Source: Alcaligenes faecalis | GTDB lineage: Bacteria; Pseudomonadota; Gammaproteobacteria; Burkholderiales; Burkholderiaceae_B | Reading direction: 5' to 3' | DNA: 64,000 bases | Assembly: GCF_041521385.1 (NCBI RefSeq) | Contig: NZ_CP168006.1 | Location: forward strand, 2,378,373 to 2,442,372 | Shown here: positions 1-64,000 of the stretch, piece by piece | How the letters are laid out: each line of letters starts with the position of its first letter | How positions within the stretch are numbered: the stretch's first letter is position 1 | Made by a program: the position numbers and the translations under genes | Notes under the pieces: model-generated | Database searches by the model: none | What the model saw: the letters and a program-made list of their open reading frames with translations, nothing else | What the model was told of the DNA's origin: nothing

Positions 1-1
1 G

Positions 2-40
2 GACCTGGGCTTGTTTGATATGCCCCGTCCCAAGTCCTGA
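2..40 (+). CDS. 3' end of an unidentified gene (partial)
   Basis: Frame 2 from the window edge reads thirteen codons ending MPRPKS and a TGA. It is followed by a stem-loop and a terminator, which suits the tail of a real gene entering from the left. The fragment is too short to assign a function. Confidence 0.35.
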   Translation, partial: DLGLFDMPRPKS

Positions 41-49
41 TAGCAGGGC

Positions 50-94
50 TGTAGCCAGGAGCCGCTGATGGGCGGCTTCATTGAGATGGCTACA
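50..94 (+). other. stem-loop after the partial gene
   Basis: TGTAGCCA (50-57) pairs with TGGCTACA (87-94), and an inner GAGCCGC/GCGGCTTC pairing extends the helix. There is no U-tract, so it is probably an mRNA 3'-end structure ahead of the terminator at 102-130. Confidence 0.35.
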
Positions 95-101
95 AATGCA
101 T

Positions 102-130
102 AACGGCGCCGAAAGGCGCCGTTTGCTTTA
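102..130 (+). terminator. Rho-independent terminator
   Basis: AACGGCGCC and GGCGCCGTT form a perfect 9-bp stem around a GAAA tetraloop, followed by the T-rich stretch TTGCTTTATG. It would end transcription of the gene entering from the left edge. From about 131 to 380 I see no gene and no further clear signal. Confidence 0.75.
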
Positions 131-380
131 TGTTTGCTCAGAGTGTGGCCGCAGTTTTTGGGCTGTTTTGCTTGTTGATATGCATTCGGCTGTCCGGCTG
201 TCTGGCGATCCGACGGCCCGGCGATCCGGCTTTTAGATGTTTTCGTCATGTCGCCGTCGGGTAGGCTCAGCGAACTTGCCGTTTCGCGATTGCTCGGTGA
301 CGGGTCAATCCGACCAACCCAATGGGCAGATAATCAGCCACAGATCCGTCAAGCTCCTCTGCGCCCCGTAGGCGGCTCTT

Positions 381-1160
381 TTAGCCCTTTGACGAACCGC
401 CCGCTGCCAGGAATTGCGCCAGACGGGGGCTGCGTGGCGACACCAGCACTTCTTCTGGCGGGCCTTCTTCTTCGATCAGGCCTTCGTGCAGGTACACCAC
501 TTTGCTGGATACGTTCCGTGCAAAGCTCATTTCGTGGGTCACCACTACCATCGTGCGCCCTTCTTCGGCTAGATTCTGCATAACGCGCAGAACTTCGCCC
601 ACACGCTCGGGGTCCAGTGCCGAAGTCGGTTCGTCAAACAGCATGACTTCGGGTTCCAGTGCCAGCGCACGGGCAATGGCCACACGCTGCTGCTGGCCGC
701 CGGACAGGAAGGCCGGATATTGCTTGGCCAGATCGCGCGACAGGCCCACCTTGTCCAGATACAGTTCCGCCTTGGCAATGGCCTGAGCCTTGTCCATGCC
801 CTGCACATGAATGGGCGTGGCGGTAATGTTCTCCAGCACTGTCATATGGGACCACAGGTTGAAGTGTTGGAACACCATGGCCAGGCTGGTACGCAGGCGC
901 TTGAGCTGTTGTTTATCTACCGCAACCAGTTCGTCCGTTTTGGGGTCCAGACGGGTTTTCAGTTCCTCGCCCTTGATCACGATACGGCCCGAATTAGGCG
1001 TTTCCAGAAAGTTGATGCAACGCAGAAACGTACTTTTACCCGAACCACTGGAACCGATCAGGCTGATGACATCGCCCGGCTCCGCGCTGAGAGAGACTCC
1101 CTTGAGGACCTCCAGGGAGCCATAGCGTTTGTGAATATTCTCGATGAGCAGGTTGGGCAT
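381..1160 (-). CDS. polar amino-acid ABC transporter ATP-binding protein (HisP/GlnQ family)
   Basis: This is the cytoplasmic ATPase of an importer for polar amino acids (histidine/lysine/arginine/glutamine class). In 259 aa it shows Walker [10 protein letters not shown] at about residues 36-44, a Q-loop at [10 protein letters not shown], signature [15 protein letters not shown] near residue 160, and Walker [15 protein letters not shown]. The start chosen is ATG at 1160 ([14 protein letters not shown]), where family similarity begins; a 29-residue upstream extension is non-homologous in character. No clear Shine-Dalgarno precedes it. Cognate permease and binding-protein genes are absent on both sides: panD diverges upstream and the downstream side is empty to the terminator at 102-130. 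The partners are therefore elsewhere, or the ATPase is shared. Confidence 0.9.
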
Positions 1161-1422
1161 GGAAAGCGGTATCGTATTGAAAATAAAAAAGACCGGCGCG
1201 ACGCGGCAGAGGGGATTACAGCACAGACTGGCCGCCAGGCAAATCATTCACGTTGTGGTTTTCCCGTACAAATCTGTGGGTCTAAACGGATTTGCGCGCA
1301 TTTCTGGGTTTATGATGCAGTCTTTCCCGCAGCCCTGATCGGGCTAAGGGCGCAGCGTAAGCCGCGTTTTAGCCAAGCTTAGGTGTCCGTTTTTAGGGGA
1401 CCTGTTTCTAGAGAGTGTTGTC

Positions 1423-1983
1423 ATGAAAAAAGTGGTCCGTGCCAAGCTGCATGGTATCAAGGTGACCGGTGCCGACTTGAACTATCACGGGTCGATCACC
1501 CTGGATCCGGAAATCTGCGAACAAGCGGGCATTTTACCCATGGAGTTTGTGGAAATCTGGAATAAGGACAGTGGTGCCCGTATTTCTACCTACGTAATCT
1601 TCGGTGAGCCCGGTTCGCGTTGCGTGGTTCTGAACGGCGCGGCGGCCCGTACCTGTCAGAAAGGCGATACCGTCATCATCTGCGCAACCGAATACGTGAT
1701 GAACTCCGAAGACCTGTATTCCCTGCGCCCTACCGTGCTGACCTTCACGCCGGAAAACGAAGTGGATGAAGTCATGCACTACGAAGTGGCCAAGACCGCC
1801 CAGCGCGATTACGACTTCCGCGTGGTGCGCGACGACCGCCCTCGCGGTGCCGAGCGCCCACTGGCCCGTGTCGACGTGGACGCCCTGTCCGCTGACCTGC
1901 GCTCCCGTGGCCTGGACGATCGCGCCATTGCTGACATTTTGTCCTGCCATCTGGCCGATTTCGCGCCTGCGAACCAGAATTGA
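1423..1983 (+). CDS. panD: aspartate 1-decarboxylase with C-terminal extension
   Basis: PanD converts L-aspartate to beta-alanine for pantothenate and CoA synthesis. The proenzyme self-cleaves at a Gly-Ser bond to make a pyruvoyl cofactor. Here the motif NYHGSITLD places the cleavage at Gly23-Ser24, and the conserved barrel segments [18 protein letters not shown] and VVLNGAAAR are present. The family is normally about 120-130 aa; this protein is 186 aa because of roughly 55 extra C-terminal residues, including an acidic/arginine segment around [17 protein letters not shown] that looks like a small helical domain. The ATG lies after GAGAGTG-type purine-rich sequence. It is monocistronic and ends at the shared hairpin at 2101-2147. 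Confidence 0.93.
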
Positions 1984-2100
1984 TGTTCTTGTGGCGGGCC
2001 GCAATGGCCCGGCTGCTAACGAGAACATCATGACCCTGGGTATTTTCCAGCCTGGTTTTCCGACAAGGAAAGGTGTGTTGCTAAAGAATAATCAGCGGTA

Positions 2101-2147
2101 AAAAAACGCTGCAGCCACTGCCAAAGGCAGTAGCTGCAGCGTTTTTT
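2101..2147. terminator. bidirectional terminator between panD and the peptide ABC operon
   Basis: A long stem AAAAAACGCTGCAGC / GCTGCAGCGTTTTTT, with an inner CACTGCC/GGCAGTA pairing, has an A-tract on one side and a T-tract on the other. It can therefore stop the convergent panD and dppF transcripts. Confidence 0.9.
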
Positions 2148-2150
2148 ACA

Positions 2151-3155
2151 TCAGGCCTGATCGCGCCCTTCTTCTACTGCATGACAAGCCACTTCTTGCG
2201 GCCCGGTTTGCAGCAAAGCCGGGGCTTCGCGGCGGCAGCGATCATTGGCTAGTGGGCAGCGTGGGTGGAAGGTACAGCCTGATGGCGGGTTCAGCGGATT
2301 AGGGACTTCACCCGCTACCGGAATGCGGCTTTTGCCCGCCCCGCTCATGTCAGGAATAGCTCCCAGTAGCATCCGGGTGTAGGGATGGCGAGGCTGTGCG
2401 AACAAATCGTCGCGTGGCGCAATTTCCACAATCCGGCCCAAATACATGACGCCAACCCGATCGGCCACGTGGTGCACCACGGCCAGATTGTGCGAGATGA
2501 ACAGATAGGTCAGCCCCAGTTCGCGCTGTAAATCCTTCATCAGGTTCAGTACCTGTGCCTGCACTGACACGTCCAGCGCCGAGGTGGGCTCGTCACAGAC
2601 GATGAATTCGGGTTGCAGAGCCAGCGCACGGGCAATGGAGATACGCTGGCGCTGGCCACCGGAGAACTGGTGCGGATAACGCTGGGAGTCGCTGGGGTTC
2701 AGGCCCACTTGCGTCAGCAGTTCGGCCACTTTGGCGTCTTGCTGGGCGCGGCTCATGTCGGTGTGCGTAACCAGTGGCTCGGCAATGATGCGGCCCACGC
2801 GCCAGCGCGGATTCAGGCTGGCATACGGGTCCTGAAAAATCATCTGACGGCGCTTGCGCATGGCCTTCTGGCTAGCTTTGTCCATGGATTTCAGGGACTG
2901 GCCGTCAAACAGAATCTCGCCGCGTGTCAGCGAATACAGGCCCGTCAGCAAACGGGCCACGGTGGATTTTCCACAGCCGGACTCACCCACCAGCGCCAGG
3001 GTTTCACCCTTGTTCAGGGTGAAGCTGACGCCATCGACCGCGCGCAGGTTTACTTTGGGTTTGCGGTAGACCAGACGTTCCAGCAAGGGCGGGGACACAT
3101 CGAACCAGCAGGCAGCGTCCTTGACGTGGACCAGGGCTTGTTTAGGGGCGTTCAT
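2151..3155 (-). CDS. peptide ABC transporter ATP-binding protein (DppF/OppF family)
   Basis: Second ATPase of a dipeptide/oligopeptide-type importer, 334 aa. Walker A is GESGCGKST, the signature is [15 protein letters not shown], Walker B is [14 protein letters not shown], and the oligopeptide-transporter C-terminal region carries the CTFHPRC...C cysteine cluster. The start at 3155 is fixed by an ATGA overlap with the stop of the upstream ATPase and by AGGAG 7-8 bases before it. It is the last gene of the operon. The substrate is uncertain: peptides are most likely, but glutathione or nickel importers share this architecture. Confidence 0.92.
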
Positions 3156-4126
3156 GCGGACTCCTGTGCATGCAGCCAACAGGCCGCCTGTGTTTGTGGG
3201 GGAACAGGCATCAGCTCGGGGCGTTCGACCAGGCAGCGATCAAACCGGCGATCACAACGCGGATTGAAGGCACAGCCGGGTGGGATGGCGTTCAGGCGCG
3301 GCATGCTGCCGGGGATTTGCTCCAGGCGCTCCAGCCCGGCGTGCAAATTGGGGATGGAACGCATCAAGCCACGGGTATAGGGGTGGCTGGGTTTTTGGAT
3401 CACGTCCTGTACCGGGCCGATCTCGATAATGCGACCGGCGTACATCACGGCCACGCGGTCGGCGGTCTCGGCAATCACCCCCATATCGTGGGTAATCAGC
3501 ATGACCGAGGTGCCTTGTGAGCGACAGAGCTTTTTCAGCAGGTCGATAATCTGCGCCTGAATGGACACGTCCAGTGCAGTGGTAGGTTCGTCCGCCACGA
3601 TCAGCTTGGGCTCGGCCGCCAGTGCCAGCGCAATCACCACCCGTTGACGCATACCGCCAGAGAACTGATGCGGATAGTGGTCGATACGCTCGCGTGCTGC
3701 AGGAATGCCAGTGGCTTCCAGCAATTCGATGGCGCGTTCCTGTGCCTGTTTCCAGGACAGGGGCAGGTGCGTGACGATGGTTTCGGCCAACTGATGGCCC
3801 ACGGTATAAAGCGGGTTCAGTGAAGTCAGCGGGTCCTGGAAGATTGCGCCAATCTTGCGGCCACGAATCGTGCGCATCTGGTCCTGGTTCAGGTTGTCGA
3901 TGCGCTCGTCTTCCAGCAGGATCTGGCCGCCGCTGATGCGACCGGGGGCATCGAGCAAACCAATAATGGAGGAACCCGTCAGGGATTTACCGGCGCCCGA
4001 TTCGCCCACCACACCCAGCACTTCACCGGGGGCGATGGAAAAGGACACATGATCCAGGGCTTGGAGCACCCCACGCCGGGTCGGAAATTCGACACACAGG
4101 TCTTGGACAGTTAAGAGTGCAGTCAT
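3152..4126 (-). CDS. peptide ABC transporter ATP-binding protein (DppD/OppD family)
   Basis: First ATPase of the importer, 324 aa. Walker A GESGAGKSL, signature FSGGMRQRVVIALAL, Walker B LIVADEPTTALDVS, and a C-terminal cysteine cluster PPGCAFNPRC...C typical of OppD/DppD, where an iron-sulfur cluster has been seen in some relatives. It starts three bases after the permease stop and overlaps the next gene by ATGA, so the five genes are clearly co-translated. Confidence 0.92.
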   Translation of the reverse strand: MTALLTVQDLCVEFPTRRGVLQALDHVSFSIAPGEVLGVVGESGAGKSLTGSSIIGLLDAPGRISGGQILLEDERIDNLNQDQMRTIRGRKIGAIFQDPLTSLNPLYTVGHQLAETIVTHLPLSWKQAQERAIELLEATGIPAARERIDHYPHQFSGGMRQRVVIALALAAEPKLIVADEPTTALDVSIQAQIIDLLKKLCRSQGTSVMLITHDMGVIAETADRVAVMYAGRIIEIGPVQDVIQKPSHPYTRGLMRSIPNLHAGLERLEQIPGSMPRLNAIPPGCAFNPRCDRRFDRCLVERPELMPVPPQTQAACWLHAQESA

Positions 4127-4129
4127 GGC

Positions 4130-5044
4130 TTAGCTCAATTTTGGGTTCAGGGCGTCACGCAACCAGTCGCCCAGGAGGTTGACCGACAGCACCAGCAGCA
4201 CCAGCATCAGGCCAGGGAAAATCGTGATCCACCATTCGCCCGAGAACAGGAAGTCGTTACCGACCCGGATCAGGGTGCCCAGGGAGGGCGAGGTGGCCGG
4301 TACGCCAACGCCCAGAAAGGACAGCGTGGCTTCGGTAATGATGGCCGTGGCCAGATGCACGGTGGCCAGCACCAGCACGGGGCCCATCACATTGGGCAGC
4401 ACATGACTGAACATGATGCGCGGCGAGGACACGCCAATGACGCGGGCAGCCTGCACGTATTCACGGTTTTTCTCCACCAACGTGGAGCCGCGCACGGTAC
4501 GGGCATATTGCGGCCAACCGGCCAGTGCAATGGCCCCGATCAGCACCGGGAAGGCGACCACATCGTGCATGCTCAAGGGGAACACAGCACGGGCCACCCC
4601 GTCGATCAGCAAGGCAATCAGAATGGCTGGGAAGGACAACTGCACATCGGCCACACGCATGATGAAGGCATCAACACGGCCACCGGAGTAGCCGGCCAGC
4701 AGGCCCAGCACAATGCCGACCACCATGGACAGAGCCACCGAGGCCAGACCGATCAGCAAGGAGGTGCGCGTTCCGTACAACAGGGCCGAATACAGATCAC
4801 GCCCCTGGCTGTCTGTTCCCAACCAGTATTGAGGCGAACCGTTTTCCGACCAGGCCGGGGCCAGCAAGGCGTCCATTAGGTCGATAGAGGTCAGATCGAA
4901 CGGGTCGTAAGGAGCCACCCAGCGGGCACCCAGCGCGCCGATAAACAGCAGCAAAGCCATGATGGTGGCCGCGATGGCCACGGGGGAATGACGCCAGGAC
5001 CAGACCAGATCGCTATCCCAGGCGTTTTTCAATTTAGCGAACAT
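4130..5044 (-). CDS. peptide ABC transporter inner-membrane permease (DppC family)
   Basis: Multispanning permease subunit, 304 aa, with the N-terminal OppC-type segment (first membrane helix near AIAATIMALLLFIGALGA) and a BPD_transp_1 core. The EAA coupling loop sits near EYVQAARVIGVSSPRIMFSHVLPN. The ATG lies one base beyond the stop of the upstream permease. It pairs with the DppB-type protein to form the translocation channel. Confidence 0.92.
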   Translation of the reverse strand: MFAKLKNAWDSDLVWSWRHSPVAIAATIMALLLFIGALGARWVAPYDPFDLTSIDLMDALLAPAWSENGSPQYWLGTDSQGRDLYSALLYGTRTSLLIGLASVALSMVVGIVLGLLAGYSGGRVDAFIMRVADVQLSFPAILIALLIDGVARAVFPLSMHDVVAFPVLIGAIALAGWPQYARTVRGSTLVEKNREYVQAARVIGVSSPRIMFSHVLPNVMGPVLVLATVHLATAIITEATLSFLGVGVPATSPSLGTLIRVGNDFLFSGEWWITIFPGLMLVLLVLSVNLLGDWLRDALNPKLS

Positions 5045-5045
5045 A

Positions 5046-6032
5046 TTAGTGCCCCTTGGCGCCCGACAATTGGGTGCGCAGACGTGGATCGACCAGGAAG
5101 TACAGCAGGTCTACCAGCAGGTTGATCACAACAAATACCAGGGCAATCAGACAGAGGTAGGCCGCCATCACGGGGATATCGGCAAATTGCACGGCCTGGA
5201 TAAACAGCAGACCCATGCCCGGCCATTGGAAAACGGTTTCCGTCACGATGGCAAAGGCGATGATGCCGCCCAGTTGCAGCCCTGTGATGGTGATCACCGG
5301 CACCATGGTGTTTTTCAGGGCGTGACCAAAGTGGATGGCACGTTGCGACAAGCCACGGGCACGCGCAAATTTGATGTAGTCGGCGCGCAGCACTTCCAGC
5401 ATCTCCGAGCGCACCAGACGCAGGATCAGCGTGAGCTGGAACAAACAGAGCGTGATGGCGGGCAGGATCAAATGCTTGATGCCGTCCCAACTAAGCAGGC
5501 CGGTACTCCACCAGCCAAACTTCAGGACTTCTCCCCGGCCATAGCTGGGCAGCCAGCCCAATTGCACGGAGAAGATCAGGATCAGCAAAATACCGATCAG
5601 GAAGGTGGGCAAGGATATTCCCAGCAGGGAAAAGGCCAGAATGCTTTGTGCCATGAAACCATTGCGCTTCAAGGCGGTGTAGACGCCCAGCGGCAGGCCG
5701 ATCAGCAAGGCCAGGATGGCGGCCACCACGGATAGTTCTACGGTGGCAGGCAGGCGGTCTTTGAGCAGAGTGGAAACCGGTTGGGCTTGCCGCAGGGACA
5801 GGCCAAATTCGCCTTGTACAGCCTGAGACACAAAGCGTCCGAATTGCACGGGGGCGGGTTGGTCCAGCCCCAGGCTGGCACGCAGTTCCACGCGATCTTG
5901 TTCGGTGGCGTCCTGGCCCAGCATGATGGTGACCGGGTCACCAATGTAGCGGAACAGCACAAAAGCCAGAAGGCTGACCGTCAGCATCACCAGAACAGCC
6001 TGGATCAGACGGCGAATAATAAATACCAGCAT
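5046..6032 (-). CDS. peptide ABC transporter inner-membrane permease (DppB family)
   Basis: Permease subunit of 328 aa that begins MLVFIIRRLIQAVLVMLTV, the typical DppB/OppB amphipathic start and first helix. Its coupling loop is near DYIKFARARGLSQRAIHFGHALKN. It follows the binding-protein gene after a 156-base gap with a strong GC hairpin, an arrangement that usually gives more binding protein than permease. Confidence 0.92.
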   Translation of the reverse strand: MLVFIIRRLIQAVLVMLTVSLLAFVLFRYIGDPVTIMLGQDATEQDRVELRASLGLDQPAPVQFGRFVSQAVQGEFGLSLRQAQPVSTLLKDRLPATVELSVVAAILALLIGLPLGVYTALKRNGFMAQSILAFSLLGISLPTFLIGILLILIFSVQLGWLPSYGRGEVLKFGWWSTGLLSWDGIKHLILPAITLCLFQLTLILRLVRSEMLEVLRADYIKFARARGLSQRAIHFGHALKNTMVPVITITGLQLGGIIAFAIVTETVFQWPGMGLLFIQAVQFADIPVMAAYLCLIALVFVVINLLVDLLYFLVDPRLRTQLSGAKGH

Positions 6033-6148
6033 AGGCGGTCTCCTGGTAGAGCGCGAGGATCACTCGCGACCAGTGTCGTCCTTAATGTGTAGAAAGGGCC
6101 CGGTAAGGGGGGCTGGTGTAGAAACGAATGACTACAGCGTAATGGGAA

Positions 6149-6174
6149 CCGGCCCCGCTGGGAGGCGGGGCCGG
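6149..6174 (-). promoter_or_regulatory. intercistronic GC hairpin between binding-protein and permease genes
   Basis: CCGGCCCCGC (6149-6158) and GCGGGGCCGG (6165-6174) form a perfect 10-bp stem with a 6-base loop and no U-tract. Such hairpins after binding-protein genes commonly stabilise the upstream mRNA segment or partly terminate, giving excess binding protein. That role is inferred from position. Confidence 0.6.
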
Positions 6175-6188
6175 GATGGAGGAAAAAC

Positions 6189-7760
6189 TTAGTCGACGGT
6201 GGTCCATTGAGCCAGCATGCGGTTGTCCGCACGGTGAATCACGTTGACCTTCTTGGCCATGGCCCAAGGAATGATCTGGTCATGCAAAGGAATATGACCC
6301 ACTTCCTTGGCATGGATTTCCAGAACCTTGTGGATGGCGGCATCGCGCTTGGCGGTGTCGGTTTCAGTCTTGATCTGGTCGATCAAGGCGTCCACTTCGG
6401 CGTTCTCGTAACCACCAAAGTTAAAGGAGCCGTCCGCGCCCTCGCCCTTGCTGCGAATCAGGCTTTGCAAGGTGTACAGCGCGTCAAAGGTCGGCACGCC
6501 CCAGCCAAACATATAGGCGCTGGAGTCAAAGCTTTGTACTTTGGGGAAGTAGGTAGCGCGTGGCATGGCGTTCAGGTTGGCTTTCACGCCGACCTTGGCC
6601 CACATGCCCACGATGGCCTGGCAGATGGCTTCATCGTTGATGTAGCGGTCGTTCGGGCAATCCAGGGTGAAGGTCAGGGAATTGTCGTAACCGGCTTCTT
6701 TCAGCAGTTCCTTGGCGCGATCCTGGCTGTAAGGCAGGCGCTGGGCCAGTTCCTTGGTGTAGCCGTGAACCTGGGGGGCCACCATGGTGCCGGTGGGGGC
6801 GGAGGAACCGCGCATCACGGCTTTCTTGATGGCTTCAATGTCGATGGCCACATACAGGGCTTCACGCACACGCTGATCAGCAAAGGGGTTCTTGCCCTTG
6901 ATGCTGCTGTACTTCAACTCGGGATTCTTCTGGTCCAGTCCCAGGTAGATGGTGCGGTACTCGTTGCCTTCCACAATTTTGGTTTGCTGGCGCAGACGCT
7001 GCAAATCCTGCGCAGGCGGGTCCAGAACCAGGTCCACTTCGCCAGACAGCAAGGCGGCGGTACGGGTGGCGTTCTGCTTGATAGGTACGTAGATCACTTC
7101 GGTGACGTTACCCACCTTGTTGCCCTTGTTCCACCATTCTTCGTTTTCCACAAAGACGGTACGCACGTCCACTTCACGCGATTTCAGCTTGTAAGGGCCG
7201 GTGCCGTTGGTGTTGCGAGCCGAGTAGGTTTCTTCGTTCTTGTTGAAGTCCTGGGGCTGGGTCACATTGTGTTTTTCAGACCAGGCTTTGTTCATGATGA
7301 ACACGCTGGTCAACTGACGCAGCAAGACCGGGTTGGGGGCGGAGGTAATGATGTCCACCGTCTTGTCGTCCACTTTTTCAGCCTTGACGATGCCGTTCAC
7401 GTAGGCTTTGAAGTTGGACGTGGGTGCCATGGCGCGCTCAACGGAGAACACTACGTCATCGGCGGTAAAGGGAGCGCCATCGTGGAATTTCACCCCTTCG
7501 CGCAGCGTAAAGCGCCACACAGTCGGTTCGCGTTGTTCCCAGGCCGTTGCCAGGCTGGGCACAATCTGGAAATCCTTGTCGTAGTCCACCAGCGCCTCAT
7601 AGATATACATGCTGCCTGTGATCGTGAGGTTTTCGTTCTGTGCGTGTGGGTCCAGGGTCATGAAGTCGCCCTGGCTGGACCAGGTTAGCGTTTTGCTGTG
7701 GCCTACCATGGGCAGGGCGACCAGAGCTGCCAGCGCAGCAGCCAATACTGTTTTTTTCAT
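6189..7760 (-). CDS. periplasmic peptide-binding protein (SBP family 5)
   Basis: Extracytoplasmic solute-binding protein of 523 aa. A Sec signal peptide (MKKTVLAAALAALVALPMVG, cleavage probably near HSK-TL) is followed by the family 5 motif region FHDGAPFTADDVVFSVERA and the C-terminal lobe. The start has an excellent AGGAGG six bases upstream. It heads the operon SBP-B-C-D-F. The ligand cannot be read from sequence; peptides or glutathione-like compounds are the default. Confidence 0.92.
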   Translation of the reverse strand: MKKTVLAAALAALVALPMVGHSKTLTWSSQGDFMTLDPHAQNENLTITGSMYIYEALVDYDKDFQIVPSLATAWEQREPTVWRFTLREGVKFHDGAPFTADDVVFSVERAMAPTSNFKAYVNGIVKAEKVDDKTVDIITSAPNPVLLRQLTSVFIMNKAWSEKHNVTQPQDFNKNEETYSARNTNGTGPYKLKSREVDVRTVFVENEEWWNKGNKVGNVTEVIYVPIKQNATRTAALLSGEVDLVLDPPAQDLQRLRQQTKIVEGNEYRTIYLGLDQKNPELKYSSIKGKNPFADQRVREALYVAIDIEAIKKAVMRGSSAPTGTMVAPQVHGYTKELAQRLPYSQDRAKELLKEAGYDNSLTFTLDCPNDRYINDEAICQAIVGMWAKVGVKANLNAMPRATYFPKVQSFDSSAYMFGWGVPTFDALYTLQSLIRSKGEGADGSFNFGGYENAEVDALIDQIKTETDTAKRDAAIHKVLEIHAKEVGHIPLHDQIIPWAMAKKVNVIHRADNRMLAQWTTVD

Positions 7761-7934
7761 GAAAACCTCCTGTTGGGATGCTTGGTGTCGGCTGATAGAG
7801 AGGCTGCATAGTAACCGGGCGCTTGTTGCCGATTCAATACGTAGTTTCAGCCTGTCGTCAGCTTAATGATGTTTAGTGATTTATATCATCTTGGCGCTTA
7901 TTTGGTTGCTCTCAGTGGATCGCCGACTTGTCGC

Positions 7935-7940
7935 TATAAT
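7935..7940 (+). promoter_or_regulatory. candidate -10 element of dinB
   Basis: A perfect TATAAT lies just upstream of and abutting the LexA-like box. I see no convincing -35 hexamer at normal spacing. Confidence 0.5.
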
Positions 7941-7941
7941 G

Positions 7942-7957
7942 GTGTACATATATACAG
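7942..7957 (+). promoter_or_regulatory. LexA (SOS) box of dinB
   Basis: Read on the minus strand the site is CTGTATATATGTACAC, matching CTGT-N8-ACAG except for the last base, with the usual alternating AT centre. It sits directly downstream of TATAAT and before the probable GTG start, so LexA would block transcription start. Confidence 0.75.
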
Positions 7958-7974
7958 TTAACAGGCTGATCAAG

Positions 7975-9144
7975 GTGGCGGCACAAGAAGAAAACCCCCT
8001 GGAGCGGCGTATCGCTCATGTGGATATGGATGCGTTTTATGCCTCGGTAGAGCTGCTGCGCTACCCGCATTTGCGCGGCCGCCCCGTGGTGATTGGCGGG
8101 CGCAGTGCCGATACCCCGCGCCAATTGCCCGATGGTCGCTGGCAACATGCTCGTCTGGCGGATTATGTCGGGCGCGGGGTAGCCACGACCTCGACCTACG
8201 AAGCCCGTCAGTTGGGTGTGTTCTCGGCCATGGGTTTAATGAAGGCGGCCCAACTGGCTCCCGATGCCATCTTGCTACCGGCCGATTTTCAAGCCTACCG
8301 TCATTATTCGCGCTTGTTTAAACAGGCCGTGGCCACGGTCTCGGACCATATTGAGGATCGGGGTATTGATGAGATCTATGTGGACCTTAGCCATAAAACC
8401 GAAGACAGCCACGAACTGGCCGAGCAGATCCGCCAGGCCGTGAACCAGGCCACGGGCCTGACCTGTTCGGTAGGCATCACGCCCAACAAGCTGCTCTCCA
8501 AAATTGCCTCGGAGCTGAACAAGCCCAATGGCGCCTGTGTGCTGACCATGGACGATGTGCCTACCCGCATCTGGCCGCTGGCTGTGGGCAAGATCAATGG
8601 CATTGGTCCCAAGTCCGTCGTGAAACTGATGGAGATGGGCATACAGAAGATTGGGGAGCTGGCCGCCACACCTGCAGAACAATTGCAGGAACAGTTTGGC
8701 CTGCGCTACGCACAATGGCTGATGGCCGTGGCTCAAGGCCAGGACGAGCGCCCCTTATCCACCGATCGCACGCCCAAGTCGATCAGTCGTGAAACCACCT
8801 TCGAGCGTGATCTGCACGTGCGCATGGATCGGTCTCGCCTGTCCGCCGCGCTGGAGTCCTTGTGTGAAAAATTGGAGCAGGATTTACGCAAATCCGCCAT
8901 GTGCGCCCACACCATCGGCATCAAGCTGAAATTCGAGGACTTCAAAACCGTGACGCGCGACCTGTCTCTGCCCGCTCCGGTACTGGCGGCGGATGCCATT
9001 CTGGCTGCCGCCCGCCAGAACTTGAAACGTGCCGTGCTGGACAGACGTTTGCGCTTGCTGGGGGTGAAAGCCAGTGCCCTGCTGCCTATCAGTGAAATGC
9101 CGCAGGAGCAGCCCCGGCAACTGGATCTGGACGGCTTGTTCTGA
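7975..9144 (+). CDS. dinB: DNA polymerase IV (Y-family translesion polymerase)
   Basis: Error-prone translesion polymerase acting on stalled forks. It contains the Y-family active-site motif AHVDMDAFYASVE near the N-terminus, the second acidic motif IEDRGIDEIYVDL, the SVGITPNKLLSKIASELNKP region, a helix-hairpin-helix GKINGIGPKSVVKL, and a C-terminal little-finger domain ending QLDLDGLF, a plausible beta-clamp-binding tail. The frame is open back to 7876, but the only ATGs there overlap the -10/LexA region. I prefer GTG at 7975 (389 aa), preceded by AACAGG. The insert around DTPRQLPDGRWQHARLADYVG is, from memory, typical of betaproteobacterial DinB. Regulation is by SOS through the box at 7942-7957. 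Confidence 0.92.
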   Translation: MAAQEENPLERRIAHVDMDAFYASVELLRYPHLRGRPVVIGGRSADTPRQLPDGRWQHARLADYVGRGVATTSTYEARQLGVFSAMGLMKAAQLAPDAILLPADFQAYRHYSRLFKQAVATVSDHIEDRGIDEIYVDLSHKTEDSHELAEQIRQAVNQATGLTCSVGITPNKLLSKIASELNKPNGACVLTMDDVPTRIWPLAVGKINGIGPKSVVKLMEMGIQKIGELAATPAEQLQEQFGLRYAQWLMAVAQGQDERPLSTDRTPKSISRETTFERDLHVRMDRSRLSAALESLCEKLEQDLRKSAMCAHTIGIKLKFEDFKTVTRDLSLPAPVLAADAILAAARQNLKRAVLDRRLRLLGVKASALLPISEMPQEQPRQLDLDGLF

Positions 9145-9175
9145 TTCACAACTAGGCAGACCAGCGGCATATCAA

Positions 9176-9195
9176 TATAATGAGACTCATTCTTA
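9176..9195 (+). promoter_or_regulatory. Fur box overlapping a -10 element, upstream of fecI
   Basis: AATGAGACTCATT (9179-9191) is a perfect 6-1-6 palindrome close to Fur half-sites, and it overlaps TATAAT at 9176-9181. Position upstream of an iron-regulated sigma factor gene supports iron repression. Confidence 0.7.
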
Positions 9196-9218
9196 TTTAA
9201 GTCTCAGGATAGTCGCCC

Positions 9219-9767
9219 GTGAACGAGCGCCCCACCGAAGTGATAACCGTCGCTCAGATGCAGCAACACATGCATGTGCTGTATTGCCAGCACCGTGGCT
9301 GGCTGCATGATTGGCTGCGGCGACGTTTGGGCTGTTCTCAGCATGCGGCCGATCTGGTGCATGACGCGTATGTGCGTGTCATGAGCTCGGGTCGTATTCC
9401 CGGTCCGGAGCAGGCCCGCCCTCACCTGATGCAGATTGCCAAGGGCCTGGTCATTGATCGCTACCGCCGTCAGCAAATTGAGCAGGCTTATCTGGATGCC
9501 TTGGCGCATATGCCGGAACCAACCGCGATCTCTCCTGAAGAGCGTGCCCTGACTTTGGAAGTGCTGCTGCGCATTTGTGCTGCCTTGGATGAGTTACCCA
9601 GCCGTGTTCAACACGTGTTTTTGCTGTCGCGCTACGAGGGTCTGACCTATTCGGCCATTGCCCAGCGTCAGGGCATTGCTGTGGCGACAGTACGCAAGTA
9701 CATGCTGCAGGCCACTCAAGCCTGTTTTGCCGTGATGGCTGATCTGGACGCGAGCGCCCTGCCGTGA
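9219..9767 (+). CDS. ECF RNA polymerase sigma factor, FecI family
   Basis: Iron-starvation sigma factor of 182 aa. Region 2 spans about residues 20-75 (LGCSQHAADLVHDAYVRVMSSG, a FecI-like DLVQD motif) and region 4 about 125-175 (LPSRVQHVFLLSRYEGLTYSAIAQRQGIAVATVRKY). The GTG start at 9219 is supported by a CAGGAT Shine-Dalgarno; ATG at 9258 is the alternative. The stop overlaps the start of fecR by GTGA. In this family the sigma factor is released when the STN receptor and FecR sense a ferric siderophore, and it then transcribes the receptor gene that follows. Confidence 0.9.
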   Translation: MNERPTEVITVAQMQQHMHVLYCQHRGWLHDWLRRRLGCSQHAADLVHDAYVRVMSSGRIPGPEQARPHLMQIAKGLVIDRYRRQQIEQAYLDALAHMPEPTAISPEERALTLEVLLRICAALDELPSRVQHVFLLSRYEGLTYSAIAQRQGIAVATVRKYMLQATQACFAVMADLDASALP

Positions 9768-10744
9768 GCCCACCCCGTCCCGCTATGAATCCCGTTGATG
9801 CTCAGGCTCTGGAATGGCAAGTCGTGTTTTGGTCCGGTGAAGTGCAAGAGCACGAACAGCGGGACTTTCAGATCTGGCTGGCTGCCGACCCCTTGCATGA
9901 ACAGGCCTGGGCCCGTATCCAGCAGTTTGGTCAGCACATGCAGCTAGCGCCGCAAGCGGTGGCGTCCCAGGTGTTGCAAGCCGGTTTGTCTGCTCAGGCC
10001 GTACAGCGGCGTCGTGCCATTTTGCGCAGCTTCTTGCTGCTGGCGTGTGGTGGGCTGGGCAGTTATGGCGTGAGCCGCAGCCCCCAGTGGGCGGCCTGGA
10101 GTGCGGATTACCGCACCGCAACAGGCCAGCGTAAAGAACTGACGTTGCCTGATGGCACCTTGCTGGCCCTGAATACGGCCAGTTCCTTGAACGTTCAATA
10201 CAGCGATACGCAGCGCAGTGTCGTCTTGCTGGGTGGCGAGATCTTGATCAGCACAGCATCCGACCCGCAAGTTCGCCATCGGCCTTTTGTGGTGCAGACC
10301 CCCGAGGGGGAGGTCCAGGCGCTGGGTACCCGTTTCCTGGTGCGTCATTGGTCTGCCATGGCGCGTGTCTCTGTCCAGGTTTATGAAGGGGCGGTAGAGC
10401 TGCGCCCTCGCCACGCCGCTCAGTACACACGCTTGCAGGCGGGTCAGCAGGCTCTGTTCAACAAGCAGCAAAGCTATACCCCAGAACCGGCCAATGAGCA
10501 GACCAGTGCCTGGCAGCGTGGTCTGTTGGTGGCAGAACGCCGGCGTCTGGGTGATTTCCTGGCAGACGTCGCGCGCTATCGGCCTGGAGTCTTGCGGTGT
10601 GACCCGGCCGTGGCTGGGTTGATGATTTCGGGCGTTTACCCCTTGCAGGATACGGACGCGATTTTGCAATCGGTGTCGCAGGCCTTGCCCGTGCAGGTAC
10701 GGATGATGACACCGTATTGGGTCACGGTTTCGGCGTTGGCGTAG
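9764..10744 (+). CDS. FecR-type anti-sigma/signal transducer
   Basis: Inner-membrane regulator of 326 aa. The N-terminal cytoplasmic part (DUF4880-like, ALEWQVVFWSGEVQEHEQRDFQIWLAADPLHEQAW) binds the sigma factor. One membrane helix follows at about residues 86-102 (ILRSFLLLACGGLGSYG), then a periplasmic FecR domain with LPDGTLLALNTASSLNVQY and EVQALGTRFLVR. The GTG at 9764 overlaps the fecI stop; ATG at 9785 is an alternative start. It couples outer-membrane receptor occupancy to sigma activity. Confidence 0.9.
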   Translation: MSPPRPAMNPVDAQALEWQVVFWSGEVQEHEQRDFQIWLAADPLHEQAWARIQQFGQHMQLAPQAVASQVLQAGLSAQAVQRRRAILRSFLLLACGGLGSYGVSRSPQWAAWSADYRTATGQRKELTLPDGTLLALNTASSLNVQYSDTQRSVVLLGGEILISTASDPQVRHRPFVVQTPEGEVQALGTRFLVRHWSAMARVSVQVYEGAVELRPRHAAQYTRLQAGQQALFNKQQSYTPEPANEQTSAWQRGLLVAERRRLGDFLADVARYRPGVLRCDPAVAGLMISGVYPLQDTDAILQSVSQALPVQVRMMTPYWVTVSALA

Positions 10745-10778
10745 CACTTTTTGATTCTCGTTCGGGATACATGCAAAG

Positions 10779-10798
10779 GCCCGGTTTTTGTTCCGGGC
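10779..10798 (+). other. small hairpin between fecR and the receptor gene
   Basis: GCCCGG (10779-10784) and CCGGGC (10793-10798) flank a T-rich loop, just before the receptor ribosome-binding site. It may tune read-through or mRNA processing between regulator and receptor. Confidence 0.35.
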
Positions 10799-10823
10799 TG
10801 CTTATTCCAGAAAGAGAGAAGCC

Positions 10824-13358
10824 ATGTTGATTAAATCCATGCGTCCTGCGGCCCGGCCCGGACGTGTCACTATTGCCCGTTTAGCTCTGGGGCCTTGCCT
10901 GCTGGCAGTATGTCTGGCAGGCACCTTGTCGATGTCCAGCGTTCGGGCTCAAAGCCTGGGCAGTCAGCCAGTGAGTGATGACATTGCTGCAGGCACGCTG
11001 GATCAGGTCTTGAATCAGTTTGCGGCGCGTAGTGGGTTTTTACTGGCGATTGATGCGTCCCTGACGGCTGGCAAGACCAGCACGGGGCTGAAAGGGGCCT
11101 ACACGCCGGAACAGGGTTTACGGCAGATTTTGCAAGGCAGCGGTCTGGAAGCCGTGGCGGATGGTCGTGGTTATCGTTTGCGTGCGGTGCCTGGCTTGAG
11201 CACACGCAGTCATGAGGAGCTGGAAGCGGTACGTGTGCAGGCTCAACGCGAAAGCGCAACCGGCCCCGCGAATGGTTTGCTGGCAACGCGCAGCGCAACG
11301 GCGACCAAGAGCGATGCGGCCATCATGGACACGCCGGCCTCGGTCGCCGTCGTGACGCAGCAGCAGATCGAATCTCAAGCTACACGCACGGTGGGCGAGG
11401 CCTTGCGCTATGTGCCAGGAGTGGCGGTGGAGTTTGATGGGGTCGATTCGCGTTTTGACACCATGTCCTTGCGTGGCTTCAATGCAGATTCAGTGGCGTG
11501 GCTGGACGGCGTAAAACTGGCCGGTGGTAGCGGTGCGGGCAATAACTGGACCTTGCCGCAGGTTGATCCTTTCATGCTGGAGCGCATTGAAGTCCTGAAG
11601 GGGCCAGCCTCGGTCGTGTATGGGCAAGTAGTGCCGGGCGGCATGGTCAATATGGTCAGCAAGCGGCCGACTCACGTGGAGCAACGCAATATTGAATTGA
11701 CCTTGGGGGCTCCGCGTCAGCTACGTGGCAGTGTGGATCTGGGCGGTGCATTGGGTCAGGATGGTGTCAGTGCCTGGCGTGTGCTGGCACTGAGCTCCGA
11801 TACGGAAAGCCGCACTGATCATGTCAAGCGTAAACGTCAGTTGCTGGCCCCGTCCGTGACCTTGCCGCTGGGCGAGAACGGTGAAATTGTCCTGATGGGA
11901 TCAATCCAGCGGGACCGTGGCGGCAGTGACTATATGTGGTTGCCCGCCTACGGCACCTTGTTTGACAACCCCAATGGCAAAATCCCCCTGTCGCGTTTTA
12001 TCGGCGAGCCGCATTTCGACCGCTATGACCGCGATCAGGATATGGCTGGCTGGGCAGCGGTCTACGACATCAACGACAACTGGACACTGCGCCAGAACTT
12101 GCGCGTGCAACGCATCAAGTCCGTGATGGAGTCGGTAACCAGCGATATGTATTCTTTTGACGACCCCAGTGAAGGCGGTTGGGATTGGCGCACGCTGGAG
12201 CGTTACGCCAACCGTGGCACAGGAACGTCGCGCTCTTTGGGTGTGGACACGCAGTCCGAATGGCGCTGGAACCTGGGGGAGGCCGAGCACACCGTGCTGC
12301 TGGGGCTGGACTATTACCGGGGCACCTTTGATGCCCGCCGTCAGACAGCCTCGGTAGGACCGGAAGGCAGCGGTGGTTTGCTGGATTTGTATGACCCAGA
12401 GTATGGCGCAACGATCGGGCCTTTTACGACCCTGAGCGAAGTCAGCAACCGACGTCATCAGACTGGCGTGTATCTGCAAGACCAGGTGTCCTGGGGTAAT
12501 TGGCGCCTGGTCGCTGGCCTGCGTCAGGATTGGTCCTCCGTCAGTGGTACCAGCCGCCGCCGGGCCGGAGAGGATGATCTGGGCCAGAGCGACAAGGCCA
12601 CCACGGGTCGATTGGGTGCCTTGTATCGCTTTGAGTCGGGTTGGGCGCCGTATATCAGCTATGCCACCTCGTTTGAGCCTGTTGCCGGTGTGACGGCAGA
12701 GGGTGTGGCCTTCCGGCCCATGAAAGGCAAGCAGACCGAAGTGGGTGTCAAGTATCAGCCTGATGGCGCGAACTGGATGGCCAGTGCCGCTGTGTTTGAT
12801 CTGCGCCAGACCAACAGGCTGACGGATGACCCGGTTCACGGCTTTCCGGACCAGGTGCAAACTGGAGAGTTGCGCTCACGCGGCCTGGAGTTGGCTCTTA
12901 CCGGCCGTCTGTCACCTAACTGGTCTGTGATAGGCAGTTATTCCTTCCTGGACACCAAAGTGCTTAGCAGTGAGATCCCTGAAGAACAGGGCAAACCGGC
13001 CTTGTATACGCCGCGTCATCAAGCCGCCTTGTGGGTGGACTACACCTTTACCGGGCGCACAGCGTTGGCGGGCACCGTGATGGGGCTGGGGATTCGTCAT
13101 GTGGGCTCGTCTTACGGCGGGGATATCGAAGTGGCCGGTGGTGGTTACGCCAGCCTGCGCATTCCAGCGCATACCGTGGCGGATTTCCGGATGGCGACGC
13201 AGTTGGGCTGGATTTCGCCTGAGCTCAAGAACAGCGAGCTTGCTTTGAATGTGACCAATATTGCCGACAAACAGTACGTCAACGGTTGCGGTTCCTTGTG
13301 GACTTGCGGTTGGGGTCTGGGTCGACAGGTGTCCTTAACTTTTTCAGGACGATTCTGA
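10824..13358 (+). CDS. TonB-dependent siderophore receptor with STN signalling domain
   Basis: Outer-membrane ferric-siderophore receptor and transducer, 844 aa. Signal peptide to about residue 42 (SSVRA-QS). STN domain at about 50-120 ([20 protein letters not shown]). A plug follows at about 165-270 ([17 protein letters not shown] and [19 protein letters not shown]), then a 22-strand barrel ending in the terminal Phe of LTFSGRF. ATG at 10824 follows AGAGAG; the frame also opens at a TTG at 10788, which is unlikely. The STN domain together with upstream fecI and fecR makes a complete cell-surface signalling unit. The siderophore is not identifiable from sequence. Confidence 0.93.
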
Positions 13359-14419
13359 TGAGAAGACTGATAGGGCTAGCCTTGCTGGGCCTGGGTATGA
13401 GTGTCAATGCACAGGCCAGCACCTTGCTAAAACCGGGTTGCGCCTGGACCTTGTTGAACCCGGAACAAGGGGAACGCACAGGAAGCTGGGGCTGGGCGGA
13501 TCTGGACAAGCGGCAGTATATCGACGAACACACCCGCTTTAATCTGGCCTCCCTGTCCAAGCAGTTCACCGCCCTGGCCGTCCTGCTGTTGGTTCAGGAT
13601 GGAAAATTGGCTCTGGATGAACCCTTGGCCCGGTATTGGCCGGACCTGCCCGGAGAACTGGGCACACCCACCGTGCGACAAGTCCTGCATCATACCGGCG
13701 GTTTGCCGGATTACATCGAGCCTTTGTATCAAGCAGGCCGCGAGTACGAGACGGTCACCGTGCCAGATACGCTGGAGATTCTGGCCGCTCATCCCGTTTT
13801 GCGCTTTACACCGGGTGAGCGGTTTGAATACAGCAATACTGGGTATTTTCTGCTGGCTCAACTGGTGGAGCGGGTCAGCGGCCAGCCCCTGACCCAGTTT
13901 TCCCAACGCTATATTTTTGAACCTTTGGGTATGGACGAGACTGCGATTGTGGATCGCTACCCATCTGTGTTGCCGCAACTGGCGCGTGGCTATCGGGTCA
14001 AGGACGGACAGGTACAAAGCAGTGAGTCCAGTTGGGAGCAGACGGGTGATGGGCAAGTGCACAGCAGTGCAGCAGATATGTGGCGCTGGTTGCAGCACCT
14101 GGAGCAGGACACGGTCTTGCAGAGCCCGGAGGGGCAGCCGCTGATGGGGCTGCGTAGTCTGCTGACACAATCGGCCCCGACCGAACCCAAGGATAATTAC
14201 CAGTTCGGACTGGAAACCGTGCAACTGGGTGAAGGCTATGCCGCCTGGGGGCATGGCGGTGGCTGGGCGGGCTATCACAGCTTCATGGCCTACTCGCCGG
14301 AGCGCCGTCAGGGGGCGGTGGTGATGTGTAACGCCATTCATTGGGATGTGAGGGCCATGGCCGAGCGCCTGTTGCAGACCGGTATCGGGCAGTTGGAGCC
14401 TATGGTGTATCGACCTTGA
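13358..14419 (+). CDS. secreted serine hydrolase (class C beta-lactamase/esterase family)
   Basis: Probably periplasmic serine hydrolase of 353 aa. A signal peptide [20 protein letters not shown] precedes a beta-lactamase fold. The nucleophile motif SxxK is SLSK in NLASLSKQFTAL, the second motif YxN is YSN in FEYSNTGYFLL, and a third-motif equivalent is HGGGWAGYHS. The ATG overlaps the receptor stop (TGATG), so it is translationally coupled to the siderophore receptor. Family members include esterases, D-aminopeptidases and penicillin-binding proteins. Coupling to iron uptake suggests ester or amide cleavage of an imported siderophore, but that is inference. A strong terminator follows. Confidence 0.88.
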   Translation: MRRLIGLALLGLGMSVNAQASTLLKPGCAWTLLNPEQGERTGSWGWADLDKRQYIDEHTRFNLASLSKQFTALAVLLLVQDGKLALDEPLARYWPDLPGELGTPTVRQVLHHTGGLPDYIEPLYQAGREYETVTVPDTLEILAAHPVLRFTPGERFEYSNTGYFLLAQLVERVSGQPLTQFSQRYIFEPLGMDETAIVDRYPSVLPQLARGYRVKDGQVQSSESSWEQTGDGQVHSSAADMWRWLQHLEQDTVLQSPEGQPLMGLRSLLTQSAPTEPKDNYQFGLETVQLGEGYAAWGHGGGWAGYHSFMAYSPERRQGAVVMCNAIHWDVRAMAERLLQTGIGQLEPMVYRP

Positions 14420-14491
14420 TGGCATGACTTGCCCGGAGCCATGTTTAATACGGCAGCGTAGCACCGGGAAACAAGCCTTCAGGCTTCAAGC

Positions 14492-14538
14492 AAAACAGCG
14501 CGGCTCCTGTTGATACGTCAGGAGCCGCGCTGTTTTTG
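14492..14538 (+). terminator. terminator of the iron-uptake operon
   Basis: AACAGCGCGGCTCCTG and CAGGAGCCGCGCTGTT form a perfect 16-bp stem followed by a run of T. The rest of 14420-14692 holds only the presumed argD promoter region. Confidence 0.9.
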
Positions 14539-14692
14539 CATCAACTTGTACCAGAAAAGGGACAATCCACAGCCAGATCGCTATTGTCCCAGGCATAAGC
14601 GTCCTGCTGGGGGTGTGCTGCGTTAGAATGAATCGTCCAGCCGCCGGGCTGGTTTATTTTTTCTTCTTTCATTTTCATCAAGGTTTGCCGTT

Positions 14693-15883
14693 ATGGAATT
14701 CGATCGGGCCGGTGTACGTGCATTAATGGAAATTACCCAGCGTCCGGAGTTGGTCTTTGTGCGAGGAGAGGGTTCCTGGCTGCAAGATCACAACGGCAAG
14801 CGATACCTGGACACCGTCCAGGGTTGGGCCGTGAATGCGCTGGGCCACAGCCCTGCCAACGTGATCAAGGCGATCACCGAACAAGCGTCCAAATTGATCA
14901 ACCCCTCGCCTGCGTTCTACAACGAGCCCTCTATCGAGCTGGCCAAGCGCATCGTGGAACACTCCTGCTTTGATCGCGTGTTCTTTGCCAACAGCGGTGG
15001 TGAAGCCAACGAAGGCGCCATCAAGCTGGCACGCAAATGGGGTCAGATCAACAAGAACAACGCTTACAAGATCATTTCTTTTGAGCACTCTTTCCATGGC
15101 CGTACTCTGGCTACCATGTCCCTGTCCGGCAAACCCGGCTGGGATCGCATGTTTGCGCCTCAGGTCGAGGGCTTTCCCAAAGCCAAGCTGAACGATCTGG
15201 AATCCGTGCGCGCGCTGATCGACGATCAAACCGTGGGCATCATGCTCGAACCCGTACAGGGCGAAGCCGGTGTTATTCCCGCGACCGTGGAGTTCATGAA
15301 GGGTCTGCGCGCTCTGGCTGACGAGCATAAGCTGCTGTTGATCGTGGATGAAGTGCAAACCGGCATGGGCCGTACCGGCACCTTGTTTGCCTACGAACAC
15401 TCGGGCATCCGTCCTGACATCATGACCTTGGGTAAAGGTATTGGTGGTGGCGTGCCGCTGTCGGCACTGTGCGCGCGCGAGGAAATCTCTTGCTTTCAGC
15501 CGGGTGATCAAGGCGGTACCTACAACGGTAATCCCTTGATGACCGCCGCGGGCGTGGCGGTGTTTGACGAGTTGACCGCTCCCGGTTTCCTGGATTCGGT
15601 TAACGCCCGTGCCAAGCAATTGTCTGAAGGCTTGCTGGCTATCAGCGCCAAGTGGGGTATGGATGGTGAGCGTGGTGACGGTCTGCTGCGTGCCCTGATT
15701 CTGGATCAGGATGATGGCCCGGAGATTGTCGCGGCGGCCCGCGACCGCGCTCCAGAAGGGATGTTGCTGAACTCGCCTCGCCCTAACCTGCTGCGTTTCA
15801 TGCCAGCCTTGAACATCACGGCCGACGAAATCGACCTGATGCTGGCCTGGCTAGACGAAATTCTGGTCAAGGTTCGCGGTTAA
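14693..15883 (+). CDS. argD: acetylornithine/succinylornithine-type aminotransferase (ArgD family)
   Basis: PLP-dependent class III aminotransferase of 396 aa, the length expected for acetylornithine aminotransferase of arginine synthesis. Visible motifs are [18 protein letters not shown] (phosphate binding), [29 protein letters not shown], and the Schiff-base lysine in [15 protein letters not shown]. It stands alone with its own terminator. Related enzymes act on succinylornithine, GABA or other omega-amino acids, so substrate assignment is less certain than the fold. Confidence 0.85.
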
Positions 15884-15898
15884 GCGGCCTGCGCGTTG

Positions 15899-15931
15899 TA
15901 AAAAAAATCCGCCTTCGGGCGGATTTTTTTT
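15899..15931. terminator. terminator between argD and the convergent hydrolase gene
   Basis: TCCGCC-TTCG-GGCGGA is a tight tetraloop hairpin flanked by eight A on one side and eight T on the other, usable in both directions. Confidence 0.93.
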
Positions 15932-15990
15932 GGTCTTTGCCCCAACGGGTTTGTGTACCTGTCACAAAGCGGACAAGGGGGCGGTGGGTA

Positions 15991-16842
15991 TCAACATGCT
16001 CTGGGTAAGGGGGACATTGACACTGTTTCCAAATGGGCTTTCAGAGCGGCAGCCACTAATTCCGGGTGGGAAATATGCATACCGTGGCCTGCCCCTGCGA
16101 CGCTGCGAATAGTGGCGCGTGGTACTAGTTCGGAAATTTTCTGAACGACTGCCGTGTAGGCGGGTAGCGTCGCGCTGCCGGTTAAGAGTGTCGTCTGACC
16201 GGGGAACGTGGCCAAGGCGCTGACATTGACCGCCAAGCGATCCGGGTCGCGGAACTGGTCCAGCCATGTGTGTGCGTTGGACAGGATGGTAGCGCGGGCC
16301 TGCGAGTCAAATACTTCACGCCAGGCTCGGTCTCCGAAGGCGACTTTTTCGATGAAAAGTTTTGCGCCTGCTTCGATCTGTCCCTGCTCTATCAGTATGG
16401 CAGCTTGTTTCATCAAATTGCTTGCCTCCAGTCTGAGAGCTTCGTTTTCGTCTTGCAGAAGGCTGAAAACCGGGGGCTCCAGCAACATCAGCGAACTGAC
16501 CCGCTCCGGGTGGCGGCTGGCCAGAACAATAGAGACATTGGCGCCATAGGAGTGTCCGAGGACATGGGCTGTTGGCAGGTTCAGATAGTCCAGAAGTGCA
16601 ATGACATCGGCGACATCGTCGCTCAGGCGGCCTTGACCTTTGGGCGCAGAGCTTTGGCTGTGGCCACGGCGGTCGTAGCGCAGGAGCGTGTGCTCAGAGA
16701 GGCTGTTGGCCACCCCGTTCCAGCTTTGGTGATCATCCCATGAACCATGTATACAAATGATGGGGGTGTTGTCGTTTATAGGGTGGTGGAGATAGGCGAG
16801 GCTGAAATCCTGAAAATTCATTTTTTTCATTATATTCCGCAT
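15991..16842 (-). CDS. alpha/beta-hydrolase
   Basis: Cytoplasmic alpha/beta-hydrolase of 283 aa, substrate unknown. Oxyanion-hole region IICIHGSWDDHQSWNG, nucleophile elbow GHSYG (Ser in HVLGHSYGANVSIVLA), an acid in the RDPDRLAV region and the catalytic His in GAGHGMHISHP. ATG at 16842 is preceded by AAGGAC at good spacing; ATG at 16830 is an alternative. It diverges from the dioxygenase gene across a 382-base AT-richer interval, so it could belong to the same aromatic pathway as an esterase or C-C hydrolase. That is inference from position only. Confidence 0.85.
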   Translation of the reverse strand: MRNIMKKMNFQDFSLAYLHHPINDNTPIICIHGSWDDHQSWNGVANSLSEHTLLRYDRRGHSQSSAPKGQGRLSDDVADVIALLDYLNLPTAHVLGHSYGANVSIVLASRHPERVSSLMLLEPPVFSLLQDENEALRLEASNLMKQAAILIEQGQIEAGAKLFIEKVAFGDRAWREVFDSQARATILSNAHTWLDQFRDPDRLAVNVSALATFPGQTTLLTGSATLPAYTAVVQKISELVPRATIRSVAGAGHGMHISHPELVAAALKAHLETVSMSPLPRAC

Positions 16843-17224
16843 GCTTAAGCGTCCTTGTTACTGTTTTTAGGTGATTTGGATAAAACATGAAGCACGGCCT
16901 AGAATTGTAGATAGTATACCAAAATGCAGAATTGTAATTTAATGGAGGCATTCCTGTCTTGCTTGGCCTATGGGCAGCAATAGGGGTGAACAAGTGATCG
17001 CAGAATGGCGAGTACGGATCCTCGAAGAGCCGCCTCTTATTGTCCGGGGAGCAATGAAGGACAAAGCGACTGCCAGAACGGGATAATCCGCTGCTGTGTT
17101 GTGCCAGAGCTGGATAGTTCGGTGCCAAATGACTTTATAGAATAAAAATCAGCCAATCCGGGGGGATTGGCATCCGACTGTGTTACACACGCAGCGGTTT
17201 CTATTTCTATGAGAGAGACAAGTC
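16843..17224. other. divergent intergenic region
   Basis: Holds the presumed promoters of the hydrolase (leftward) and dioxygenase (rightward). The left half is AT-rich relative to the neighbours. I see no clear operator palindrome and no sigma-54 signature. A 131-codon open frame on the minus strand here has no recognisable features. Confidence 0.4.
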
Positions 17225-17737
17225 ATGACCCAAAACAGCACCCCACCCTACATCGAGATCGAAAAGCGCATCGATAAGGTACGCGATGAATACGCTCTGG
17301 TTGAAGGCCACTTCGATACATCTGAGGAAACCTCCCCCTGGATTCCTTTCGGCCCTAATATCTGGCTGCGTCACCTGAGCTTTGATATTCGCAACAACAC
17401 CTCGGTACACATCATGCGTGCCGACAAGGGCGGTTCCCTGGGTCGTCACCGTCACCGCGCTGTGGTGACCGGCTACATCCTGTCCGGTAGCCTGCGTTAC
17501 GAGGAATACGATTGGGTGGCTCGCGCTGGCCATTACATCCATGAAAGCCCCGGCCGCACTCACACTCTGGTGTCGGACGAAGGCATGGAAACCCTGTTCC
17601 ATCTGGGCACGCCCATCGAGTTCCTGGACGAGAACGACAACATTCTGGAAATCATTGATGTGTTCTGGATGATCGACCATTACACCAGCTACTGTAAGAA
17701 GCACAATCTGCCCATCAACCAGTCCATGTTCATCTAA
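17225..17737 (+). CDS. cupin ring/side-chain cleaving dioxygenase, 2,4'-dihydroxyacetophenone dioxygenase type
   Basis: Small cupin of 170 aa resembling 2,4'-dihydroxyacetophenone dioxygenase (EC 1.13.11.41), the iron enzyme that cleaves the side chain to 4-hydroxybenzoate and formate in 4-hydroxyacetophenone degradation. Cupin motif 1 is GSLGRHRHRAVVTGYILSG, with His75 and His77 as probable metal ligands. Motif 2 contributes His113 (PGRTHTLVSDEG). The three-His set at this spacing matches what I recall for the Alcaligenes enzyme. The start follows a GAGAGAC purine stretch. Its stop overlaps the stop of the convergent AraC gene by a few bases. Other cupin dioxygenases (acetylacetone-cleaving) are the main alternative. 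Confidence 0.75.
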   Translation: MTQNSTPPYIEIEKRIDKVRDEYALVEGHFDTSEETSPWIPFGPNIWLRHLSFDIRNNTSVHIMRADKGGSLGRHRHRAVVTGYILSGSLRYEEYDWVARAGHYIHESPGRTHTLVSDEGMETLFHLGTPIEFLDENDNILEIIDVFWMIDHYTSYCKKHNLPINQSMFI

Positions 17738-18741
17738 GACTGTTTGAGGCTTGTGTGCCGTGTCTGCCCCGTTTGATGGGGCAGCTCCTTGAAGCGTTGC
17801 TGGTAGTAGGCAGAAAACCGCCCCAGATGCCCAAAGCCATGCGCCAGTGCCACCTCGGTGACCTTGGGGCGGGGGCGGCTTTGTAGTGCTTGATGCGCGG
17901 CGTCCAGACGCAGATTGCGTACCCAATTCATGGGGGACTGCTTGTAGTGACGGCGGCACAGCAGATGCAGGAAGCGGGGACTCACACCCGCTGCCTGAGC
18001 CAGATCATTCAGTGAGATGGTGTTGTGCACATGGGCCAGCACATAGTTTTTAGCCTGGAGCAGACGTATCTGCCCTGCTCTGGCTGCGGCTCCCATGGAC
18101 TCATCCACCAGAGCCTGCACAGCCTGTTCATCAGCGGGATGACACAGCAGGAACAAAGCCAGGCTGCTTTCAATATGCTGCGTCCAGCTCGCAAGACGAT
18201 CGTTGTTTTGCGTGGGGAGTAAAAGCAGGTGCTGGATGAGGTTGGCCCATTGCGGGCCCATACAGGGGTCCAGCTTGTAAACACAGCCCCGTGTCATGCC
18301 CTCTTGTGCCAGCGTCTGATGGCCCACGCCATCAAACAGGCTGTAGGGGATTTTCACAATCAGTTGTTCACAACCGGCCTGCCACAAGGTGCGCACATGA
18401 TGGCAGGGAGACACCACCGCAATATCGCCGGGATAGGCTGTTAGTTTGTGATGGCCATCGCTGATGAATTCGGCCGTACCTTGCAAGGGCATTTGCACCA
18501 GACAGAAGTCCCCGAAGGCATCGGCCTGGATTTCCACCTCGGCACCGTAGCCCAGTCGCATCAGGCTGATCTGATCAATATCGCGGCGGTACAGGCTGGT
18601 GTTGATGCGCCCGCGCCCCCAATGCAGGGCATGCCGGGAAATGGCCCGGCTAAGTGGCTGATGAGACAGCTCGGCGCTGTGCGAATGAAAGACTGGATGA
18701 CGGTACAACACCGACAGATCCAAGCCATTTTCTGCCGACAT
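17734..18741 (-). CDS. AraC-family transcriptional regulator
   Basis: Regulator of 335 aa with an N-terminal AraC-binding-2-like sensor domain and a C-terminal double HTH at about residues 235-325 (ISLNDLAQAAGVSPRFLHLLCRRHYKQ ... VTEVALAHGFGHLGRFSAYYQQRF). ATG at 18741 is chosen because AAGGGG lies six bases upstream; a start at 18765 lacks this. Tail-to-tail with the dioxygenase gene, it is the likely activator of that gene, a common arrangement for aromatic catabolic islets. Confidence 0.88.
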   Translation of the reverse strand: MSAENGLDLSVLYRHPVFHSHSAELSHQPLSRAISRHALHWGRGRINTSLYRRDIDQISLMRLGYGAEVEIQADAFGDFCLVQMPLQGTAEFISDGHHKLTAYPGDIAVVSPCHHVRTLWQAGCEQLIVKIPYSLFDGVGHQTLAQEGMTRGCVYKLDPCMGPQWANLIQHLLLLPTQNNDRLASWTQHIESSLALFLLCHPADEQAVQALVDESMGAAARAGQIRLLQAKNYVLAHVHNTISLNDLAQAAGVSPRFLHLLCRRHYKQSPMNWVRNLRLDAAHQALQSRPRPKVTEVALAHGFGHLGRFSAYYQQRFKELPHQTGQTRHTSLKQS

Positions 18742-18964
18742 TGGGAACCCCTTGTTCCAGAGCATAAGGATGCGCGTGACCAGTGCCTAGTGTAGAAGTT
18801 GTGCGGCTGGGCGGGCATGGGGGCTATCCCTGATCGGGTCTTGGTGTTTTATAAATATTATTTATTTACAGAGAGATAGATAGTTTTATTTTTATTTAAG
18901 TTTAAAAGAAGCCATCTGTTTTTTGGTGTTGTTCTTTAGGCTTGAAGAAGTCGGCAGCAGGAGC

Positions 18965-19450
18965 TTATCGCCCCTGTGCTTGATCCCCTTTCAAGGTCAT
19001 GACGGCGCTTTCCACCGTGGTAATCACCTTGCCGTCTTCGCGCTGGATTTCACAGCGGTAATGGCTGATGCTGCGCCCACGATGCGTGGCCCAGGCACGG
19101 GCTTGCAGTCGCTCTTGCCAGACCGGGCGCAGAAAGGTGGCTTTCAGATCAATGCTGGTAAAGCTTTCGCCTTCCTGCATCAAGGTGGAGTGGGCCGTGC
19201 CGATGGCGGCGTCCGCCAGTTCGCACAAGAGACCGCCATGCACAGTGCCTTGCTGGTTGCCGTGCAAGGTGGCGTCTGCGTCCAGTTCCAGCGTCGCGCT
19301 GGCTTCACCGATAGCCGTAATACGAAAGTTCAGCAGCCGGGAAATTGCTGTGGGGTAACGCATATGCGTGTATTCGCCCTCGGTCAGCGTGCCATCCAGT
19401 TGACGTTGCAGATACTCCAGTACAGGCAAGTGGCGAGATGAGTTTGGCAT
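18965..19450 (-). CDS. PaaI-type hotdog-fold thioesterase
   Basis: Acyl-CoA thioesterase-like protein of 161 aa with a single hotdog domain. The active-site segment is QGTVHGGLLCELADAAIGTA, followed by TSIDLKATFLRPVW. ATG at 19450 has GGAG at ideal spacing, and the longer open frame upstream is spurious. It stands between the AraC and TauE genes on the same strand. The substrate is unknown; aryl- or medium-chain acyl-CoAs are typical. Confidence 0.87.
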   Translation of the reverse strand: MPNSSRHLPVLEYLQRQLDGTLTEGEYTHMRYPTAISRLLNFRITAIGEASATLELDADATLHGNQQGTVHGGLLCELADAAIGTAHSTLMQEGESFTSIDLKATFLRPVWQERLQARAWATHRGRSISHYRCEIQREDGKVITTVESAVMTLKGDQAQGR

Positions 19451-19624
19451 GTGGACTCCAGTAGCCGTTAGATGGCTTGTCGGTGTGTATGGGGCTGGCC
19501 TTGGGCGTGGCGTCTTGAGGATCAATGCCTTGGTCAAGGTTTTGCCCGCTTTCTTGTTTAGCTTAAAAGCGTTTGTTCTGGCGCACTTACGTTGCCAACG
19601 TAGACGACCATGCTGTGGTCAGCC

Positions 19625-20371
19625 CTACATAAAGGGACGAATAATCAGTTGTAGGCCCAATGCCGCCAGAAACAGCAGCAAACATTGTTTGAAGCGGCGC
19701 GGACTGATGCATACGCGGATTTTTTGCCCCAGCCACATGCCCAGTAAGGCCGGAGCAATGACCAGGGTAGACATGCCCAACTGGTGTAGCTTGAACACAT
19801 CGTGCATGAACAGGCCGCTTGCCAGCGCGATGGTGGAGAGGGTGAAGGACAGTCCCAAGGCTTGCACCAGTTCGTCCTTGTCCAGATTCAGGGCCTGCAA
19901 GTAAGGTACGGCGGGCATCACAAAAACGCCGGTAATGCCAGTGACAATGCCGGTTGTCAGGCCAATCCAGGGCGTAAGCCAAGGCTCGAAACGGGGTGAC
20001 ACCCTCAGGGTGGGGGCGATAAGCGCATAGCCTGCGTAGACCAGCAGGGCGATGCCCAAGGCCATGCCCGAGAGCTGGGGTGAAGTCTTGGCCAACAGCG
20101 ATGAACCCCATAGCGTGCCTAGAACAATGGTCAGCATCATGGGCCAGAGCCTGCGCAGCAAAGCCCACATGGACGGCCCGGCCAGGCATTGCCAGATATT
20201 GGTAATGAAGGAAGGCAACACCAGCAAAGCGGCAGCCGAAGCGGGAGACATCACCAGACCTAGCAAGCTCATGGCGACCGTAGGCAGGCCCATGCCGGTA
20301 ATGCCTTTGACCATGCCCGCTACCAGGAAGGTGACGCTGATCAGAACAAGGGAAGAGAGAGATTCATACAT
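19625..20371 (-). CDS. TauE/SafE-family membrane exporter
   Basis: Integral membrane protein of about 248 aa with repeated helices and the two TauE/SafE half-domains, each starting with a glycine-rich helix (FLVAGMVKGITGMGLPTVAMSLLG and LTTGIVTGITGVFVMPAVPYLQAL). The family exports sulfite, sulfoacetate or other organosulfur/organic anions. The start is uncertain: ATG at 20371 was chosen, and GTG at 20404 would add eleven residues. Divergent from a LysR gene, which is its probable regulator. Confidence 0.85.
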   Translation of the reverse strand: MYESLSSLVLISVTFLVAGMVKGITGMGLPTVAMSLLGLVMSPASAAALLVLPSFITNIWQCLAGPSMWALLRRLWPMMLTIVLGTLWGSSLLAKTSPQLSGMALGIALLVYAGYALIAPTLRVSPRFEPWLTPWIGLTTGIVTGITGVFVMPAVPYLQALNLDKDELVQALGLSFTLSTIALASGLFMHDVFKLHQLGMSTLVIAPALLGMWLGQKIRVCISPRRFKQCLLLFLAALGLQLIIRPFM

Positions 20372-20425
20372 GCCTGTATTGAAGCGTGGCAGGCAGGCGT
20401 ACACAATGTGGATTTAAGGCAGTAT

Positions 20426-20444
20426 CCTTCGGTTTATCCGAAGG
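20426..20444 (+). promoter_or_regulatory. inverted repeat between the exporter and lysR genes (candidate LysR operator)
   Basis: CCTTCGG (20426-20432) and CCGAAGG (20438-20444) are perfect arms around TTTAT, 17 bases before the lysR start. The position suits autoregulation by the divergently encoded LysR protein. Confidence 0.5.
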
Positions 20445-20460
20445 GTATTCAGGAGTGGTC

Positions 20461-21354
20461 ATGCGACTGGGTCTGGCAGATCTTCACTTGTTCTTAAGCA
20501 TTGTGGATGCAGGCAGCATCACACAGGGGGCGGCACGCGCGAATCTGGCCCTGGCCTCGGCCAGCGAGCGTTTGCGTCGTATCGAGGACGATGCGGGTGT
20601 TGTCCTTCTGGAGCGTCTGCCGCGCGGAGTCGTCACTACACAAGCGGGTGAGGCTCTGGCCCACCATGCCCGTTTGATGCTGCGTCAGCATGATTTGCTC
20701 AAAGGTGAATTACAGGATTTCGCCCTTGGCGCGCGGGGGACTTTGCACCTGTATGCGAATACGGCGGCTTTAACCGAATTTCTGCCGTCGCGCTTGGCAC
20801 CTTGGTTGGCACAACGGCCTAATCTGCATATCGAACTGAAAGAGCGCACCAGCACAGACATTGTGCGCACGGTGGCGGCAGGTTTGGCCCAGGCCGGTGT
20901 GGTGTCGGATGCGGTGCAGGCACCGGGGCTGGTGCTGGAGCCGGTCGCCAAGGATCATCTGGTGCTGATTATGGCGGCGGCTCATCCCTTGGCGGCGTAT
21001 AGCAAATTTAGCTTGCAGGATATTCTGCATGAGCCTTTCGTGGGCCTGATGCCGGGTAATGCCTTGCAGGATCATCTGGACGAGCATGCTCGCGCTGCGG
21101 GCCATGTTTTGGCGCAGCGCATCCGCATGAAAACCTTTGAAGGGCTGTGCCAGATGGTGGCCCACGGTGTGGGCCTGGGGATTGTGCCGCAAGGTGTGGC
21201 CAGCCGCTACAAGCGTCGTCATGGCTTTGTCGTGCGGCCTTTGCGTGACGCCTGGGCCAATCGTTGCTTGTGCCTGTGTTATCAGGATTGGGATGCCCTC
21301 TCCAAACCCATGCAGCGTTTGTTGCAGCATTTGGGGTCAAGGAAGGCTTCCTGA
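20461..21354 (+). CDS. LysR-family transcriptional regulator
   Basis: LysR regulator of 297 aa. N-terminal winged HTH at about residues 5-65 (LHLFLSIVDAGSITQGAARANLALASASERLRRIEDDAGVVLLER), then a type-2 periplasmic-binding-like effector domain. ATG at 20461 is fixed by AGGAG six bases upstream; the longer open frame is excluded. It probably controls the divergent TauE-type exporter gene through the inverted repeat at 20426-20444. Confidence 0.9.
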   Translation: MRLGLADLHLFLSIVDAGSITQGAARANLALASASERLRRIEDDAGVVLLERLPRGVVTTQAGEALAHHARLMLRQHDLLKGELQDFALGARGTLHLYANTAALTEFLPSRLAPWLAQRPNLHIELKERTSTDIVRTVAAGLAQAGVVSDAVQAPGLVLEPVAKDHLVLIMAAAHPLAAYSKFSLQDILHEPFVGLMPGNALQDHLDEHARAAGHVLAQRIRMKTFEGLCQMVAHGVGLGIVPQGVASRYKRRHGFVVRPLRDAWANRCLCLCYQDWDALSKPMQRLLQHLGSRKAS

Positions 21355-21384
21355 ATCCAAATTCTTTGCGGGAGCTTTATTCAC

Positions 21385-21409
21385 TGGCTGCTTGGGTTTC
21401 AAGCAGCCA
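21385..21409 (+). terminator. stem-loop downstream of lysR
   Basis: TGGCTGCTTG and CAAGCAGCCA form a perfect 10-bp stem with loop GGTTT, 30 bases after the lysR stop. No U-tract follows, so it is only a possible terminator. Nothing else is apparent in 21410-21604. Confidence 0.45.
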
Positions 21410-21604
21410 ACGGGTAGATGTGAGAGGTAAGCCTCGTGTTGGTTTCCGCATTCTGGGTTGGCTTCCCGGCGGCCCGTTTCTTTTGTCGCTGGTGCTTTGT
21501 CATTCTGTTGTTTGATTAGTGGTTCTAATCCTGGAGCTTATCTTCCTGGCAGTCGCTTAGCCTCCGAGTGGAAAATGCTGACAAGGAGTGGACGGTTGGT
21601 GTCC

Positions 21605-22507
21605 TTATTCCAGCCCCTCTATTTTGGTAGCAACAAGTGGCTTTTGCGATTCCGCTGGTTCTGTCAAGTTGACCTTCACTCCAATATCAGCCGGTTTTGC
21701 GTAGTGCAGGCTGCTGGTCACCAAGGCATTTACACCCGTTGCGGCATAGGCGGCTGCGTTACCGGCATGAATCCCGCCTGCAGCCAGAATGGTGACGTGG
21801 GGATGCGTTGTGCGCAGCGCAGGTACGATTTGCGCCAGGGTCTCGGGCGGGACTTTGTCGAACTGCACCACGTCCGCGCCAGCCTGAGCCGCGCGATAGG
21901 CTTCGTCCAGATCGGCGGCTTCGATCACGATTTTCTTCTCGCACAAGGCGTATTTATGACGGGCAATCGCCCGGCCTACCTCCTCCCAACCACCCAGCAG
22001 GGCGCGGTGCTGGGGGAAAATCAAAATGGTTTCGCCCAAGCCCAGCCGATGCGGCATGGCACCGCCCGATAGGGTGGCTTTCAGGGCCAGTTTGCGCACA
22101 CCAGGCGCGTGTTTGCGGGTGGTCAGCACCGCCACCGAGGCATCGACTGTTTGCACCGCCTGCACGACGTGATGCGTCAGGGTGGCGATGCCGCAGGCAA
22201 ATTCCAGCAGGTTCTGGCCGACTTTCCAGGCGCGCAACAAGGCTTGGGCGGGGCCTTGGGCCAGCAAAATGGTCTGACCGGGCATGGCTGCCACCCCGCT
22301 GGGGGTGTAGTGTTGGGTCTGACCGCCGCAAGAATGCACAATGTCAGCCACTTCTTCAGTGCCTGCCACGTGGATAGGGTCACGGACGACGTAACGCAGT
22401 GTGGTGTTCTGCTTGTGCAGCCCCAGCATGTGGCTGGTCAGGTCCAGATAGGAGGCATCTTCGCCAATCCATTGGTCGATTTGGCTTTGTTCAAAAAAAA
22501 CCGTCAT
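21605..22507 (-). CDS. modD: ModD, NadC-like protein of the molybdate operon
   Basis: Protein of 300 aa homologous to quinolinate phosphoribosyltransferase (NadC) but of the ModD subgroup found in molybdate operons; its biochemical role is not settled. NadC-type features include TTRKHAPGVRKLALKA, a phosphoribosyl-binding barrel with GADVVQFDKVPPETL, and AAGGIHAGNAAAYAATGVNALVTSSLH. The start is set by an ATGA overlap with the modB stop. Its presence here, with ModA and ModB, supports the ModD label over a true NadC. Confidence 0.88.
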   Translation of the reverse strand: MTVFFEQSQIDQWIGEDASYLDLTSHMLGLHKQNTTLRYVVRDPIHVAGTEEVADIVHSCGGQTQHYTPSGVAAMPGQTILLAQGPAQALLRAWKVGQNLLEFACGIATLTHHVVQAVQTVDASVAVLTTRKHAPGVRKLALKATLSGGAMPHRLGLGETILIFPQHRALLGGWEEVGRAIARHKYALCEKKIVIEAADLDEAYRAAQAGADVVQFDKVPPETLAQIVPALRTTHPHVTILAAGGIHAGNAAAYAATGVNALVTSSLHYAKPADIGVKVNLTEPAESQKPLVATKIEGLE

Positions 22508-23169
22508 TTTTGATTCCCGTAGCGCCGCAGCGCCCAAAAGCAGGCTAATGCCGTCAGCCCCAGCATCCAGGACAGCGCATTGGCACAGTCTGTGTCGCCA
22601 TCGAGCACGGCGTTGTAGATAGATAAAGACAGGGTTTCGGTACGGCCCGCGATATTGCCACCCAACATCAGTGAGATCCCGACTTCGCCCAACGCCCTGC
22701 CGCCGGACAAAATCAGGCCTGTGGCCAGGGCGGGCCGCAGCAAGGGCAATTCCACCCGGAAGAAGTAGGACCAGGAGCCGTGGCCCAGTGTGGCCGCTGC
22801 TTCACGCAGCCGTGGCGACAGGCCGTTCATGCTGTTTTGCACAGGTTTGACCATCAATGGCAGCCCTGCAATAAAGGCGGCGATCAGCAAGGCCGCAGGC
22901 TGAAAAACAATATTGGGTGACCAGCCGGTGGCACTGGCCAGCCAACCCTGTCTGCCCAAGGCAAGCAGCAGCAAATAACCGATGACAATCGGTGGGAAAA
23001 CCAGCGGCAGGCTCACCAGCGAATCGAGTAATCCGTGGCCTGGAAAGCGTTTTCTGGCCAGTACCCAGGCCAGTGCCACCCCCAGAACCAATTGGGCCAC
23101 CAGGGTGGCGGCCAGCACATAGACACTCAGGCCCAGCGAGCTGCTGGAGCAGCTCATCCAGGCAGCCAT
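22504..23169 (-). CDS. modB: molybdate ABC transporter permease
   Basis: Inner-membrane permease of 221 aa with five to six predicted helices. The coupling loop is LSPRLREAAATLGHGSWSYFFRVELP, followed by ALGEVGISLMLGGNIAGRTETLSLSIYN, characteristic of ModB/CysT permeases. ATG at 23169 overlaps the modA stop (TGATG); GTG at 23172 is possible. No ATPase gene accompanies it. Confidence 0.9.
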   Translation of the reverse strand: MAAWMSCSSSSLGLSVYVLAATLVAQLVLGVALAWVLARKRFPGHGLLDSLVSLPLVFPPIVIGYLLLLALGRQGWLASATGWSPNIVFQPAALLIAAFIAGLPLMVKPVQNSMNGLSPRLREAAATLGHGSWSYFFRVELPLLRPALATGLILSGGRALGEVGISLMLGGNIAGRTETLSLSIYNAVLDGDTDCANALSWMLGLTALACFWALRRYGNQK

Positions 23170-23879
23170 CACAGACCGTGGTGCTCAAGAATGGATTTGG
23201 CCTTGTCCGAGCCCAGGAACTGGGTCCAGGAGTGCAGCGCGGGGCTGTCGGGGCGGTCCTTGAGCACGGCCAGGCTCAGATCAATCGGGTCGTGGCAGTG
23301 GGCGGGCATGGGCAGGATGGTGCCCAGCTTGTCCTTGTGGGCCAGCGCCTCGCTGCGGTTGATGAAACCGGCATCCACTTCGCCGTTCAGCAAGTAGGTG
23401 GACACTTGCGGCAGCATGGCTACTTCCAGGGTGCGGCCATCGGCCTGGATTTTTTCACGGTCCATGCACGTGGTGGCGGCACGGCCATAAACCGTTTTCT
23501 TGGCATCGCCAATCGCAATGCGGGCGTAGCGGGGCTGCTGCAAATCCTGGATGGAATCAATGCTCTTGCCCTTGGGCACGGCCAGCATCAGGGCGCCCTG
23601 GCTGATATTCACGAACTGCTGGGCAATGCCCATGGGCTCCAGAAAAAAGCGGTCGCCAATAATGGCGGTAATGTCTGGGTTTTGTTCGCTCTGGGTGCGG
23701 ACCTGCTGCATATTGCCAAAGCTGCTCTCTACCGTCAGGCCTGTTTCTTTATGGAAGGCGTCCATCAATTCTGTGACAGGTTTGCGGTAGCCTGCGCCGG
23801 TGGCAATCAGCAGGTCGGAGGCGTGAGCGGTGGTGGTGATCGCCAGCAGGCAAGCGGCAGAGCACAGCAGAGATTTCAT
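23169..23879 (-). CDS. modA: periplasmic molybdate-binding protein
   Basis: Binding protein of 236 aa with signal peptide MKSLLCSAACLLAITTTAHA and a two-lobed anion-binding fold starting SDLLIATGAGYRKPVTELMDAF. It is shorter in the first lobe and more divergent than E. coli ModA, so tungstate or another oxyanion is possible. First gene of modA-modB-modD, with a ModE-like palindrome immediately upstream. Confidence 0.85.
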   Translation of the reverse strand: MKSLLCSAACLLAITTTAHASDLLIATGAGYRKPVTELMDAFHKETGLTVESSFGNMQQVRTQSEQNPDITAIIGDRFFLEPMGIAQQFVNISQGALMLAVPKGKSIDSIQDLQQPRYARIAIGDAKKTVYGRAATTCMDREKIQADGRTLEVAMLPQVSTYLLNGEVDAGFINRSEALAHKDKLGTILPMPAHCHDPIDLSLAVLKDRPDSPALHSWTQFLGSDKAKSILEHHGL

Positions 23880-23901
23880 GGGGTTTCCTGTCGGTCAAAT
23901 A

Positions 23902-23925
23902 CGTTATGAGTTCGAGTTTATAACG
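23902..23925 (-). promoter_or_regulatory. ModE-like operator upstream of modA
   Basis: CGTTAT (23902-23907) and ATAACG (23920-23925) are perfect arms separated by 12 bases. That is the half-site sequence and spacing I recall for the E. coli ModE operator. It lies 23 bases before the modA start, a position where a bound repressor would block expression when molybdate is plentiful. Confidence 0.7.
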
Positions 23926-24078
23926 AGAAGTGAAGGACAGGGACCTCTTGGGGGCTTTTTAGATCGTGGGTTTGACAACGCTTGCTGGTGTGGTGGTCCG
24001 GCAGTGTGCTTGGGCATTATCAAGAGGGGCAAGCCGCGATCAAACGGGAAAGCTCAGCAAAGGCATATCCCTAAACGA

Positions 24079-24116
24079 AAAAACCCCCATCCTGAACCAG
24101 CAAGATGGGGATTTTT
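24079..24116 (-). terminator. glcB terminator
   Basis: On the minus strand, CCCCATC pairs with GATGGGG around a 12-base loop and is followed by GGTTTTTT. It lies about 50 bases after the malate synthase stop. Confidence 0.85.
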
Positions 24117-24162
24117 GGGGCACCCGCCACCCGGAGCCAGGCTCCGGGCGACATCGTGTGCT

Positions 24163-26328
24163 TTAGGCTTGAGCGGCTTTGAAAGCCAGACGCCATTGGT
24201 GCAGCAAAGGCTCGGTGTAGCCGTTAGGCTGTTCCAGACCTTTCAGAACCAGATCCTGAGCGGCGCGGAAGGCAAAGGAGCCTTCAAAGTTGCCGGCCAT
24301 GTTCTGGTAGGCGGGGTCGCCCGCGTTTTGCTGGTCCACCACAGCCGCCATGCGCTGCAGAGTTTCAACCACTTGCTCGTGGGTGACGATGCCGTGCAGC
24401 AGCCAGTTGGCGATGTGTTGGCTGGAGATACGCAGGGTAGCGCGGTCTTCCATCAGGCCCACGTTGTGGATGTCAGGCACTTTGGAGCAGCCCACGCCCT
24501 GATCAATCCAGCGAACCACGTAACCCAGGATGCCCTGAGCGTTGTTGTCCAGTTCTTCCTGGATTTCCTTGGCGGACCAACTGGTGTCCGTGGCCACAGG
24601 AATGGTCAGGATGCTGTCCAGGTAGTCGTTGGTGTCGCCTTCCAGACCTTTCTGGACGTCGACCACGTTGACTTGGTGGTAGTGCAAGGCGTGCAGCGTG
24701 GCAGCGGTAGGCGATGGCACCCAGGCGGTGTTGCCACCGGCTTTCACGTGACCAATCTTTTGCTCCAGCATTTCAGCCATCAGGTCAGGCATGGCCCACA
24801 TGCCTTTACCGATCTGGGCGCGACCGCGCAGACCGCATTGCAGGCCGATCTGAACGTTGTTGCGCTCGTAGGCAGGCTGCCACTCGGCTTGTTTCATGTC
24901 GGCCTTGCGCACCACGGCGCCCGCTTGCATGCACGTGTGGATTTCATCGCCAGTACGGTCCAGAAAGCCGGTGTTGATGAACACCACTCGCTCGGTGGCC
25001 TGGGCAATGGCGGCCTTCAGGTTCACGCTGGTGCGGCGCTCTTCGTCCATGATGCCCAGCTTGACGGTGTTGGGAGCCAGACCCAGCAGGCTTTCGACGC
25101 GGTCAAAAATTTCGCTGGCAAAGGCCACTTCGTCTGGGCCGTGCATTTTGGGTTTGACGATGTACAGCGAGCCGCTGCGCGAGTTTTTCTTCAGTTGCAG
25201 ATCGCGCATGCCGATCAGGGTGGTGATCACGGCATCCAGAATGCCTTCAGGAATTTCGCGACCTTCGCCGTCAATGATGGCGGGGTTGCTCATCAGGTGA
25301 CCGACGTTACGCACGAACATCAGCGAGCGGCCAGCCAGCGTCTGAGTAGCGCCCTTCAGGTCGGTGTACTGGCGATCGTCAGCCAGGCGGCGGGTGAACA
25401 CCTTGCCGTCTTTCTTGATTTCTTCGGTCAGCGAACCGGTCACCAGACCCAGCCAGTTGCGGTAGGCCAGCGTCTTGTCCTCGGCGTCCACCGCAGCTAC
25501 GGAGTCTTCGCAGTCCATGATGGTGGTCAGTGCGGCTTCCAGCACGATGTCTTTCACGCCAGCCGGGTCGGTCTTGCCGATGGGGCTGTTGGGGTCGATC
25601 TGCAGTTCAAAGTGCAGGCCGTTGTGCAGGAACACGATGGCTTCAGGCCCATCGGGCTGACCACGGTAACCCAGCAGGGTTGATGGGTCTTTCAGGCCGG
25701 TGGTGCCGCCGTTTTCCAGGGTGACACGCAGGGCACCGTCAGCGATGGTGTAGGACGTTGCCTGATCGTGGCTACCTTGAGCCAGAGGAATGGTGTCGTT
25801 CAGGAACTGGCGACCAAAGGCGATAACCTTGGCACCGCGCACGGCGTTGTAGCCACCGCCACGCTGCGCACCGTCAGTGTCAGGGATGGCGTTGGTGCCG
25901 TACAGAGCGTCGTACAGGCTGCCCCAGCGTGCGTTTACGGCGTTCAGCGCGTAACGTGCATTCATGATGGGCACAACCAATTGAGGACCACCTTGTTCGG
26001 TGATTTCGGTGTCGACGTTGGCGGTGTTGACCTTGACTGAGGCCGGCGCCTCTTTCAGATAGCCGATGGAGCTCAGGAAGCTCTTGTAGGCGGGCATGTC
26101 GGTGATGGGGCCTGGGTTGGCCGTGTGCCACTTGTCCAGTTCGACTTGCAAGCGGTCGCGTTCGGCCAGCAGGGCGCGGTTTTTAGGTGCCAGATCATGG
26201 ACCAGCTTGTCGAAACCAGCCCAGAAGGCTTCGGAGGAGATACCTGTGCCGGGCAGGGCTTCTTGTTCGATGAACTGATGAAGCACCTCGGCGACTTGCA
26301 GTCGCTGGCAGGAGATTCGAGTGGTCAT
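24163..26328 (-). CDS. glcB: malate synthase G
   Basis: Condenses glyoxylate with acetyl-CoA to malate in the glyoxylate/glycolate route (EC 2.3.3.9). At 721 aa it has the long G-isoform length, with segments [22 protein letters not shown] and [18 protein letters not shown] in the TIM-barrel core and a C-terminal [21 protein letters not shown] helix region. It is monocistronic. It complements aceK, further right in the window, in carbon flow through the glyoxylate shunt. Confidence 0.95.
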
Positions 26329-27350
26329 GTGTACCCTTGCTGATAGTTAAAAGTGATTCGGTACAGCGGCAGGCCAAAACGGCCTTGCCAACTGCAATGA
26401 CCTGGTCAAGAGCACATTCAGATCTTGCTGAAATCGCGGGTTGCAGACCCGCGCGGTGCTGGGACAAAAATCACATCAGAGGGCGAGCAAATATTTGAAG
26501 CGAAAATCAATAAAAAACGCTAACCCATTGTAAATTAGTCTAATTAATAGCTAATTTTCGCGATTGTGGTCTATGTCTCACACGCATGCCGAGCACACTG
26601 CCAGGTTGGATAACTTAAATTATGAAGGACTGACGCTAGCTGGATTTAATACTAAAAGTATTAAGACTACATACTTAATGTATTTACTGGTTTTGGGCAA
26701 GTCTTATATATGAGGTAGAAGACGTGCCTGACTTCCATTTGCCATCATAAGCCGCCACATCGAGTACTGTTTGAAATACTTGCAATGCCTGCCAAGCCGC
26801 TTGTTCAGCGCCATTAGCATAAAAACAGGGCTTTGAAATGCTGGGTCGCGCAAGGGCACGGTTGGCCGTATTGGAGAAAAGTGGAATTTGTCCAAAACCG
26901 GGGTAAAGGCGCTGATTCAAATAAGGTCCGTGAGTAAATTTCGTCTCAAAACCACAGATAGTCATGTCCACTGTGTGGACACTGGGGCTTGTGGTTCAGT
27001 CAAAAACCAGTAACGACATTTGCGGTGGCCGGAAGTGCTCACCTGCTTGTCCAGACAGTCCTGACCTGGTCTTGACCATGTCCTGGATGACCGTCATGGC
27101 GAGTGGGGCGCACCTGCTTGTCAGTTGCTGGTGGACCAGAGTCAGATTATGGCGGCACTGAATCGGGTCGAGTGGGCAAACCGGCTGAGTTTCGTCAACG
27201 GTATCGCGGCGATGTCATAAGGTGCAGGCAAGTTGGACGCTGCGCGAGATAGAGCTGAATTTGTCATAGAGCCGTGTAGGAGGCCAGACAATAAACAGCT
27301 TATGATGCTTGCAGATCTGCTTGTCTTTGTTTCCTCTTGGAATACTTGTT
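26329..27350. other. gene-poor interval between glcB and amn
   Basis: About one kilobase with no confidently coding gene. A hairpin CGCGGGT/ACCCGCG (26435-26453) lies in the glcB leader. The stretch 26460-26760 is notably AT-rich. A palindrome GTCCAC-tgt-GTGGAC sits at 26966-26980. A plus-strand frame of about 56 codons ends RLSFVNGIAAMS at a TAA near 27219 but is closed upstream by a TGA, which looks like the decayed tail of some gene that I cannot identify. The amn promoter must lie at the right end. Confidence 0.5.
26684..26971 (-). CDS. hypothetical small protein (doubtful)
   Basis: Open frame of 95 codons starting MDMTICGFETKFTHGPYLNQ in the AT-rich interval upstream of amn. It has no signal peptide, membrane helix or motif that I recognise, no clear ribosome-binding site, and no partner gene. 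It may be a horizontally acquired fragment or chance. Confidence 0.2.
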   Translation of the reverse strand: MDMTICGFETKFTHGPYLNQRLYPGFGQIPLFSNTANRALARPSISKPCFYANGAEQAAWQALQVFQTVLDVAAYDGKWKSGTSSTSYIRLAQNQ

Positions 27351-28853
27351 ATGTCTGATCCCAGCGGTTTTTCTCGTATCACGTCCACGCCTGAATTGGT
27401 TCCGTTCAAGGGCTATCAGGACGCAGGCCAGGCTTTGGAGCAGTTGCGCCATATCTACGATCGCAATACCGCTTTTTTGCGTGATTCCTTTGCCCAGTGC
27501 CTGGAATCCGGCTTTCCACGTGGGCAGCGTTTCAGAGCCTGCTACCCGGCGGTGCGCTTGCGTGTCGATACCTATCAGGAGGTGGATAGCCGTCTGTCTT
27601 ACGGGCACGTGGTTGAACCTGGTGTGTACATGACCACCATCACCGCCCCTGGCCTGTATCACGATTACTTGCTGGAGCAACTGGAACTGCTGCTACGCAA
27701 TCACGGTGTGCAGGTGGAGGTGGGTGAGTCTTCCGTGCCTATCCCGCTGCATTTCGCCCTGAATAATGGTGTGCAAACTACCGTGACAAGCGTGCCTGAA
27801 TCGCCCGGTGACACCTTGCGCGATCACTTCGATGTGCCCGATCTGGCCTATATGGACGATGCCATTGTCAACGGCACGTGGGAGCGTGTGCATAACGAAC
27901 CCTTGCCGCTGGCTCCTTTCACCGCGCCGCGTATCGACTATTCCTTGCATCGTTTGCAGCACTACAGCGCCACCCGGCCCGAGTACTTCCAGAATTTTGT
28001 GCTGTTCACCAATTACCAGTTTTATGTGGACGAGTTCTGCCAGTGGGCGCGTGAAGTGCTGCAGGCTGACGACCAGGGCTATATCGATCTGGTGGAGCCG
28101 GGCAATATCATCACCCCCGCAGGTGTGAATGCTTCAACAACAGGCTCGCCCCTGGCTCGTGCGCCGCAGATGCCCTCTTATCATTTGCGCCGTGCCGATC
28201 ATTCCGGCATCACGCTGATCAATATCGGTGTGGGGCCGTCCAATGCCAAGACCATTACGGACCACGTGGCCGTCTTGCGCCCTGCCGCCTGGCTGATGCT
28301 GGGCCATTGCGCCGGTTTGCGCACCACCCAGCGTTTGGGTGATTACGTGCTGGCCCATGGCTATGTACGTCAGGATCACGTGCTGGACGAGGATTTGCCC
28401 ACCTGGGTGCCTATCCCTCCTCTGGCAGAAATTCAGGTCGCTTTGGAGCAGGCCGTGGCCGAGGTAGCCGGGCTGTCCGGCTGGGAGCTGAAACGCATCA
28501 TGCGTACCGGCACGGTGGCATCCATTGATAACCGTAACTGGGAGCTGCGTGATCACCATGAGCCGGTGCGCCGCTTGTCTCAGTCGCGGGCGATTGCGCT
28601 GGATATGGAGTCCGCCACGATTGCCGCCAATGGTTTCCGTTTCCGAGTGCCGTATGGGACTTTGCTGTGCGTGTCGGACAAGCCCTTGCATGGCGAGCTG
28701 AAACTGCCGGGCATGGCCAGTGAGTTCTATGCACGACAGGTAGGTCAGCATCTGCACATTGGTATCCGGGCACTGGAGTTGCTGCGCGAGATGCCCAAGG
28801 AAAGGCTGCATTCGCGCAAACTGCGCAGCTTTCTGGAGACGGCGTTTCAATAA
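27351..28853 (+). CDS. amn: AMP nucleosidase
   Basis: Hydrolyses AMP to adenine and ribose 5-phosphate, controlling the adenylate pool (EC 3.2.2.4). At 500 aa it is close to the E. coli enzyme. An N-terminal regulatory domain is followed by a nucleoside-phosphorylase-like catalytic domain with GITLINIGVGPSNAKTITDHVAVLRPAAWLMLGHCAGLR, and the base-recognition segment ALDMESATIAANGFRFRVPYGTLLCVSDKPLHGELKLPG. The chosen ATG at 27351 begins MSDPSGFSRI; the upstream extension (27309) is dispensable. Confidence 0.93.
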   Translation: MSDPSGFSRITSTPELVPFKGYQDAGQALEQLRHIYDRNTAFLRDSFAQCLESGFPRGQRFRACYPAVRLRVDTYQEVDSRLSYGHVVEPGVYMTTITAPGLYHDYLLEQLELLLRNHGVQVEVGESSVPIPLHFALNNGVQTTVTSVPESPGDTLRDHFDVPDLAYMDDAIVNGTWERVHNEPLPLAPFTAPRIDYSLHRLQHYSATRPEYFQNFVLFTNYQFYVDEFCQWAREVLQADDQGYIDLVEPGNIITPAGVNASTTGSPLARAPQMPSYHLRRADHSGITLINIGVGPSNAKTITDHVAVLRPAAWLMLGHCAGLRTTQRLGDYVLAHGYVRQDHVLDEDLPTWVPIPPLAEIQVALEQAVAEVAGLSGWELKRIMRTGTVASIDNRNWELRDHHEPVRRLSQSRAIALDMESATIAANGFRFRVPYGTLLCVSDKPLHGELKLPGMASEFYARQVGQHLHIGIRALELLREMPKERLHSRKLRSFLETAFQ

Positions 28854-29030
28854 GATATTGCAGGCCTTGTTAGTAGCGCCTAAGCGCCTGGGTGAGTTGT
28901 TGGCTTGTAGCACTGGCAAACCACCTTTAGCGGCTTGCCAATGGGTCATGCTGGCAAGTGAAGAACGGTCTACTGGTGGGTATTGCGGGCGGCAAGCTAG
29001 AGGTTTTTTGCTTAAGCGTGTTGGTCGAAT

Positions 29031-29063
29031 AAAAAAACCGGGCCTGAAATAGGCCCGGTTTTC
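29031..29063. terminator. bidirectional terminator between amn and the first TRAP operon
   Basis: AAAACCGGGCC and GGCCCGGTTTT form a stem with loop TGAAATA, with an A-run on the left and Ts on the right. It serves both convergent transcripts. Confidence 0.9.
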
Positions 29064-29083
29064 AGTCTGGTCAACCCAGTTAT

Positions 29084-30109
29084 TTAGCGGCTGGCAGCAA
29101 TGGCGTCACGCGCCTTTTTCACCAGATCTTCACCAATGGTCTTGGTCCATTTTTCGACCACACCTTCGGTTGCCTTGGCAAAGGCGGCATGCTGCTCAGG
29201 AGTCAGGGTGGTGATTTTCACGCCGTGCCCTTCGATCTCTTTGAGCAGGGACGGATCTTCAGCGGTGATGCCGGTACGGGCAATCACGATTTCGCGCTTG
29301 CCCGCTTCAATAGCGGCTTCACGCACGATCTTCTGATCCTCTTCACTCCAGGATTTCCACACGTCACGGTTCACCACAAACACCAGTGGATCCGACACGT
29401 AGTTCCACAGGGTCAGGTATTGCTGCTGTACGTCGTACAGCTTGGCACCGGCGTAGATGGACAGGGGGTTTTCCTGGCCGTCTACGGCCTTGTTGGCCAA
29501 GGCTGGCTGCGCGTCAGCCCAGCTCATTTGTGTCGGGTTGGCACCCAGGGCACTGAAGGTGTCCATGTACAAGGGCGAGCCCACCACGCGTAGCTTCAAA
29601 CCCTTCATATCCTCAGGCTTGGTTACTTCATGCTTGGAGTTGCTGAGCTGACGGAAACCGTTTTCACCCCAGGCCAGAGGCACCACACCGGCTTTCTCGA
29701 TGTAGCCAAACAGGTCCTTGCCCACTTCTCCGTGGATCAAGGCGTCGGTGGCTTTGGCATCAGGCTGTAGGAACGGCAGGGAGAACAAATTCAGTTGTTT
29801 GATCTGGGGGGACCAGTTGATGGTGGAGCCCACGGCCATATCAATGATGCCTTGGCGAATGGCGGTGAACTCGCGTGTCTGGTCACCTTGCACCAGCGAC
29901 GTACCTGGGTAGATTTTGATATTGATGCGGCCATCGGTACGTTCGCGCACCAGATCGGACCAGATTACCGCGCCTTGGCCCCACGGGAAGGAGGTGCCCA
30001 CCACGATGGACAGCTTGTACTCGGATTTGTAGGCGGCTTGTGCTGCCGGAACCACGGCCAGGGTGGCGGCTGTACATGCCAGAGCGGCCAAAATGTGACG
30101 GAATTTCAT
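29084..30109 (-). CDS. TRAP transporter solute-binding protein (DctP family), system 1
   Basis: Periplasmic binding subunit, 341 aa, with signal peptide MKFRHILAALACTAATLAVV through PAAQA. The family arginine region is KGLKLRVVGSPLYMDTFSALGANP, and the ligand-lobe motif ANKAVDGQENPLSIY is typical of DctP proteins that bind carboxylates. It is last in the order Q-M-P, 45 bases after dctM. The ligand is unknown; organic acids are the family norm. Confidence 0.92.
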   Translation of the reverse strand: MKFRHILAALACTAATLAVVPAAQAAYKSEYKLSIVVGTSFPWGQGAVIWSDLVRERTDGRINIKIYPGTSLVQGDQTREFTAIRQGIIDMAVGSTINWSPQIKQLNLFSLPFLQPDAKATDALIHGEVGKDLFGYIEKAGVVPLAWGENGFRQLSNSKHEVTKPEDMKGLKLRVVGSPLYMDTFSALGANPTQMSWADAQPALANKAVDGQENPLSIYAGAKLYDVQQQYLTLWNYVSDPLVFVVNRDVWKSWSEEDQKIVREAAIEAGKREIVIARTGITAEDPSLLKEIEGHGVKITTLTPEQHAAFAKATEGVVEKWTKTIGEDLVKKARDAIAASR

Positions 30110-30154
30110 GGGTCAGGTCTCCCTTTCTATGAGTTGTGTTGCAGTCTTGTGGTT

Positions 30155-31456
30155 TTAGTTAAAACCCAGGTAGCGTGGCAGCCACAGGGCGATGTCGGGC
30201 TCGATGATCACCAGCATCATGGTGGTGCCCATACCCAGCAGCAGCCAGCCTACCCAGCGCAGGGTGCTTTCCATGGGTACGCCCGCGATACGGCAGGCCA
30301 CCATCAGGTTTACGGCGACGGGTGGGGTGAATTGGCCCAGGGCCACATTCAAAGTCAGCAGGACCCCGAACCAGACGGGGTGCCAGCCAAAGTTGTAGGC
30401 AATCGGCATGAACAGCGGCACAAAGATCAGGAAGATCGAAATGCCATCCAGGAACATACCCAGCACAATCAGCATGACAATCATCAATGCCAGAATGCCG
30501 TACTCGCCTAGACCGGAGTTGATGATGGCGTTGGTGACGGGGTCAATAATGCTTAGGGTGGACAAAGCCCAGGCAAAAATACCGGCCAGTGCCACGACCA
30601 TCATGATGACGGCTGATAATTCGGCGGCTTCCCGCAGGATCAAAAACAGATCGCGGAACTTGATGGTGCGATGGATGGCCATGCCCACGAACAGGCCGTA
30701 GAACACGGCCACCACCGCCGCTTCGGTGGGGGTGAACAGGCCCAGGCGCATACCGCCCAGAATGATGACCGGCGCAATCAGGCCCCAGGCGGCTTCTCGC
30801 AAACTACGCCAGAATGGCGGGCGCGGCAGCTCGGCTTCGGCCAATCCCAGCTTGTGACGGCGCGACAGCCAGATGGCTGGAATGATCAGGCCAATCCCTG
30901 CCAGCATGCCTGGAAACATACCGGCTGCAAACAGGGCTGGTACCGAGGCTTCGGGCACCAGCACCGAGTAGATAATGAACGCAATAGACGGTGGAATCAG
31001 AATGTCAGTGGCGGCACCCGCGCCCACAATACTGGCGGCAAAGGGGCCGGGATAGCCCGCGCGTTTCATTGCGCCGATCATGACCGCACCCACGGCGGCG
31101 GCGCAGGCAGGGCCAGAACCAGAAATACCGCCCAGGAACATGGCCACACCAATGGTGACGACGGGCAGCATGCCGGGCCCACGCCCCACCAGCGCCACGG
31201 CAAAGTTCACCAGACGGCTGGCAACGCCCGAGCGGTCAAAGATGGAACCCACCAGCACAAACATGGGAATGGCCAGCAAGGGGTATTTGGCCAGGCCGGC
31301 ATAAAAACTTTGCGGCACGGCCATCAGGCCAAACCAGTGTGTCTCCAGGTTCGACATCAGGATGGCAAACGTACCGCCTATGCCTAGCGATACGCCAACG
31401 GGTACGCCTACCAGCATCAAACCGATAAAGATGATAAACAGCAAGCTTGCAATCAT
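30155..31456 (-). CDS. TRAP transporter large membrane subunit (DctM), system 1
   Basis: Sodium-coupled permease of 433 aa with about twelve helices. Family signatures include GVPVGVSLGIGG at the N-terminus, SIVGAGAATDILIPPSIAFIIYS in the transport core and TPPVAVNLMVACRIAGV near the C-terminus. ATG at 31456 overlaps the dctQ stop by ATGA, which fixes the start; the 42-residue upstream extension is a shadow. Confidence 0.93.
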   Translation of the reverse strand: MIASLLFIIFIGLMLVGVPVGVSLGIGGTFAILMSNLETHWFGLMAVPQSFYAGLAKYPLLAIPMFVLVGSIFDRSGVASRLVNFAVALVGRGPGMLPVVTIGVAMFLGGISGSGPACAAAVGAVMIGAMKRAGYPGPFAASIVGAGAATDILIPPSIAFIIYSVLVPEASVPALFAAGMFPGMLAGIGLIIPAIWLSRRHKLGLAEAELPRPPFWRSLREAAWGLIAPVIILGGMRLGLFTPTEAAVVAVFYGLFVGMAIHRTIKFRDLFLILREAAELSAVIMMVVALAGIFAWALSTLSIIDPVTNAIINSGLGEYGILALMIVMLIVLGMFLDGISIFLIFVPLFMPIAYNFGWHPVWFGVLLTLNVALGQFTPPVAVNLMVACRIAGVPMESTLRWVGWLLLGMGTTMMLVIIEPDIALWLPRYLGFN

Positions 31457-31995
31457 GGTTTGGCCTGCCAACGACGGACCCACATGCCCAGCAAACGCAG
31501 ACTCAGGGTCGTGGACAGGATGGGCAGCCACATGCTGTACCACCAGGTGGGCACACCAATAGAGGGTGAGGTATCGCCCCACTGGAATTCATCCAGGGCC
31601 ATGCGGCCCGACAGAATAGCCATACCAATAAAGAACAACAGGCTCATGCCAATGCTAAACAAGGCCAGGCGACGTTGCCGATGCTGTGTACCTGCATCGG
31701 CAAAGACTTCAATGCGAATATGCAGGTGGCGCACGCAGGCACTGGCACCGGCATTCATGGTCAGGACCACCAGCAAGAAGATGGAAATTTCCTCGGTCCA
31801 GGCAAAGGAGCTATTGGTCAGATAGCGGACAAACACGTTGGCGAACGTAATTAAGGCCAAGGCAGCCATGATCAGGACCGACGCCCAGTCCTCGATTTGC
31901 AAAGGAATACGCAGTCCGGATTCAGCGGGCGAGGCGGCGTGATGATCAGGTGTATCGGTAGAACTTGAATCCATGAGATCGGTCGGATTTGGCAT
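31453..31995 (-). CDS. TRAP transporter small membrane subunit (DctQ), system 1
   Basis: Four-helix subunit of 180 aa, preceded by a soluble acidic N-terminal stretch (DLMDSSSTDTPDHHAASPAESG) longer than usual. The DctQ core reads ALALITFANVFVRYLTNSSFAWTEEISIFLLVVLTMNAG. ATG at 31995 is taken; an internal Met eight codons in is possible because neither has a good ribosome-binding site. Confidence 0.88.
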   Translation of the reverse strand: MPNPTDLMDSSSTDTPDHHAASPAESGLRIPLQIEDWASVLIMAALALITFANVFVRYLTNSSFAWTEEISIFLLVVLTMNAGASACVRHLHIRIEVFADAGTQHRQRRLALFSIGMSLLFFIGMAILSGRMALDEFQWGDTSPSIGVPTWWYSMWLPILSTTLSLRLLGMWVRRWQAKP

Positions 31996-32302
31996 TAAAG
32001 CTACATGCTAGCGGTCAAAGACGGGGCTGGCAGTGAGTGATTTCCCCCGGTGCACGAGCACTGGCGGGCCATTGCTGGTCCTGGGGAGAGACGATAGGAG
32101 TGGGGGCGAGGGCACACGCAATAGGGGGTTGGTGCTTCGCCTAGCTGAGGAGGTGTAAACCTGGCCCGGCACGACAGATGGGCCTGTGTGTGGCGCTCTG
32201 AGAGAGCCCGGCAGGGGTGTGGCCGGGCCTGCTGTGCGGGTGATTAGCAAGGGTGCAGGCTGCCGGTAAGGCAGCCTGGGCTAATGCAAGCTGGGGGACA
32301 GC
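31996..32302. other. intergenic region with a hairpin
   Basis: Upstream region of the first TRAP operon and downstream region of the SET gene. CAGGCTGCC (32256-32264) pairs with GGCAGCCTG (32270-32278) around GGTAA; without a U-tract it is a possible 3'-end structure for the SET gene. No coding sequence is apparent. Confidence 0.45.
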
Positions 32303-33112
32303 TTACTCTTTTTTACGGCTCTTTTTTCCCTTTTTGCCTTCTTTGTCCTTTTTGGACGATTTTTTGTCTTTGTTTTTGGCTTTGCCTTTTTTCTTCTTTT
32401 TGTTCTTTTTGTTCTTTTTGTCTTTCTTAGTGTTTTTATCTTTGTGGTTTGAAGGCTCTGCATTCTCGTCCGTGCCTTCGTCTTTATTCTGATCAGGCTC
32501 GTCCTTTTCTTCCCCCTGTTTAGGGGTGGCCGCTTTCAGCTCAGCCGTTTTTTGCTTGGCTGAGACGGGGGCTTTGCGAGCTTGCTCCATTTCTGCATCC
32601 AGCTCGGCGGCCACTTCGCGCAACTCGTCTGCTACAGCCTGGGAGCGATCCGATGGCAGGGCAATCATGGTGCCACGGCATTGGGCCGCGCCACACAGGC
32701 AGCGATAGTTCTGCTTGAGCTCTTCGGTAATTTCATCGTCGATGACCAGCGAGTAGTCATACAGCAGTTCTTGCCCGGCAGGGATATCGCGCATGGCCAC
32801 AATGAACACGCGTGATCCGTCCGCGTTCTCGTGACCTTCACAGTTGGGCGCGCAAGAGTGGTTGATCCAGCGCGAGTCGTTGCCCCTTTGGCCTCCGTCC
32901 ACAATTTTGCCGTTGCTCAATGCAAAGAAAAAGGTGTGGAAAGGCTCATCCGGATTGACCGGGAACAGGGCATCGGCCTGTTCGGGTGTCAGCCGCTTGC
33001 CCGCGTATTGCAGAATGCGTGTTCCGGCAGGAATATCGCGTAGTGCAAAGACACCATTGCCATGCAGTTTGGACGGTTTGACGACATGCCAGGGTTGGCG
33101 TTGAGTGACCAT
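32303..33112 (-). CDS. SET-domain protein (lysine methyltransferase-like) with lysine-rich tail
   Basis: Protein of 269 aa with a complete SET fold at about residues 12-122. The N-terminal strand is KLHGNGVFALRDIPAGTRIL, the AdoMet/pseudoknot motif is RWINHSCAPNC (81-91), and the catalytic Tyr is in ELLYDYS (115-121). A short post-SET-like cysteine cluster RCLCGAAQCRG lies at 137-147. Residues 160-200 look helical. From residue 224 to the end, 27 of 46 residues are Lys, a histone-H1-like basic tail suited to nucleic-acid binding. It diverges from ilvB. Bacterial SET proteins have few known substrates; protein lysine methylation is the expected chemistry, and the target here is unknown. Confidence 0.88.
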   Translation of the reverse strand: MVTQRQPWHVVKPSKLHGNGVFALRDIPAGTRILQYAGKRLTPEQADALFPVNPDEPFHTFFFALSNGKIVDGGQRGNDSRWINHSCAPNCEGHENADGSRVFIVAMRDIPAGQELLYDYSLVIDDEITEELKQNYRCLCGAAQCRGTMIALPSDRSQAVADELREVAAELDAEMEQARKAPVSAKQKTAELKAATPKQGEEKDEPDQNKDEGTDENAEPSNHKDKNTKKDKKNKKNKKKKKGKAKNKDKKSSKKDKEGKKGKKSRKKE

Positions 33113-33186
33113 GGGGAATCAGCCTGTAAAAGGGGATAAACTGGACGGCGATCTCTATCTTACAAAACATGCAGGGCTACGCAACC

Positions 33187-34938
33187 ATGTCACTTGAAAC
33201 GACCGCCCACAACGGCGCGCAAATCTTGCTGGAAACCTTGATCGCTCAGGGTGTGGATACCATTTTTGGTTATCCTGGCGGAGCGGTGTTACCGCTCTAT
33301 GATGCTCTTCATGCCCAACCGCGAATTCGTCATATTCTGGTCCGTCACGAGCAAGCGGCTGTACACGCAGCCGAAGGCTATGCCCGCAGCACCGGCAAAC
33401 CTGGCGTGGTGCTGGTGACATCGGGTCCTGGTATGGCCAATACCACCTCCGGTTTGCTCGATGCCTTGTGTGATTCTATTCCTGTCCTGTGTATTAGTGG
33501 TCAAGTTGCGACCACCGCAATTGGTACCGCTGCGTTCCAGGAGTGCGATGCCATTGGCATTTCCCGCCCTGTCACCAAGTGGAATGCCCAGGTGCGTCGT
33601 ATTGAAGATGTGGCTTCCTTGGCGGCCAAAGCCTTGCGCCTGTGTACCCAGGGTCGCCCCGGCCCGGTACTGCTGGACTTCCCCAAAGATATTCAGATCG
33701 CCACCCTGCCGGCTGCCAGCAGCGAATTACCCGCTCAGGAAGAGGCTGACAGCCTCTTGGCTCCTGCCACTTCGGCTCCTGCTCAGGAAGCGGCGATCAA
33801 GCGCGCGGCTGCCATGATCGCCCACGCTCGTCGCCCCGTGTTTTATGGCGGCGGTGGCTTGATCAATTCCGGGGCTGATGCCAGCCATGCCTTTACCAGC
33901 CTGGTGCAGGAAACCGGCGCCCCTTGCACGCTGACCTTGATGGGCTTGGGGGCTTACCCCGCGCGGGACGAACAGTTCGTGGGCATGCTGGGCATGCACG
34001 GCACGCTGGAGGCCAATCTGGCCATGCACCATGCGGATCTGATCATCTGTGTGGGTGCCCGTTTCGACGACCGCATTACCGGCCGTCTGTCCGACTTCTG
34101 CCCGCATGCCAGCAAGATTCATATTGATATCGACCCCGGCTCCATCGACAAGGTGGTGCGTGCCGATGTGGCTCTGGTGGGCGATTGCTATCCTCTGCTG
34201 CGCGCCCTGCGCAAAGAGCTGTCGCACCACGAATTGCCCGAAGGTCGCTTGAACGATTGGTGGCAGCGTATTGGTGTGTGGCGTGGGCAAGAGTGTCTGA
34301 ACGTCACCCCGCGCAGCGATGCGATCTTGCCGCAGCATTTGCTGCAACGCTTGGACGCGCATCTGGAAGGCCGTGATGCCATTGTGTCTACCGATGTGGG
34401 CCAGCATCAGATGTGGGCGGCACAATACATCAAGTTTGATCGTCCTCGCCGTTGGCTGACCTCCGGTGGCGCTGGCACCATGGGTTACGGTGTGCCTGCT
34501 GCTTTTGGCGCGCAGATTGCACATCCCGACAAGTTGGTGGTGTGTGTCAGTGGTGATGCGTCGGTACTGATGAATATTCAGGAGCTGGCCAGCGCAGTGC
34601 AACATCGCACGCCAATTAAAGTCATTCTGTGCAATAACCGCCACATGGGGATGGTGCGGCAGTGGCAAGAGCTGATTCACGATGGCCGTTACAGCCACAG
34701 CTATAACGAAGCCATGCCGGATTTTGTGGCCTTGTCGCGCGCTTTTGGCTGGGAAGCCGAGCGGGTGGAGCATCCCGATCAACTGGATGCGGCGCTCGAA
34801 CGCTGTCTGGCGCATGACGGCCCGTTCTTTCTGAACGTGGAAGTGTTGGCGCTGGAAAACTGTTTCCCCATGATGCCAGCGGGCTATGGCCACCAGCAGG
34901 TCATGCTGTCCGAAGATAACTGGTACGTAGAAGAATAA
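33187..34938 (+). CDS. ilvB: acetolactate synthase large (catalytic) subunit
   Basis: ThDP- and FAD-dependent enzyme of 583 aa making acetolactate for branched-chain amino acid synthesis (EC 2.2.1.6). The catalytic Glu lies in LVRHEQAAVHAAEGYAR. The ThDP/Mg motif is GDASVLMNIQELASAVQHRTPIKVILCNN. The AHAS-type segment GMVRQWQELIHDGRYSHSY carries the Trp associated with 2-ketobutyrate preference. ATG at 33187 follows AGGG; a start six codons upstream is possible. No ilvN/ilvH regulatory subunit is adjacent, so it either borrows one or is a secondary isozyme. Confidence 0.9.
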   Translation: MSLETTAHNGAQILLETLIAQGVDTIFGYPGGAVLPLYDALHAQPRIRHILVRHEQAAVHAAEGYARSTGKPGVVLVTSGPGMANTTSGLLDALCDSIPVLCISGQVATTAIGTAAFQECDAIGISRPVTKWNAQVRRIEDVASLAAKALRLCTQGRPGPVLLDFPKDIQIATLPAASSELPAQEEADSLLAPATSAPAQEAAIKRAAAMIAHARRPVFYGGGGLINSGADASHAFTSLVQETGAPCTLTLMGLGAYPARDEQFVGMLGMHGTLEANLAMHHADLIICVGARFDDRITGRLSDFCPHASKIHIDIDPGSIDKVVRADVALVGDCYPLLRALRKELSHHELPEGRLNDWWQRIGVWRGQECLNVTPRSDAILPQHLLQRLDAHLEGRDAIVSTDVGQHQMWAAQYIKFDRPRRWLTSGGAGTMGYGVPAAFGAQIAHPDKLVVCVSGDASVLMNIQELASAVQHRTPIKVILCNNRHMGMVRQWQELIHDGRYSHSYNEAMPDFVALSRAFGWEAERVEHPDQLDAALERCLAHDGPFFLNVEVLALENCFPMMPAGYGHQQVMLSEDNWYVEE

Positions 34939-34945
34939 GGTGCCG

Positions 34946-34981
34946 GCTGGGACACAGGCGTAAAAACCCCTATGTCCCAGC
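34946..34981 (+). other. stem-loop between ilvB and the second TRAP operon
   Basis: CTGGGACACAGG pairs with CCCTATGTCCCAG with one mismatch around an A-rich loop. There is no following U-tract. It may be an mRNA-stabilising or weak termination element. Confidence 0.45.
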
Positions 34982-35032
34982 GCGAGTACTACGCATTAAA
35001 TACACTGATCCATTCAGACAGGAGGGGCATGC

Positions 35033-36013
35033 ATGATGTACCGACACATGAAGAACCGTCTTTTGGCCGCAGGTTTGATGCTGGGTTTGGGCCTGGCGGC
35101 AGGAGTGGCTACGGCTCAGACTTCCTTGAAGCTGGCCTATGCCTTGTCCACCAGCTCTCACTACGGAGCAGGTGCAAAGGCGTTTGCCAGTGCCTTGGAA
35201 AAGGATGGCAACTACACCATTGAGGCCTTTCCCAACAGCGCCCTGGGTGGCGAGCGCGAAGTCATTGAAGGCTTGCAACTGGGCACGATTGATCTGGCCA
35301 TTGTCTCTACCGGCGCAACCTTGAACTTTGTGCCCAAGACGGGCGTGTTCGATATTCCCTTCCTGTTCCGCGATTTGCAACATGCCCGTCATGTGCTCGA
35401 TAGCAAGATCGGCCAGGACATGCTGGCTGAGTTTCCCAAACGCGGGATTGTGGCGCTGGCCTGGGGTGAGCAAGGTTTCCGTCACCTGACCAATAATGTG
35501 CGTCCTGTCACCACCCCGGCCGATGCCAAGGGTTTGAAGATCCGCACCACAGAAAACCCCATTCACATTACCGCTTTCCGTGAAATCGGCATTCTGGCTA
35601 CACCCATGGCTTGGCCCGAAGTGGCCACGGCCTTGCAACAAGGCACCATCGACGGCCAGGAAAACCCTTTGTCCGTGATTGTGTCGGCCAAGCTGCCGCA
35701 GTTGCAAAAGTACCTGTCGCTGACCGCCCATGTGTATGGCCCGGCCCTGGTGTTGATGTCTCCGGCGGTGTATGACGGCCTGTCTGATCAGGATAAGCAG
35801 TTGATGAAGGAGGCTGGTGTAACGGCTGCCCAGGCCATGCGCGATTACGTGGACGACATCGAGAAAACCGGCGTGGATGCCGTCAAGGCGGAAGGCATGC
35901 AAGTCAATACGGTTGACCATGCGGCGTTTGCCAAAGCGGTGGAGCCTGTGTATCCCCAGTATTACAAACAGTTCGGCCAGGAGCTGGTTGAGTCTATCCG
36001 TCAGGCTCAGTAA
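35033..36013 (+). CDS. TRAP transporter solute-binding protein (DctP family), system 2
   Basis: Binding subunit of 326 aa with signal peptide ending near GVATAQ-TS. DctP motifs are AKGLKIRTTENPIHITAFREIG (carboxylate-binding Arg) and GTIDGQENPLSVIVSAKLPQLQKYLSLT. The ATG at 35033 follows a strong GGAGG seven bases upstream. Gene order P-Q-M differs from system 1 (Q-M-P), so the two systems are not a recent duplication. Confidence 0.93.
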   Translation: MMYRHMKNRLLAAGLMLGLGLAAGVATAQTSLKLAYALSTSSHYGAGAKAFASALEKDGNYTIEAFPNSALGGEREVIEGLQLGTIDLAIVSTGATLNFVPKTGVFDIPFLFRDLQHARHVLDSKIGQDMLAEFPKRGIVALAWGEQGFRHLTNNVRPVTTPADAKGLKIRTTENPIHITAFREIGILATPMAWPEVATALQQGTIDGQENPLSVIVSAKLPQLQKYLSLTAHVYGPALVLMSPAVYDGLSDQDKQLMKEAGVTAAQAMRDYVDDIEKTGVDAVKAEGMQVNTVDHAAFAKAVEPVYPQYYKQFGQELVESIRQAQ

Positions 36014-36025
36014 ACGGCATCCATC

Positions 36026-36523
36026 ATGAAAGCTCTGTTGTCCGTTCTGGATAAGGGCCTGTTTCGTCTGGTGTCCTGGGTGACGCAGTTGCTGCTGCTC
36101 TCGGCTGTGGCGGCTGCGTTCTATCAAGTGATCGCTCGTTTCGTGCTCCAGTCGCCCGCCGACTGGAGCGAGGCCTGGTCACGTGCCGCTCTGATCTGGA
36201 CAGTCATGCTGGGCCTGTGTTTGGCCTTGCGTCAGGGTGCCATGCTCAGCGTGGATGTGCTGCGGCTCTGGGTCGGAAAGCGGACGCAGCATTGGCTGGA
36301 TGCTGCTGTGCTGCTTGCTTGCCTGGCCTTTTTTGGCCTGCTGACCTGGGTTGGCATTCAAATGACCTGGCGGGTGCGGTTTCAGACCATGCCTAGTCTG
36401 GAGTGGTCCATTTCCTGGGTGTATATCGCGATCCCGATTGGTGCCGTGCTGGCCATTTTGGGCCTGCTGGCTCGTTGGCTGGAGAAACCGGCACCTGCTG
36501 TGGTGGAGAACACCCAGCTTTGA
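36026..36523 (+). CDS. TRAP transporter small membrane subunit (DctQ), system 2
   Basis: Four-helix protein of 165 aa. The core is SAVAAAFYQVIARFVLQSPADWSEAWSRAALIWTVMLGLCLALRQGAMLSVDVL, with the DctQ W-S/T-E-E/A-like segment between helices 1 and 2. It begins 12 bases after dctP and is followed by dctM after 70 bases. Confidence 0.9.
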   Translation: MKALLSVLDKGLFRLVSWVTQLLLLSAVAAAFYQVIARFVLQSPADWSEAWSRAALIWTVMLGLCLALRQGAMLSVDVLRLWVGKRTQHWLDAAVLLACLAFFGLLTWVGIQMTWRVRFQTMPSLEWSISWVYIAIPIGAVLAILGLLARWLEKPAPAVVENTQL

Positions 36524-36593
36524 TCCCTAGCCTTTGAAGCACCACTGAACTTTGGATGTCAGGCAGGCATCTGTTTAGACCGGAGACCGTATC

Positions 36594-37871
36594 GTGCCCC
36601 AGATCATGCTTGTGTCCATGCTGTTGTTTTTTGTATTGACGGTGCCTGTGGCCATTGCCGTGGGGCTGGCCAATATGGCGGGGGTGGCGTGGGAGGGGCG
36701 CATGACGTTTCTGGTCATCGCCCAGCAACTGTATGCTGCCTTGGACAAGTATCCCCTGGTGGCAGTGCCTTTCTTCATCCTGGCAGGCAATTTGATGGAA
36801 TCGAGCGGCATGTCCAACCGCATGGTGGAGTTTGCCAAAAGCCTGGTCGGTGGTGTGCAAGGTGGCTTGGCCTGCAGTTGTGTGCTGACCTGCATGATTT
36901 TTGCTGCGGTGGCTGGCTCCAGTGTGGCAACTACCTTCGCAGTGGGGGCGATTCTGATTCCTGCCATGGTCCGACATGGCTATCCGGCGCCGTTCGCCGC
37001 TTCCTTGCAGTCTTCAGCGGCGGAGCTGGGGGTCATTATTCCCCCTTCCATTCCCATGATTCTGTTCGCCGTCTCAACGGATACTTCGGTGGGCGAGCTG
37101 TTTGTTGCGGGGGTTGGCCCTGGTTTGTTGATCGGTGGTGCCTTGATGCTCTACGTGTGGCTGTATGCGCGTCGTTATGGGCTGGGTTTGCAAGATGGTG
37201 TGGGTCGTTTGGGTGTCTGGACGGCCTTTCGTCAGGCGTGGCTGGCCTTGTTGATGCCGGTGATCATTCTTGGTGGGATCTATGGGGGTATTTTCACGCC
37301 GACTGAAGCGTCAGCCGTGGCGGTCGTCTATGCCTTGATCGTCAGCATGGTGATTTATCGCAGCGTTAAGTGGAGCGATTTGTCCAAGGTACTGCATCGT
37401 TCCGTGGTATCGACGGCGGTCATTATGTTCATCATTGCCAATGCGGGTGTGTTTGGTTTCTTGCTCAATCGCACTGGCATTCCAGCCGCCATGGGTACAT
37501 GGTTGGGGGAGTTGTTCAGTAGTCCTGTGCTGTTTTTGATGGGGATAAATGCCGCCTTGTTTGTGGTGGGCATGTTTGTCGAGACCTCGGCCTCAATCGT
37601 GGTTCTGGCTCCTCTTTTATTGCCGGTAGCTGTGCAGTTTGGCATTGATCCAGCGCATTTTGGCATCATCATGGTGGTCAATCTGGCATTGGGCATGATA
37701 ACGCCGCCCTTTGGTGTGAACCTGTTTGCTGCCTGTTCGGTGGCCGGAATTTCTTTGGAAAAACTGGTACGTCCCCTGCTGCCTTTTGTGCTTGTCATTC
37801 TGGCTTGCTTGATGCTGATCAGCTATGTACCAGAAGTCAGTTTGTGGGCGCGAGACCTGGTGTACCGTTGA
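36594..37871 (+). CDS. TRAP transporter large membrane subunit (DctM), system 2
   Basis: Permease of 425 aa with about twelve helices. Core signatures are LQSSAAELGVIIPPSIPMILFAVS, GGIYGGIFTPTEASAVAVVYALIV and GMITPPFGVNLFAACSVAGISLEKL. The start is GTG at 36594 with GGAGA at good spacing. Substrate class is probably a carboxylate. Confidence 0.93.
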   Translation: MPQIMLVSMLLFFVLTVPVAIAVGLANMAGVAWEGRMTFLVIAQQLYAALDKYPLVAVPFFILAGNLMESSGMSNRMVEFAKSLVGGVQGGLACSCVLTCMIFAAVAGSSVATTFAVGAILIPAMVRHGYPAPFAASLQSSAAELGVIIPPSIPMILFAVSTDTSVGELFVAGVGPGLLIGGALMLYVWLYARRYGLGLQDGVGRLGVWTAFRQAWLALLMPVIILGGIYGGIFTPTEASAVAVVYALIVSMVIYRSVKWSDLSKVLHRSVVSTAVIMFIIANAGVFGFLLNRTGIPAAMGTWLGELFSSPVLFLMGINAALFVVGMFVETSASIVVLAPLLLPVAVQFGIDPAHFGIIMVVNLALGMITPPFGVNLFAACSVAGISLEKLVRPLLPFVLVILACLMLISYVPEVSLWARDLVYR

Positions 37872-37900
37872 TGAATTGTCTGCTTTTCTGAGCACCGTTC

Positions 37901-38335
37901 ATGAGCTATTTTCTGTTGCTGTTGGTCCATCTTTTGGCTGCCATTTTTTTCATCGGCACGGTGTTTTTCGAGGTGCTGATGTTGTCGCCTCTGGCGCGCC
38001 ATGTGTCCCGGCCATCAATGCGCGAGTTTGAGCATGCGCTGGGGCGCCGAGCACGCCGCATCATGCCTTGGGTTCTGTTATTGCTCTACGGCGCGGGTTT
38101 GAGTCTGGCCTGGCAGCATCGGGCCTTGTTTGAGTTTGGTGGGGCCAGGGCCTGGATTCTGGGTTTGAAAATCGCCTTGGCATTAAGTGTATTTGGACAC
38201 TTCCTGTCCGTCATGGTGATGAGCCGACGCAAGACCATGACGGCGCGGCGCTCACGGATGATTCACCTTAGTGTTTTTGCGCACGTATTGTTGATCGTGG
38301 TGCTGGCCAAGGCTTTGTTTTATTGGCCGCTTTAG
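37901..38335 (+). CDS. small integral membrane protein (CopD-like)
   Basis: Protein of 144 aa with four predicted helices: residues 2-30 (FLLLLVHLLAAIFFIGTVFFEVLML), about 55-72, 85-105 and 122-142. Conserved-looking His residues occur in the first and fourth helices, and the arrangement resembles the CopD/DUF2269 group of possible haem or copper membrane proteins. It begins 29 bases after dctM and may be read with the TRAP operon. Function is not assignable from sequence. Confidence 0.7.
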   Translation: MSYFLLLLVHLLAAIFFIGTVFFEVLMLSPLARHVSRPSMREFEHALGRRARRIMPWVLLLLYGAGLSLAWQHRALFEFGGARAWILGLKIALALSVFGHFLSVMVMSRRKTMTARRSRMIHLSVFAHVLLIVVLAKALFYWPL

Positions 38336-38404
38336 TGGTTGGGTTTCCATACTGTGGAATAGTGCTTGGGATGCAGCTTGGCGTAGGAGAGCTTATTAAA
38401 AGCC

Positions 38405-38637
38405 AGGCTCGAGGCCGTGGGGCTCTGGGGGTGGGCTGAGCACTTGCCGGTGCTGCGCACCGGTGCCCTTGTCAGGAGATAGCGCAGGGCGCATCCTGAA
38501 CTCGCACGATGGTTTGTCCACCGGACAAACCATAAGCGTCGTGCTCAAACAGCAGGATGCTTGTACCCCTGCGCTATCTCCTGCCCGCGGCAAGTACTCT
38601 GACCCGCCCACCCCCAGAGCCCCACGGAATCGAGCCT
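38405..38637 (+). repeat. structured inverted-repeat element, copy 1
   Basis: A 233-base element bounded by 32-base inverted ends (38405-38436 and 38606-38637) with two mismatches. Inside lie nested helices: a CCGGTGC-TGC-GCACCGG hairpin, a 17-bp CAGGAGATAGCGCAGGG stem, GCATCCTG/CAGGATGC, GCACGA/TCGTGC, and an apical GGTTTGTCC/GGACAAACC. The core shares long identical blocks with copy 2, which lies inverted at 38922-39154. It could be a structured RNA, a bacterial interspersed repeat or a non-autonomous mobile element. Confidence 0.85.
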
Positions 38638-38690
38638 TCACACCGTTTTAGTATCTCGGTCTTGCAACATTGCTCCAGTTGGTTTTGCAT

Positions 38691-38738
38691 TTGCTGGTTG
38701 CTGGTTGCTGGTTGCTGGTTGCTGGTTGCTGGTTGCTG
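38691..38738 (+). repeat. heptamer tandem repeat (TTGCTGG)n
   Basis: Nearly seven head-to-tail copies of TTGCTGG lie in the interval between the two structured elements. No gene spans it. A second heptamer array with a related but different unit is at 45442-45510. Confidence 0.9.
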
Positions 38739-38921
38739 TGTGCTTTGTGTCGTGTGCCATGCATCATGCGTTGTTTGCCGTTTGATGCTTGTGTTTGTTT
38801 AGCAGCCTATGTCTCGGTCGTTTTCTTGCGCCCTGCTCAGGGACGTCATAAATATGGTGATGGAACTGAGGTCATAAGGGTAAAAGAAGCCTTACAGCTT
38901 AAGGGCAGAGAATTATTGTGA

Positions 38922-39154
38922 GCCATTCAGGGACAGGGTTTGGGTCTCGGGGCGGTTCAGAGTACTTGCCGCAGGCGAGTGCGGGATCCGGGATGCAAGC
39001 GCCCTGTTGTTTGAGCCCGGCGTTTGTGGTTTGTCCGGGGGACAAACCACCGGGCGAGTTCAGGGTGCGCCTGGAGCCTGTGCTCGACAAGGGAACCGGT
39101 GCGCAGCACCGGCAGGTGCTCAGCCCGGAGACCCAAACCCTGTCCCTGAATGGC
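38922..39154 (-). repeat. structured inverted-repeat element, copy 2
   Basis: Also 233 bases, opposite in orientation to copy 1. Its inverted ends (38922-38948 and 39128-39154) are a perfect 27-bp match but unrelated in sequence to the ends of copy 1. The core keeps the same blocks, for example GCCGGTGCTGCGCACCGGT, GGTTTGTCC...GGACAAACCA, and GCGGCAAGTACTCTGA, while internal stems change in compensatory fashion. It ends 53 bases before the topB terminator. Confidence 0.85.
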
Positions 39155-39206
39155 GTCTTCACAGAGGCTTCCTTCCTTAGCCTGCAATCTCTAAACGATT
39201 GCTCAT

Positions 39207-39237
39207 AAAAAAAACGGCCTCCCAAAAAAGGGAGGCC
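39207..39237 (-). terminator. topB terminator
   Basis: On the minus strand GGCCTCCC-TTTTTT-GGGAGGCC is followed by G and eight T, 26 bases after the topB stop. Confidence 0.92.
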
Positions 39238-39262
39238 ATTTCTTCCAACCAAGCCGAGCTTT

Positions 39263-41854
39263 TTACTCCGCCTTGCTGGCCGTCTTTTTGGCAGCTGTTT
39301 TCTTGGCAGCCGTCTTCTTGGCAGCCGTTTTCTTCACTGCTGTTTTCTTTGCTGCTGCTTTAGTCGCCGTTTTCTTGGCGGCTGTTTTGCGCCCTGGCTT
39401 CTCTGGACGAGGCTCGAACTCAAAGCCGATCTTGCCGTCGGCCTGACGCACCAGGAAGGCCTTGAACTTGCGGTTGGTACGCGAGGACACGAAACCATCC
39501 AGTAGATCTGTCTTGCCTTCGCCCAACAGCTTGGCCATCTGCTCGCGGGTAATTTCCTGTTGCAAGATCACCTTGCCGCTACGGAAGTCGCAGCTCTTGG
39601 AGGGGCCAACGGACTTTTCGCACAAGTAACGCAAGCCGTGCTCAAAGACGGAGGACTGGCACTTGGGGCAGGGGCCGACTGGGGTTTGGCCGCTGAAATC
39701 CAGGGCTTCATCGTCATCGTCGTCGTTCTGGCCGAAGTCGAACTCCAGCTTGTACTCGTCGGTAATGCGCAGCAGTGCCGCAAAGGGACGACCCATCTTG
39801 CTGATGAAACCGGGCAACGGGCCCAGTTCTTTCTTGGCCAGCAGCTCTTCCACTTCGGGCAGTTCAAAGGTGCGACCACCTGGGTGCTTGCCGATGGAAA
39901 AGTCGCAAGCCGTGCAGGCATAACGACGGTAATTTTCTTTGACCACGCCACCACATTTCGGGCATGGAGTCTGCAAGGTCGCGTAATCACCCGGAACCGT
40001 GTCGCGTTCGTACTCTTTTGCGCGCTTGACGATTACTTGCGTCATTTGCGCGATTTCACGCATGAACACGTCGCGGTCCAGTTGACGTTGCTCGATCTGC
40101 TTGAGCTGGTGCTCCCACTCGCCAGTCAGTTCGGGCGAAGTCAGTTCGCTAACCCCCAGACCTGACAGCAGTGTCATCAGTTGACGTGCCTTGGCGCTAG
40201 GAACCAGTTCGCGGCCCTCACGACGCAGATAGGCTTCGTTCAACAGACCTTCAATAATGGCTGCACGAGTGGCTGGTGTACCCAGACCGCGCTCGGACAT
40301 GGCTTCGCGCAAGGCTTCATCGTCGACCAGCTTGCCCGCGCTTTCCATGGCCGACAGCAAGGTCGCTTCCGTAAAGCGTGCAGGCGGCTTGGTGGCCAGG
40401 GCCTTGGTGTTCACATCTTCAGTGCGGACCTTCTCGCCATCGGCAACCGGCACCAGAGAGGCATCTTCACCTTGAGCATCGCGGCCATAAATAGCCAGCC
40501 AGCCCGGTTTGACCAGCACCTTGCCTTCCGTCTTGAAGTGGTGACCGGATACCTGCGTGATACGTGTGGTGACGCGGAACTCCGCGGCCGGGAAGAACAC
40601 GGCCAAGAAGCGACGACTGATCAGTTCGTAAATCTTGTGTTCGGCATCGCTCAGTTCCCGGGGCACCTGCAAGGTGGGGATAATGGCAAAGTGATCCGAA
40701 ACCTTTTTGTTGTCGAAGATCCGACGGTTGGGTTTGACCCATTTTTGTTCGACCACTTCCTGTGCAAATGGCTGCACCGACGCACTGGCAGGCGTGCCGC
40801 TGTCAGCCAGCGCACGCATGGTTTCTTGCACCGTGCTTATATAGTCTTCGGGCAGATAGCGCGAATCCGTACGTGGGTAAGTCAGTGCCTTGTGGCGTTC
40901 GTACAGCGTCTGCGCCAAAGACAAGGTGGTCTTGGCGGAGAAGCCGAAGCGCGAGTTGGCTTCGCGTTGCAGCGAGGTCAAATCAAACAAGGCGGGCGAC
41001 ATTTGCGTGCTGGGCTTGGACTCCTCGGTGACCACACCGGGCTGTTCGCGGCAGGCAGCCACAATGGTTTGAGCGGCGGTCAGGGACCACAGACGCGAGT
41101 CTTTCTTCTCGGGGTCGTGTTCGTCCTTGACGAATTTGGGGTCAAACCAGCGGCCAGTGTACAGGCCGGCAGCGGCAATAAAGTCTGCGTGTACTTCCCA
41201 GTAATCACGTGACACGAATTGGCGAATGCGGTTCTCGCGCTCGTTCACAATAGCCAGCGTGGGGGTTTGCACACGGCCTACGGGAGTCTTGAAAAAGCCG
41301 CCATCCTTGCTGTTGAAGGCCGTCATGGCACGCGTGCCATTAATGCCCACCAGCCAGTCTGCTTCCGCGCGCGAACGGGCCGCTGCTTCCAGCGGTTTCA
41401 TGTCCTCATCATTACGCAGATTTGCAAAGGCTTCACGGATCGCCGATTGCGTCATCGAACGTAACCAAAGCCGCTGCACCGGCTTTTTCGCTCCGGCGTA
41501 TTGCATAATGTAGCGAAAAATCAGCTCACCCTCGCGCCCTGCGTCACAGGCATTGATAACCGCGGTGACATCTTTGCGCTTGATGAGCTTGACCAGCAGT
41601 TTTAAGCGTTCAGTCGATTTCTTGTCCGTCGGGTTGAGCTCAAACTGAGGAGGAATAACAGGGAGATGTGTGAAGCTCCACTTGCCGCGGACCGGATCAT
41701 TAGGGGCCACCAGGCCCAGCAGATGGCCGATGCTGGAGGCCAGCACATAGCGATCGCTTTCAAAATAATCACCTTCTCGAGTGAAACCGCCCAATGCCCG
41801 CGAGATATCTACGGCGACTGAAGGTTTCTCGGCAATGATTAGTGTTTTATCCAT
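39263..41854 (-). CDS. topB: DNA topoisomerase III (type IA) with histone-H1-like tail
   Basis: Type IA topoisomerase of 863 aa that decatenates and relaxes DNA. The N-terminal Toprim domain starts MDKTLIIAEKPSVAVDISRA, with CDAGREGELIFRYI. The catalytic Tyr is Tyr326 in LTYPRTDSRYLP. Two C-terminal cysteine zinc-binding modules follow (CPKCGGVVKENYRRYAC...C and CPKCQSSVFEHG...C). The last ~45 residues are repeats of KKTAA, as in bacterial H1-like proteins, and probably aid DNA binding. ATG at 41854 is where homology starts; the open frame extends ten codons upstream. In related genomes, from memory, topB follows smg; here another gene on the opposite strand separates them. Confidence 0.94.
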   Translation of the reverse strand: MDKTLIIAEKPSVAVDISRALGGFTREGDYFESDRYVLASSIGHLLGLVAPNDPVRGKWSFTHLPVIPPQFELNPTDKKSTERLKLLVKLIKRKDVTAVINACDAGREGELIFRYIMQYAGAKKPVQRLWLRSMTQSAIREAFANLRNDEDMKPLEAAARSRAEADWLVGINGTRAMTAFNSKDGGFFKTPVGRVQTPTLAIVNERENRIRQFVSRDYWEVHADFIAAAGLYTGRWFDPKFVKDEHDPEKKDSRLWSLTAAQTIVAACREQPGVVTEESKPSTQMSPALFDLTSLQREANSRFGFSAKTTLSLAQTLYERHKALTYPRTDSRYLPEDYISTVQETMRALADSGTPASASVQPFAQEVVEQKWVKPNRRIFDNKKVSDHFAIIPTLQVPRELSDAEHKIYELISRRFLAVFFPAAEFRVTTRITQVSGHHFKTEGKVLVKPGWLAIYGRDAQGEDASLVPVADGEKVRTEDVNTKALATKPPARFTEATLLSAMESAGKLVDDEALREAMSERGLGTPATRAAIIEGLLNEAYLRREGRELVPSAKARQLMTLLSGLGVSELTSPELTGEWEHQLKQIEQRQLDRDVFMREIAQMTQVIVKRAKEYERDTVPGDYATLQTPCPKCGGVVKENYRRYACTACDFSIGKHPGGRTFELPEVEELLAKKELGPLPGFISKMGRPFAALLRITDEYKLEFDFGQNDDDDDEALDFSGQTPVGPCPKCQSSVFEHGLRYLCEKSVGPSKSCDFRSGKVILQQEITREQMAKLLGEGKTDLLDGFVSSRTNRKFKAFLVRQADGKIGFEFEPRPEKPGRKTAAKKTATKAAAKKTAVKKTAAKKTAAKKTAAKKTASKAE

Positions 41855-41916
41855 ATGATTCCAGTGACAGCAACTGCGCTGCAATGCGCGAAATGATACG
41901 AGGTGCTTATCCCTCT

Positions 41917-44454
41917 ATGCAAGTTATGAGACCTGACAAGACTAACGTATGGCCAACGGACTGGCGAGTGTTTCTGACAAAACTGGCCTGGGGTTTGGCC
42001 GTTTTGCTGCTCGCCAGTGGTCTGGTGACCTGGATTGCGGCCAATTGGGAAAACTGGGGGCATGTTGCCAAATTTGCCCTGGCTCAAGGCGCCGTGCTGG
42101 TTTCTGCAGGGCTGGCCTTGCTGTTTCGCCGACGTTCCGGTGGCTGGGGGCATGATCTGGGAGTGCCTGCTGCCTTGACCGGCCTGGCCGCCGTGGCCAC
42201 GGGCGGTTTGCTGGCGCTGATTGGTCAGACTTATCAGACTGGTGCAGACCCCTGGCAGCTTTTCGCATTGTGGACTGTGCTGATCATACCTTGGGTATTC
42301 ACCGTGCGCAGTGTCTTTTTGTCCGTGCTCTGGTTGGTACTGATCAATGCCGCTTTTTACTTATGGATAGATGTGTCTCGCCTGGGCTGGTTTGAGAGCA
42401 CCTATACCTCGCCGACCTTACTGACCCTGGCCGTGAATGTGCTGCTGTTGCTGGCGGCCGAGACCATTTGGCGCGCACGCCATGATCCGTGGCGTATTCT
42501 GCCGCGGGCGGCGGCGATTGCGGTGGGTTTTTGCATCGGCTTGCAGCTTATGGAAGGCAACTTCCTGCTGGGTCTGCTCTTGTGCCTGGCGTTGTACGGT
42601 GTTTATCACTATCGTCGTCCCGACTTGCTGATTATGGCGCTGGCCTCCTTAGGAGCGTATGGTTCCTTGAGTGCGCTGCTGATCGAGCATATGGGCGGCT
42701 CTTTGCTCTTGATCGTGGTTGTGATCGTCGGCCTGGGGTTGGGGCTGCTGCGTTTCTTGCAGCAGCAGCTTGTCAATTGGCGGCGCAAGCATGGCGGTGA
42801 GGTTCTGGTCAGTGCTCAGGCCAGCGTACCGGCGGATGCGGCGATCCACGCTCAAGAAACGGCCCAGGCAGACGCACTGGATATTCAAGGCAGTGATGAA
42901 CACCATCCTTGGTATCTGCGTCTGATCAAGCTGTTTCTGTTCTTGCTGTTGCCGCTGATCATCCTGCTGTATTTGAGCTTTTCGTTGAATTTAAGCCTGG
43001 AAGTCTTGGGTGTTCTGGGTGGGATTATGGCCTTGATGTCCCCGGTTCTCTTGGCCAAGGCGCATACCGTGCCCAGTCGGGACTTGGTGGCTGGCTGGGT
43101 GGCGTGTGCAATCCTGCTGCTTAGCGTGCCCATTGTGGACATGCGCTACCCGTGGCCTCATGAAGTCAGCGCCCTGCTGGCTGTGGTGATCAGCATTGTG
43201 CTGTACAGGCAGGCCAAGGGCCAGTTTGTGCTGCGTATGTTGCTGACCCTCTGGGCTTTGACCGCGATTGAGTTCCTGGTAATTGAGCGTCTGTTTGATC
43301 GCTGGACCATGATGCCTTACTGGGTGCTGGAAATGCCTGCGGTCTTCATGTTCTTTACGGCACTGTTGCTGGGGCATCTTTATTTGCGTGATGGGAAAAG
43401 GTTCACCTTTTGGCAGCCTTTGTTCTGGTCCTTGTTGCTGGGCGCACAAATCCATATCGTGTTTGCAGGCGCGTTGTTTTTCTCTATCCCTTTCTGGGAT
43501 GAAACGCTCCCCTATCTGAGCTCTGCCGGCTTCTTGCTGGCGATGGCTCCGGTGGCCATTTTGGTGTTTTACTGGCGTACTTGGCGTGAGCAGCCTGTGG
43601 TCTACGGCCTGGCTTTGCTCGGTCTGGCTGCTTTGTGCGCGGTATGGACGCCCTATCCGCCTGTGGCGTTGGCCCTGAGCTGGATTCTGGCCGCTTATGC
43701 CTGGCGTTACCTGAGCTTGCTGGCTGTCGCCGTCGTTATGGGTTTGTTTTGCCTGTGGCGCCTGTATTACATTCTGAACCTCAGTCTGCTGGACAAGGCT
43801 GAACTCTTGCTGGCAACAGGCGTAGGCTGCTTGGTGTTTGCGTATCTGGGCCAGTTGGGTCGCCGTACAGGAAGGGCCGATGCGCCGGTGCAGGCGGCTC
43901 CTAAAGGCATTCTTGCCAGCTTGTTGTTGGGGACCGTGTTGGTGCTGGGTGTCGCCAATGTGGCCATTGTGCAAAAGGAACATATCCTGAGCGATGGTAA
44001 AACCGTACTGCTGGAGCTGGCCCCTGTGGACCCACGCTCCTTGATGCAGGGCGACTATATGTCCTTGAACTTTGCCTTGTCGCAGAACCTGTCTGCCTTG
44101 TCCTGGGGCTTGCCCAAGGACGTGCTGGCCAAGATGGATGCTCAGCAGTGGGTGGTGGTGGCGGTGCAATTGGATGAGAACAAGGTGGCGCAGCTCAAGG
44201 GTGTTTATCTGGAGCAGGACGGCCAGGAGCGTCTGTGGAGCGAAGAAGGCCCTGTGGCTGAGCCTTCCGATGTGATGCGCTTGCGCATGCGTCGTCACCG
44301 CCGTAACTGGACGCCTGGAACCGATGCCTGGTTTTTCGCGGAAGGCTCGGCAGATCGCTTCGATGCCGCCCGTTATGGCGAGTTTGCGGTGGTCGAGGGC
44401 GGGCAAAGCCTGCTACGTGCGATGCTGGACCAGGATAGAAAGGAAATCCAGTAA
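41917..44454 (+). CDS. large membrane protein: DUF2157, DUF4401-like and GDYXXLXY domains fused
   Basis: Integral membrane protein of about 845 aa with some twenty predicted helices. The N-terminal DUF2157 region is LAWGLAVLLLASGLVTWIAANWENWGHVAKFAL. A long DUF4401-like multi-helix middle follows. The C-terminal soluble GDYXXLXY domain carries the family motif in DPRSLMQGDYMSLNFAL. These parts are more often separate neighbouring genes. Function is unknown. The start is uncertain: ATG at 41917 was chosen with GAGGTG 11 bases upstream; the frame opens at 41842, overlapping topB. Confidence 0.82.
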   Translation: MQVMRPDKTNVWPTDWRVFLTKLAWGLAVLLLASGLVTWIAANWENWGHVAKFALAQGAVLVSAGLALLFRRRSGGWGHDLGVPAALTGLAAVATGGLLALIGQTYQTGADPWQLFALWTVLIIPWVFTVRSVFLSVLWLVLINAAFYLWIDVSRLGWFESTYTSPTLLTLAVNVLLLLAAETIWRARHDPWRILPRAAAIAVGFCIGLQLMEGNFLLGLLLCLALYGVYHYRRPDLLIMALASLGAYGSLSALLIEHMGGSLLLIVVVIVGLGLGLLRFLQQQLVNWRRKHGGEVLVSAQASVPADAAIHAQETAQADALDIQGSDEHHPWYLRLIKLFLFLLLPLIILLYLSFSLNLSLEVLGVLGGIMALMSPVLLAKAHTVPSRDLVAGWVACAILLLSVPIVDMRYPWPHEVSALLAVVISIVLYRQAKGQFVLRMLLTLWALTAIEFLVIERLFDRWTMMPYWVLEMPAVFMFFTALLLGHLYLRDGKRFTFWQPLFWSLLLGAQIHIVFAGALFFSIPFWDETLPYLSSAGFLLAMAPVAILVFYWRTWREQPVVYGLALLGLAALCAVWTPYPPVALALSWILAAYAWRYLSLLAVAVVMGLFCLWRLYYILNLSLLDKAELLLATGVGCLVFAYLGQLGRRTGRADAPVQAAPKGILASLLLGTVLVLGVANVAIVQKEHILSDGKTVLLELAPVDPRSLMQGDYMSLNFALSQNLSALSWGLPKDVLAKMDAQQWVVVAVQLDENKVAQLKGVYLEQDGQERLWSEEGPVAEPSDVMRLRMRRHRRNWTPGTDAWFFAEGSADRFDAARYGEFAVVEGGQSLLRAMLDQDRKEIQ

Positions 44455-44487
44455 GCCTGACCTGATCCTCTGTGCTCAATAGCCGGT

Positions 44488-44524
44488 AGCCGGATTGCCT
44501 TTCATAAAGACAATCCGGCTTTTG
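44488..44524 (+). terminator. terminator after the DUF2157/GDYXXLXY gene
   Basis: AGCCGGATTG (44488-44497) and CAATCCGGCT (44511-44520) form a 10-bp stem followed by TTTGTG. Confidence 0.8.
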
Positions 44525-44586
44525 TGTATCTGGGGCTTGTTTCTTTACAGGTGGCCAACCAGGCCCGGACGATAGCAAGGCCCATC

Positions 44587-44627
44587 AAAAAGGCCCGAAA
44601 TCTGACGAGGTGTCGGATTCGGGCCTT
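44587..44627 (-). terminator. smg terminator
   Basis: On the minus strand a stem built from AAGGCCCGAATCCGACA and its near-perfect complement is followed by TTTTTGATG, about 70 bases after the smg stop. Confidence 0.8.
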
Positions 44628-44697
44628 GGTTTGTTGTGTTGAAGGGCCTTCTTTATTGGGACCGTTTCTGAAACAAAATAGCTTTCTGCGTATCCGC

Positions 44698-45156
44698 CTA
44701 GTGGGACGGACGGGTGGAGTCGTCGCTGAGCAGCTCTTCAAAGATCAGGTGATCGATTTCGGCTTCGTGGCTCCACAAAACCATCAGGGCGACAATTTTT
44801 ATTTTGTCCAACGAGACCGGGCTTTCGTCCACCGTCATGGCGCTTTCAATCAGGATTTCGCGCAGGTGGGCGGTAAGAGCGCCGGAATTTTGCAAAAAGG
44901 TGATGAAACCCATCGCGTCAGCGCCCAGCACATGCTGTTCGTGCTCAGAGAAAATACGCTGACTGTTGGGACTGAGTTGAGCCGTAGGCTGACACTGTTG
45001 CGAGGTCTCGCCCAGTGCATGTAACCAGCCCAGTGCGTCGTTGATGTCCTCGTCTTCAAAGCCAATAGCGGCCAATTTGTGGGCCAGAACCTCCGCCTTG
45101 GGACAGGACTGGGGGTTGTAATACGTCTCGAAAAGATAAACCAGGATATCAAACAT
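44698..45156 (-). CDS. smg: Smg protein (DUF494)
   Basis: Conserved small acidic protein of 152 aa, beginning MFDILVYLFETYYNPQ and ending in the helical IKIVALMVLWSHEAEIDHLIFEELL segment typical of Smg. It is normally encoded next to dprA and topoisomerase genes and its function is not established. Here no dprA is upstream; the preceding 380 bases carry a tandem repeat instead. Confidence 0.9.
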   Translation of the reverse strand: MFDILVYLFETYYNPQSCPKAEVLAHKLAAIGFEDEDINDALGWLHALGETSQQCQPTAQLSPNSQRIFSEHEQHVLGADAMGFITFLQNSGALTAHLREILIESAMTVDESPVSLDKIKIVALMVLWSHEAEIDHLIFEELLSDDSTRPSH

Positions 45157-45538
45157 GGGTATAAGGTTGCCGTCCTAAGTGATTAAAAAAACTGCGTGAT
45201 TTCGGTAACCAGTGACCAAACTTTACGCTGATTTGCAGTAGGGGGCAAATGGGGTGTTCAGGGGATGAGTGGATCTTGTCTTGCTGATTCAGGCTGTTTT
45301 TTGTCTGGATTTGCTCTGATACACGCCCTGTGTCGTCGGGCATCCTTATGATTGAAACATAAATCGATAGTCAGGGTAGAAACTGTCGTTTATTTGAAAC
45401 CTCATAAGCTAACACGCAGAGCTGACAGAGGGGCACACTGGCAGGCAACAGGCAACAGGCAACAGGCAACAGGCAACAGGCAACAGGCAACAGGCAACAG
45501 GCAACAGGCATCCGGTTTGCTGCTTGGATGCCTAGGTT
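45157..45538. other. intergenic region with tandem repeat
   Basis: Between smg and gluQ, both leftward. The part next to smg should hold its promoter; the part next to gluQ holds the heptamer array. No coding gene or other clear signal is present. Confidence 0.5.
45442..45510 (+). repeat. heptamer tandem repeat (CAGGCAA)n
   Basis: Almost ten perfect copies of CAGGCAA, 29 bases downstream of the gluQ stop. Its complement TTGCCTG differs by two substitutions from the TTGCTGG unit at 38691-38738. Confidence 0.92.
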
Positions 45539-46432
45539 CTAGCTAAGCGATAAGGGGAAGCGCCGAGCCCAGGCGGTGGTCGCTTGGTTCCAGAACGCGT
45601 CCAAGGTGTTCGCAGCCACGGGAGCAAAGCCCAGAAAGGCCCAGACCCGTTGCAGCGTTTCCATCGGATGGTCCAGGTCAAAGGCCGGAGCATGATTCTG
45701 TTTGGAAAGCTTGCGGCCTTGCTCATCGCAGGCCAGCGGCACGTGCAACGTGCGCGGGACAGGCAGGCCCAGGATTCTTTGCAATACCCGCTGGCGGGCT
45801 GTAGAGCTAAGCAAGTCTGCCCCACGCACAATATCGGTGATCTGGCTGTCTGCATCATCAATGACCACGACAAACTGGTAAGCCCAGAGTTTGTCGGCGC
45901 GTTTAAGAATGTAGTCCCCTACTTCTTTGGCTACATCCTGCTGTTGCGGCCCGGCCCAACGATCGGTGAAGTGCTCCACCCCTTCCGGGACACGCAGCCG
46001 CCAGGCGCGGATGGAGCGATCCGCCGGGATGCCGTGGCGACAGGTGCCTGCATAGGGGTACTCATGTGAATCCGGAGCAAGCGGCATGGAAGCCGCCAGA
46101 ATCTCCTGACGGGTGCAGGTGCAGCCGTAGACCAGATCCCGCTCGCGCAGGTCATCAAACACGTCCTGATAGCGGGCCAGCCGCTGGCTCTGCCAAATAA
46201 CTTCGCCATCCCAGTGCATGCCCAGACCTTGCAACTGCTGCATGATGATCCGGTCTGCCCCGGCAACCACGCGTGGTGTGTCTATATCTTCAATGCGCAG
46301 CAACCAGCGCCCGTTCTGGGCGCGCGCATCCAGGTAGCTGGCCATGGCCGCAACCAGCGAACCCTCGTGCAAGGGACCACTGGGGCTAGGCGCAAAGCGA
46401 CCACAGTAGGGGGTAAGAGGTTGGGCGGTCAT
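45539..46432 (-). CDS. gluQ: glutamyl-Q tRNA(Asp) synthetase
   Basis: Truncated glutamyl-tRNA synthetase paralogue of 297 aa that attaches glutamate to the queuosine of tRNA-Asp. It has the class I catalytic core [26 protein letters not shown] (HIGH-like motif HEGS), [11 protein letters not shown], a zinc-binding cysteine set beginning YGCTCTR and including the CRHG segment, and the KMSKS-equivalent KLSKQN. It lacks the C-terminal anticodon-binding domain, which defines the family. Confidence 0.93.
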
Positions 46433-46449
46433 GAGTCGTTCTTAACGGC

Positions 46450-46473
46450 AAGAGCCCCTGGGTGGGGGCTCTT
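46450..46473. other. hairpin between liuD and gluQ
   Basis: AAGAGCCCC and GGGGCTCTT form a 9-bp stem. Ts follow only on the plus strand, where no gene ends, so on the minus strand it is a weak 3'-end structure after liuD. Confidence 0.45.
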
Positions 46474-46542
46474 GTTTGTGCGACTTTACGCCTATTTTTC
46501 CAGCCCGGCAATGCGTTTTACACGGGCAGGAAGGGAGGAGTT

Positions 46543-48555
46543 TTAGCTCTCCATGGTGACCAGTTCAGCGCCTTCGGGCACTTGATCACCCACCGCAAAG
46601 AACAGCTCGGCCACGGTGCCGTCAGCAGGCGCCTGAATCGAGTGCTCCATTTTCATGGCTTCCATGACCAGCAGCACATCGCCCTGTTTGACGCTGTCAC
46701 CTGCGGCTACATTCAGGGCAATAATCTTGCCCGGCATGGGGGCGGTCAGGTGGCCACCGTGCGCTTCCTGGCCGCTGGTACTGGCGCTGGCCAGGGTGTC
46801 GACCACGGTCAGGGTCCAGTCCGAACCAGCCTGGGCCACTTGCAGATGGTCGCCATCTTGCAGCACCTGGGCACGGTATTCGACCTGATCCAGCCACAGA
46901 CGCAAGGCCAGGGTGTTGGCAAGACCCGCCCTTGCCTCGGCTTGCCAGCGCAGCGCGTGTTGGGTTTCGCCCAGTGTGATCTGCCACTGGTTGTCACGAC
47001 GTTGCAGCAGCACGTTGTGGGCTTCTTCCCCCAGTTGCAAGGCCACTTTCTGATCGTAGTCCCCGCTCAGACGCCAGGCGTCATGTACCGCCCACGGGTC
47101 GGAGTGGAGGGCTTGCCCGCTCGTACCTTGGTGAGTCAGCACAGTGCAGGCGGCGAAGGCCAGCACAGAAGCCGGAACGTCCTGATTGCTGGGGAACAGC
47201 GCATCGTGACGACGTGGGATCAGGCCCGTATCCAGATCGGCCTGGGCAAAGGCGTCATCGCCCAGCAGACGTTGCAGGAAGGTCTTGTTGGTGTGAACAC
47301 CGGCCACCTGAGTGTCAGCCAGGGTACGGATCAGACGGCGACGGGCTTGTTCACGATCGGCACCATGGGTGATGACCTTGGCGATCATGGGGTCGTAGAA
47401 GGGGCTGATCACGCTGCCTTCACGCACACCGCTGTCGATACGCACCTCACCGGAGGTGAAGGACGCATGGGCGGGGTATTGCAAGCTGCGCAGCGTACCG
47501 ATGGAGGGCAGGAAGTCCTTGTCAGGATTTTCTGCGTAGATACGAACCTCGATGGCGTGGCCATTGATGCTTAGCTCGTCCTGTTTGGCAGGCAAAGGCT
47601 GGCCATCGGCCACACGCAATTGCCATTCCACCAGATCGTGGCCGGTAATCAGTTCGGTGACCGGGTGTTCCACCTGCAGACGGGTATTCATTTCCATGAA
47701 GTAGAAACGCCCATCCTGCTCGGCAATGAATTCCACCGTGCCTGCGCCCACATAGTTCACTGCACGGGCTGCTGCAATGGCAGCCTCGCCCATGGCCTGG
47801 CGACGCTCGGGCGTCATGCCGGGGGCGGGAGCTTCTTCAATCACTTTCTGGTGACGGCGCTGTACCGAGCAATCGCGCTCGAACAGGTAAACGTAGCCAC
47901 CGTGCTGGTCACCAAAGACCTGGATTTCGATATGGCGTGGCTTGGTGATGTAGCGCTCGATCAGTACGCGGTCGTCGCTAAAGCTGCTGGCGGCTTCGCG
48001 CTGGCAAGAGCGCAAGGCTTCCAGAAAAGCGCCGGACTCTTCCACAATGCGCATGCCCTTGCCACCGCCACCGGCACTGGCTTTGATGAGCACGGGGTAG
48101 CCGATTTGGTCTGCTTGTTGGTGCAGGAAATTGGGGTCCTGATTGTCGCCGTGGTAACCGGGCACCAAAGGTACACCGGCTTTTTCCATCAACGCCTTGG
48201 CGGCGGATTTGCTGCCCATGGCGGCAATCGCCTGGGCGGGCGGGCCTACAAAAATAATGCCGGCTTGTTCACAAGCGCGAGCAAAGTGTTCGTTCTCGGA
48301 CAGAAAACCATAACCAGGGTGGATGGCATTGGCACCAGTGGCACGGGCCGCTTCCAGAATGGCGTCGATCTTCAAGTAACTATCGCGTGGCTCGGGGCCA
48401 CCAATGCGCACGGCTTGATCACAAGCACGCACGTGCTGGGCGTCGGCGTCCGCGTCGGAGTAAACCGCAACGGTACGCAGCCCCAGGCTGCGGGCAGTGG
48501 CGGCCACCCGGCAGGCAATTTCACCGCGATTGGCTATCAGCAGGGTCTGAAACAC
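46543..48555 (-). CDS. liuD: methylcrotonyl-CoA carboxylase biotin-containing (alpha) subunit
   Basis: Biotin carboxylase/carrier subunit of 670 aa. The biotin carboxylase domain begins LIANRGEIACRVAATARSLG, has the ATP-grasp glycine loop KASAGGGGKGMRIV and MEMNTRLQVEHPVTE. The C-terminal carrier domain has the biotinylated Lys in VMEAMKMEHSI. It carboxylates 3-methylcrotonyl-CoA with LiuB in leucine degradation. It is last in the liu cluster, 14 bases after liuB. Sequence alone cannot exclude propionyl- or geranyl-CoA carboxylase; the neighbours argue for methylcrotonyl-CoA. Confidence 0.9.
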   Translation of the reverse strand: MFQTLLIANRGEIACRVAATARSLGLRTVAVYSDADADAQHVRACDQAVRIGGPEPRDSYLKIDAILEAARATGANAIHPGYGFLSENEHFARACEQAGIIFVGPPAQAIAAMGSKSAAKALMEKAGVPLVPGYHGDNQDPNFLHQQADQIGYPVLIKASAGGGGKGMRIVEESGAFLEALRSCQREAASSFSDDRVLIERYITKPRHIEIQVFGDQHGGYVYLFERDCSVQRRHQKVIEEAPAPGMTPERRQAMGEAAIAAARAVNYVGAGTVEFIAEQDGRFYFMEMNTRLQVEHPVTELITGHDLVEWQLRVADGQPLPAKQDELSINGHAIEVRIYAENPDKDFLPSIGTLRSLQYPAHASFTSGEVRIDSGVREGSVISPFYDPMIAKVITHGADREQARRRLIRTLADTQVAGVHTNKTFLQRLLGDDAFAQADLDTGLIPRRHDALFPSNQDVPASVLAFAACTVLTHQGTSGQALHSDPWAVHDAWRLSGDYDQKVALQLGEEAHNVLLQRRDNQWQITLGETQHALRWQAEARAGLANTLALRLWLDQVEYRAQVLQDGDHLQVAQAGSDWTLTVVDTLASASTSGQEAHGGHLTAPMPGKIIALNVAAGDSVKQGDVLLVMEAMKMEHSIQAPADGTVAELFFAVGDQVPEGAELVTMES

Positions 48556-48569
48556 AGTGTCTCCTTGTC

Positions 48570-50177
48570 TTACATGCGGAACACGCCAAAGCGGGTGTCT
48601 TCAATAGGGGCGTTCAAGGCGGCGGACAGGCCCAGGGCCAGAACGCGCCGGGTATCCGAAGGCTGGATGATGCCGTCATCCCACAGACGCGCAGTGGCGT
48701 AGTAGGGGTGGCCTTCATGTTCGTATTGTTCGCGGATGGGGGCCTTGAAGGCTTCTTCTTCCTCGGCGCTCCAGCTTTGGCCACGAGCTTCCAGGCCATC
48801 ACGGCGCACGGTAGCCAGCACGCTGGCCGCTTGCTCACCACCCATGACCGAGATGCGGGCATTGGGCCAGAGGAACAGCAGGCGCGGGCTGAAGGCACGG
48901 CCACACATCCCGTAGTTACCGGCACCAAAGGAGCCGCCCAGAATCACGGTGAACTTGGGCACGGCCGCGGTAGACACGGCGGTGACCAGCTTGGCGCCAT
49001 GACGGGCAATCCCTTCGTTTTCGTACTTGCGACCCACCATGAAGCCGGTGATGTTTTGCAGGAACACCAGAGGCGTCTTGCGCTGGCAGCACAGTTCGAT
49101 GAAGTGGGCGCCTTTTTGAGCCGCTTCCGAGAACAGAATGCCGTTATTGGCGATGATGCCCACGGGCATGCCGTGGATATGGGCAAAGCCGGTTACCAGC
49201 GTGGTGCCAAAGCGGGCCTTGAATTCGTCAAAATCCGAGTCATCCACAATGCGGGCGATCACTTCGCGCACATCGTAGGGCTTGCGGGTGTCGGCGGGGA
49301 TGATGCCGTTCAGTTCCTGCGGGTCGTAGCGTGGTTCGCGGACTTCTTTCAGCGGCCAGGGCAGTTTTTTCTCGCGGTTCAGGCGGCTGACGCAGCGGCG
49401 TGCCAGTTCCAGCGCATGCAGATCGTTCTCGGCCAGATGGTCAGCCACGCCGGACAGACGGGTGTGCACATCGCCACCGCCCAAGTCTTCCGCGCTGACT
49501 TCTTCACCTGTCGCGGCTTTCACCAGCGGCGGGCCACCCAGGAAGATGGTGCCCTGGTCGCGCACGATAATGGATTCATCGCTCATGGCCGGGACGTAGG
49601 CACCGCCAGCGGTACACGAACCCATCACCACAGCAATCTGAGCAATGCCCTGGGCCGACATATTGGCCTGGTTGTAGAAGATGCGGCCAAAGTGGTCACG
49701 ATCCGGGAATACGTCTTCCTGATTGGGCAGGTTGGCCCCGCCCGAGTCCACCAGGTATACGCAAGGCAGATTGTTCTGTTGGGCAATTTCCTGGGCACGC
49801 AAATGCTTCTTCACCGTCAGCGGATAGTAGGTACCGCCCTTGACTGTCGCGTCGTTGCAGACCACCACGCATTCAATGCCTGCAATGCGGCCAATGCCCG
49901 TGATGATGCCTGCGCCCGGAGACTCGTTGTCATAGACATCCTGGGCAGCCAAAGGCGAAAGCTCCAGAAAGGGAGTACCGGGATCAAGCAGACGTTCGAC
50001 GCGTTCGCGGGGCAGCAGCTTGCCGCGACCCACATGGCGTTGCCGGGAGGATTCGGAGCCACCCAAAGCGGTTTTCTGTAGCTTTTGGCGCAGATCAAGG
50101 ATCAGGGCCTGCATGATCGAGGCGTTGTCCTGAAAGTCTTGGGAACGCGGATTGATGCGGGATTCAATAACTGACAT
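48570..50177 (-). CDS. liuB: methylcrotonyl-CoA carboxylase carboxyltransferase (beta) subunit
   Basis: Carboxyltransferase of 535 aa with crotonase-like N and C halves. Signatures are [57 protein letters not shown] (characteristic of the methylcrotonyl group), and [37 protein letters not shown]. Paired with liuD. Confidence 0.93.
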
Positions 50178-50249
50178 GGCGTGCCTGGAAAGAGAACAGA
50201 GAAAAGCCCATGAAATCAGCCGGGCCGCAGCCCGGCTGATGAGCTTGCT

Positions 50250-51431
50250 TTAAACCAGCTCGACGGCCAGGGCGACAGCTTCGCCACCGCCAATGCACAG
50301 CGAGGCAATGCCGCGCTTGCCGCCGGTCTTGCGCAGGGCGCCGATCAAGGTTGCCAGAAGGCGAGCACCCGATGCACCGATGGGGTGACCCAGGGCAGTC
50401 GCGCCACCGTGGATGTTGACCTTGTCGTGCGGGATGTTCAGCTCTTTCATGGCGGCCATGGTGACCACGGCAAAGGCTTCATTGATCTCGAACAGGTCTA
50501 CATCGGCCACGCTCCAGCCGGTTTTATCCAGCAATTTCTGGATAGCAGCGACGGGCGCGGTCGTGAACCAGGCGGGTTCCTGCGCGTGCTGGGTGTGGGC
50601 CACAATGCGGGCCAACGGGGTGGCGCCCAGTTCCTTGGCCTTGTCCTCAGTAGTGATCACCATGGCGGCGGCACCGTCCGAAATGGACGAAGCGTTGGCA
50701 GCGGTAACCGTACCGTCTTTCTTGAAAGCGGGACGCAGCGTGGGGATCTTCTCGGGCATGGCTTTGGCAGGGGCTTCGTCCTTGGCAACGACGACATCAC
50801 CCTTGCGACCAGCGATGGTGACTGGCGCAATTTCCCATTCAAAGCTGCCGTCATCGCTGGCTTGGCGAGCGCGGCGCAGCGATTCCAGCGCGTAAGCGTC
50901 TTGCTCTTCGCGGCTGAATTCGTATTTGCTGGCGCAGTCTTCGGCAAACACACCCATGGCGGTGCCACGGCTGTACGCGTCTTCCAGCCCGTCCATGGCC
51001 ATGTGGTCATACACGGTGGAGTGACCGTAGCGGTAGCCTTCGCGGCCCTTGAGCAGCAGGTAAGGGGCATTGCTCATACTTTCCTGACCGCCGGCCACCA
51101 CCACGTCCACGCTGCCTGCCTTGAGCAGGTCGTGGGCAAACATGGCTGCTTTGAGACCGGAGCCGCAAACCTTGTGAATGGTGGTGCAAGCCACGCCCTG
51201 GGGCAGACCGGCGCCCAAGGCGGCCTGGCGCGCAGGGGCCTGGCCCTGACCGGCTTGCAGCACGTTACCCATGATCACTTCGTCGACCTTGTCGGCCTGG
51301 ATACCCGAACGCTCCATGGCCGCCTTGATGGCGACCGCGCCCAGCTCGTGAGCGGCCAGATCGGACAGGCTACCCATCATGCCGCCCATAGGGGTGCGGG
51401 CGATCGAGACGATGACAACGGAATTAGTCAT
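50250..51431 (-). CDS. acetyl-CoA C-acetyltransferase (thiolase)
   Basis: Thiolase of 393 aa. The nucleophilic Cys is in TTIHKVCGSGLKAAMFA, the second catalytic His in GGATALGHPIGASGARLL, and the active-site Cys/Gly stretch in GIASLCIGGGEAVALAVE. ATG at 51431 follows AGGAG and overlaps the 3' end of aceK by eight bases. In this cluster it would process acetoacetyl-CoA from the leucine pathway to acetyl-CoA. Confidence 0.92.
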   Translation of the reverse strand: MTNSVVIVSIARTPMGGMMGSLSDLAAHELGAVAIKAAMERSGIQADKVDEVIMGNVLQAGQGQAPARQAALGAGLPQGVACTTIHKVCGSGLKAAMFAHDLLKAGSVDVVVAGGQESMSNAPYLLLKGREGYRYGHSTVYDHMAMDGLEDAYSRGTAMGVFAEDCASKYEFSREEQDAYALESLRRARQASDDGSFEWEIAPVTIAGRKGDVVVAKDEAPAKAMPEKIPTLRPAFKKDGTVTAANASSISDGAAAMVITTEDKAKELGATPLARIVAHTQHAQEPAWFTTAPVAAIQKLLDKTGWSVADVDLFEINEAFAVVTMAAMKELNIPHDKVNIHGGATALGHPIGASGARLLATLIGALRKTGGKRGIASLCIGGGEAVALAVELV

Positions 51432-53292
51432 GAAAGACTCCTGGTTGCAAAGAGGAGACCGGCGCGCGCTTGGCAAACTCGTGCAGCTGCCGATCTTTGT
51501 TATACGGAAAAATATTTTCGATCCGACCTTGTGTTACTCGCAAGCGGCACTGTGTCCACCATTCAGGCTCCAGCAGTTCTGCATGGTGGGCCATGAAGGC
51601 TTTGCGAATGCGCGGGTCGGTCAATAGAAAGTAGCCGAATTCTTCGGGAAATACATCGTTCGGGCCGATGGGATACCAGGGTTCGCTGGCCATTTCGGCT
51701 TCTTCGTTCGGTGCAGGCGGAATGGCGCGGAAGTTCATCTCGCGCATGTGCTGGATTTCGTCGTAGTCATAGAAGACGACGCGGCCCAGACGGGTCACAC
51801 CAAAGTTCTTGAACAGCATGTCGCCCGGGAAGATGTCGGCGGCGGCCAGTTCCCGGATGGCCTTGCCGTACTGCTCCACGGCGGCATTCAGGGCGGGGTC
51901 GCTGGCCTTGTTCAGATACAGGTTCAGCGGGGTCATGCGCCGTTCAATGTAGACGTGGCGCAGCAAGATGGTGTCCTCGGACTCTTCCAGCAGGCTGGGT
52001 ACTTCGCGGCGAAGTTCTTCCAGCAAGGCTTCGGAAAAGCGTGCCTTGGGCAAGGCAACCTGAGCGTAGTCCCAGGTGTCGGCCATGCGCCCGACACGAT
52101 CATGTTTTTTGACCAGCTGGTATTTGCTGCGCACCGTGGCGTGGTCCATGCCCTGCTTTTGAATCCGGTCGCGGATCAGCTTGAACACATAGGGGTAGGA
52201 CGGCAGGGTGAATACCGTCATCACCATACCGGCAATACCGGGTGCCAGATCAAAGTGATCGTGCGAGTGCGACAGGTGGTGCAGAAAGTCGCGGTAGAAC
52301 AGGGTCTTGCCCTGCTTTTGCAGACCGATGGCGGTGTACAGCTCGGCCTTGGGCTTGCGTGGCAGCAGGCTGGACAGGAAGTCCACATAGGCCGATGGCG
52401 CTTCCATATCGACCAGGAAATAGGCGCGGGTAAAGCTGAACAGCGTGGACAGGTCGTCCGTGGTGTGCAGCAAGGCGTCTATATACAAGTGTCCCGAGGG
52501 GCGATGCAAAATGGCCAGGGAGAACGGCAGTACTTCACCCTGATTGATCAGGCGGCCCACCACATAGGCACCCTTGTTGCGAAAGAACAGGGAGTTCAGC
52601 ACCTGAATCTGGCAGTCCGAGCCAATGCGCGAGCCATAGCCGCGCGGCAGACGACGGCATAGTTGACGCACGGCCATGCGGGCCAAGGTGCGTACATCGC
52701 GCGGCAGATCGGCAAAGGGGGCCGCCAGACCGAAGTCGGCCAGCATACTGGTCAGGCTGGCTTCCAGGCCTTCTTCGGTGGGGTAATAGACGCGATACGA
52801 AGGCAGTGCGCCGTCCAGGTAATCCGTGGCAACGGCTGGGCGCACGAAAATGAATTCGTTGCGAAAGTAGTGCCGGTGCAGCACGCGGCAGGAGACGGAG
52901 TTAAAGAAGGTCTCCGCACATTCGGGCTGACGGTGGCCCGACAGCAAACGCACAAATTCAGCCTTGGCCTGCAACCATAACTGTTGCTGGGCCTCGTCCA
53001 GATGCGCCGGATCGGACGGTGTGGGCTGATGCAGACGCAGGTTCTGGCTAAGCATAGCCGCGCATTCGCGTACCCGTGTGGCGTAGTACTCGATGCGTTC
53101 GCGCGAGAGCTGCTGAATACCATGCCAGTCGCCCGATTCGTACAAAGACTTGGCGCGCTGGGCGCTGTAGCGAAACAGCGCATAGTGGCGATTGAAACCA
53201 TCCAGCATGGCCTGAGCCACCTGGATAGCGGTCATCCCCGGTTTCTGAACCGGGGTGATGACGGTGGTTTCGCCAAAATCAGGGTTGGACAT
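51424..53292 (-). CDS. aceK: isocitrate dehydrogenase kinase/phosphatase
   Basis: Bifunctional kinase/phosphatase of 622 aa that switches isocitrate dehydrogenase off and on, directing carbon into the glyoxylate shunt. Recognisable are the N-terminal regulatory part (YALFRYSAQRAKSLYESGDWHGIQQLSRERIEYY) and the kinase core with MLFKNFGVTRLGRVVFYDYDEI (metal-binding Asp). It lies between liuA (13-base gap) and the thiolase (overlap), so it is in the liu transcription unit instead of an aceBAK operon. Confidence 0.95.
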   Translation of the reverse strand: MSNPDFGETTVITPVQKPGMTAIQVAQAMLDGFNRHYALFRYSAQRAKSLYESGDWHGIQQLSRERIEYYATRVRECAAMLSQNLRLHQPTPSDPAHLDEAQQQLWLQAKAEFVRLLSGHRQPECAETFFNSVSCRVLHRHYFRNEFIFVRPAVATDYLDGALPSYRVYYPTEEGLEASLTSMLADFGLAAPFADLPRDVRTLARMAVRQLCRRLPRGYGSRIGSDCQIQVLNSLFFRNKGAYVVGRLINQGEVLPFSLAILHRPSGHLYIDALLHTTDDLSTLFSFTRAYFLVDMEAPSAYVDFLSSLLPRKPKAELYTAIGLQKQGKTLFYRDFLHHLSHSHDHFDLAPGIAGMVMTVFTLPSYPYVFKLIRDRIQKQGMDHATVRSKYQLVKKHDRVGRMADTWDYAQVALPKARFSEALLEELRREVPSLLEESEDTILLRHVYIERRMTPLNLYLNKASDPALNAAVEQYGKAIRELAAADIFPGDMLFKNFGVTRLGRVVFYDYDEIQHMREMNFRAIPPAPNEEAEMASEPWYPIGPNDVFPEEFGYFLLTDPRIRKAFMAHHAELLEPEWWTQCRLRVTQGRIENIFPYNKDRQLHEFAKRAPVSSLQPGVFHD

Positions 53293-53304
53293 GCCTGTGC
53301 CTTT

Positions 53305-54483
53305 TTAGGCGGTTTCGGCGAACAGTTCGCGGCCGATCAGCATGCGGCGGATTTCGCTGGTGCCCGCACCGATCTCGTACAGCTTGGCATCGCGCCACAG
53401 GCGGCCTGTGGGGAATTCGTTGATGTAGCCGTTGCCGCCCAGAATCTGGATGCCTTCACCGGCCATCCAGGTGGCTTTTTCCGCGCTGTACAGGATCGCG
53501 GCAGCGCAGTCCTTACGCACGGAACGCACGTGGCCCGCACCCAGACGATCCAGGTTCTTGCCCACGGCATAGCACAGGGCACGGCTGGCTTGCAGGGTGG
53601 TGTACATATCGGCCACCTTGCCTTGAATCAGTTGAAATTCGCCAATGGCCTGGCCGAACTGTTTGCGGTCGTGGATGTAAGGAATCACGACGTCCATCAC
53701 GGCTTGCATGATCCCCAGTGGACCACCGGCCAGTACGGCACGTTCGTAGTCCAGGCCGGACATCAGCACTTTGACGCCACCATTGATCTGGCCCAGCACG
53801 TTTTCTTCCGGCACTTCACAGTCCTGGAACACCAGCTCGCCCGTGTGGCTGCCGCGCATGCCCAGCTTGTCCAGCTTTTGGGCAACGGAGAAACCGGCAA
53901 AATCCTTTTCGATCAGGAAGGCGGTAATGCCGCGTGCGCCGGCTTGCGGGTCCGTCTTGGCGTATACCACCAGAGTGTCAGCGTCCGGGCCGTTGGTAAT
54001 CCACATTTTGGAGCCGTTCAGCACGTAACGGTCGCCCTTCTTTTCGGCGCGCAGCTTCATGCTGACCACGTCCGAACCGGCACCGGGCTCACTCATGGCC
54101 AGGGCACCAATGTGCTCACCGCTGATCAGCTTGGGCAAGTATTTTTGCTTCTGGGCTTCCGTGCCGTTACGGTTGATCTGGTTCACACAGAGGTTGGAGT
54201 GCGCACCGTAGGACAGAGCCACCGAGGCGCTGGCACGGGAGATTTCCTCCATTGCGATCATGTGAGCCAGATAGCCCAGGTTGGAGCCACCGTATTCTTC
54301 GCTGACGGTCATGCCCAGTAAACCCATCTCACCGAACTTCTTCCACAAGTGCATGGGGAACTGGTCGTCGTGATCCAGTTGAGCTGCTAAGGGGGCAATT
54401 TCGGCCTGGGAGAAGTCGGCGACAGCGTCGCGCAGCATGTCCAGGTCGGAGCCAAGATCGAAATTCAGGCCGGGCAGGCTCAT
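53305..54483 (-). CDS. liuA: isovaleryl-CoA dehydrogenase
   Basis: FAD-dependent acyl-CoA dehydrogenase of 392 aa, first oxidative step of leucine catabolism after keto-acid decarboxylation. Motifs are [83 protein letters not shown] and [42 protein letters not shown]. It heads the cluster behind a LiuR-type palindrome. Confidence 0.94.
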
Positions 54484-54529
54484 GAGACACTCCGTGGAAA
54501 TAAATGGGTTGTGGAATCGTATTTATATT

Positions 54530-54545
54530 ACGTTTACGTAAACGT
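54530..54545 (-). promoter_or_regulatory. LiuR-type operator upstream of liuA
   Basis: ACGTTTACGTAAACGT is a perfect 16-base palindrome 46 bases before the liuA start. It carries the same TTACGT-N2-ACGTAA arrangement as the site upstream of liuR. Confidence 0.8.
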
Positions 54546-54564
54546 CATATATATGGGTTTTCCC

Positions 54565-54957
54565 TTATCGGGACTCCAACTTCAATTGTTCGCTCATGGT
54601 GTGACAGATATCGAGCTGGGCCTGGATTTCCTGCAAGGTCTGATCCAGGTCCTGTCGTTGTCGCTCCAGACGCAGGCGGTGCTCGGTCAGGACCTCCTGA
54701 TAGTGCTTAAGCTGGGAGGCGGTGTCCATCGGGGATTCATACATATTGATCAGTCGCAGAATCTCCGATAGCTGCAGTCCCAGCCTTTTGCCGCGCAGGG
54801 CCAGCTTCAGGCGGGCGCGATCACGGGGCTGATAAATGCGCTGAGTGCCTTGACGCAGCGGGCTCAAGATTCCTTGATCTTCATAGAAGCGCAGGGTACG
54901 AGGTGTAATGCCAAACTCGTGCGCCAGATCCGATATTGTCCAGGTTGTCGTTGTCAT
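54565..54957 (-). CDS. liuR: MerR-family regulator of leucine catabolism
   Basis: MerR regulator of 130 aa. N-terminal winged HTH TISDLAHEFGITPRTLRFYEDQGILSPLRQGTQRIY, second helix pair LKLALRGKRLGLQLSEILRLINMYE, then a coiled-coil dimerisation helix to the C-terminus. No metal-binding cysteines, as expected for the LiuR group that senses branched-chain catabolites. It lies just upstream of liuA on the same strand, with operator-like palindromes on both sides. Confidence 0.9.
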   Translation of the reverse strand: MTTTTWTISDLAHEFGITPRTLRFYEDQGILSPLRQGTQRIYQPRDRARLKLALRGKRLGLQLSEILRLINMYESPMDTASQLKHYQEVLTEHRLRLERQRQDLDQTLQEIQAQLDICHTMSEQLKLESR

Positions 54958-54968
54958 TTTTAGTGTGA

Positions 54969-54984
54969 TTTACGTAAACGTAAA
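54969..54984 (-). promoter_or_regulatory. LiuR-type operator upstream of liuR
   Basis: TTTACGT-AA-ACGTAAA is a perfect inverted repeat 11 bases before the liuR start, consistent with autoregulation and possibly affecting the divergent MBL gene as well. Confidence 0.8.
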
Positions 54985-55097
54985 CTATCATGCCATAGAG
55001 CCGGGGTGTGAACTAGGGCCTGCTAACTGTAAAAGGCCCTGGCCTTTTAGTATGGACAGCCCTTACGCCCTATAAGAGCCATTCTATTGGAGCGAGC

Positions 55098-56174
55098 ATG
55101 AATCCTAACGAACAAAAATTGAATTATCCCTGGGCAGATACCCTGCCTCCAGCGGGCGGCAGCCTGGAAGTCGCGCCGGGGGTGCGTTGGCTGCGCATGC
55201 CTTTGCCCTTTGCGCTGGATCACATCAATCTGTGGCTATTGCGCGACCAAATCGATGGGCGCGAGGGCTGGACGATTGTGGACTGTGGCGTGGCCCGCCC
55301 CGAAGTGCGCGAACTGTGGGAACAAGTTTTCAGTAATGAGCTGCAAGGTTTGCCCGTGTTGCGCGTGATCGTCACGCACATGCACCCGGATCATGTCGGT
55401 TTGGCGGACTGGTTGTGCCAGCGTTGGAATGCGCCGCTGTGGATCAGCATGACGGACTACGCGATTGCCAAACTGTGGTCGGGTGCAGGCGGACGTCAGA
55501 CTGGCGCGCAAGCGGGTGGTCCGAATGGCGCGGCGGCCGAGGCCCACTTTGTTCGCCACGGTCTGCAAGACGAGAAAGCCCGCGAGCAGATTCGCAGTCG
55601 TGGGGATTATTACCCGTCCATGGTGCCTTCGGTGCCCGAGCGTTTTGTACGCTTGATGGATGGTCAGCGTGTGATGATTGCTGGTCGCCCCTGGCGTTTG
55701 ATCGTGGGTTACGGCCATGCTCCCGAGCATATGTCCCTGTACTGTGAAGAGTTGAAGGTGCTGATCTCCGGTGACATGCTTTTGCCGCGTATCTCCACCA
55801 ATATCAGCGTGTTCGATACCGAGCCCTTTGCCAATCCTTTGCCTTTGTACCTGAACTCTCTGCTGTCCTATCAGGATCTGGCCCCGGACACCTTGGTGCT
55901 GCCTTCGCACGGCAAGCCGTTCCGTGGCATGCACGAGCGCATCCGTCAGCAGCAGGAGCACCATGCTGAGCGTCTGGAAGAAGTGCTGGAAGCCTGTGCC
56001 CAGCCTTGTACCGCTGCGGATATTCTGCCCGTGCTTTTTCATCGCAAGCTGGATTCGCACCAGATGACCTTTGCCATGGGCGAGGCCATTGCCCACCTGC
56101 ACGCCTTGTATTTTGATGATCGTCTGAGCTGTCAAATGGGCGAGGACGGGGTCTACCGTTTTCAGCGCATTTGA
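55098..56174 (+). CDS. MBL-fold metallohydrolase
   Basis: Metallo-beta-lactamase-fold protein of 358 aa with the metal-binding motif HMHPDHVGLADWL (HxHxDH), a later His in GYGHAPEHMSLYCEELKVLISGDMLLP (His and bridging Asp), and a final His in LPSHGKPFRGMHER. A C-terminal helical extension of about 80 residues (LACTB2/winged-helix-like) follows. The ATG follows GGAGCG. It is divergent from liuR and shares the operator region. Probable thioesterase, lactonase or glyoxalase-II-like hydrolase; substrate unknown. Confidence 0.87.
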   Translation: MNPNEQKLNYPWADTLPPAGGSLEVAPGVRWLRMPLPFALDHINLWLLRDQIDGREGWTIVDCGVARPEVRELWEQVFSNELQGLPVLRVIVTHMHPDHVGLADWLCQRWNAPLWISMTDYAIAKLWSGAGGRQTGAQAGGPNGAAAEAHFVRHGLQDEKAREQIRSRGDYYPSMVPSVPERFVRLMDGQRVMIAGRPWRLIVGYGHAPEHMSLYCEELKVLISGDMLLPRISTNISVFDTEPFANPLPLYLNSLLSYQDLAPDTLVLPSHGKPFRGMHERIRQQQEHHAERLEEVLEACAQPCTAADILPVLFHRKLDSHQMTFAMGEAIAHLHALYFDDRLSCQMGEDGVYRFQRI

Positions 56175-56287
56175 GCACTGGGGTGCCTCTTAATAAGAGG
56201 GGGCAATATAGCGACTGTCGGCATAGGCGACCGGGCCTGCTGGCCTGTGGTAGCGTAGAGCTTTTCTTGCTAGCGCCTGCCGACACT

Positions 56288-57484
56288 ATGAGCTCTGATC
56301 TCGCCCTGGACACCGCCCTGCAACACACGGGTCTGGCCCCGTTCGATCCGCATACGGATGCGGCGCCGGTGGCTGTGCCCATCATGCGCACCAGCACGGT
56401 ACGCTTTCGCAATCTGGATGCCTTGGACCGTGCCCAGGCTGACAAGGCCGATCCTGAAAAACGCTCGGTCACTTACGGGCGGTCGGGTATGGATACCCAT
56501 GCCGCGCTGGAACAGGTGTTCTGTCAGTTGGAGTCTGCCACCCAGGCTTTGCTGGCACCGTCGGGTATGGCGGCGATTACTCTGGGTTTGCTGGCCTTGC
56601 TGGACTCCGGCGACCATGTGCTGATTGCCGACAGTGCTTATGGCCCGGTGCGTTATCTGGAAAAGACCGTGTTGCGTCGTATGGGGATACAGGCCACGTT
56701 CTGCGCGCCGACCCCAGAAGAAATGGCCCGTCATCTGCAAGACAACACCCGCATGGTGTACGTGGAGTCACCCGGTTCCTTGCTGATGCAGATGCTGGAC
56801 ATGCCTGCCTTGGCGCAGTTTGGCCGCCAGCACAATTTGCTGCTGGTCACCGACAACACCTGGGGCTCGGGCTATATTTATCGCCCGCTGGAATTGGGCT
56901 TTGATGTATCCATTGTGGCGGGGACCAAGTATGTAGCGGGTCACTCCGACCTGATGCTGGGGGCAGTCATGTCGGCTGACCCTGCCATCAACAAGCGCCT
57001 GCACGATAACCACTATGCCCTGGGCTTTTCTATCAGTGCTGATGACGCCTGGTTGGCATTACGCGGTGTGCGCACCTTGCCCATCCGTATGCGTGAAAGC
57101 GCCTCCAATGCACTGGCAGTGTGCCAATTTCTGGATAGCCGCCCAGAGGTCGTCCGTATTTATCACCCGGCTTGGCCGCAGGATCCTGGCCATGCCTTGT
57201 GGCAACGTGACTGCACGGGTTCCAATGGCATGCTCTCGGTACAACTGAAGCTGAACAATGCGCAAGCCCGTGTGTTTGTGGACGCCTTGACACTGTTTGG
57301 TATTGGTTTTTCCTGGGGGGGCTTTGAAAGTCTGGTGCAACTGGTAGATACGAGCTTCCTGAGCGGACACAGCTATTGGGAGCAAAGCCAGGACAGCCTG
57401 GTACGCCTGCATATCGGCCTGGAGTCCACCAAAGACTTGTGTGCTGATCTGACGCAGGCTTTTGAGAAGGCGGCGCTGGCTTAA
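56288..57484 (+). CDS. metC: cystathionine beta-lyase
   Basis: PLP enzyme of the Cys/Met gamma-family, 398 aa, cleaving cystathionine to homocysteine, pyruvate and ammonia. PLP-contact motif SVTYGRSGMDTHAALEQVFCQLESATQALLAPSGMAAI, LLVTDNTWGSGYIYRPLELGFDVSIV, and Schiff-base Lys214 in VAGTKYVAGHSD. The end FSWGGFESLV matches MetC over cystathionine gamma-synthase. ATG at 56288 is chosen by homology; the frame is open 117 bases further. No clear ribosome-binding site. Confidence 0.9.
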   Translation: MSSDLALDTALQHTGLAPFDPHTDAAPVAVPIMRTSTVRFRNLDALDRAQADKADPEKRSVTYGRSGMDTHAALEQVFCQLESATQALLAPSGMAAITLGLLALLDSGDHVLIADSAYGPVRYLEKTVLRRMGIQATFCAPTPEEMARHLQDNTRMVYVESPGSLLMQMLDMPALAQFGRQHNLLLVTDNTWGSGYIYRPLELGFDVSIVAGTKYVAGHSDLMLGAVMSADPAINKRLHDNHYALGFSISADDAWLALRGVRTLPIRMRESASNALAVCQFLDSRPEVVRIYHPAWPQDPGHALWQRDCTGSNGMLSVQLKLNNAQARVFVDALTLFGIGFSWGGFESLVQLVDTSFLSGHSYWEQSQDSLVRLHIGLESTKDLCADLTQAFEKAALA

Positions 57485-57516
57485 GCCCTTATCAAATTGT
57501 TCAAGTTACACCCACA

Positions 57517-57543
57517 CCCTGGCTTAAATGAGCCAGGGTTTTA
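57517..57543 (+). terminator. metC terminator
   Basis: CCCTGGCT and AGCCAGGG flank TAAATG, followed by TTTTATG, about 33 bases after the metC stop. Confidence 0.85.
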
Positions 57544-57620
57544 TGGATCGTGGGGTTCACTACTTTCTTGTGGGTTTTTTTACGAGCCATCAGTAGCTCA
57601 TAGATCACAAATATAGCAAC

Positions 57621-57669
57621 GCCAAGGGCCCTCAAAACCGGAGTGAATCCCGTCTTGAGGGCCCTTGGC
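57621..57669. other. long perfect hairpin downstream of dsbA
   Basis: GCCAAGGGCCCTCAA and TTGAGGGCCCTTGGC are 15-bp perfect arms with a 19-base loop, 25 bases after the dsbA stop on the minus strand. It lacks a U-tract. Probably a 3'-end structure of the dsbA transcript. Confidence 0.55.
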
Positions 57670-57693
57670 TGTATGGCGTAGCCAGACTGCTAG

Positions 57694-58335
57694 TTAGCCA
57701 TTGGTGACCATCTTCACCAGCTCTTGAGCTTTGGTGATGCTTTCGTCGTAACCATTGGCCAGTGCAGGCGAAGTCACGAACTTGCCACCCACGGCCAGGC
57801 TGGGTGTGCCCTGGATCTGGTAGGTGTTGGACAGTTCGTTGGCCTTGTTGGCCTTGGTTTGCACGCCAAAGGAGTTGAAGGTTTGCTCGAAGCGGGCCTT
57901 GTCTACGCCTTGTTTGGCAGCCCAGGCCGTAATGGTCTTGGCATCAAAAATGCGCTCACGCTTTTGGTGAATGGCTTCAAACACCTTGGGATGCAGGTCC
58001 AGTCGGTCCATGGCTTCCAGGGTGTAGTACAGCTTTTGCAGGTCAGTCATGCCGGCATTGAAGGCAACGGGCACACGGCGCAGCACGACATTGTCGGGCA
58101 GAGTTTTGGACCAGACTTCGACCTTGGGTTCCAGAATGGCGCAGTGTGGGCAGCTGTAGGAGAAGAACTCCAGCACTTCGGTTTTACCGACGCTGTCCGA
58201 GGGCTGAGCCGCAGGCAGGGTAACGTAGCCTTGGTTGGCTTGTTGAGCCAGCGCGCTGGTGGCGGGCAGCAAAGTCGCCCCTGCCAACAGACTGGCGCCG
58301 ACCAGGGATCGTACAAACAATGCGTTCAGCTTCAT
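57694..58335 (-). CDS. dsbA: periplasmic thiol:disulfide oxidoreductase
   Basis: DsbA of 213 aa. Signal peptide to about residue 30 (LPATSALA-QQ), thioredoxin fold with active site C62-P-H-C65 (FFSYSCPHCAILEP), an inserted helical domain, and the cis-Pro loop IQGTPSLAVGGKF. It introduces disulfides into exported proteins. Order argS - SPOR protein - dsbA on one strand. Confidence 0.94.
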   Translation of the reverse strand: MKLNALFVRSLVGASLLAGATLLPATSALAQQANQGYVTLPAAQPSDSVGKTEVLEFFSYSCPHCAILEPKVEVWSKTLPDNVVLRRVPVAFNAGMTDLQKLYYTLEAMDRLDLHPKVFEAIHQKRERIFDAKTITAWAAKQGVDKARFEQTFNSFGVQTKANKANELSNTYQIQGTPSLAVGGKFVTSPALANGYDESITKAQELVKMVTNG

Positions 58336-58424
58336 GAATCAATTTCCTTAATGGGGAAGATGAGGTCTATGACCTGTTCAATGGCGGAAAAGTTCACCTC
58401 GGGCCTACCCAGGGTGCAACTTGT

Positions 58425-59165
58425 TTAGGGTCGTACCACTGAGGTATCAATTTTTTCCTCGGCCAGACGGCTGCGTGCCCGGTTCATGTCGTCTATGCCC
58501 TTGAAGGGGCCCATGCGCACCCGGTTCACCGTGCTGCCATTGACCTGAGCACTTTGTACCGAGGCATTAAAGCCCAACATCAACAAGCGGGCCTTCATGG
58601 CGTCGGCGTCCGCATGGTTGCGAAATGCGCCTGCTTGCAGGTAGTAGGGGGTGGAGGTGGTGGCTGGTTTGGCCGCCGGGGGCGCGGCAGGGGCTGGTGT
58701 GGCTGGTTTGCTGCTGGCCGGTGTCGGGGTGCTGGGAGCGGCAGGTGCTGTGGCCGGAGGCGTTACTGCAGGAGCGGTAGTGCGAGCCTCTGGCTGACGG
58801 GTCGGTTCCGTACCCATGGCAGGCAAGGTGGCAATCAGGTCACCCAAGGCATCCGGAGCGGCAGGCTTGGAAGAGATGCTGGGCAGATTGGCTGGTGGCA
58901 AGGTCAAGCCGGGGATGGTGTCGCCCGGCGGTGGTGTCTGCCCGTTGGAGTTGCCATATAGCCCCCGGTTGGGGTCCAGCAAGTCTCGCCCTTCGGGCAA
59001 GGCCACGGTTGGTTTGTCCCGGCTGGCCTTGTCCACAAAGGGCATGGGTACTTTGGTGACAAACAGGGCAACGGCGACTGCCGCGCCCAGACCCAGAATC
59101 AGGCCAATCAGAATGCCGGTATAGGTACCGCCGGAACTACTGGATTTTTTACGTGCTCTTGCCAT
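58425..59165 (-). CDS. SPOR-domain cell-division-type protein (FtsN-like)
   Basis: Bitopic membrane protein of 246 aa. A basic cytoplasmic start (MARARKKSSSSGG), one helix at about residues 15-37 (YTGILIGLILGLGAAVAVALFV), a long Pro/Ala-rich periplasmic linker, and a C-terminal SPOR domain (YYLQAGAFRNHADADAMKARLLMLGFNASV ... RVRMGPFKGIDDMNRARSRL) that binds denuded septal peptidoglycan. It sits 14 bases after argS. FtsN-like function is likely but the true FtsN may be another gene. Confidence 0.9.
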   Translation of the reverse strand: MARARKKSSSSGGTYTGILIGLILGLGAAVAVALFVTKVPMPFVDKASRDKPTVALPEGRDLLDPNRGLYGNSNGQTPPPGDTIPGLTLPPANLPSISSKPAAPDALGDLIATLPAMGTEPTRQPEARTTAPAVTPPATAPAAPSTPTPASSKPATPAPAAPPAAKPATTSTPYYLQAGAFRNHADADAMKARLLMLGFNASVQSAQVNGSTVNRVRMGPFKGIDDMNRARSRLAEEKIDTSVVRP

Positions 59166-59179
59166 ATCTGCCTATGGGT

Positions 59180-60865
59180 TTACATACGTTCGGGTGCGGA
59201 CACACCCAGCAGGTTCAGACCATTGCGAATGACCTGGGCGCAGGCCTGGGCCAGACGCAGACGGGCCAGACGCAAGGTCGTGTCGTCCACGGACACGCGC
59301 TCGGCGTTGTACCAGGAATGGAAGTCCGCCGCGCAGTCGCGCAGCCAGAATGCAATGTGGTGAGGGGCCAATTCGCGCGCGGATTGGGCCAGCACATTGG
59401 GGTATTCGGACAGGCGTTGCATCAGAGCGATCTCGGTGGGGGCGGTCAGTGGGGTGATGTCGGCCTGAGGCACCTGATCCTGCAGTTCTGCCGATTGGTT
59501 CAACACAGAGTTGATACGGGCATGAGCGTACTGGATGTAGTAAACCGGGTTTTCTTCACTCTTGGACAAGGCCAGATCGATATCGAATACGAATTCGGAG
59601 TCGGCGCGGCGCTGGATCAGGAAAAAGCGCACGGCGTCCTGGCCTACCCATTCGATCAGGTCACGCAAGGTGACGTAGCTGCCTGCGCGCTTGGAAATTT
59701 TTACTTCCTGGCCATTGCGCATGACCTTGACCATCTTGTGCAGGATGTAGGCCGGGAACTCCTTGGGGATGCCCAGGCCCAAACCTTGCAGGCCAGCACG
59801 TACACGGGCAATGGTGCCGTGGTGGTCGGAGCCCTGAATATTGATGGCGTGGTGGAAGCCGCGTTCCCACTTGGCCACGTGGTAGGCCACGTCCGGCACG
59901 AAGTAGGTGTAGCCGCCTTCGGATTTGCGCATGACGCGGTCTTTGTCGTCGCCTGTGCCCAGTTCGGTGGTGCGCAGCCACAGCGCGCCGTCCAGCTCGT
60001 AGGTGTGACCGGCGTCGATCAGGGCCTGCACGGTCTTTTCTACCTTGCCGGAGGTGTACAGCGAGCTTTCCAGATAGAAGTTGTCGAACTTCAAGCCGAA
60101 TGCCTGCAAGTCCAGATCTTGTTCGCGGCGCAGGTAGGCCACGGCAAAACGGCGAATGTCTTCCAGATTGTCCAGATCACCACTGGCGGTGACGGAGGCG
60201 CCATCGGCGGCCTGAACCGTTGCACCGGCCTGGTAGTCGCGGGCGATATCCAGGATGTAGTCGCCCTTGTAGCCGTCAGCGGGGAATTGCTCGCTGTCGG
60301 GCTCGATGCCACGGGCACGGGCATGCACGCTGGTGGTCAGGTTGTCGATCTGGTTACCGGCGTCGTTGTAGTAGAACTCGCGGGTAACGTCGTAGCCTTG
60401 GGAACTGAACACGCGGCACAGCGAGTCGCCCAGCGCGGCCTGGCGGGCGTGGCCCACGTGCAAGGGGCCGGTCGGGTTGGCCGACACGAACTCCACCATC
60501 AGTTTTTCCTGGGTAGGAGCGACGTGGCCAAAGTTATCGCCTTGCTCGGCAATCGTCTTCAGGACGGCCTGATGGGTGGCCGTGGACAGACGGAAGTTGA
60601 TAAAGCCCGGGCCGGCAATCTCCGCGCCTGCCAGCAAAGCGGCGGCGTTCGGATCGGCCAACAGGGTATCGACGATTTGCTGAGCCAGCTCGCGCGGGTT
60701 ACGACCGGCGGGTTTAGCCAATTGCATGGCAATATTGCAGGCGGCATCACCGTGCGCAGCTACTTTGGGGCGCTCCAGCGTGATGTTGGGTTCAGCCTGG
60801 GGCAAGATGGCACGGACGGCAGCCTGTAGGCAGGCGATTAATTGAGATTGTTGCTCAGCAAGCAT
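59180..60865 (-). CDS. argS: arginyl-tRNA synthetase
   Basis: Class I synthetase of 561 aa. It has the N-terminal Add-1 domain, the HIGH motif as HVGHAR in [22 protein letters not shown], the KMSKS-equivalent [20 protein letters not shown], and a C-terminal DALR anticodon-binding domain ending [20 protein letters not shown] at 60865 is chosen; the frame runs open upstream into the Rhs 3' end but lacks homology there. Confidence 0.95.
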
Positions 60866-60995
60866 AGGAAAGGTCTGGATTGGTAGAAAGACAACTGCGG
60901 CGTGTGGAACACGCCCCAGATGGAAGGCGCGACACTGGCCCGCCGGATAGCCCCACATGATAGCGTGATTTGACGCCAAATTCTTTTCAAGCCGC

Positions 60996-63900
60996 CTAGC
61001 GTTCCCATCCCAGGTGGCTATGTAGCCACGTATCGTAAGCATCCATGTCTACCCAGCCTACTTGATTGTCACCGCGCAGGCGCCAGTCATTAAAGCGAGT
61101 GATCATGCTTTCCAGGGTGTGGCGCACTTCCCGGCCCAAGGCAGGGTGGGAGTCCTGGTAGAGCAAGTCCTGGCCATGACCGTGATAATCAACACGGCGC
61201 ACTCCCTGGGAGGTCAGGCGCAGTCCGGGTGTACGCATGTCCTGCAGGATGGGGTGTCTGATCTGGAGATCGGTTTGGGGCAGTTCGGCCAACGTCAGGC
61301 CGGCCGCGGTGGCTTGCCAGTGCATCCAGGCCAGAGCCACTTTATCCAGATCGCTGATCTCGCCGTCCTCATCGGGGAGCACCCCGCCACCTATCTGGCT
61401 ATGGGCGCCAATAAATGGCATTTCCACCGTGTTCATGGCCTGGGCCAGGCCGCTTAAGGGAAAGAGCACGCGGTGCTCGTGCATTGCCACGGCGTGGGCA
61501 ACCCAGTTCCAGGCTTGCGAGACACCCAGCCGGTACTGGGGTGTGCTCCAACCTCCCAGCCCAAACTGGGCCACTGTATCGAACAAGCCTAAAAAGCGGG
61601 GGGTGATACAGGTGCGAATAGCGCCGCGCTGTGGATCATTCAGCACAAACCAGCCCTGCTGGACATGATCCAGAATTCGATTGGAAAAGTCTCGTGCCAG
61701 TGCCGCTCCTCTTGAAAAACCCAGCAAATCCACAGGCACAGCGCGAGGTGCTGGCCCCTGCTCCTGCATGCGGTTCAGAAAGCTGTTCCATTGCGATTCC
61801 AGAATCCGCCCTGCTCGCCACGCGGTCAGTGCATCCCAGTTCAGGGTCACGGGATCGCCCGGCCCTTCGGCGTAATGCACCGCCCCATCCTGATACAACT
61901 GCGACAGTTTCCAGACATTGCTATTAGTAATAGGAGCCTGTCGTGTGCCATCAAAGGCGAACAACAACAGGCCGGTGGGATCAATATGACGCAAGGGCTG
62001 TTGCTGGGCATAGCCTACGGCCTGGGTGTGTGGCCATGGGCCTAGAGGGTCTGCCTCCAGATACTGCCCGTGATCAGGCAGATAAGTACGCAGCAGATTG
62101 TCGTGCCAGCCGGTAGCCGATTCCGCGTACTGCCCCGGCAGGCGTAGATTGAATTCCAGGGTTTCAAGCAAGGGCTCAGCCTGTCCCAGCGGGTTCAGGT
62201 CGGCAGCCCAAACCGGCTTGGCGTGCTGATCGCTAATCAGTCGGACAGCGCCCATCAAATCACTATGCAGGTAGTACAACTGCCCTTGCCCGTCCGGCGG
62301 ATAAACAATCATGCCTACGGGCGTCAGCCCGGCATACAGATAGCGCCGGGAGATCAGTTGGCCGGGCGCAGCGGGTAAATCCAGTTCAGCCATTAATTGC
62401 TGGCCGTGAAAGAAGAAAGCGCGCTCCTGATTGCCTTGCTTGCGCCAGATGCGTTGACCAAAGGCATCGTGCCGGTACTCTACCAGCGTGGTGTTTGCTG
62501 TTTGCACGCGGCGTAAGCGACGGTTGGGGCCGTAGTCCAGATTTAAGGTGCCGACGGCTGTCGCTGTGCCGGAGGGGGAACGCTGAATAGAAGCGGCTGG
62601 CTTCGGGTAGCGAGCAGCAAGCGCACCGCTCTGGTTCCAGGCCAGCCATTGTTCTGATTCTGTCTTGCCTTGACGGAAAGCGATTAGCCGGTTTTCAGCG
62701 TCGTAGTGCAACAGCCAGTGACGGGTTTGCTGCAGTAGCGGGTACTCATGACGATCCTCCAGCACCTTGCCTTGCGTATCCAGACGGCGGGTTTGCGTCC
62801 AGACAGGCTTGCCATTCGGCTGCACTAGCATCAAATCTACCGCTTGCCCGGTGTTGTTCGCATGGCTGATCAGTTGCAGCCCATTGCCCCACGCATAGCC
62901 CACCTCTTGTCCATGGATAACGGTCTGGATTTGCCCTGTTTGCGTGATCCACTCCAGAGACTGTAAACGTCCCTGAGTATCCCAGCGGTAGCGTAGTTGT
63001 CCGCCTTCTGGCAGTGAGTGCAGTGTCAGCCTACGCAGCTCGTCGTATTCAAAGCGATCAGTCCAGCGTTGGCTGGGACTATGGTCGCGTTCCAGACGGC
63101 GTTCTTGTAATAGACCAGCCCGCAACTTGAGCCATTGCGTTTCCGTGGGATGACGAATGCGCAGCGCGCCAGGCCCGAGCCAGTTCAGCTCACTGCGTTC
63201 GGTTTCCTGGCCTTGCTGATGTTCAAGGCGGCTCAAGCGCCCCTGCTGATCGTATTGAATCTGAAGTGAGCCTGCTTTTGCATAGTCAATGCGCGTCAGC
63301 TTGCCATCCGGGTTCCAGTAGCGGGCTTCGCCTCCATGCTGGCTTGTCGCCCAGCTTTGCAAGCGTCCTTTCTCATCCAGATCCAAACGTAAGGGCCCCC
63401 AGCCGCCCTGTTGATGTTCCAGCCGTGACACGGTTCCATTGGTACGGCGCAGCGCCGTCCAGGACCCGGCTTGCAGCCAGCGTCCTTGTGGGTCGTATCG
63501 CCATTCTGTGCCATGGGTCTGACAGGTTTCACACAAACGGCTTTCCAGTTTCTGTAGTCGTTTTTGGCCTTGATAGTTACGGTAAAGGAAACGATGTTGT
63601 TCCTTGCCTACGGACCACTCACTCAGGTTCGGTCTGTAGCGTGCCGTCCAGTCCTGATTGAAGGCGTAAGAGATCAAACGGCTGACTCGGCCTTGAGCGT
63701 CGTATTCCCATTGCTGCACGGGCTGAGCCGTTTGCCCAGGCGCTTGCAGGCTGCTGCCACCTAAACGATTTGACCAAGGTGCAGGGGCCGGATGATAGAG
63801 GCGTTGCATGCCGTCCGGGCGGCTGACGCTGGCTAGCCAGATTTGTTGAGCAAGTTCTTTGAGTAGCAAGCGAAACGGCCCGGCGGGGGTTCTAATATTG

Positions 63901-64000
63901 ATGGCTGTGGCTGTGGCTGTGGCTGTGGCTGTGGCTGTGGCTGTGGCTGTGGCTGTGGCTGTGGCTGTGGCTGTGGCTGTGGCTGTGGCTGTGGCTGTGG
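60996..64000 (-). CDS. Rhs/YD-repeat polymorphic toxin with C-terminal DUF2235 (Tle1-like) lipase, 5' truncated by window
   Basis: About 1000 codons are visible and the frame continues past the right edge. From the edge inward: a (Thr-Ala)n stretch encoded by hexamer repeats, then about 580 residues of YD repeats ([36 protein letters not shown]). Next is the Rhs core end [32 protein letters not shown]. The autocleavage motif [10 protein letters not shown] (61968-61997) matches PxxxxDPxGL. The ~323-residue C-terminus beyond it is a DUF2235/Tle1-type alpha/beta hydrolase: LLFAFDGT, nucleophile GFSRGA (61704-61721), [10 protein letters not shown] and [11 protein letters not shown] (His). This predicts a phospholipase effector caged in an Rhs shell, probably type VI secreted. 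A 957-residue TTG-start reading is excluded because the frame is open upstream. No immunity gene lies before argS. Confidence 0.88.
63903..64000 (+). repeat. hexamer tandem repeat (GGCTGT)n inside the Rhs gene
   Basis: At least sixteen perfect copies reach the window edge. On the minus strand, in the Rhs frame, each unit encodes Ala-Thr, so length changes by slippage keep the frame. The array encodes a flexible low-complexity linker upstream of the YD repeats. Confidence 0.93.

Follow-up and report, generated by a model that had tools for sequence, protein, structure and literature searches.

A superfamily of large, structured extragenic repeats found in Alcaligenes faecalis and possibly retained as 3′-border elements

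The window, a 64,000-nucleotide stretch of Alcaligenes faecalis DNA (NZ_CP168006.1, positions 2,378,373 to 2,442,372), carries two head-to-head copies of an element that almost certainly represents a real, structured and undescribed superfamily of extragenic repeats. Its novelty is judged against Rfam 15 and the literature and collections searched, and appears to hold there. The copies would be REP/REPIN-like but far larger repeats folding as a single strand. That they are now kept as 3′-border elements is the reading we tentatively favour, at somewhat less than even confidence.

Results

Two inverted copies with individual outer stems

An earlier note on this DNA had described two inverted copies of an unclassified element with long shared sequence blocks. 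Both copies and blocks were recovered, copy 1 at 38405..38637 and copy 2 at 38922..39154. Each folds far better than its dinucleotide shuffles (z −13.9 for copy 1 and −10.6 for copy 2, with 0 of 200 shuffles as good in either case). The G.U tolerance of the fold assigns copy 1, for which orthologues were compared, to the minus strand and copy 2 to the plus strand. The conserved core of 177 positions occupies 38433..38609 (minus) in copy 1 and 38950..39126 (plus) in copy 2, where R1, a covariance model built from 41 copies (alignment A2), scores 205.9 and 183 bits, respectively.

In copy 1 the fold defines an outer stem, P1, with a left arm (38405..38436) of site-specific sequence and a right arm (38606..38637); these arms differ between sites. 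Hairpin P2 (38446..38464, minus), supported by fold and covariation, has the apical loop C(GCA)G on the folded strand. The P3/P4/P5 arm (38473..38583, minus), in which P3, P4 and the apical hairpin P5 covary, holds a constant internal loop, CTGTTTGA / GAGTT on the folded strand. The apical hairpin P5b was placed by folding at 38510..38532 (minus) in copy 1 and at 39027..39049 (plus) in copy 2, and in other copies its loop is occupied by IS1111-type elements. Read along the folded strand, the order is P1, P1b, P3, an internal loop, P4, the CTGTTTGA / GAGTT loop and P5; beyond P3′ come hairpin P2 and then the closing arms.

Each copy had been said to be closed by its own terminal inverted repeat. 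This stands in so far as each outer arm pair is self-complementary, but the arms are not common to the copies, the outer stems of copies 1 and 2 being mutually unrelated in sequence. Across 39 sites, identity was 0.728 in the core and 0.455 in the 5′ outer arm, compared with 0.383 for shuffled arms, so that the shared terminal inverted repeats of an IS-derived MITE are lacking.

The spacer between the head-to-head copies (38638..38921) contains a tandem run of the heptamer GGTTGCT at about 38691-38738. The pair lies between convergent neighbours: on the left an open reading frame of 144 aa (37901..38335, plus), with no Pfam family at E 0.001, and on the right a DNA topoisomerase gene (39263..41848, minus; Topoisom_bac and Toprim in Pfam; 39263-41884 when counted from the first start). 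A hairpin and T run at 39207..39237 (minus), read from the sequence as an intrinsic-terminator-like signal for the topoisomerase gene, stands between that gene and copy 2.

Covariation and the folded strand

The folded-strand alignment A5 contains 41 sequences and 56 pairs, which were formed in 95.7% of 2295 cells. Two-sided changes affected 42 of the 56 pairs in 487 cells, whereas shuffles gave 135.7 (none of 500 reaching the observed count) and slid control alignments 64-88; the sequences are related, and these counts, like the wobble counts below, are non-independent draws. The covariation score was 0.599, compared with 0.172 for shuffled and 0.081-0.103 for slid alignments. The covariation check proposed in the earlier note thus gave a strong signal, beyond both kinds of control. 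Mean column identity was 0.907 at unpaired and 0.751 at paired positions: the loops are fixed and the stems free.

The strand first proposed had to be reversed. In that orientation, the non-Watson-Crick cells of the core were 65 A.C, 13 G.T and 42 other (two terminal pairs omitted), and because A.C on one strand is G.U on the other, the folded strand is the opposite one. Symmetric scoring of the outer stems gave 61 G.U versus 16 A.C (sites 20 to 3). Three stricter settings gave 46:10, 27:10 and 17:3, and the bias was weak (92:65) with loose stem ends. The excess of G.U over A.C therefore places the working strand on minus in copy 1 and on plus in copy 2. The folded strand is antisense to the nearest gene.

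Of 101 copies within the genus, 89 had C(GNA)G as the apical loop of P2 and none had it at P5, where C(GGG)G prevailed (83). Among copies from the remainder of the family, C(GNA)G was found at P2 in 10/22 and at P5 in 0/22, and in other orders at P5 in 41/59 and at P2 in 41/59. GNA loops closed by C-G are described as extraordinarily stable DNA mini-hairpins (PMC4686876). The C(GNA)G triloops suggest a DNA form, without proving it. The working form may be RNA or single-stranded DNA, as these loops favour DNA and the position at transcript ends favours RNA.

Copies in this genome and in relatives

Beyond the two copies described in the earlier note, the element gave 43 blastn matches in its own genome (4,147,169 bases, one contig). 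R1 had 35 matches there at E ≤ 1, and 25 of these, scoring at least 161.7 bits, are full-length copies; fragments and IS-split copies add to these. Six of the full-length copies belong to a 45,250-bp tandem triplication; on C1, at about 3,023,000-3,114,700, three element pairs (L002-L004, L024-L026) lie exactly 45,250 bp apart.

The search in relatives that had been suggested returned many further copies. Nine of ten genomes of the genus, own genome counted, have the element, as do 70 of 250 genomes (23 of 43 genera) in the family sample. Only three of 349 genomes matched in the order sample: the own genome, one family member and one weak match outside the family. Within the genus, the element searches found no copies in one genome (G005), and another (G004) had 80 model matches at E 1e-6, versus 14-33 in seven related genomes.

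The pattern CTGTTTGAGC N3-32 GCGAGTT occurred 62 times in 18 of 185 genomes of the class, up to 17 times in one, and its reversed control 5 times. By eye, the tip crowns a long hairpin in about 16 of 20 folded pattern loci, mostly with the same helix order; L120, L124, L126 and L127 do not. A second model, R2, was built from other-order copies only (A4, 21 sequences) and leans on sequence because RNAalifold gave it only 17 pairs. It matched elements of this family well, the best at E 2.5e-8 (L101), and always on the folded strand where R1 had a match too. Its matches to the window copies, at E 7e-4 over part of the model and at E 0.05 for copy 2 (38969-39121, plus), are weak for these copies alone, and in the own genome it had no match at 1e-4 under strict filters. 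By R2, a related element is present in 50 of 274 class genomes and in 3 of 200 genomes of the phylum sample, all three of the same class. Many of the other-order elements have a second hairpin, GGTTACTTTTCTTTG...CAAAGAAAAGTAAC in type, on their 3′ side, which gives the impression of a larger unit (several of L113-L132, L310, L324, L361, L363).

When 19 letters of the tip were held fixed, at least 117 matches were obtained, spread over many phyla; Bacteroidota, Bacillota and Patescibacteria are represented, as are the genera Haemophilus and Variovorax. Most of 22 folded loci bear this tip on a long hairpin, as judged by eye, and R2 matched 31 of the 80 tip loci tried, a partly circular result given that the motif lies within the model. 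The 19-letter-tip loci of the various phyla may not all be homologous. The suggestion of a family-specific RNA is unsupported, because the same helix order occurs in other orders and the tip in other phyla.

Selection on orthologous copies

Copies were fetched from four further species, giving five genomes in all, and among the fetched copies 28 of 47 site groups proved common to two or more of the five species. Over 27 orthologous groups, identity was 0.90-0.97 inside the element and 0.87-0.92 in the site-specific outer stem, compared with 0.61-0.70 in the upstream flank beyond 80 nt; on the downstream side it was 0.71-0.89 past the stem, at the start of the adjacent gene. Identity of 90-97% beside an upstream flank of 61-70% indicates that copies are selected in place.

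Of 5793 reference Watson-Crick pairs that could be read without a gap in 62 orthologues, 5258 were unchanged. The changed ones comprised 290 with two-sided changes that were still Watson-Crick, a figure that includes whole-module swaps and does not stand for 290 events, and 98 G.U, 57 A.C and 90 other, a modest wobble bias (groups 17 to 7). Two-sided change was present in 24 of the 27 groups. Among six groups laid out in alignment, whole modules were swapped between orthologues: P5 in group A and in group C, P3/P4 in group D and the stretch from P3 to P5 in group E, a pattern that may be read as gene conversion between copies.

A neutral, functionless long palindrome, with arms kept complementary by template-switch repair, would likewise leave stem sequences free to vary. 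It leaves unexplained the G.U bias, the conservation of the loops and the high identity beside a diverged flank, and we regard this already disfavoured explanation as very improbable.

Comparison of orthologous loci revealed no clean empty site at which a target-site duplication might be read. At L182, one genome (G008) has an internal deletion in which the inside is lost and another (G006) has a different right-hand neighbour; at L022, the copy in G006 is interrupted by an IS and that in G008 looks intact.

Gene context and pairing

Context was scored at 33 of 39 representative sites, with both neighbours called by a simple hexamer gene finder. Neighbouring genes were convergent at 22 sites, in the same direction at 11 and divergent at none. 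Control gaps of at least 100 nt, from the window and eight 20-kb stretches of relatives, included 16 convergent and 16 divergent among 68 (binomial p 2e-7 for 22/33, with paired and triplicated copies counted separately and hence not independent). The element had been proposed to lie at 3′ ends, and its place between convergent genes bears this out. At 28 of 33 sites the element is faced by the gene that lies 3′ of the folded strand, and the gene on the 5′ side is often several hundred nt off.

Close pairs are arranged head to head, with the folded strands pointing apart, in 26 of 26 cases of neighbours within 1.5 kb among the matches listed, a count that spans six genomes and in which orthologues repeat. 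Elsewhere in the class, 17 of 19 close neighbours were head to head and none the reverse, also among the matches listed. In Haemophilus influenzae (L363, 2340-2830), and also at L313 and L323, a head-to-head pair stands between genes pointing away from it; by reading, the genes at L363 encode a LysR-type regulator and ketol-acid reductoisomerase. These three Haemophilus loci contradict a strict convergent rule.

Convergent location is what would be expected of a double-stranded DNA element, that is, a cruciform or a gyrase or nucleoid-protein site absorbing supercoils, a role for which BIMEs between convergent genes have been proposed. A duplex or two-sided cruciform, however, predicts no asymmetry between G.U and A.C, and yet such asymmetry was observed; stems of unrelated sequence also speak against recognition of a duplex sequence. 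We therefore consider this explanation unlikely.

Equally unlikely, in our view, is that each copy is a gene of its own for a small RNA transcribed independently of the others. The covarying structure, the conserved loops and the excess of G.U over A.C on one strand would fit such RNAs. However, the region upstream of the element showed no sigma-70 enrichment at 39 sites (3.33 versus 3.83, 3.89 and 3.94 in three control regions) and its sequence is not conserved, and the lack of a conserved or promoter-like upstream region argues against an independent RNA gene. Twenty-five paralogues in a single genome would also be unusual.

The folded strand of single copies lay on the leading-strand template in 60 cases and on the lagging-strand template in 31, among the matches listed in six genomes; one genome shows the opposite bias and orthologues are repeated in the count. 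A preference for the lagging-strand template, considered as a candidate, is unsupported by these figures. Copies look sparse near the presumed terminus: of 143 among the matches listed for six genomes of this genus, 10 fall in the final fifth of the way from ori to ter; the terminus was assumed to lie opposite dnaA, and 6 of these 10 copies come from one genome (G002).

Mobility and IS1111-type insertions

The main alternative to a border element is a giant REPIN-like selfish repeat, on whose folded single-stranded DNA a transposase, of the HUH or another type, would act in trans, any host function being absent or incidental. The repeat is dispersed, multi-copy and patchy, its head-to-head pairs resemble the HH dimers described for REPs (PMC3733652), and the C(GNA)G triloops and the hairpin modules exchanged between orthologues fit as well. 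A mobilising gene or transposase partner was not found by PF01797, flank and neighbour searches. Y1_Tnp (PF01797) was detected at E 1e-4 in 0 of 10 same-genus genomes, and neither R1 nor R2 located the element in any of 50 PF01797 loci with 1.5-kb flanks; a RAYT was accordingly rejected as the mobiliser. PF01797 occurred in 19 of 23 element-rich versus 11 of 20 element-free genomes, which is no tight link. No specific recurrent neighbour gene was found at 117 motif loci, where the largest neighbour cluster consisted, by reading, of ABC-transporter ATPases (6 loci). Selection in place at sites shared between species (28 of 47 groups) and the leading-strand bias of single copies among the matches listed also count against a purely selfish repeat, which we hold to be possible though rather unlikely. 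As for the earlier suggestion of a non-autonomous mobile repeat, it may describe the origin of the family, but many site groups are shared between species and no mobilising gene was found by these searches.

Two of three apparent transposase neighbours (L294, L338) proved to be AraC-type regulators, some query open reading frames being wrong. A genuine Y1_Tnp lies about 500 bp away at L122, and a transposase-search hit about 3.9 kb from the motif at L293.

IS1111-type elements (Transposase_20, DEDD_Tnp_IS110) lie within the apical hairpin of four copies of the own genome, and a fifth has a 345-nt IS1111-type piece there. The same IS (97.5% over 1401 nt) is present in one orthologue in G006. 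The element is a target of IS1111-type elements and not their product; published members of this group target REPs and attC sites (PMC11187229). Near-identical IS copies were seen in or beside L015, L016, L017, L019 and L027, and at L412 and L167, and pieces in L027, L155, L157 and L165. This IS has a 342-aa transposase and, by eye, subterminal inverted repeats of about 11 bp.

Comparison with known systems

At the curated threshold, Rfam 15 gave no match for the window or for 20 loci with relatives, and weaker matches within the element, below that threshold, appear to be due to chance. Others at 39160-39260 mostly coincide with the topoisomerase terminator and were disregarded. Searches of plasmid and phage collections by blastn with copy 1 returned no match, and viral contigs had no exact match of one apical hairpin. 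A literature search by motif letters, with most subscription journals not covered, produced no title on the element among the papers listed. The description in the earlier note of an unclassified, highly structured, multi-copy element is thereby upheld, with 25 full copies and strong covariation. A small protein was considered and judged improbable: both strands are open in places, yet stems swap while loops stay constant. Long open reading frames cross the element at L297, L302, L311 and others (peptides ...QLFERSEF...) and may be annotated as hypothetical proteins.

REPs, REPINs and BIMEs fall into GTAG and CGTC superfamilies in which head-to-head dimers predominate (PMC3733652). As portrayed there, REPs resemble the element in being extragenic, palindromic, multi-copy and mostly head-to-head, in lying between convergent and unidirectional genes and, for the CGTC class, in occurring also without a transposase (PMC3733652). 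Head-to-head dimers predominate in the element too, among the matches listed. REPs are, however, single hairpins of 20-40 bp with a GTAG or CGTC tag (PMC3733652), whereas the element has a 177-nt core in a branched fold of at least 230 nt (233-nt copies, several helices), constant internal loops and covarying site-specific stems. Unlike REPs and REPINs, it showed no link to Y1 transposases, and no RAYT gene flanked by the repeats was found. As to an unpaired end tag, many copies by eye end in GGCGTY on the folded strand, but with GGC inside the stem; another subtype lacks this ending.

The RepRanger palindrome catalogue includes Alcaligenes faecalis (PMC12306157) and gives 3,552 'REPs' and 1,170 terminators in a genome possibly of the same genus; its palindromes are short (default ≤32 nt), and the account consulted describes no long branched element (PMC12306157). 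The R0, R2, R6, R178 and R200 repeats of Pseudomonas fluorescens are likewise intergenic, of 50-352 bp, with a tail-repeat-tail bias, and all five families are described with two identical inverted repeats around a variable core (PMC2718517); by description, the constant loops and variable stems set the present element apart. Bor-1 to Bor-6 of Bordetella, also betaproteobacterial, are repeated structured stem-loop families, and Bor-2, listed as 167 nt and intergenic (PMC2267715), is likened to the element by description only. Integrons offer a further parallel. Their attC sites form variable stems when a single strand folds, and occur in cassette arrays beside an integrase. Single-strand fold, variable stems and targeting by some IS1111 members (PMC11187229) are shared with the element, whose copies, unlike those arrays, are dispersed.

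Discussion

We suppose an ancient spread of the family as a non-autonomous, REP/REPIN-like repeat, after which copies would have been retained as 3′-border elements. The transcript of the 5′-side gene would cross the intergenic region, allowing the element to fold, and the folded element may end, block or protect the transcript ahead of the opposing gene; a head-to-head pair would be a border for both directions. The link from fold to transcript border is a conjectural part of this model. Several observations weigh against a 3′ border. The patchy presence (50/274 class genomes; none in one same-genus genome and 80 matches in another) is more like a mobile element, and the 5′-side gene, which would have to supply the transcript with the fold, often lies several hundred nt distant. 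The C(GNA)G triloops suggest DNA, the three Haemophilus loci depart from the convergent arrangement, and the wobble bias is weak with loose stem ends and modest at orthologous sites.

A wider proposal, which we regard as doubtful, is a pan-bacterial superfamily folding as a single strand, each member a long hairpin with site-specific stems, the common tip CTGTTTGAGC...GCGAGTT (folded strand), often a C(GNA)G loop and a head-to-head arrangement. One conserved protein would read the folded strand, be it RNA or single-stranded DNA, and the superfamily would stand apart from REPs, MITEs, attC sites and known RNA families.

If true, these findings would add to the bacterial extragenic repeats a large structured family in which selection on single copies is measurable. 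It would become possible to test if repeats of this kind are parasitic or serve as 3′ borders, and to ask what protein recognises the constant loops. The element would also explain some spurious open reading frames and represent a target class for IS1111-type elements.
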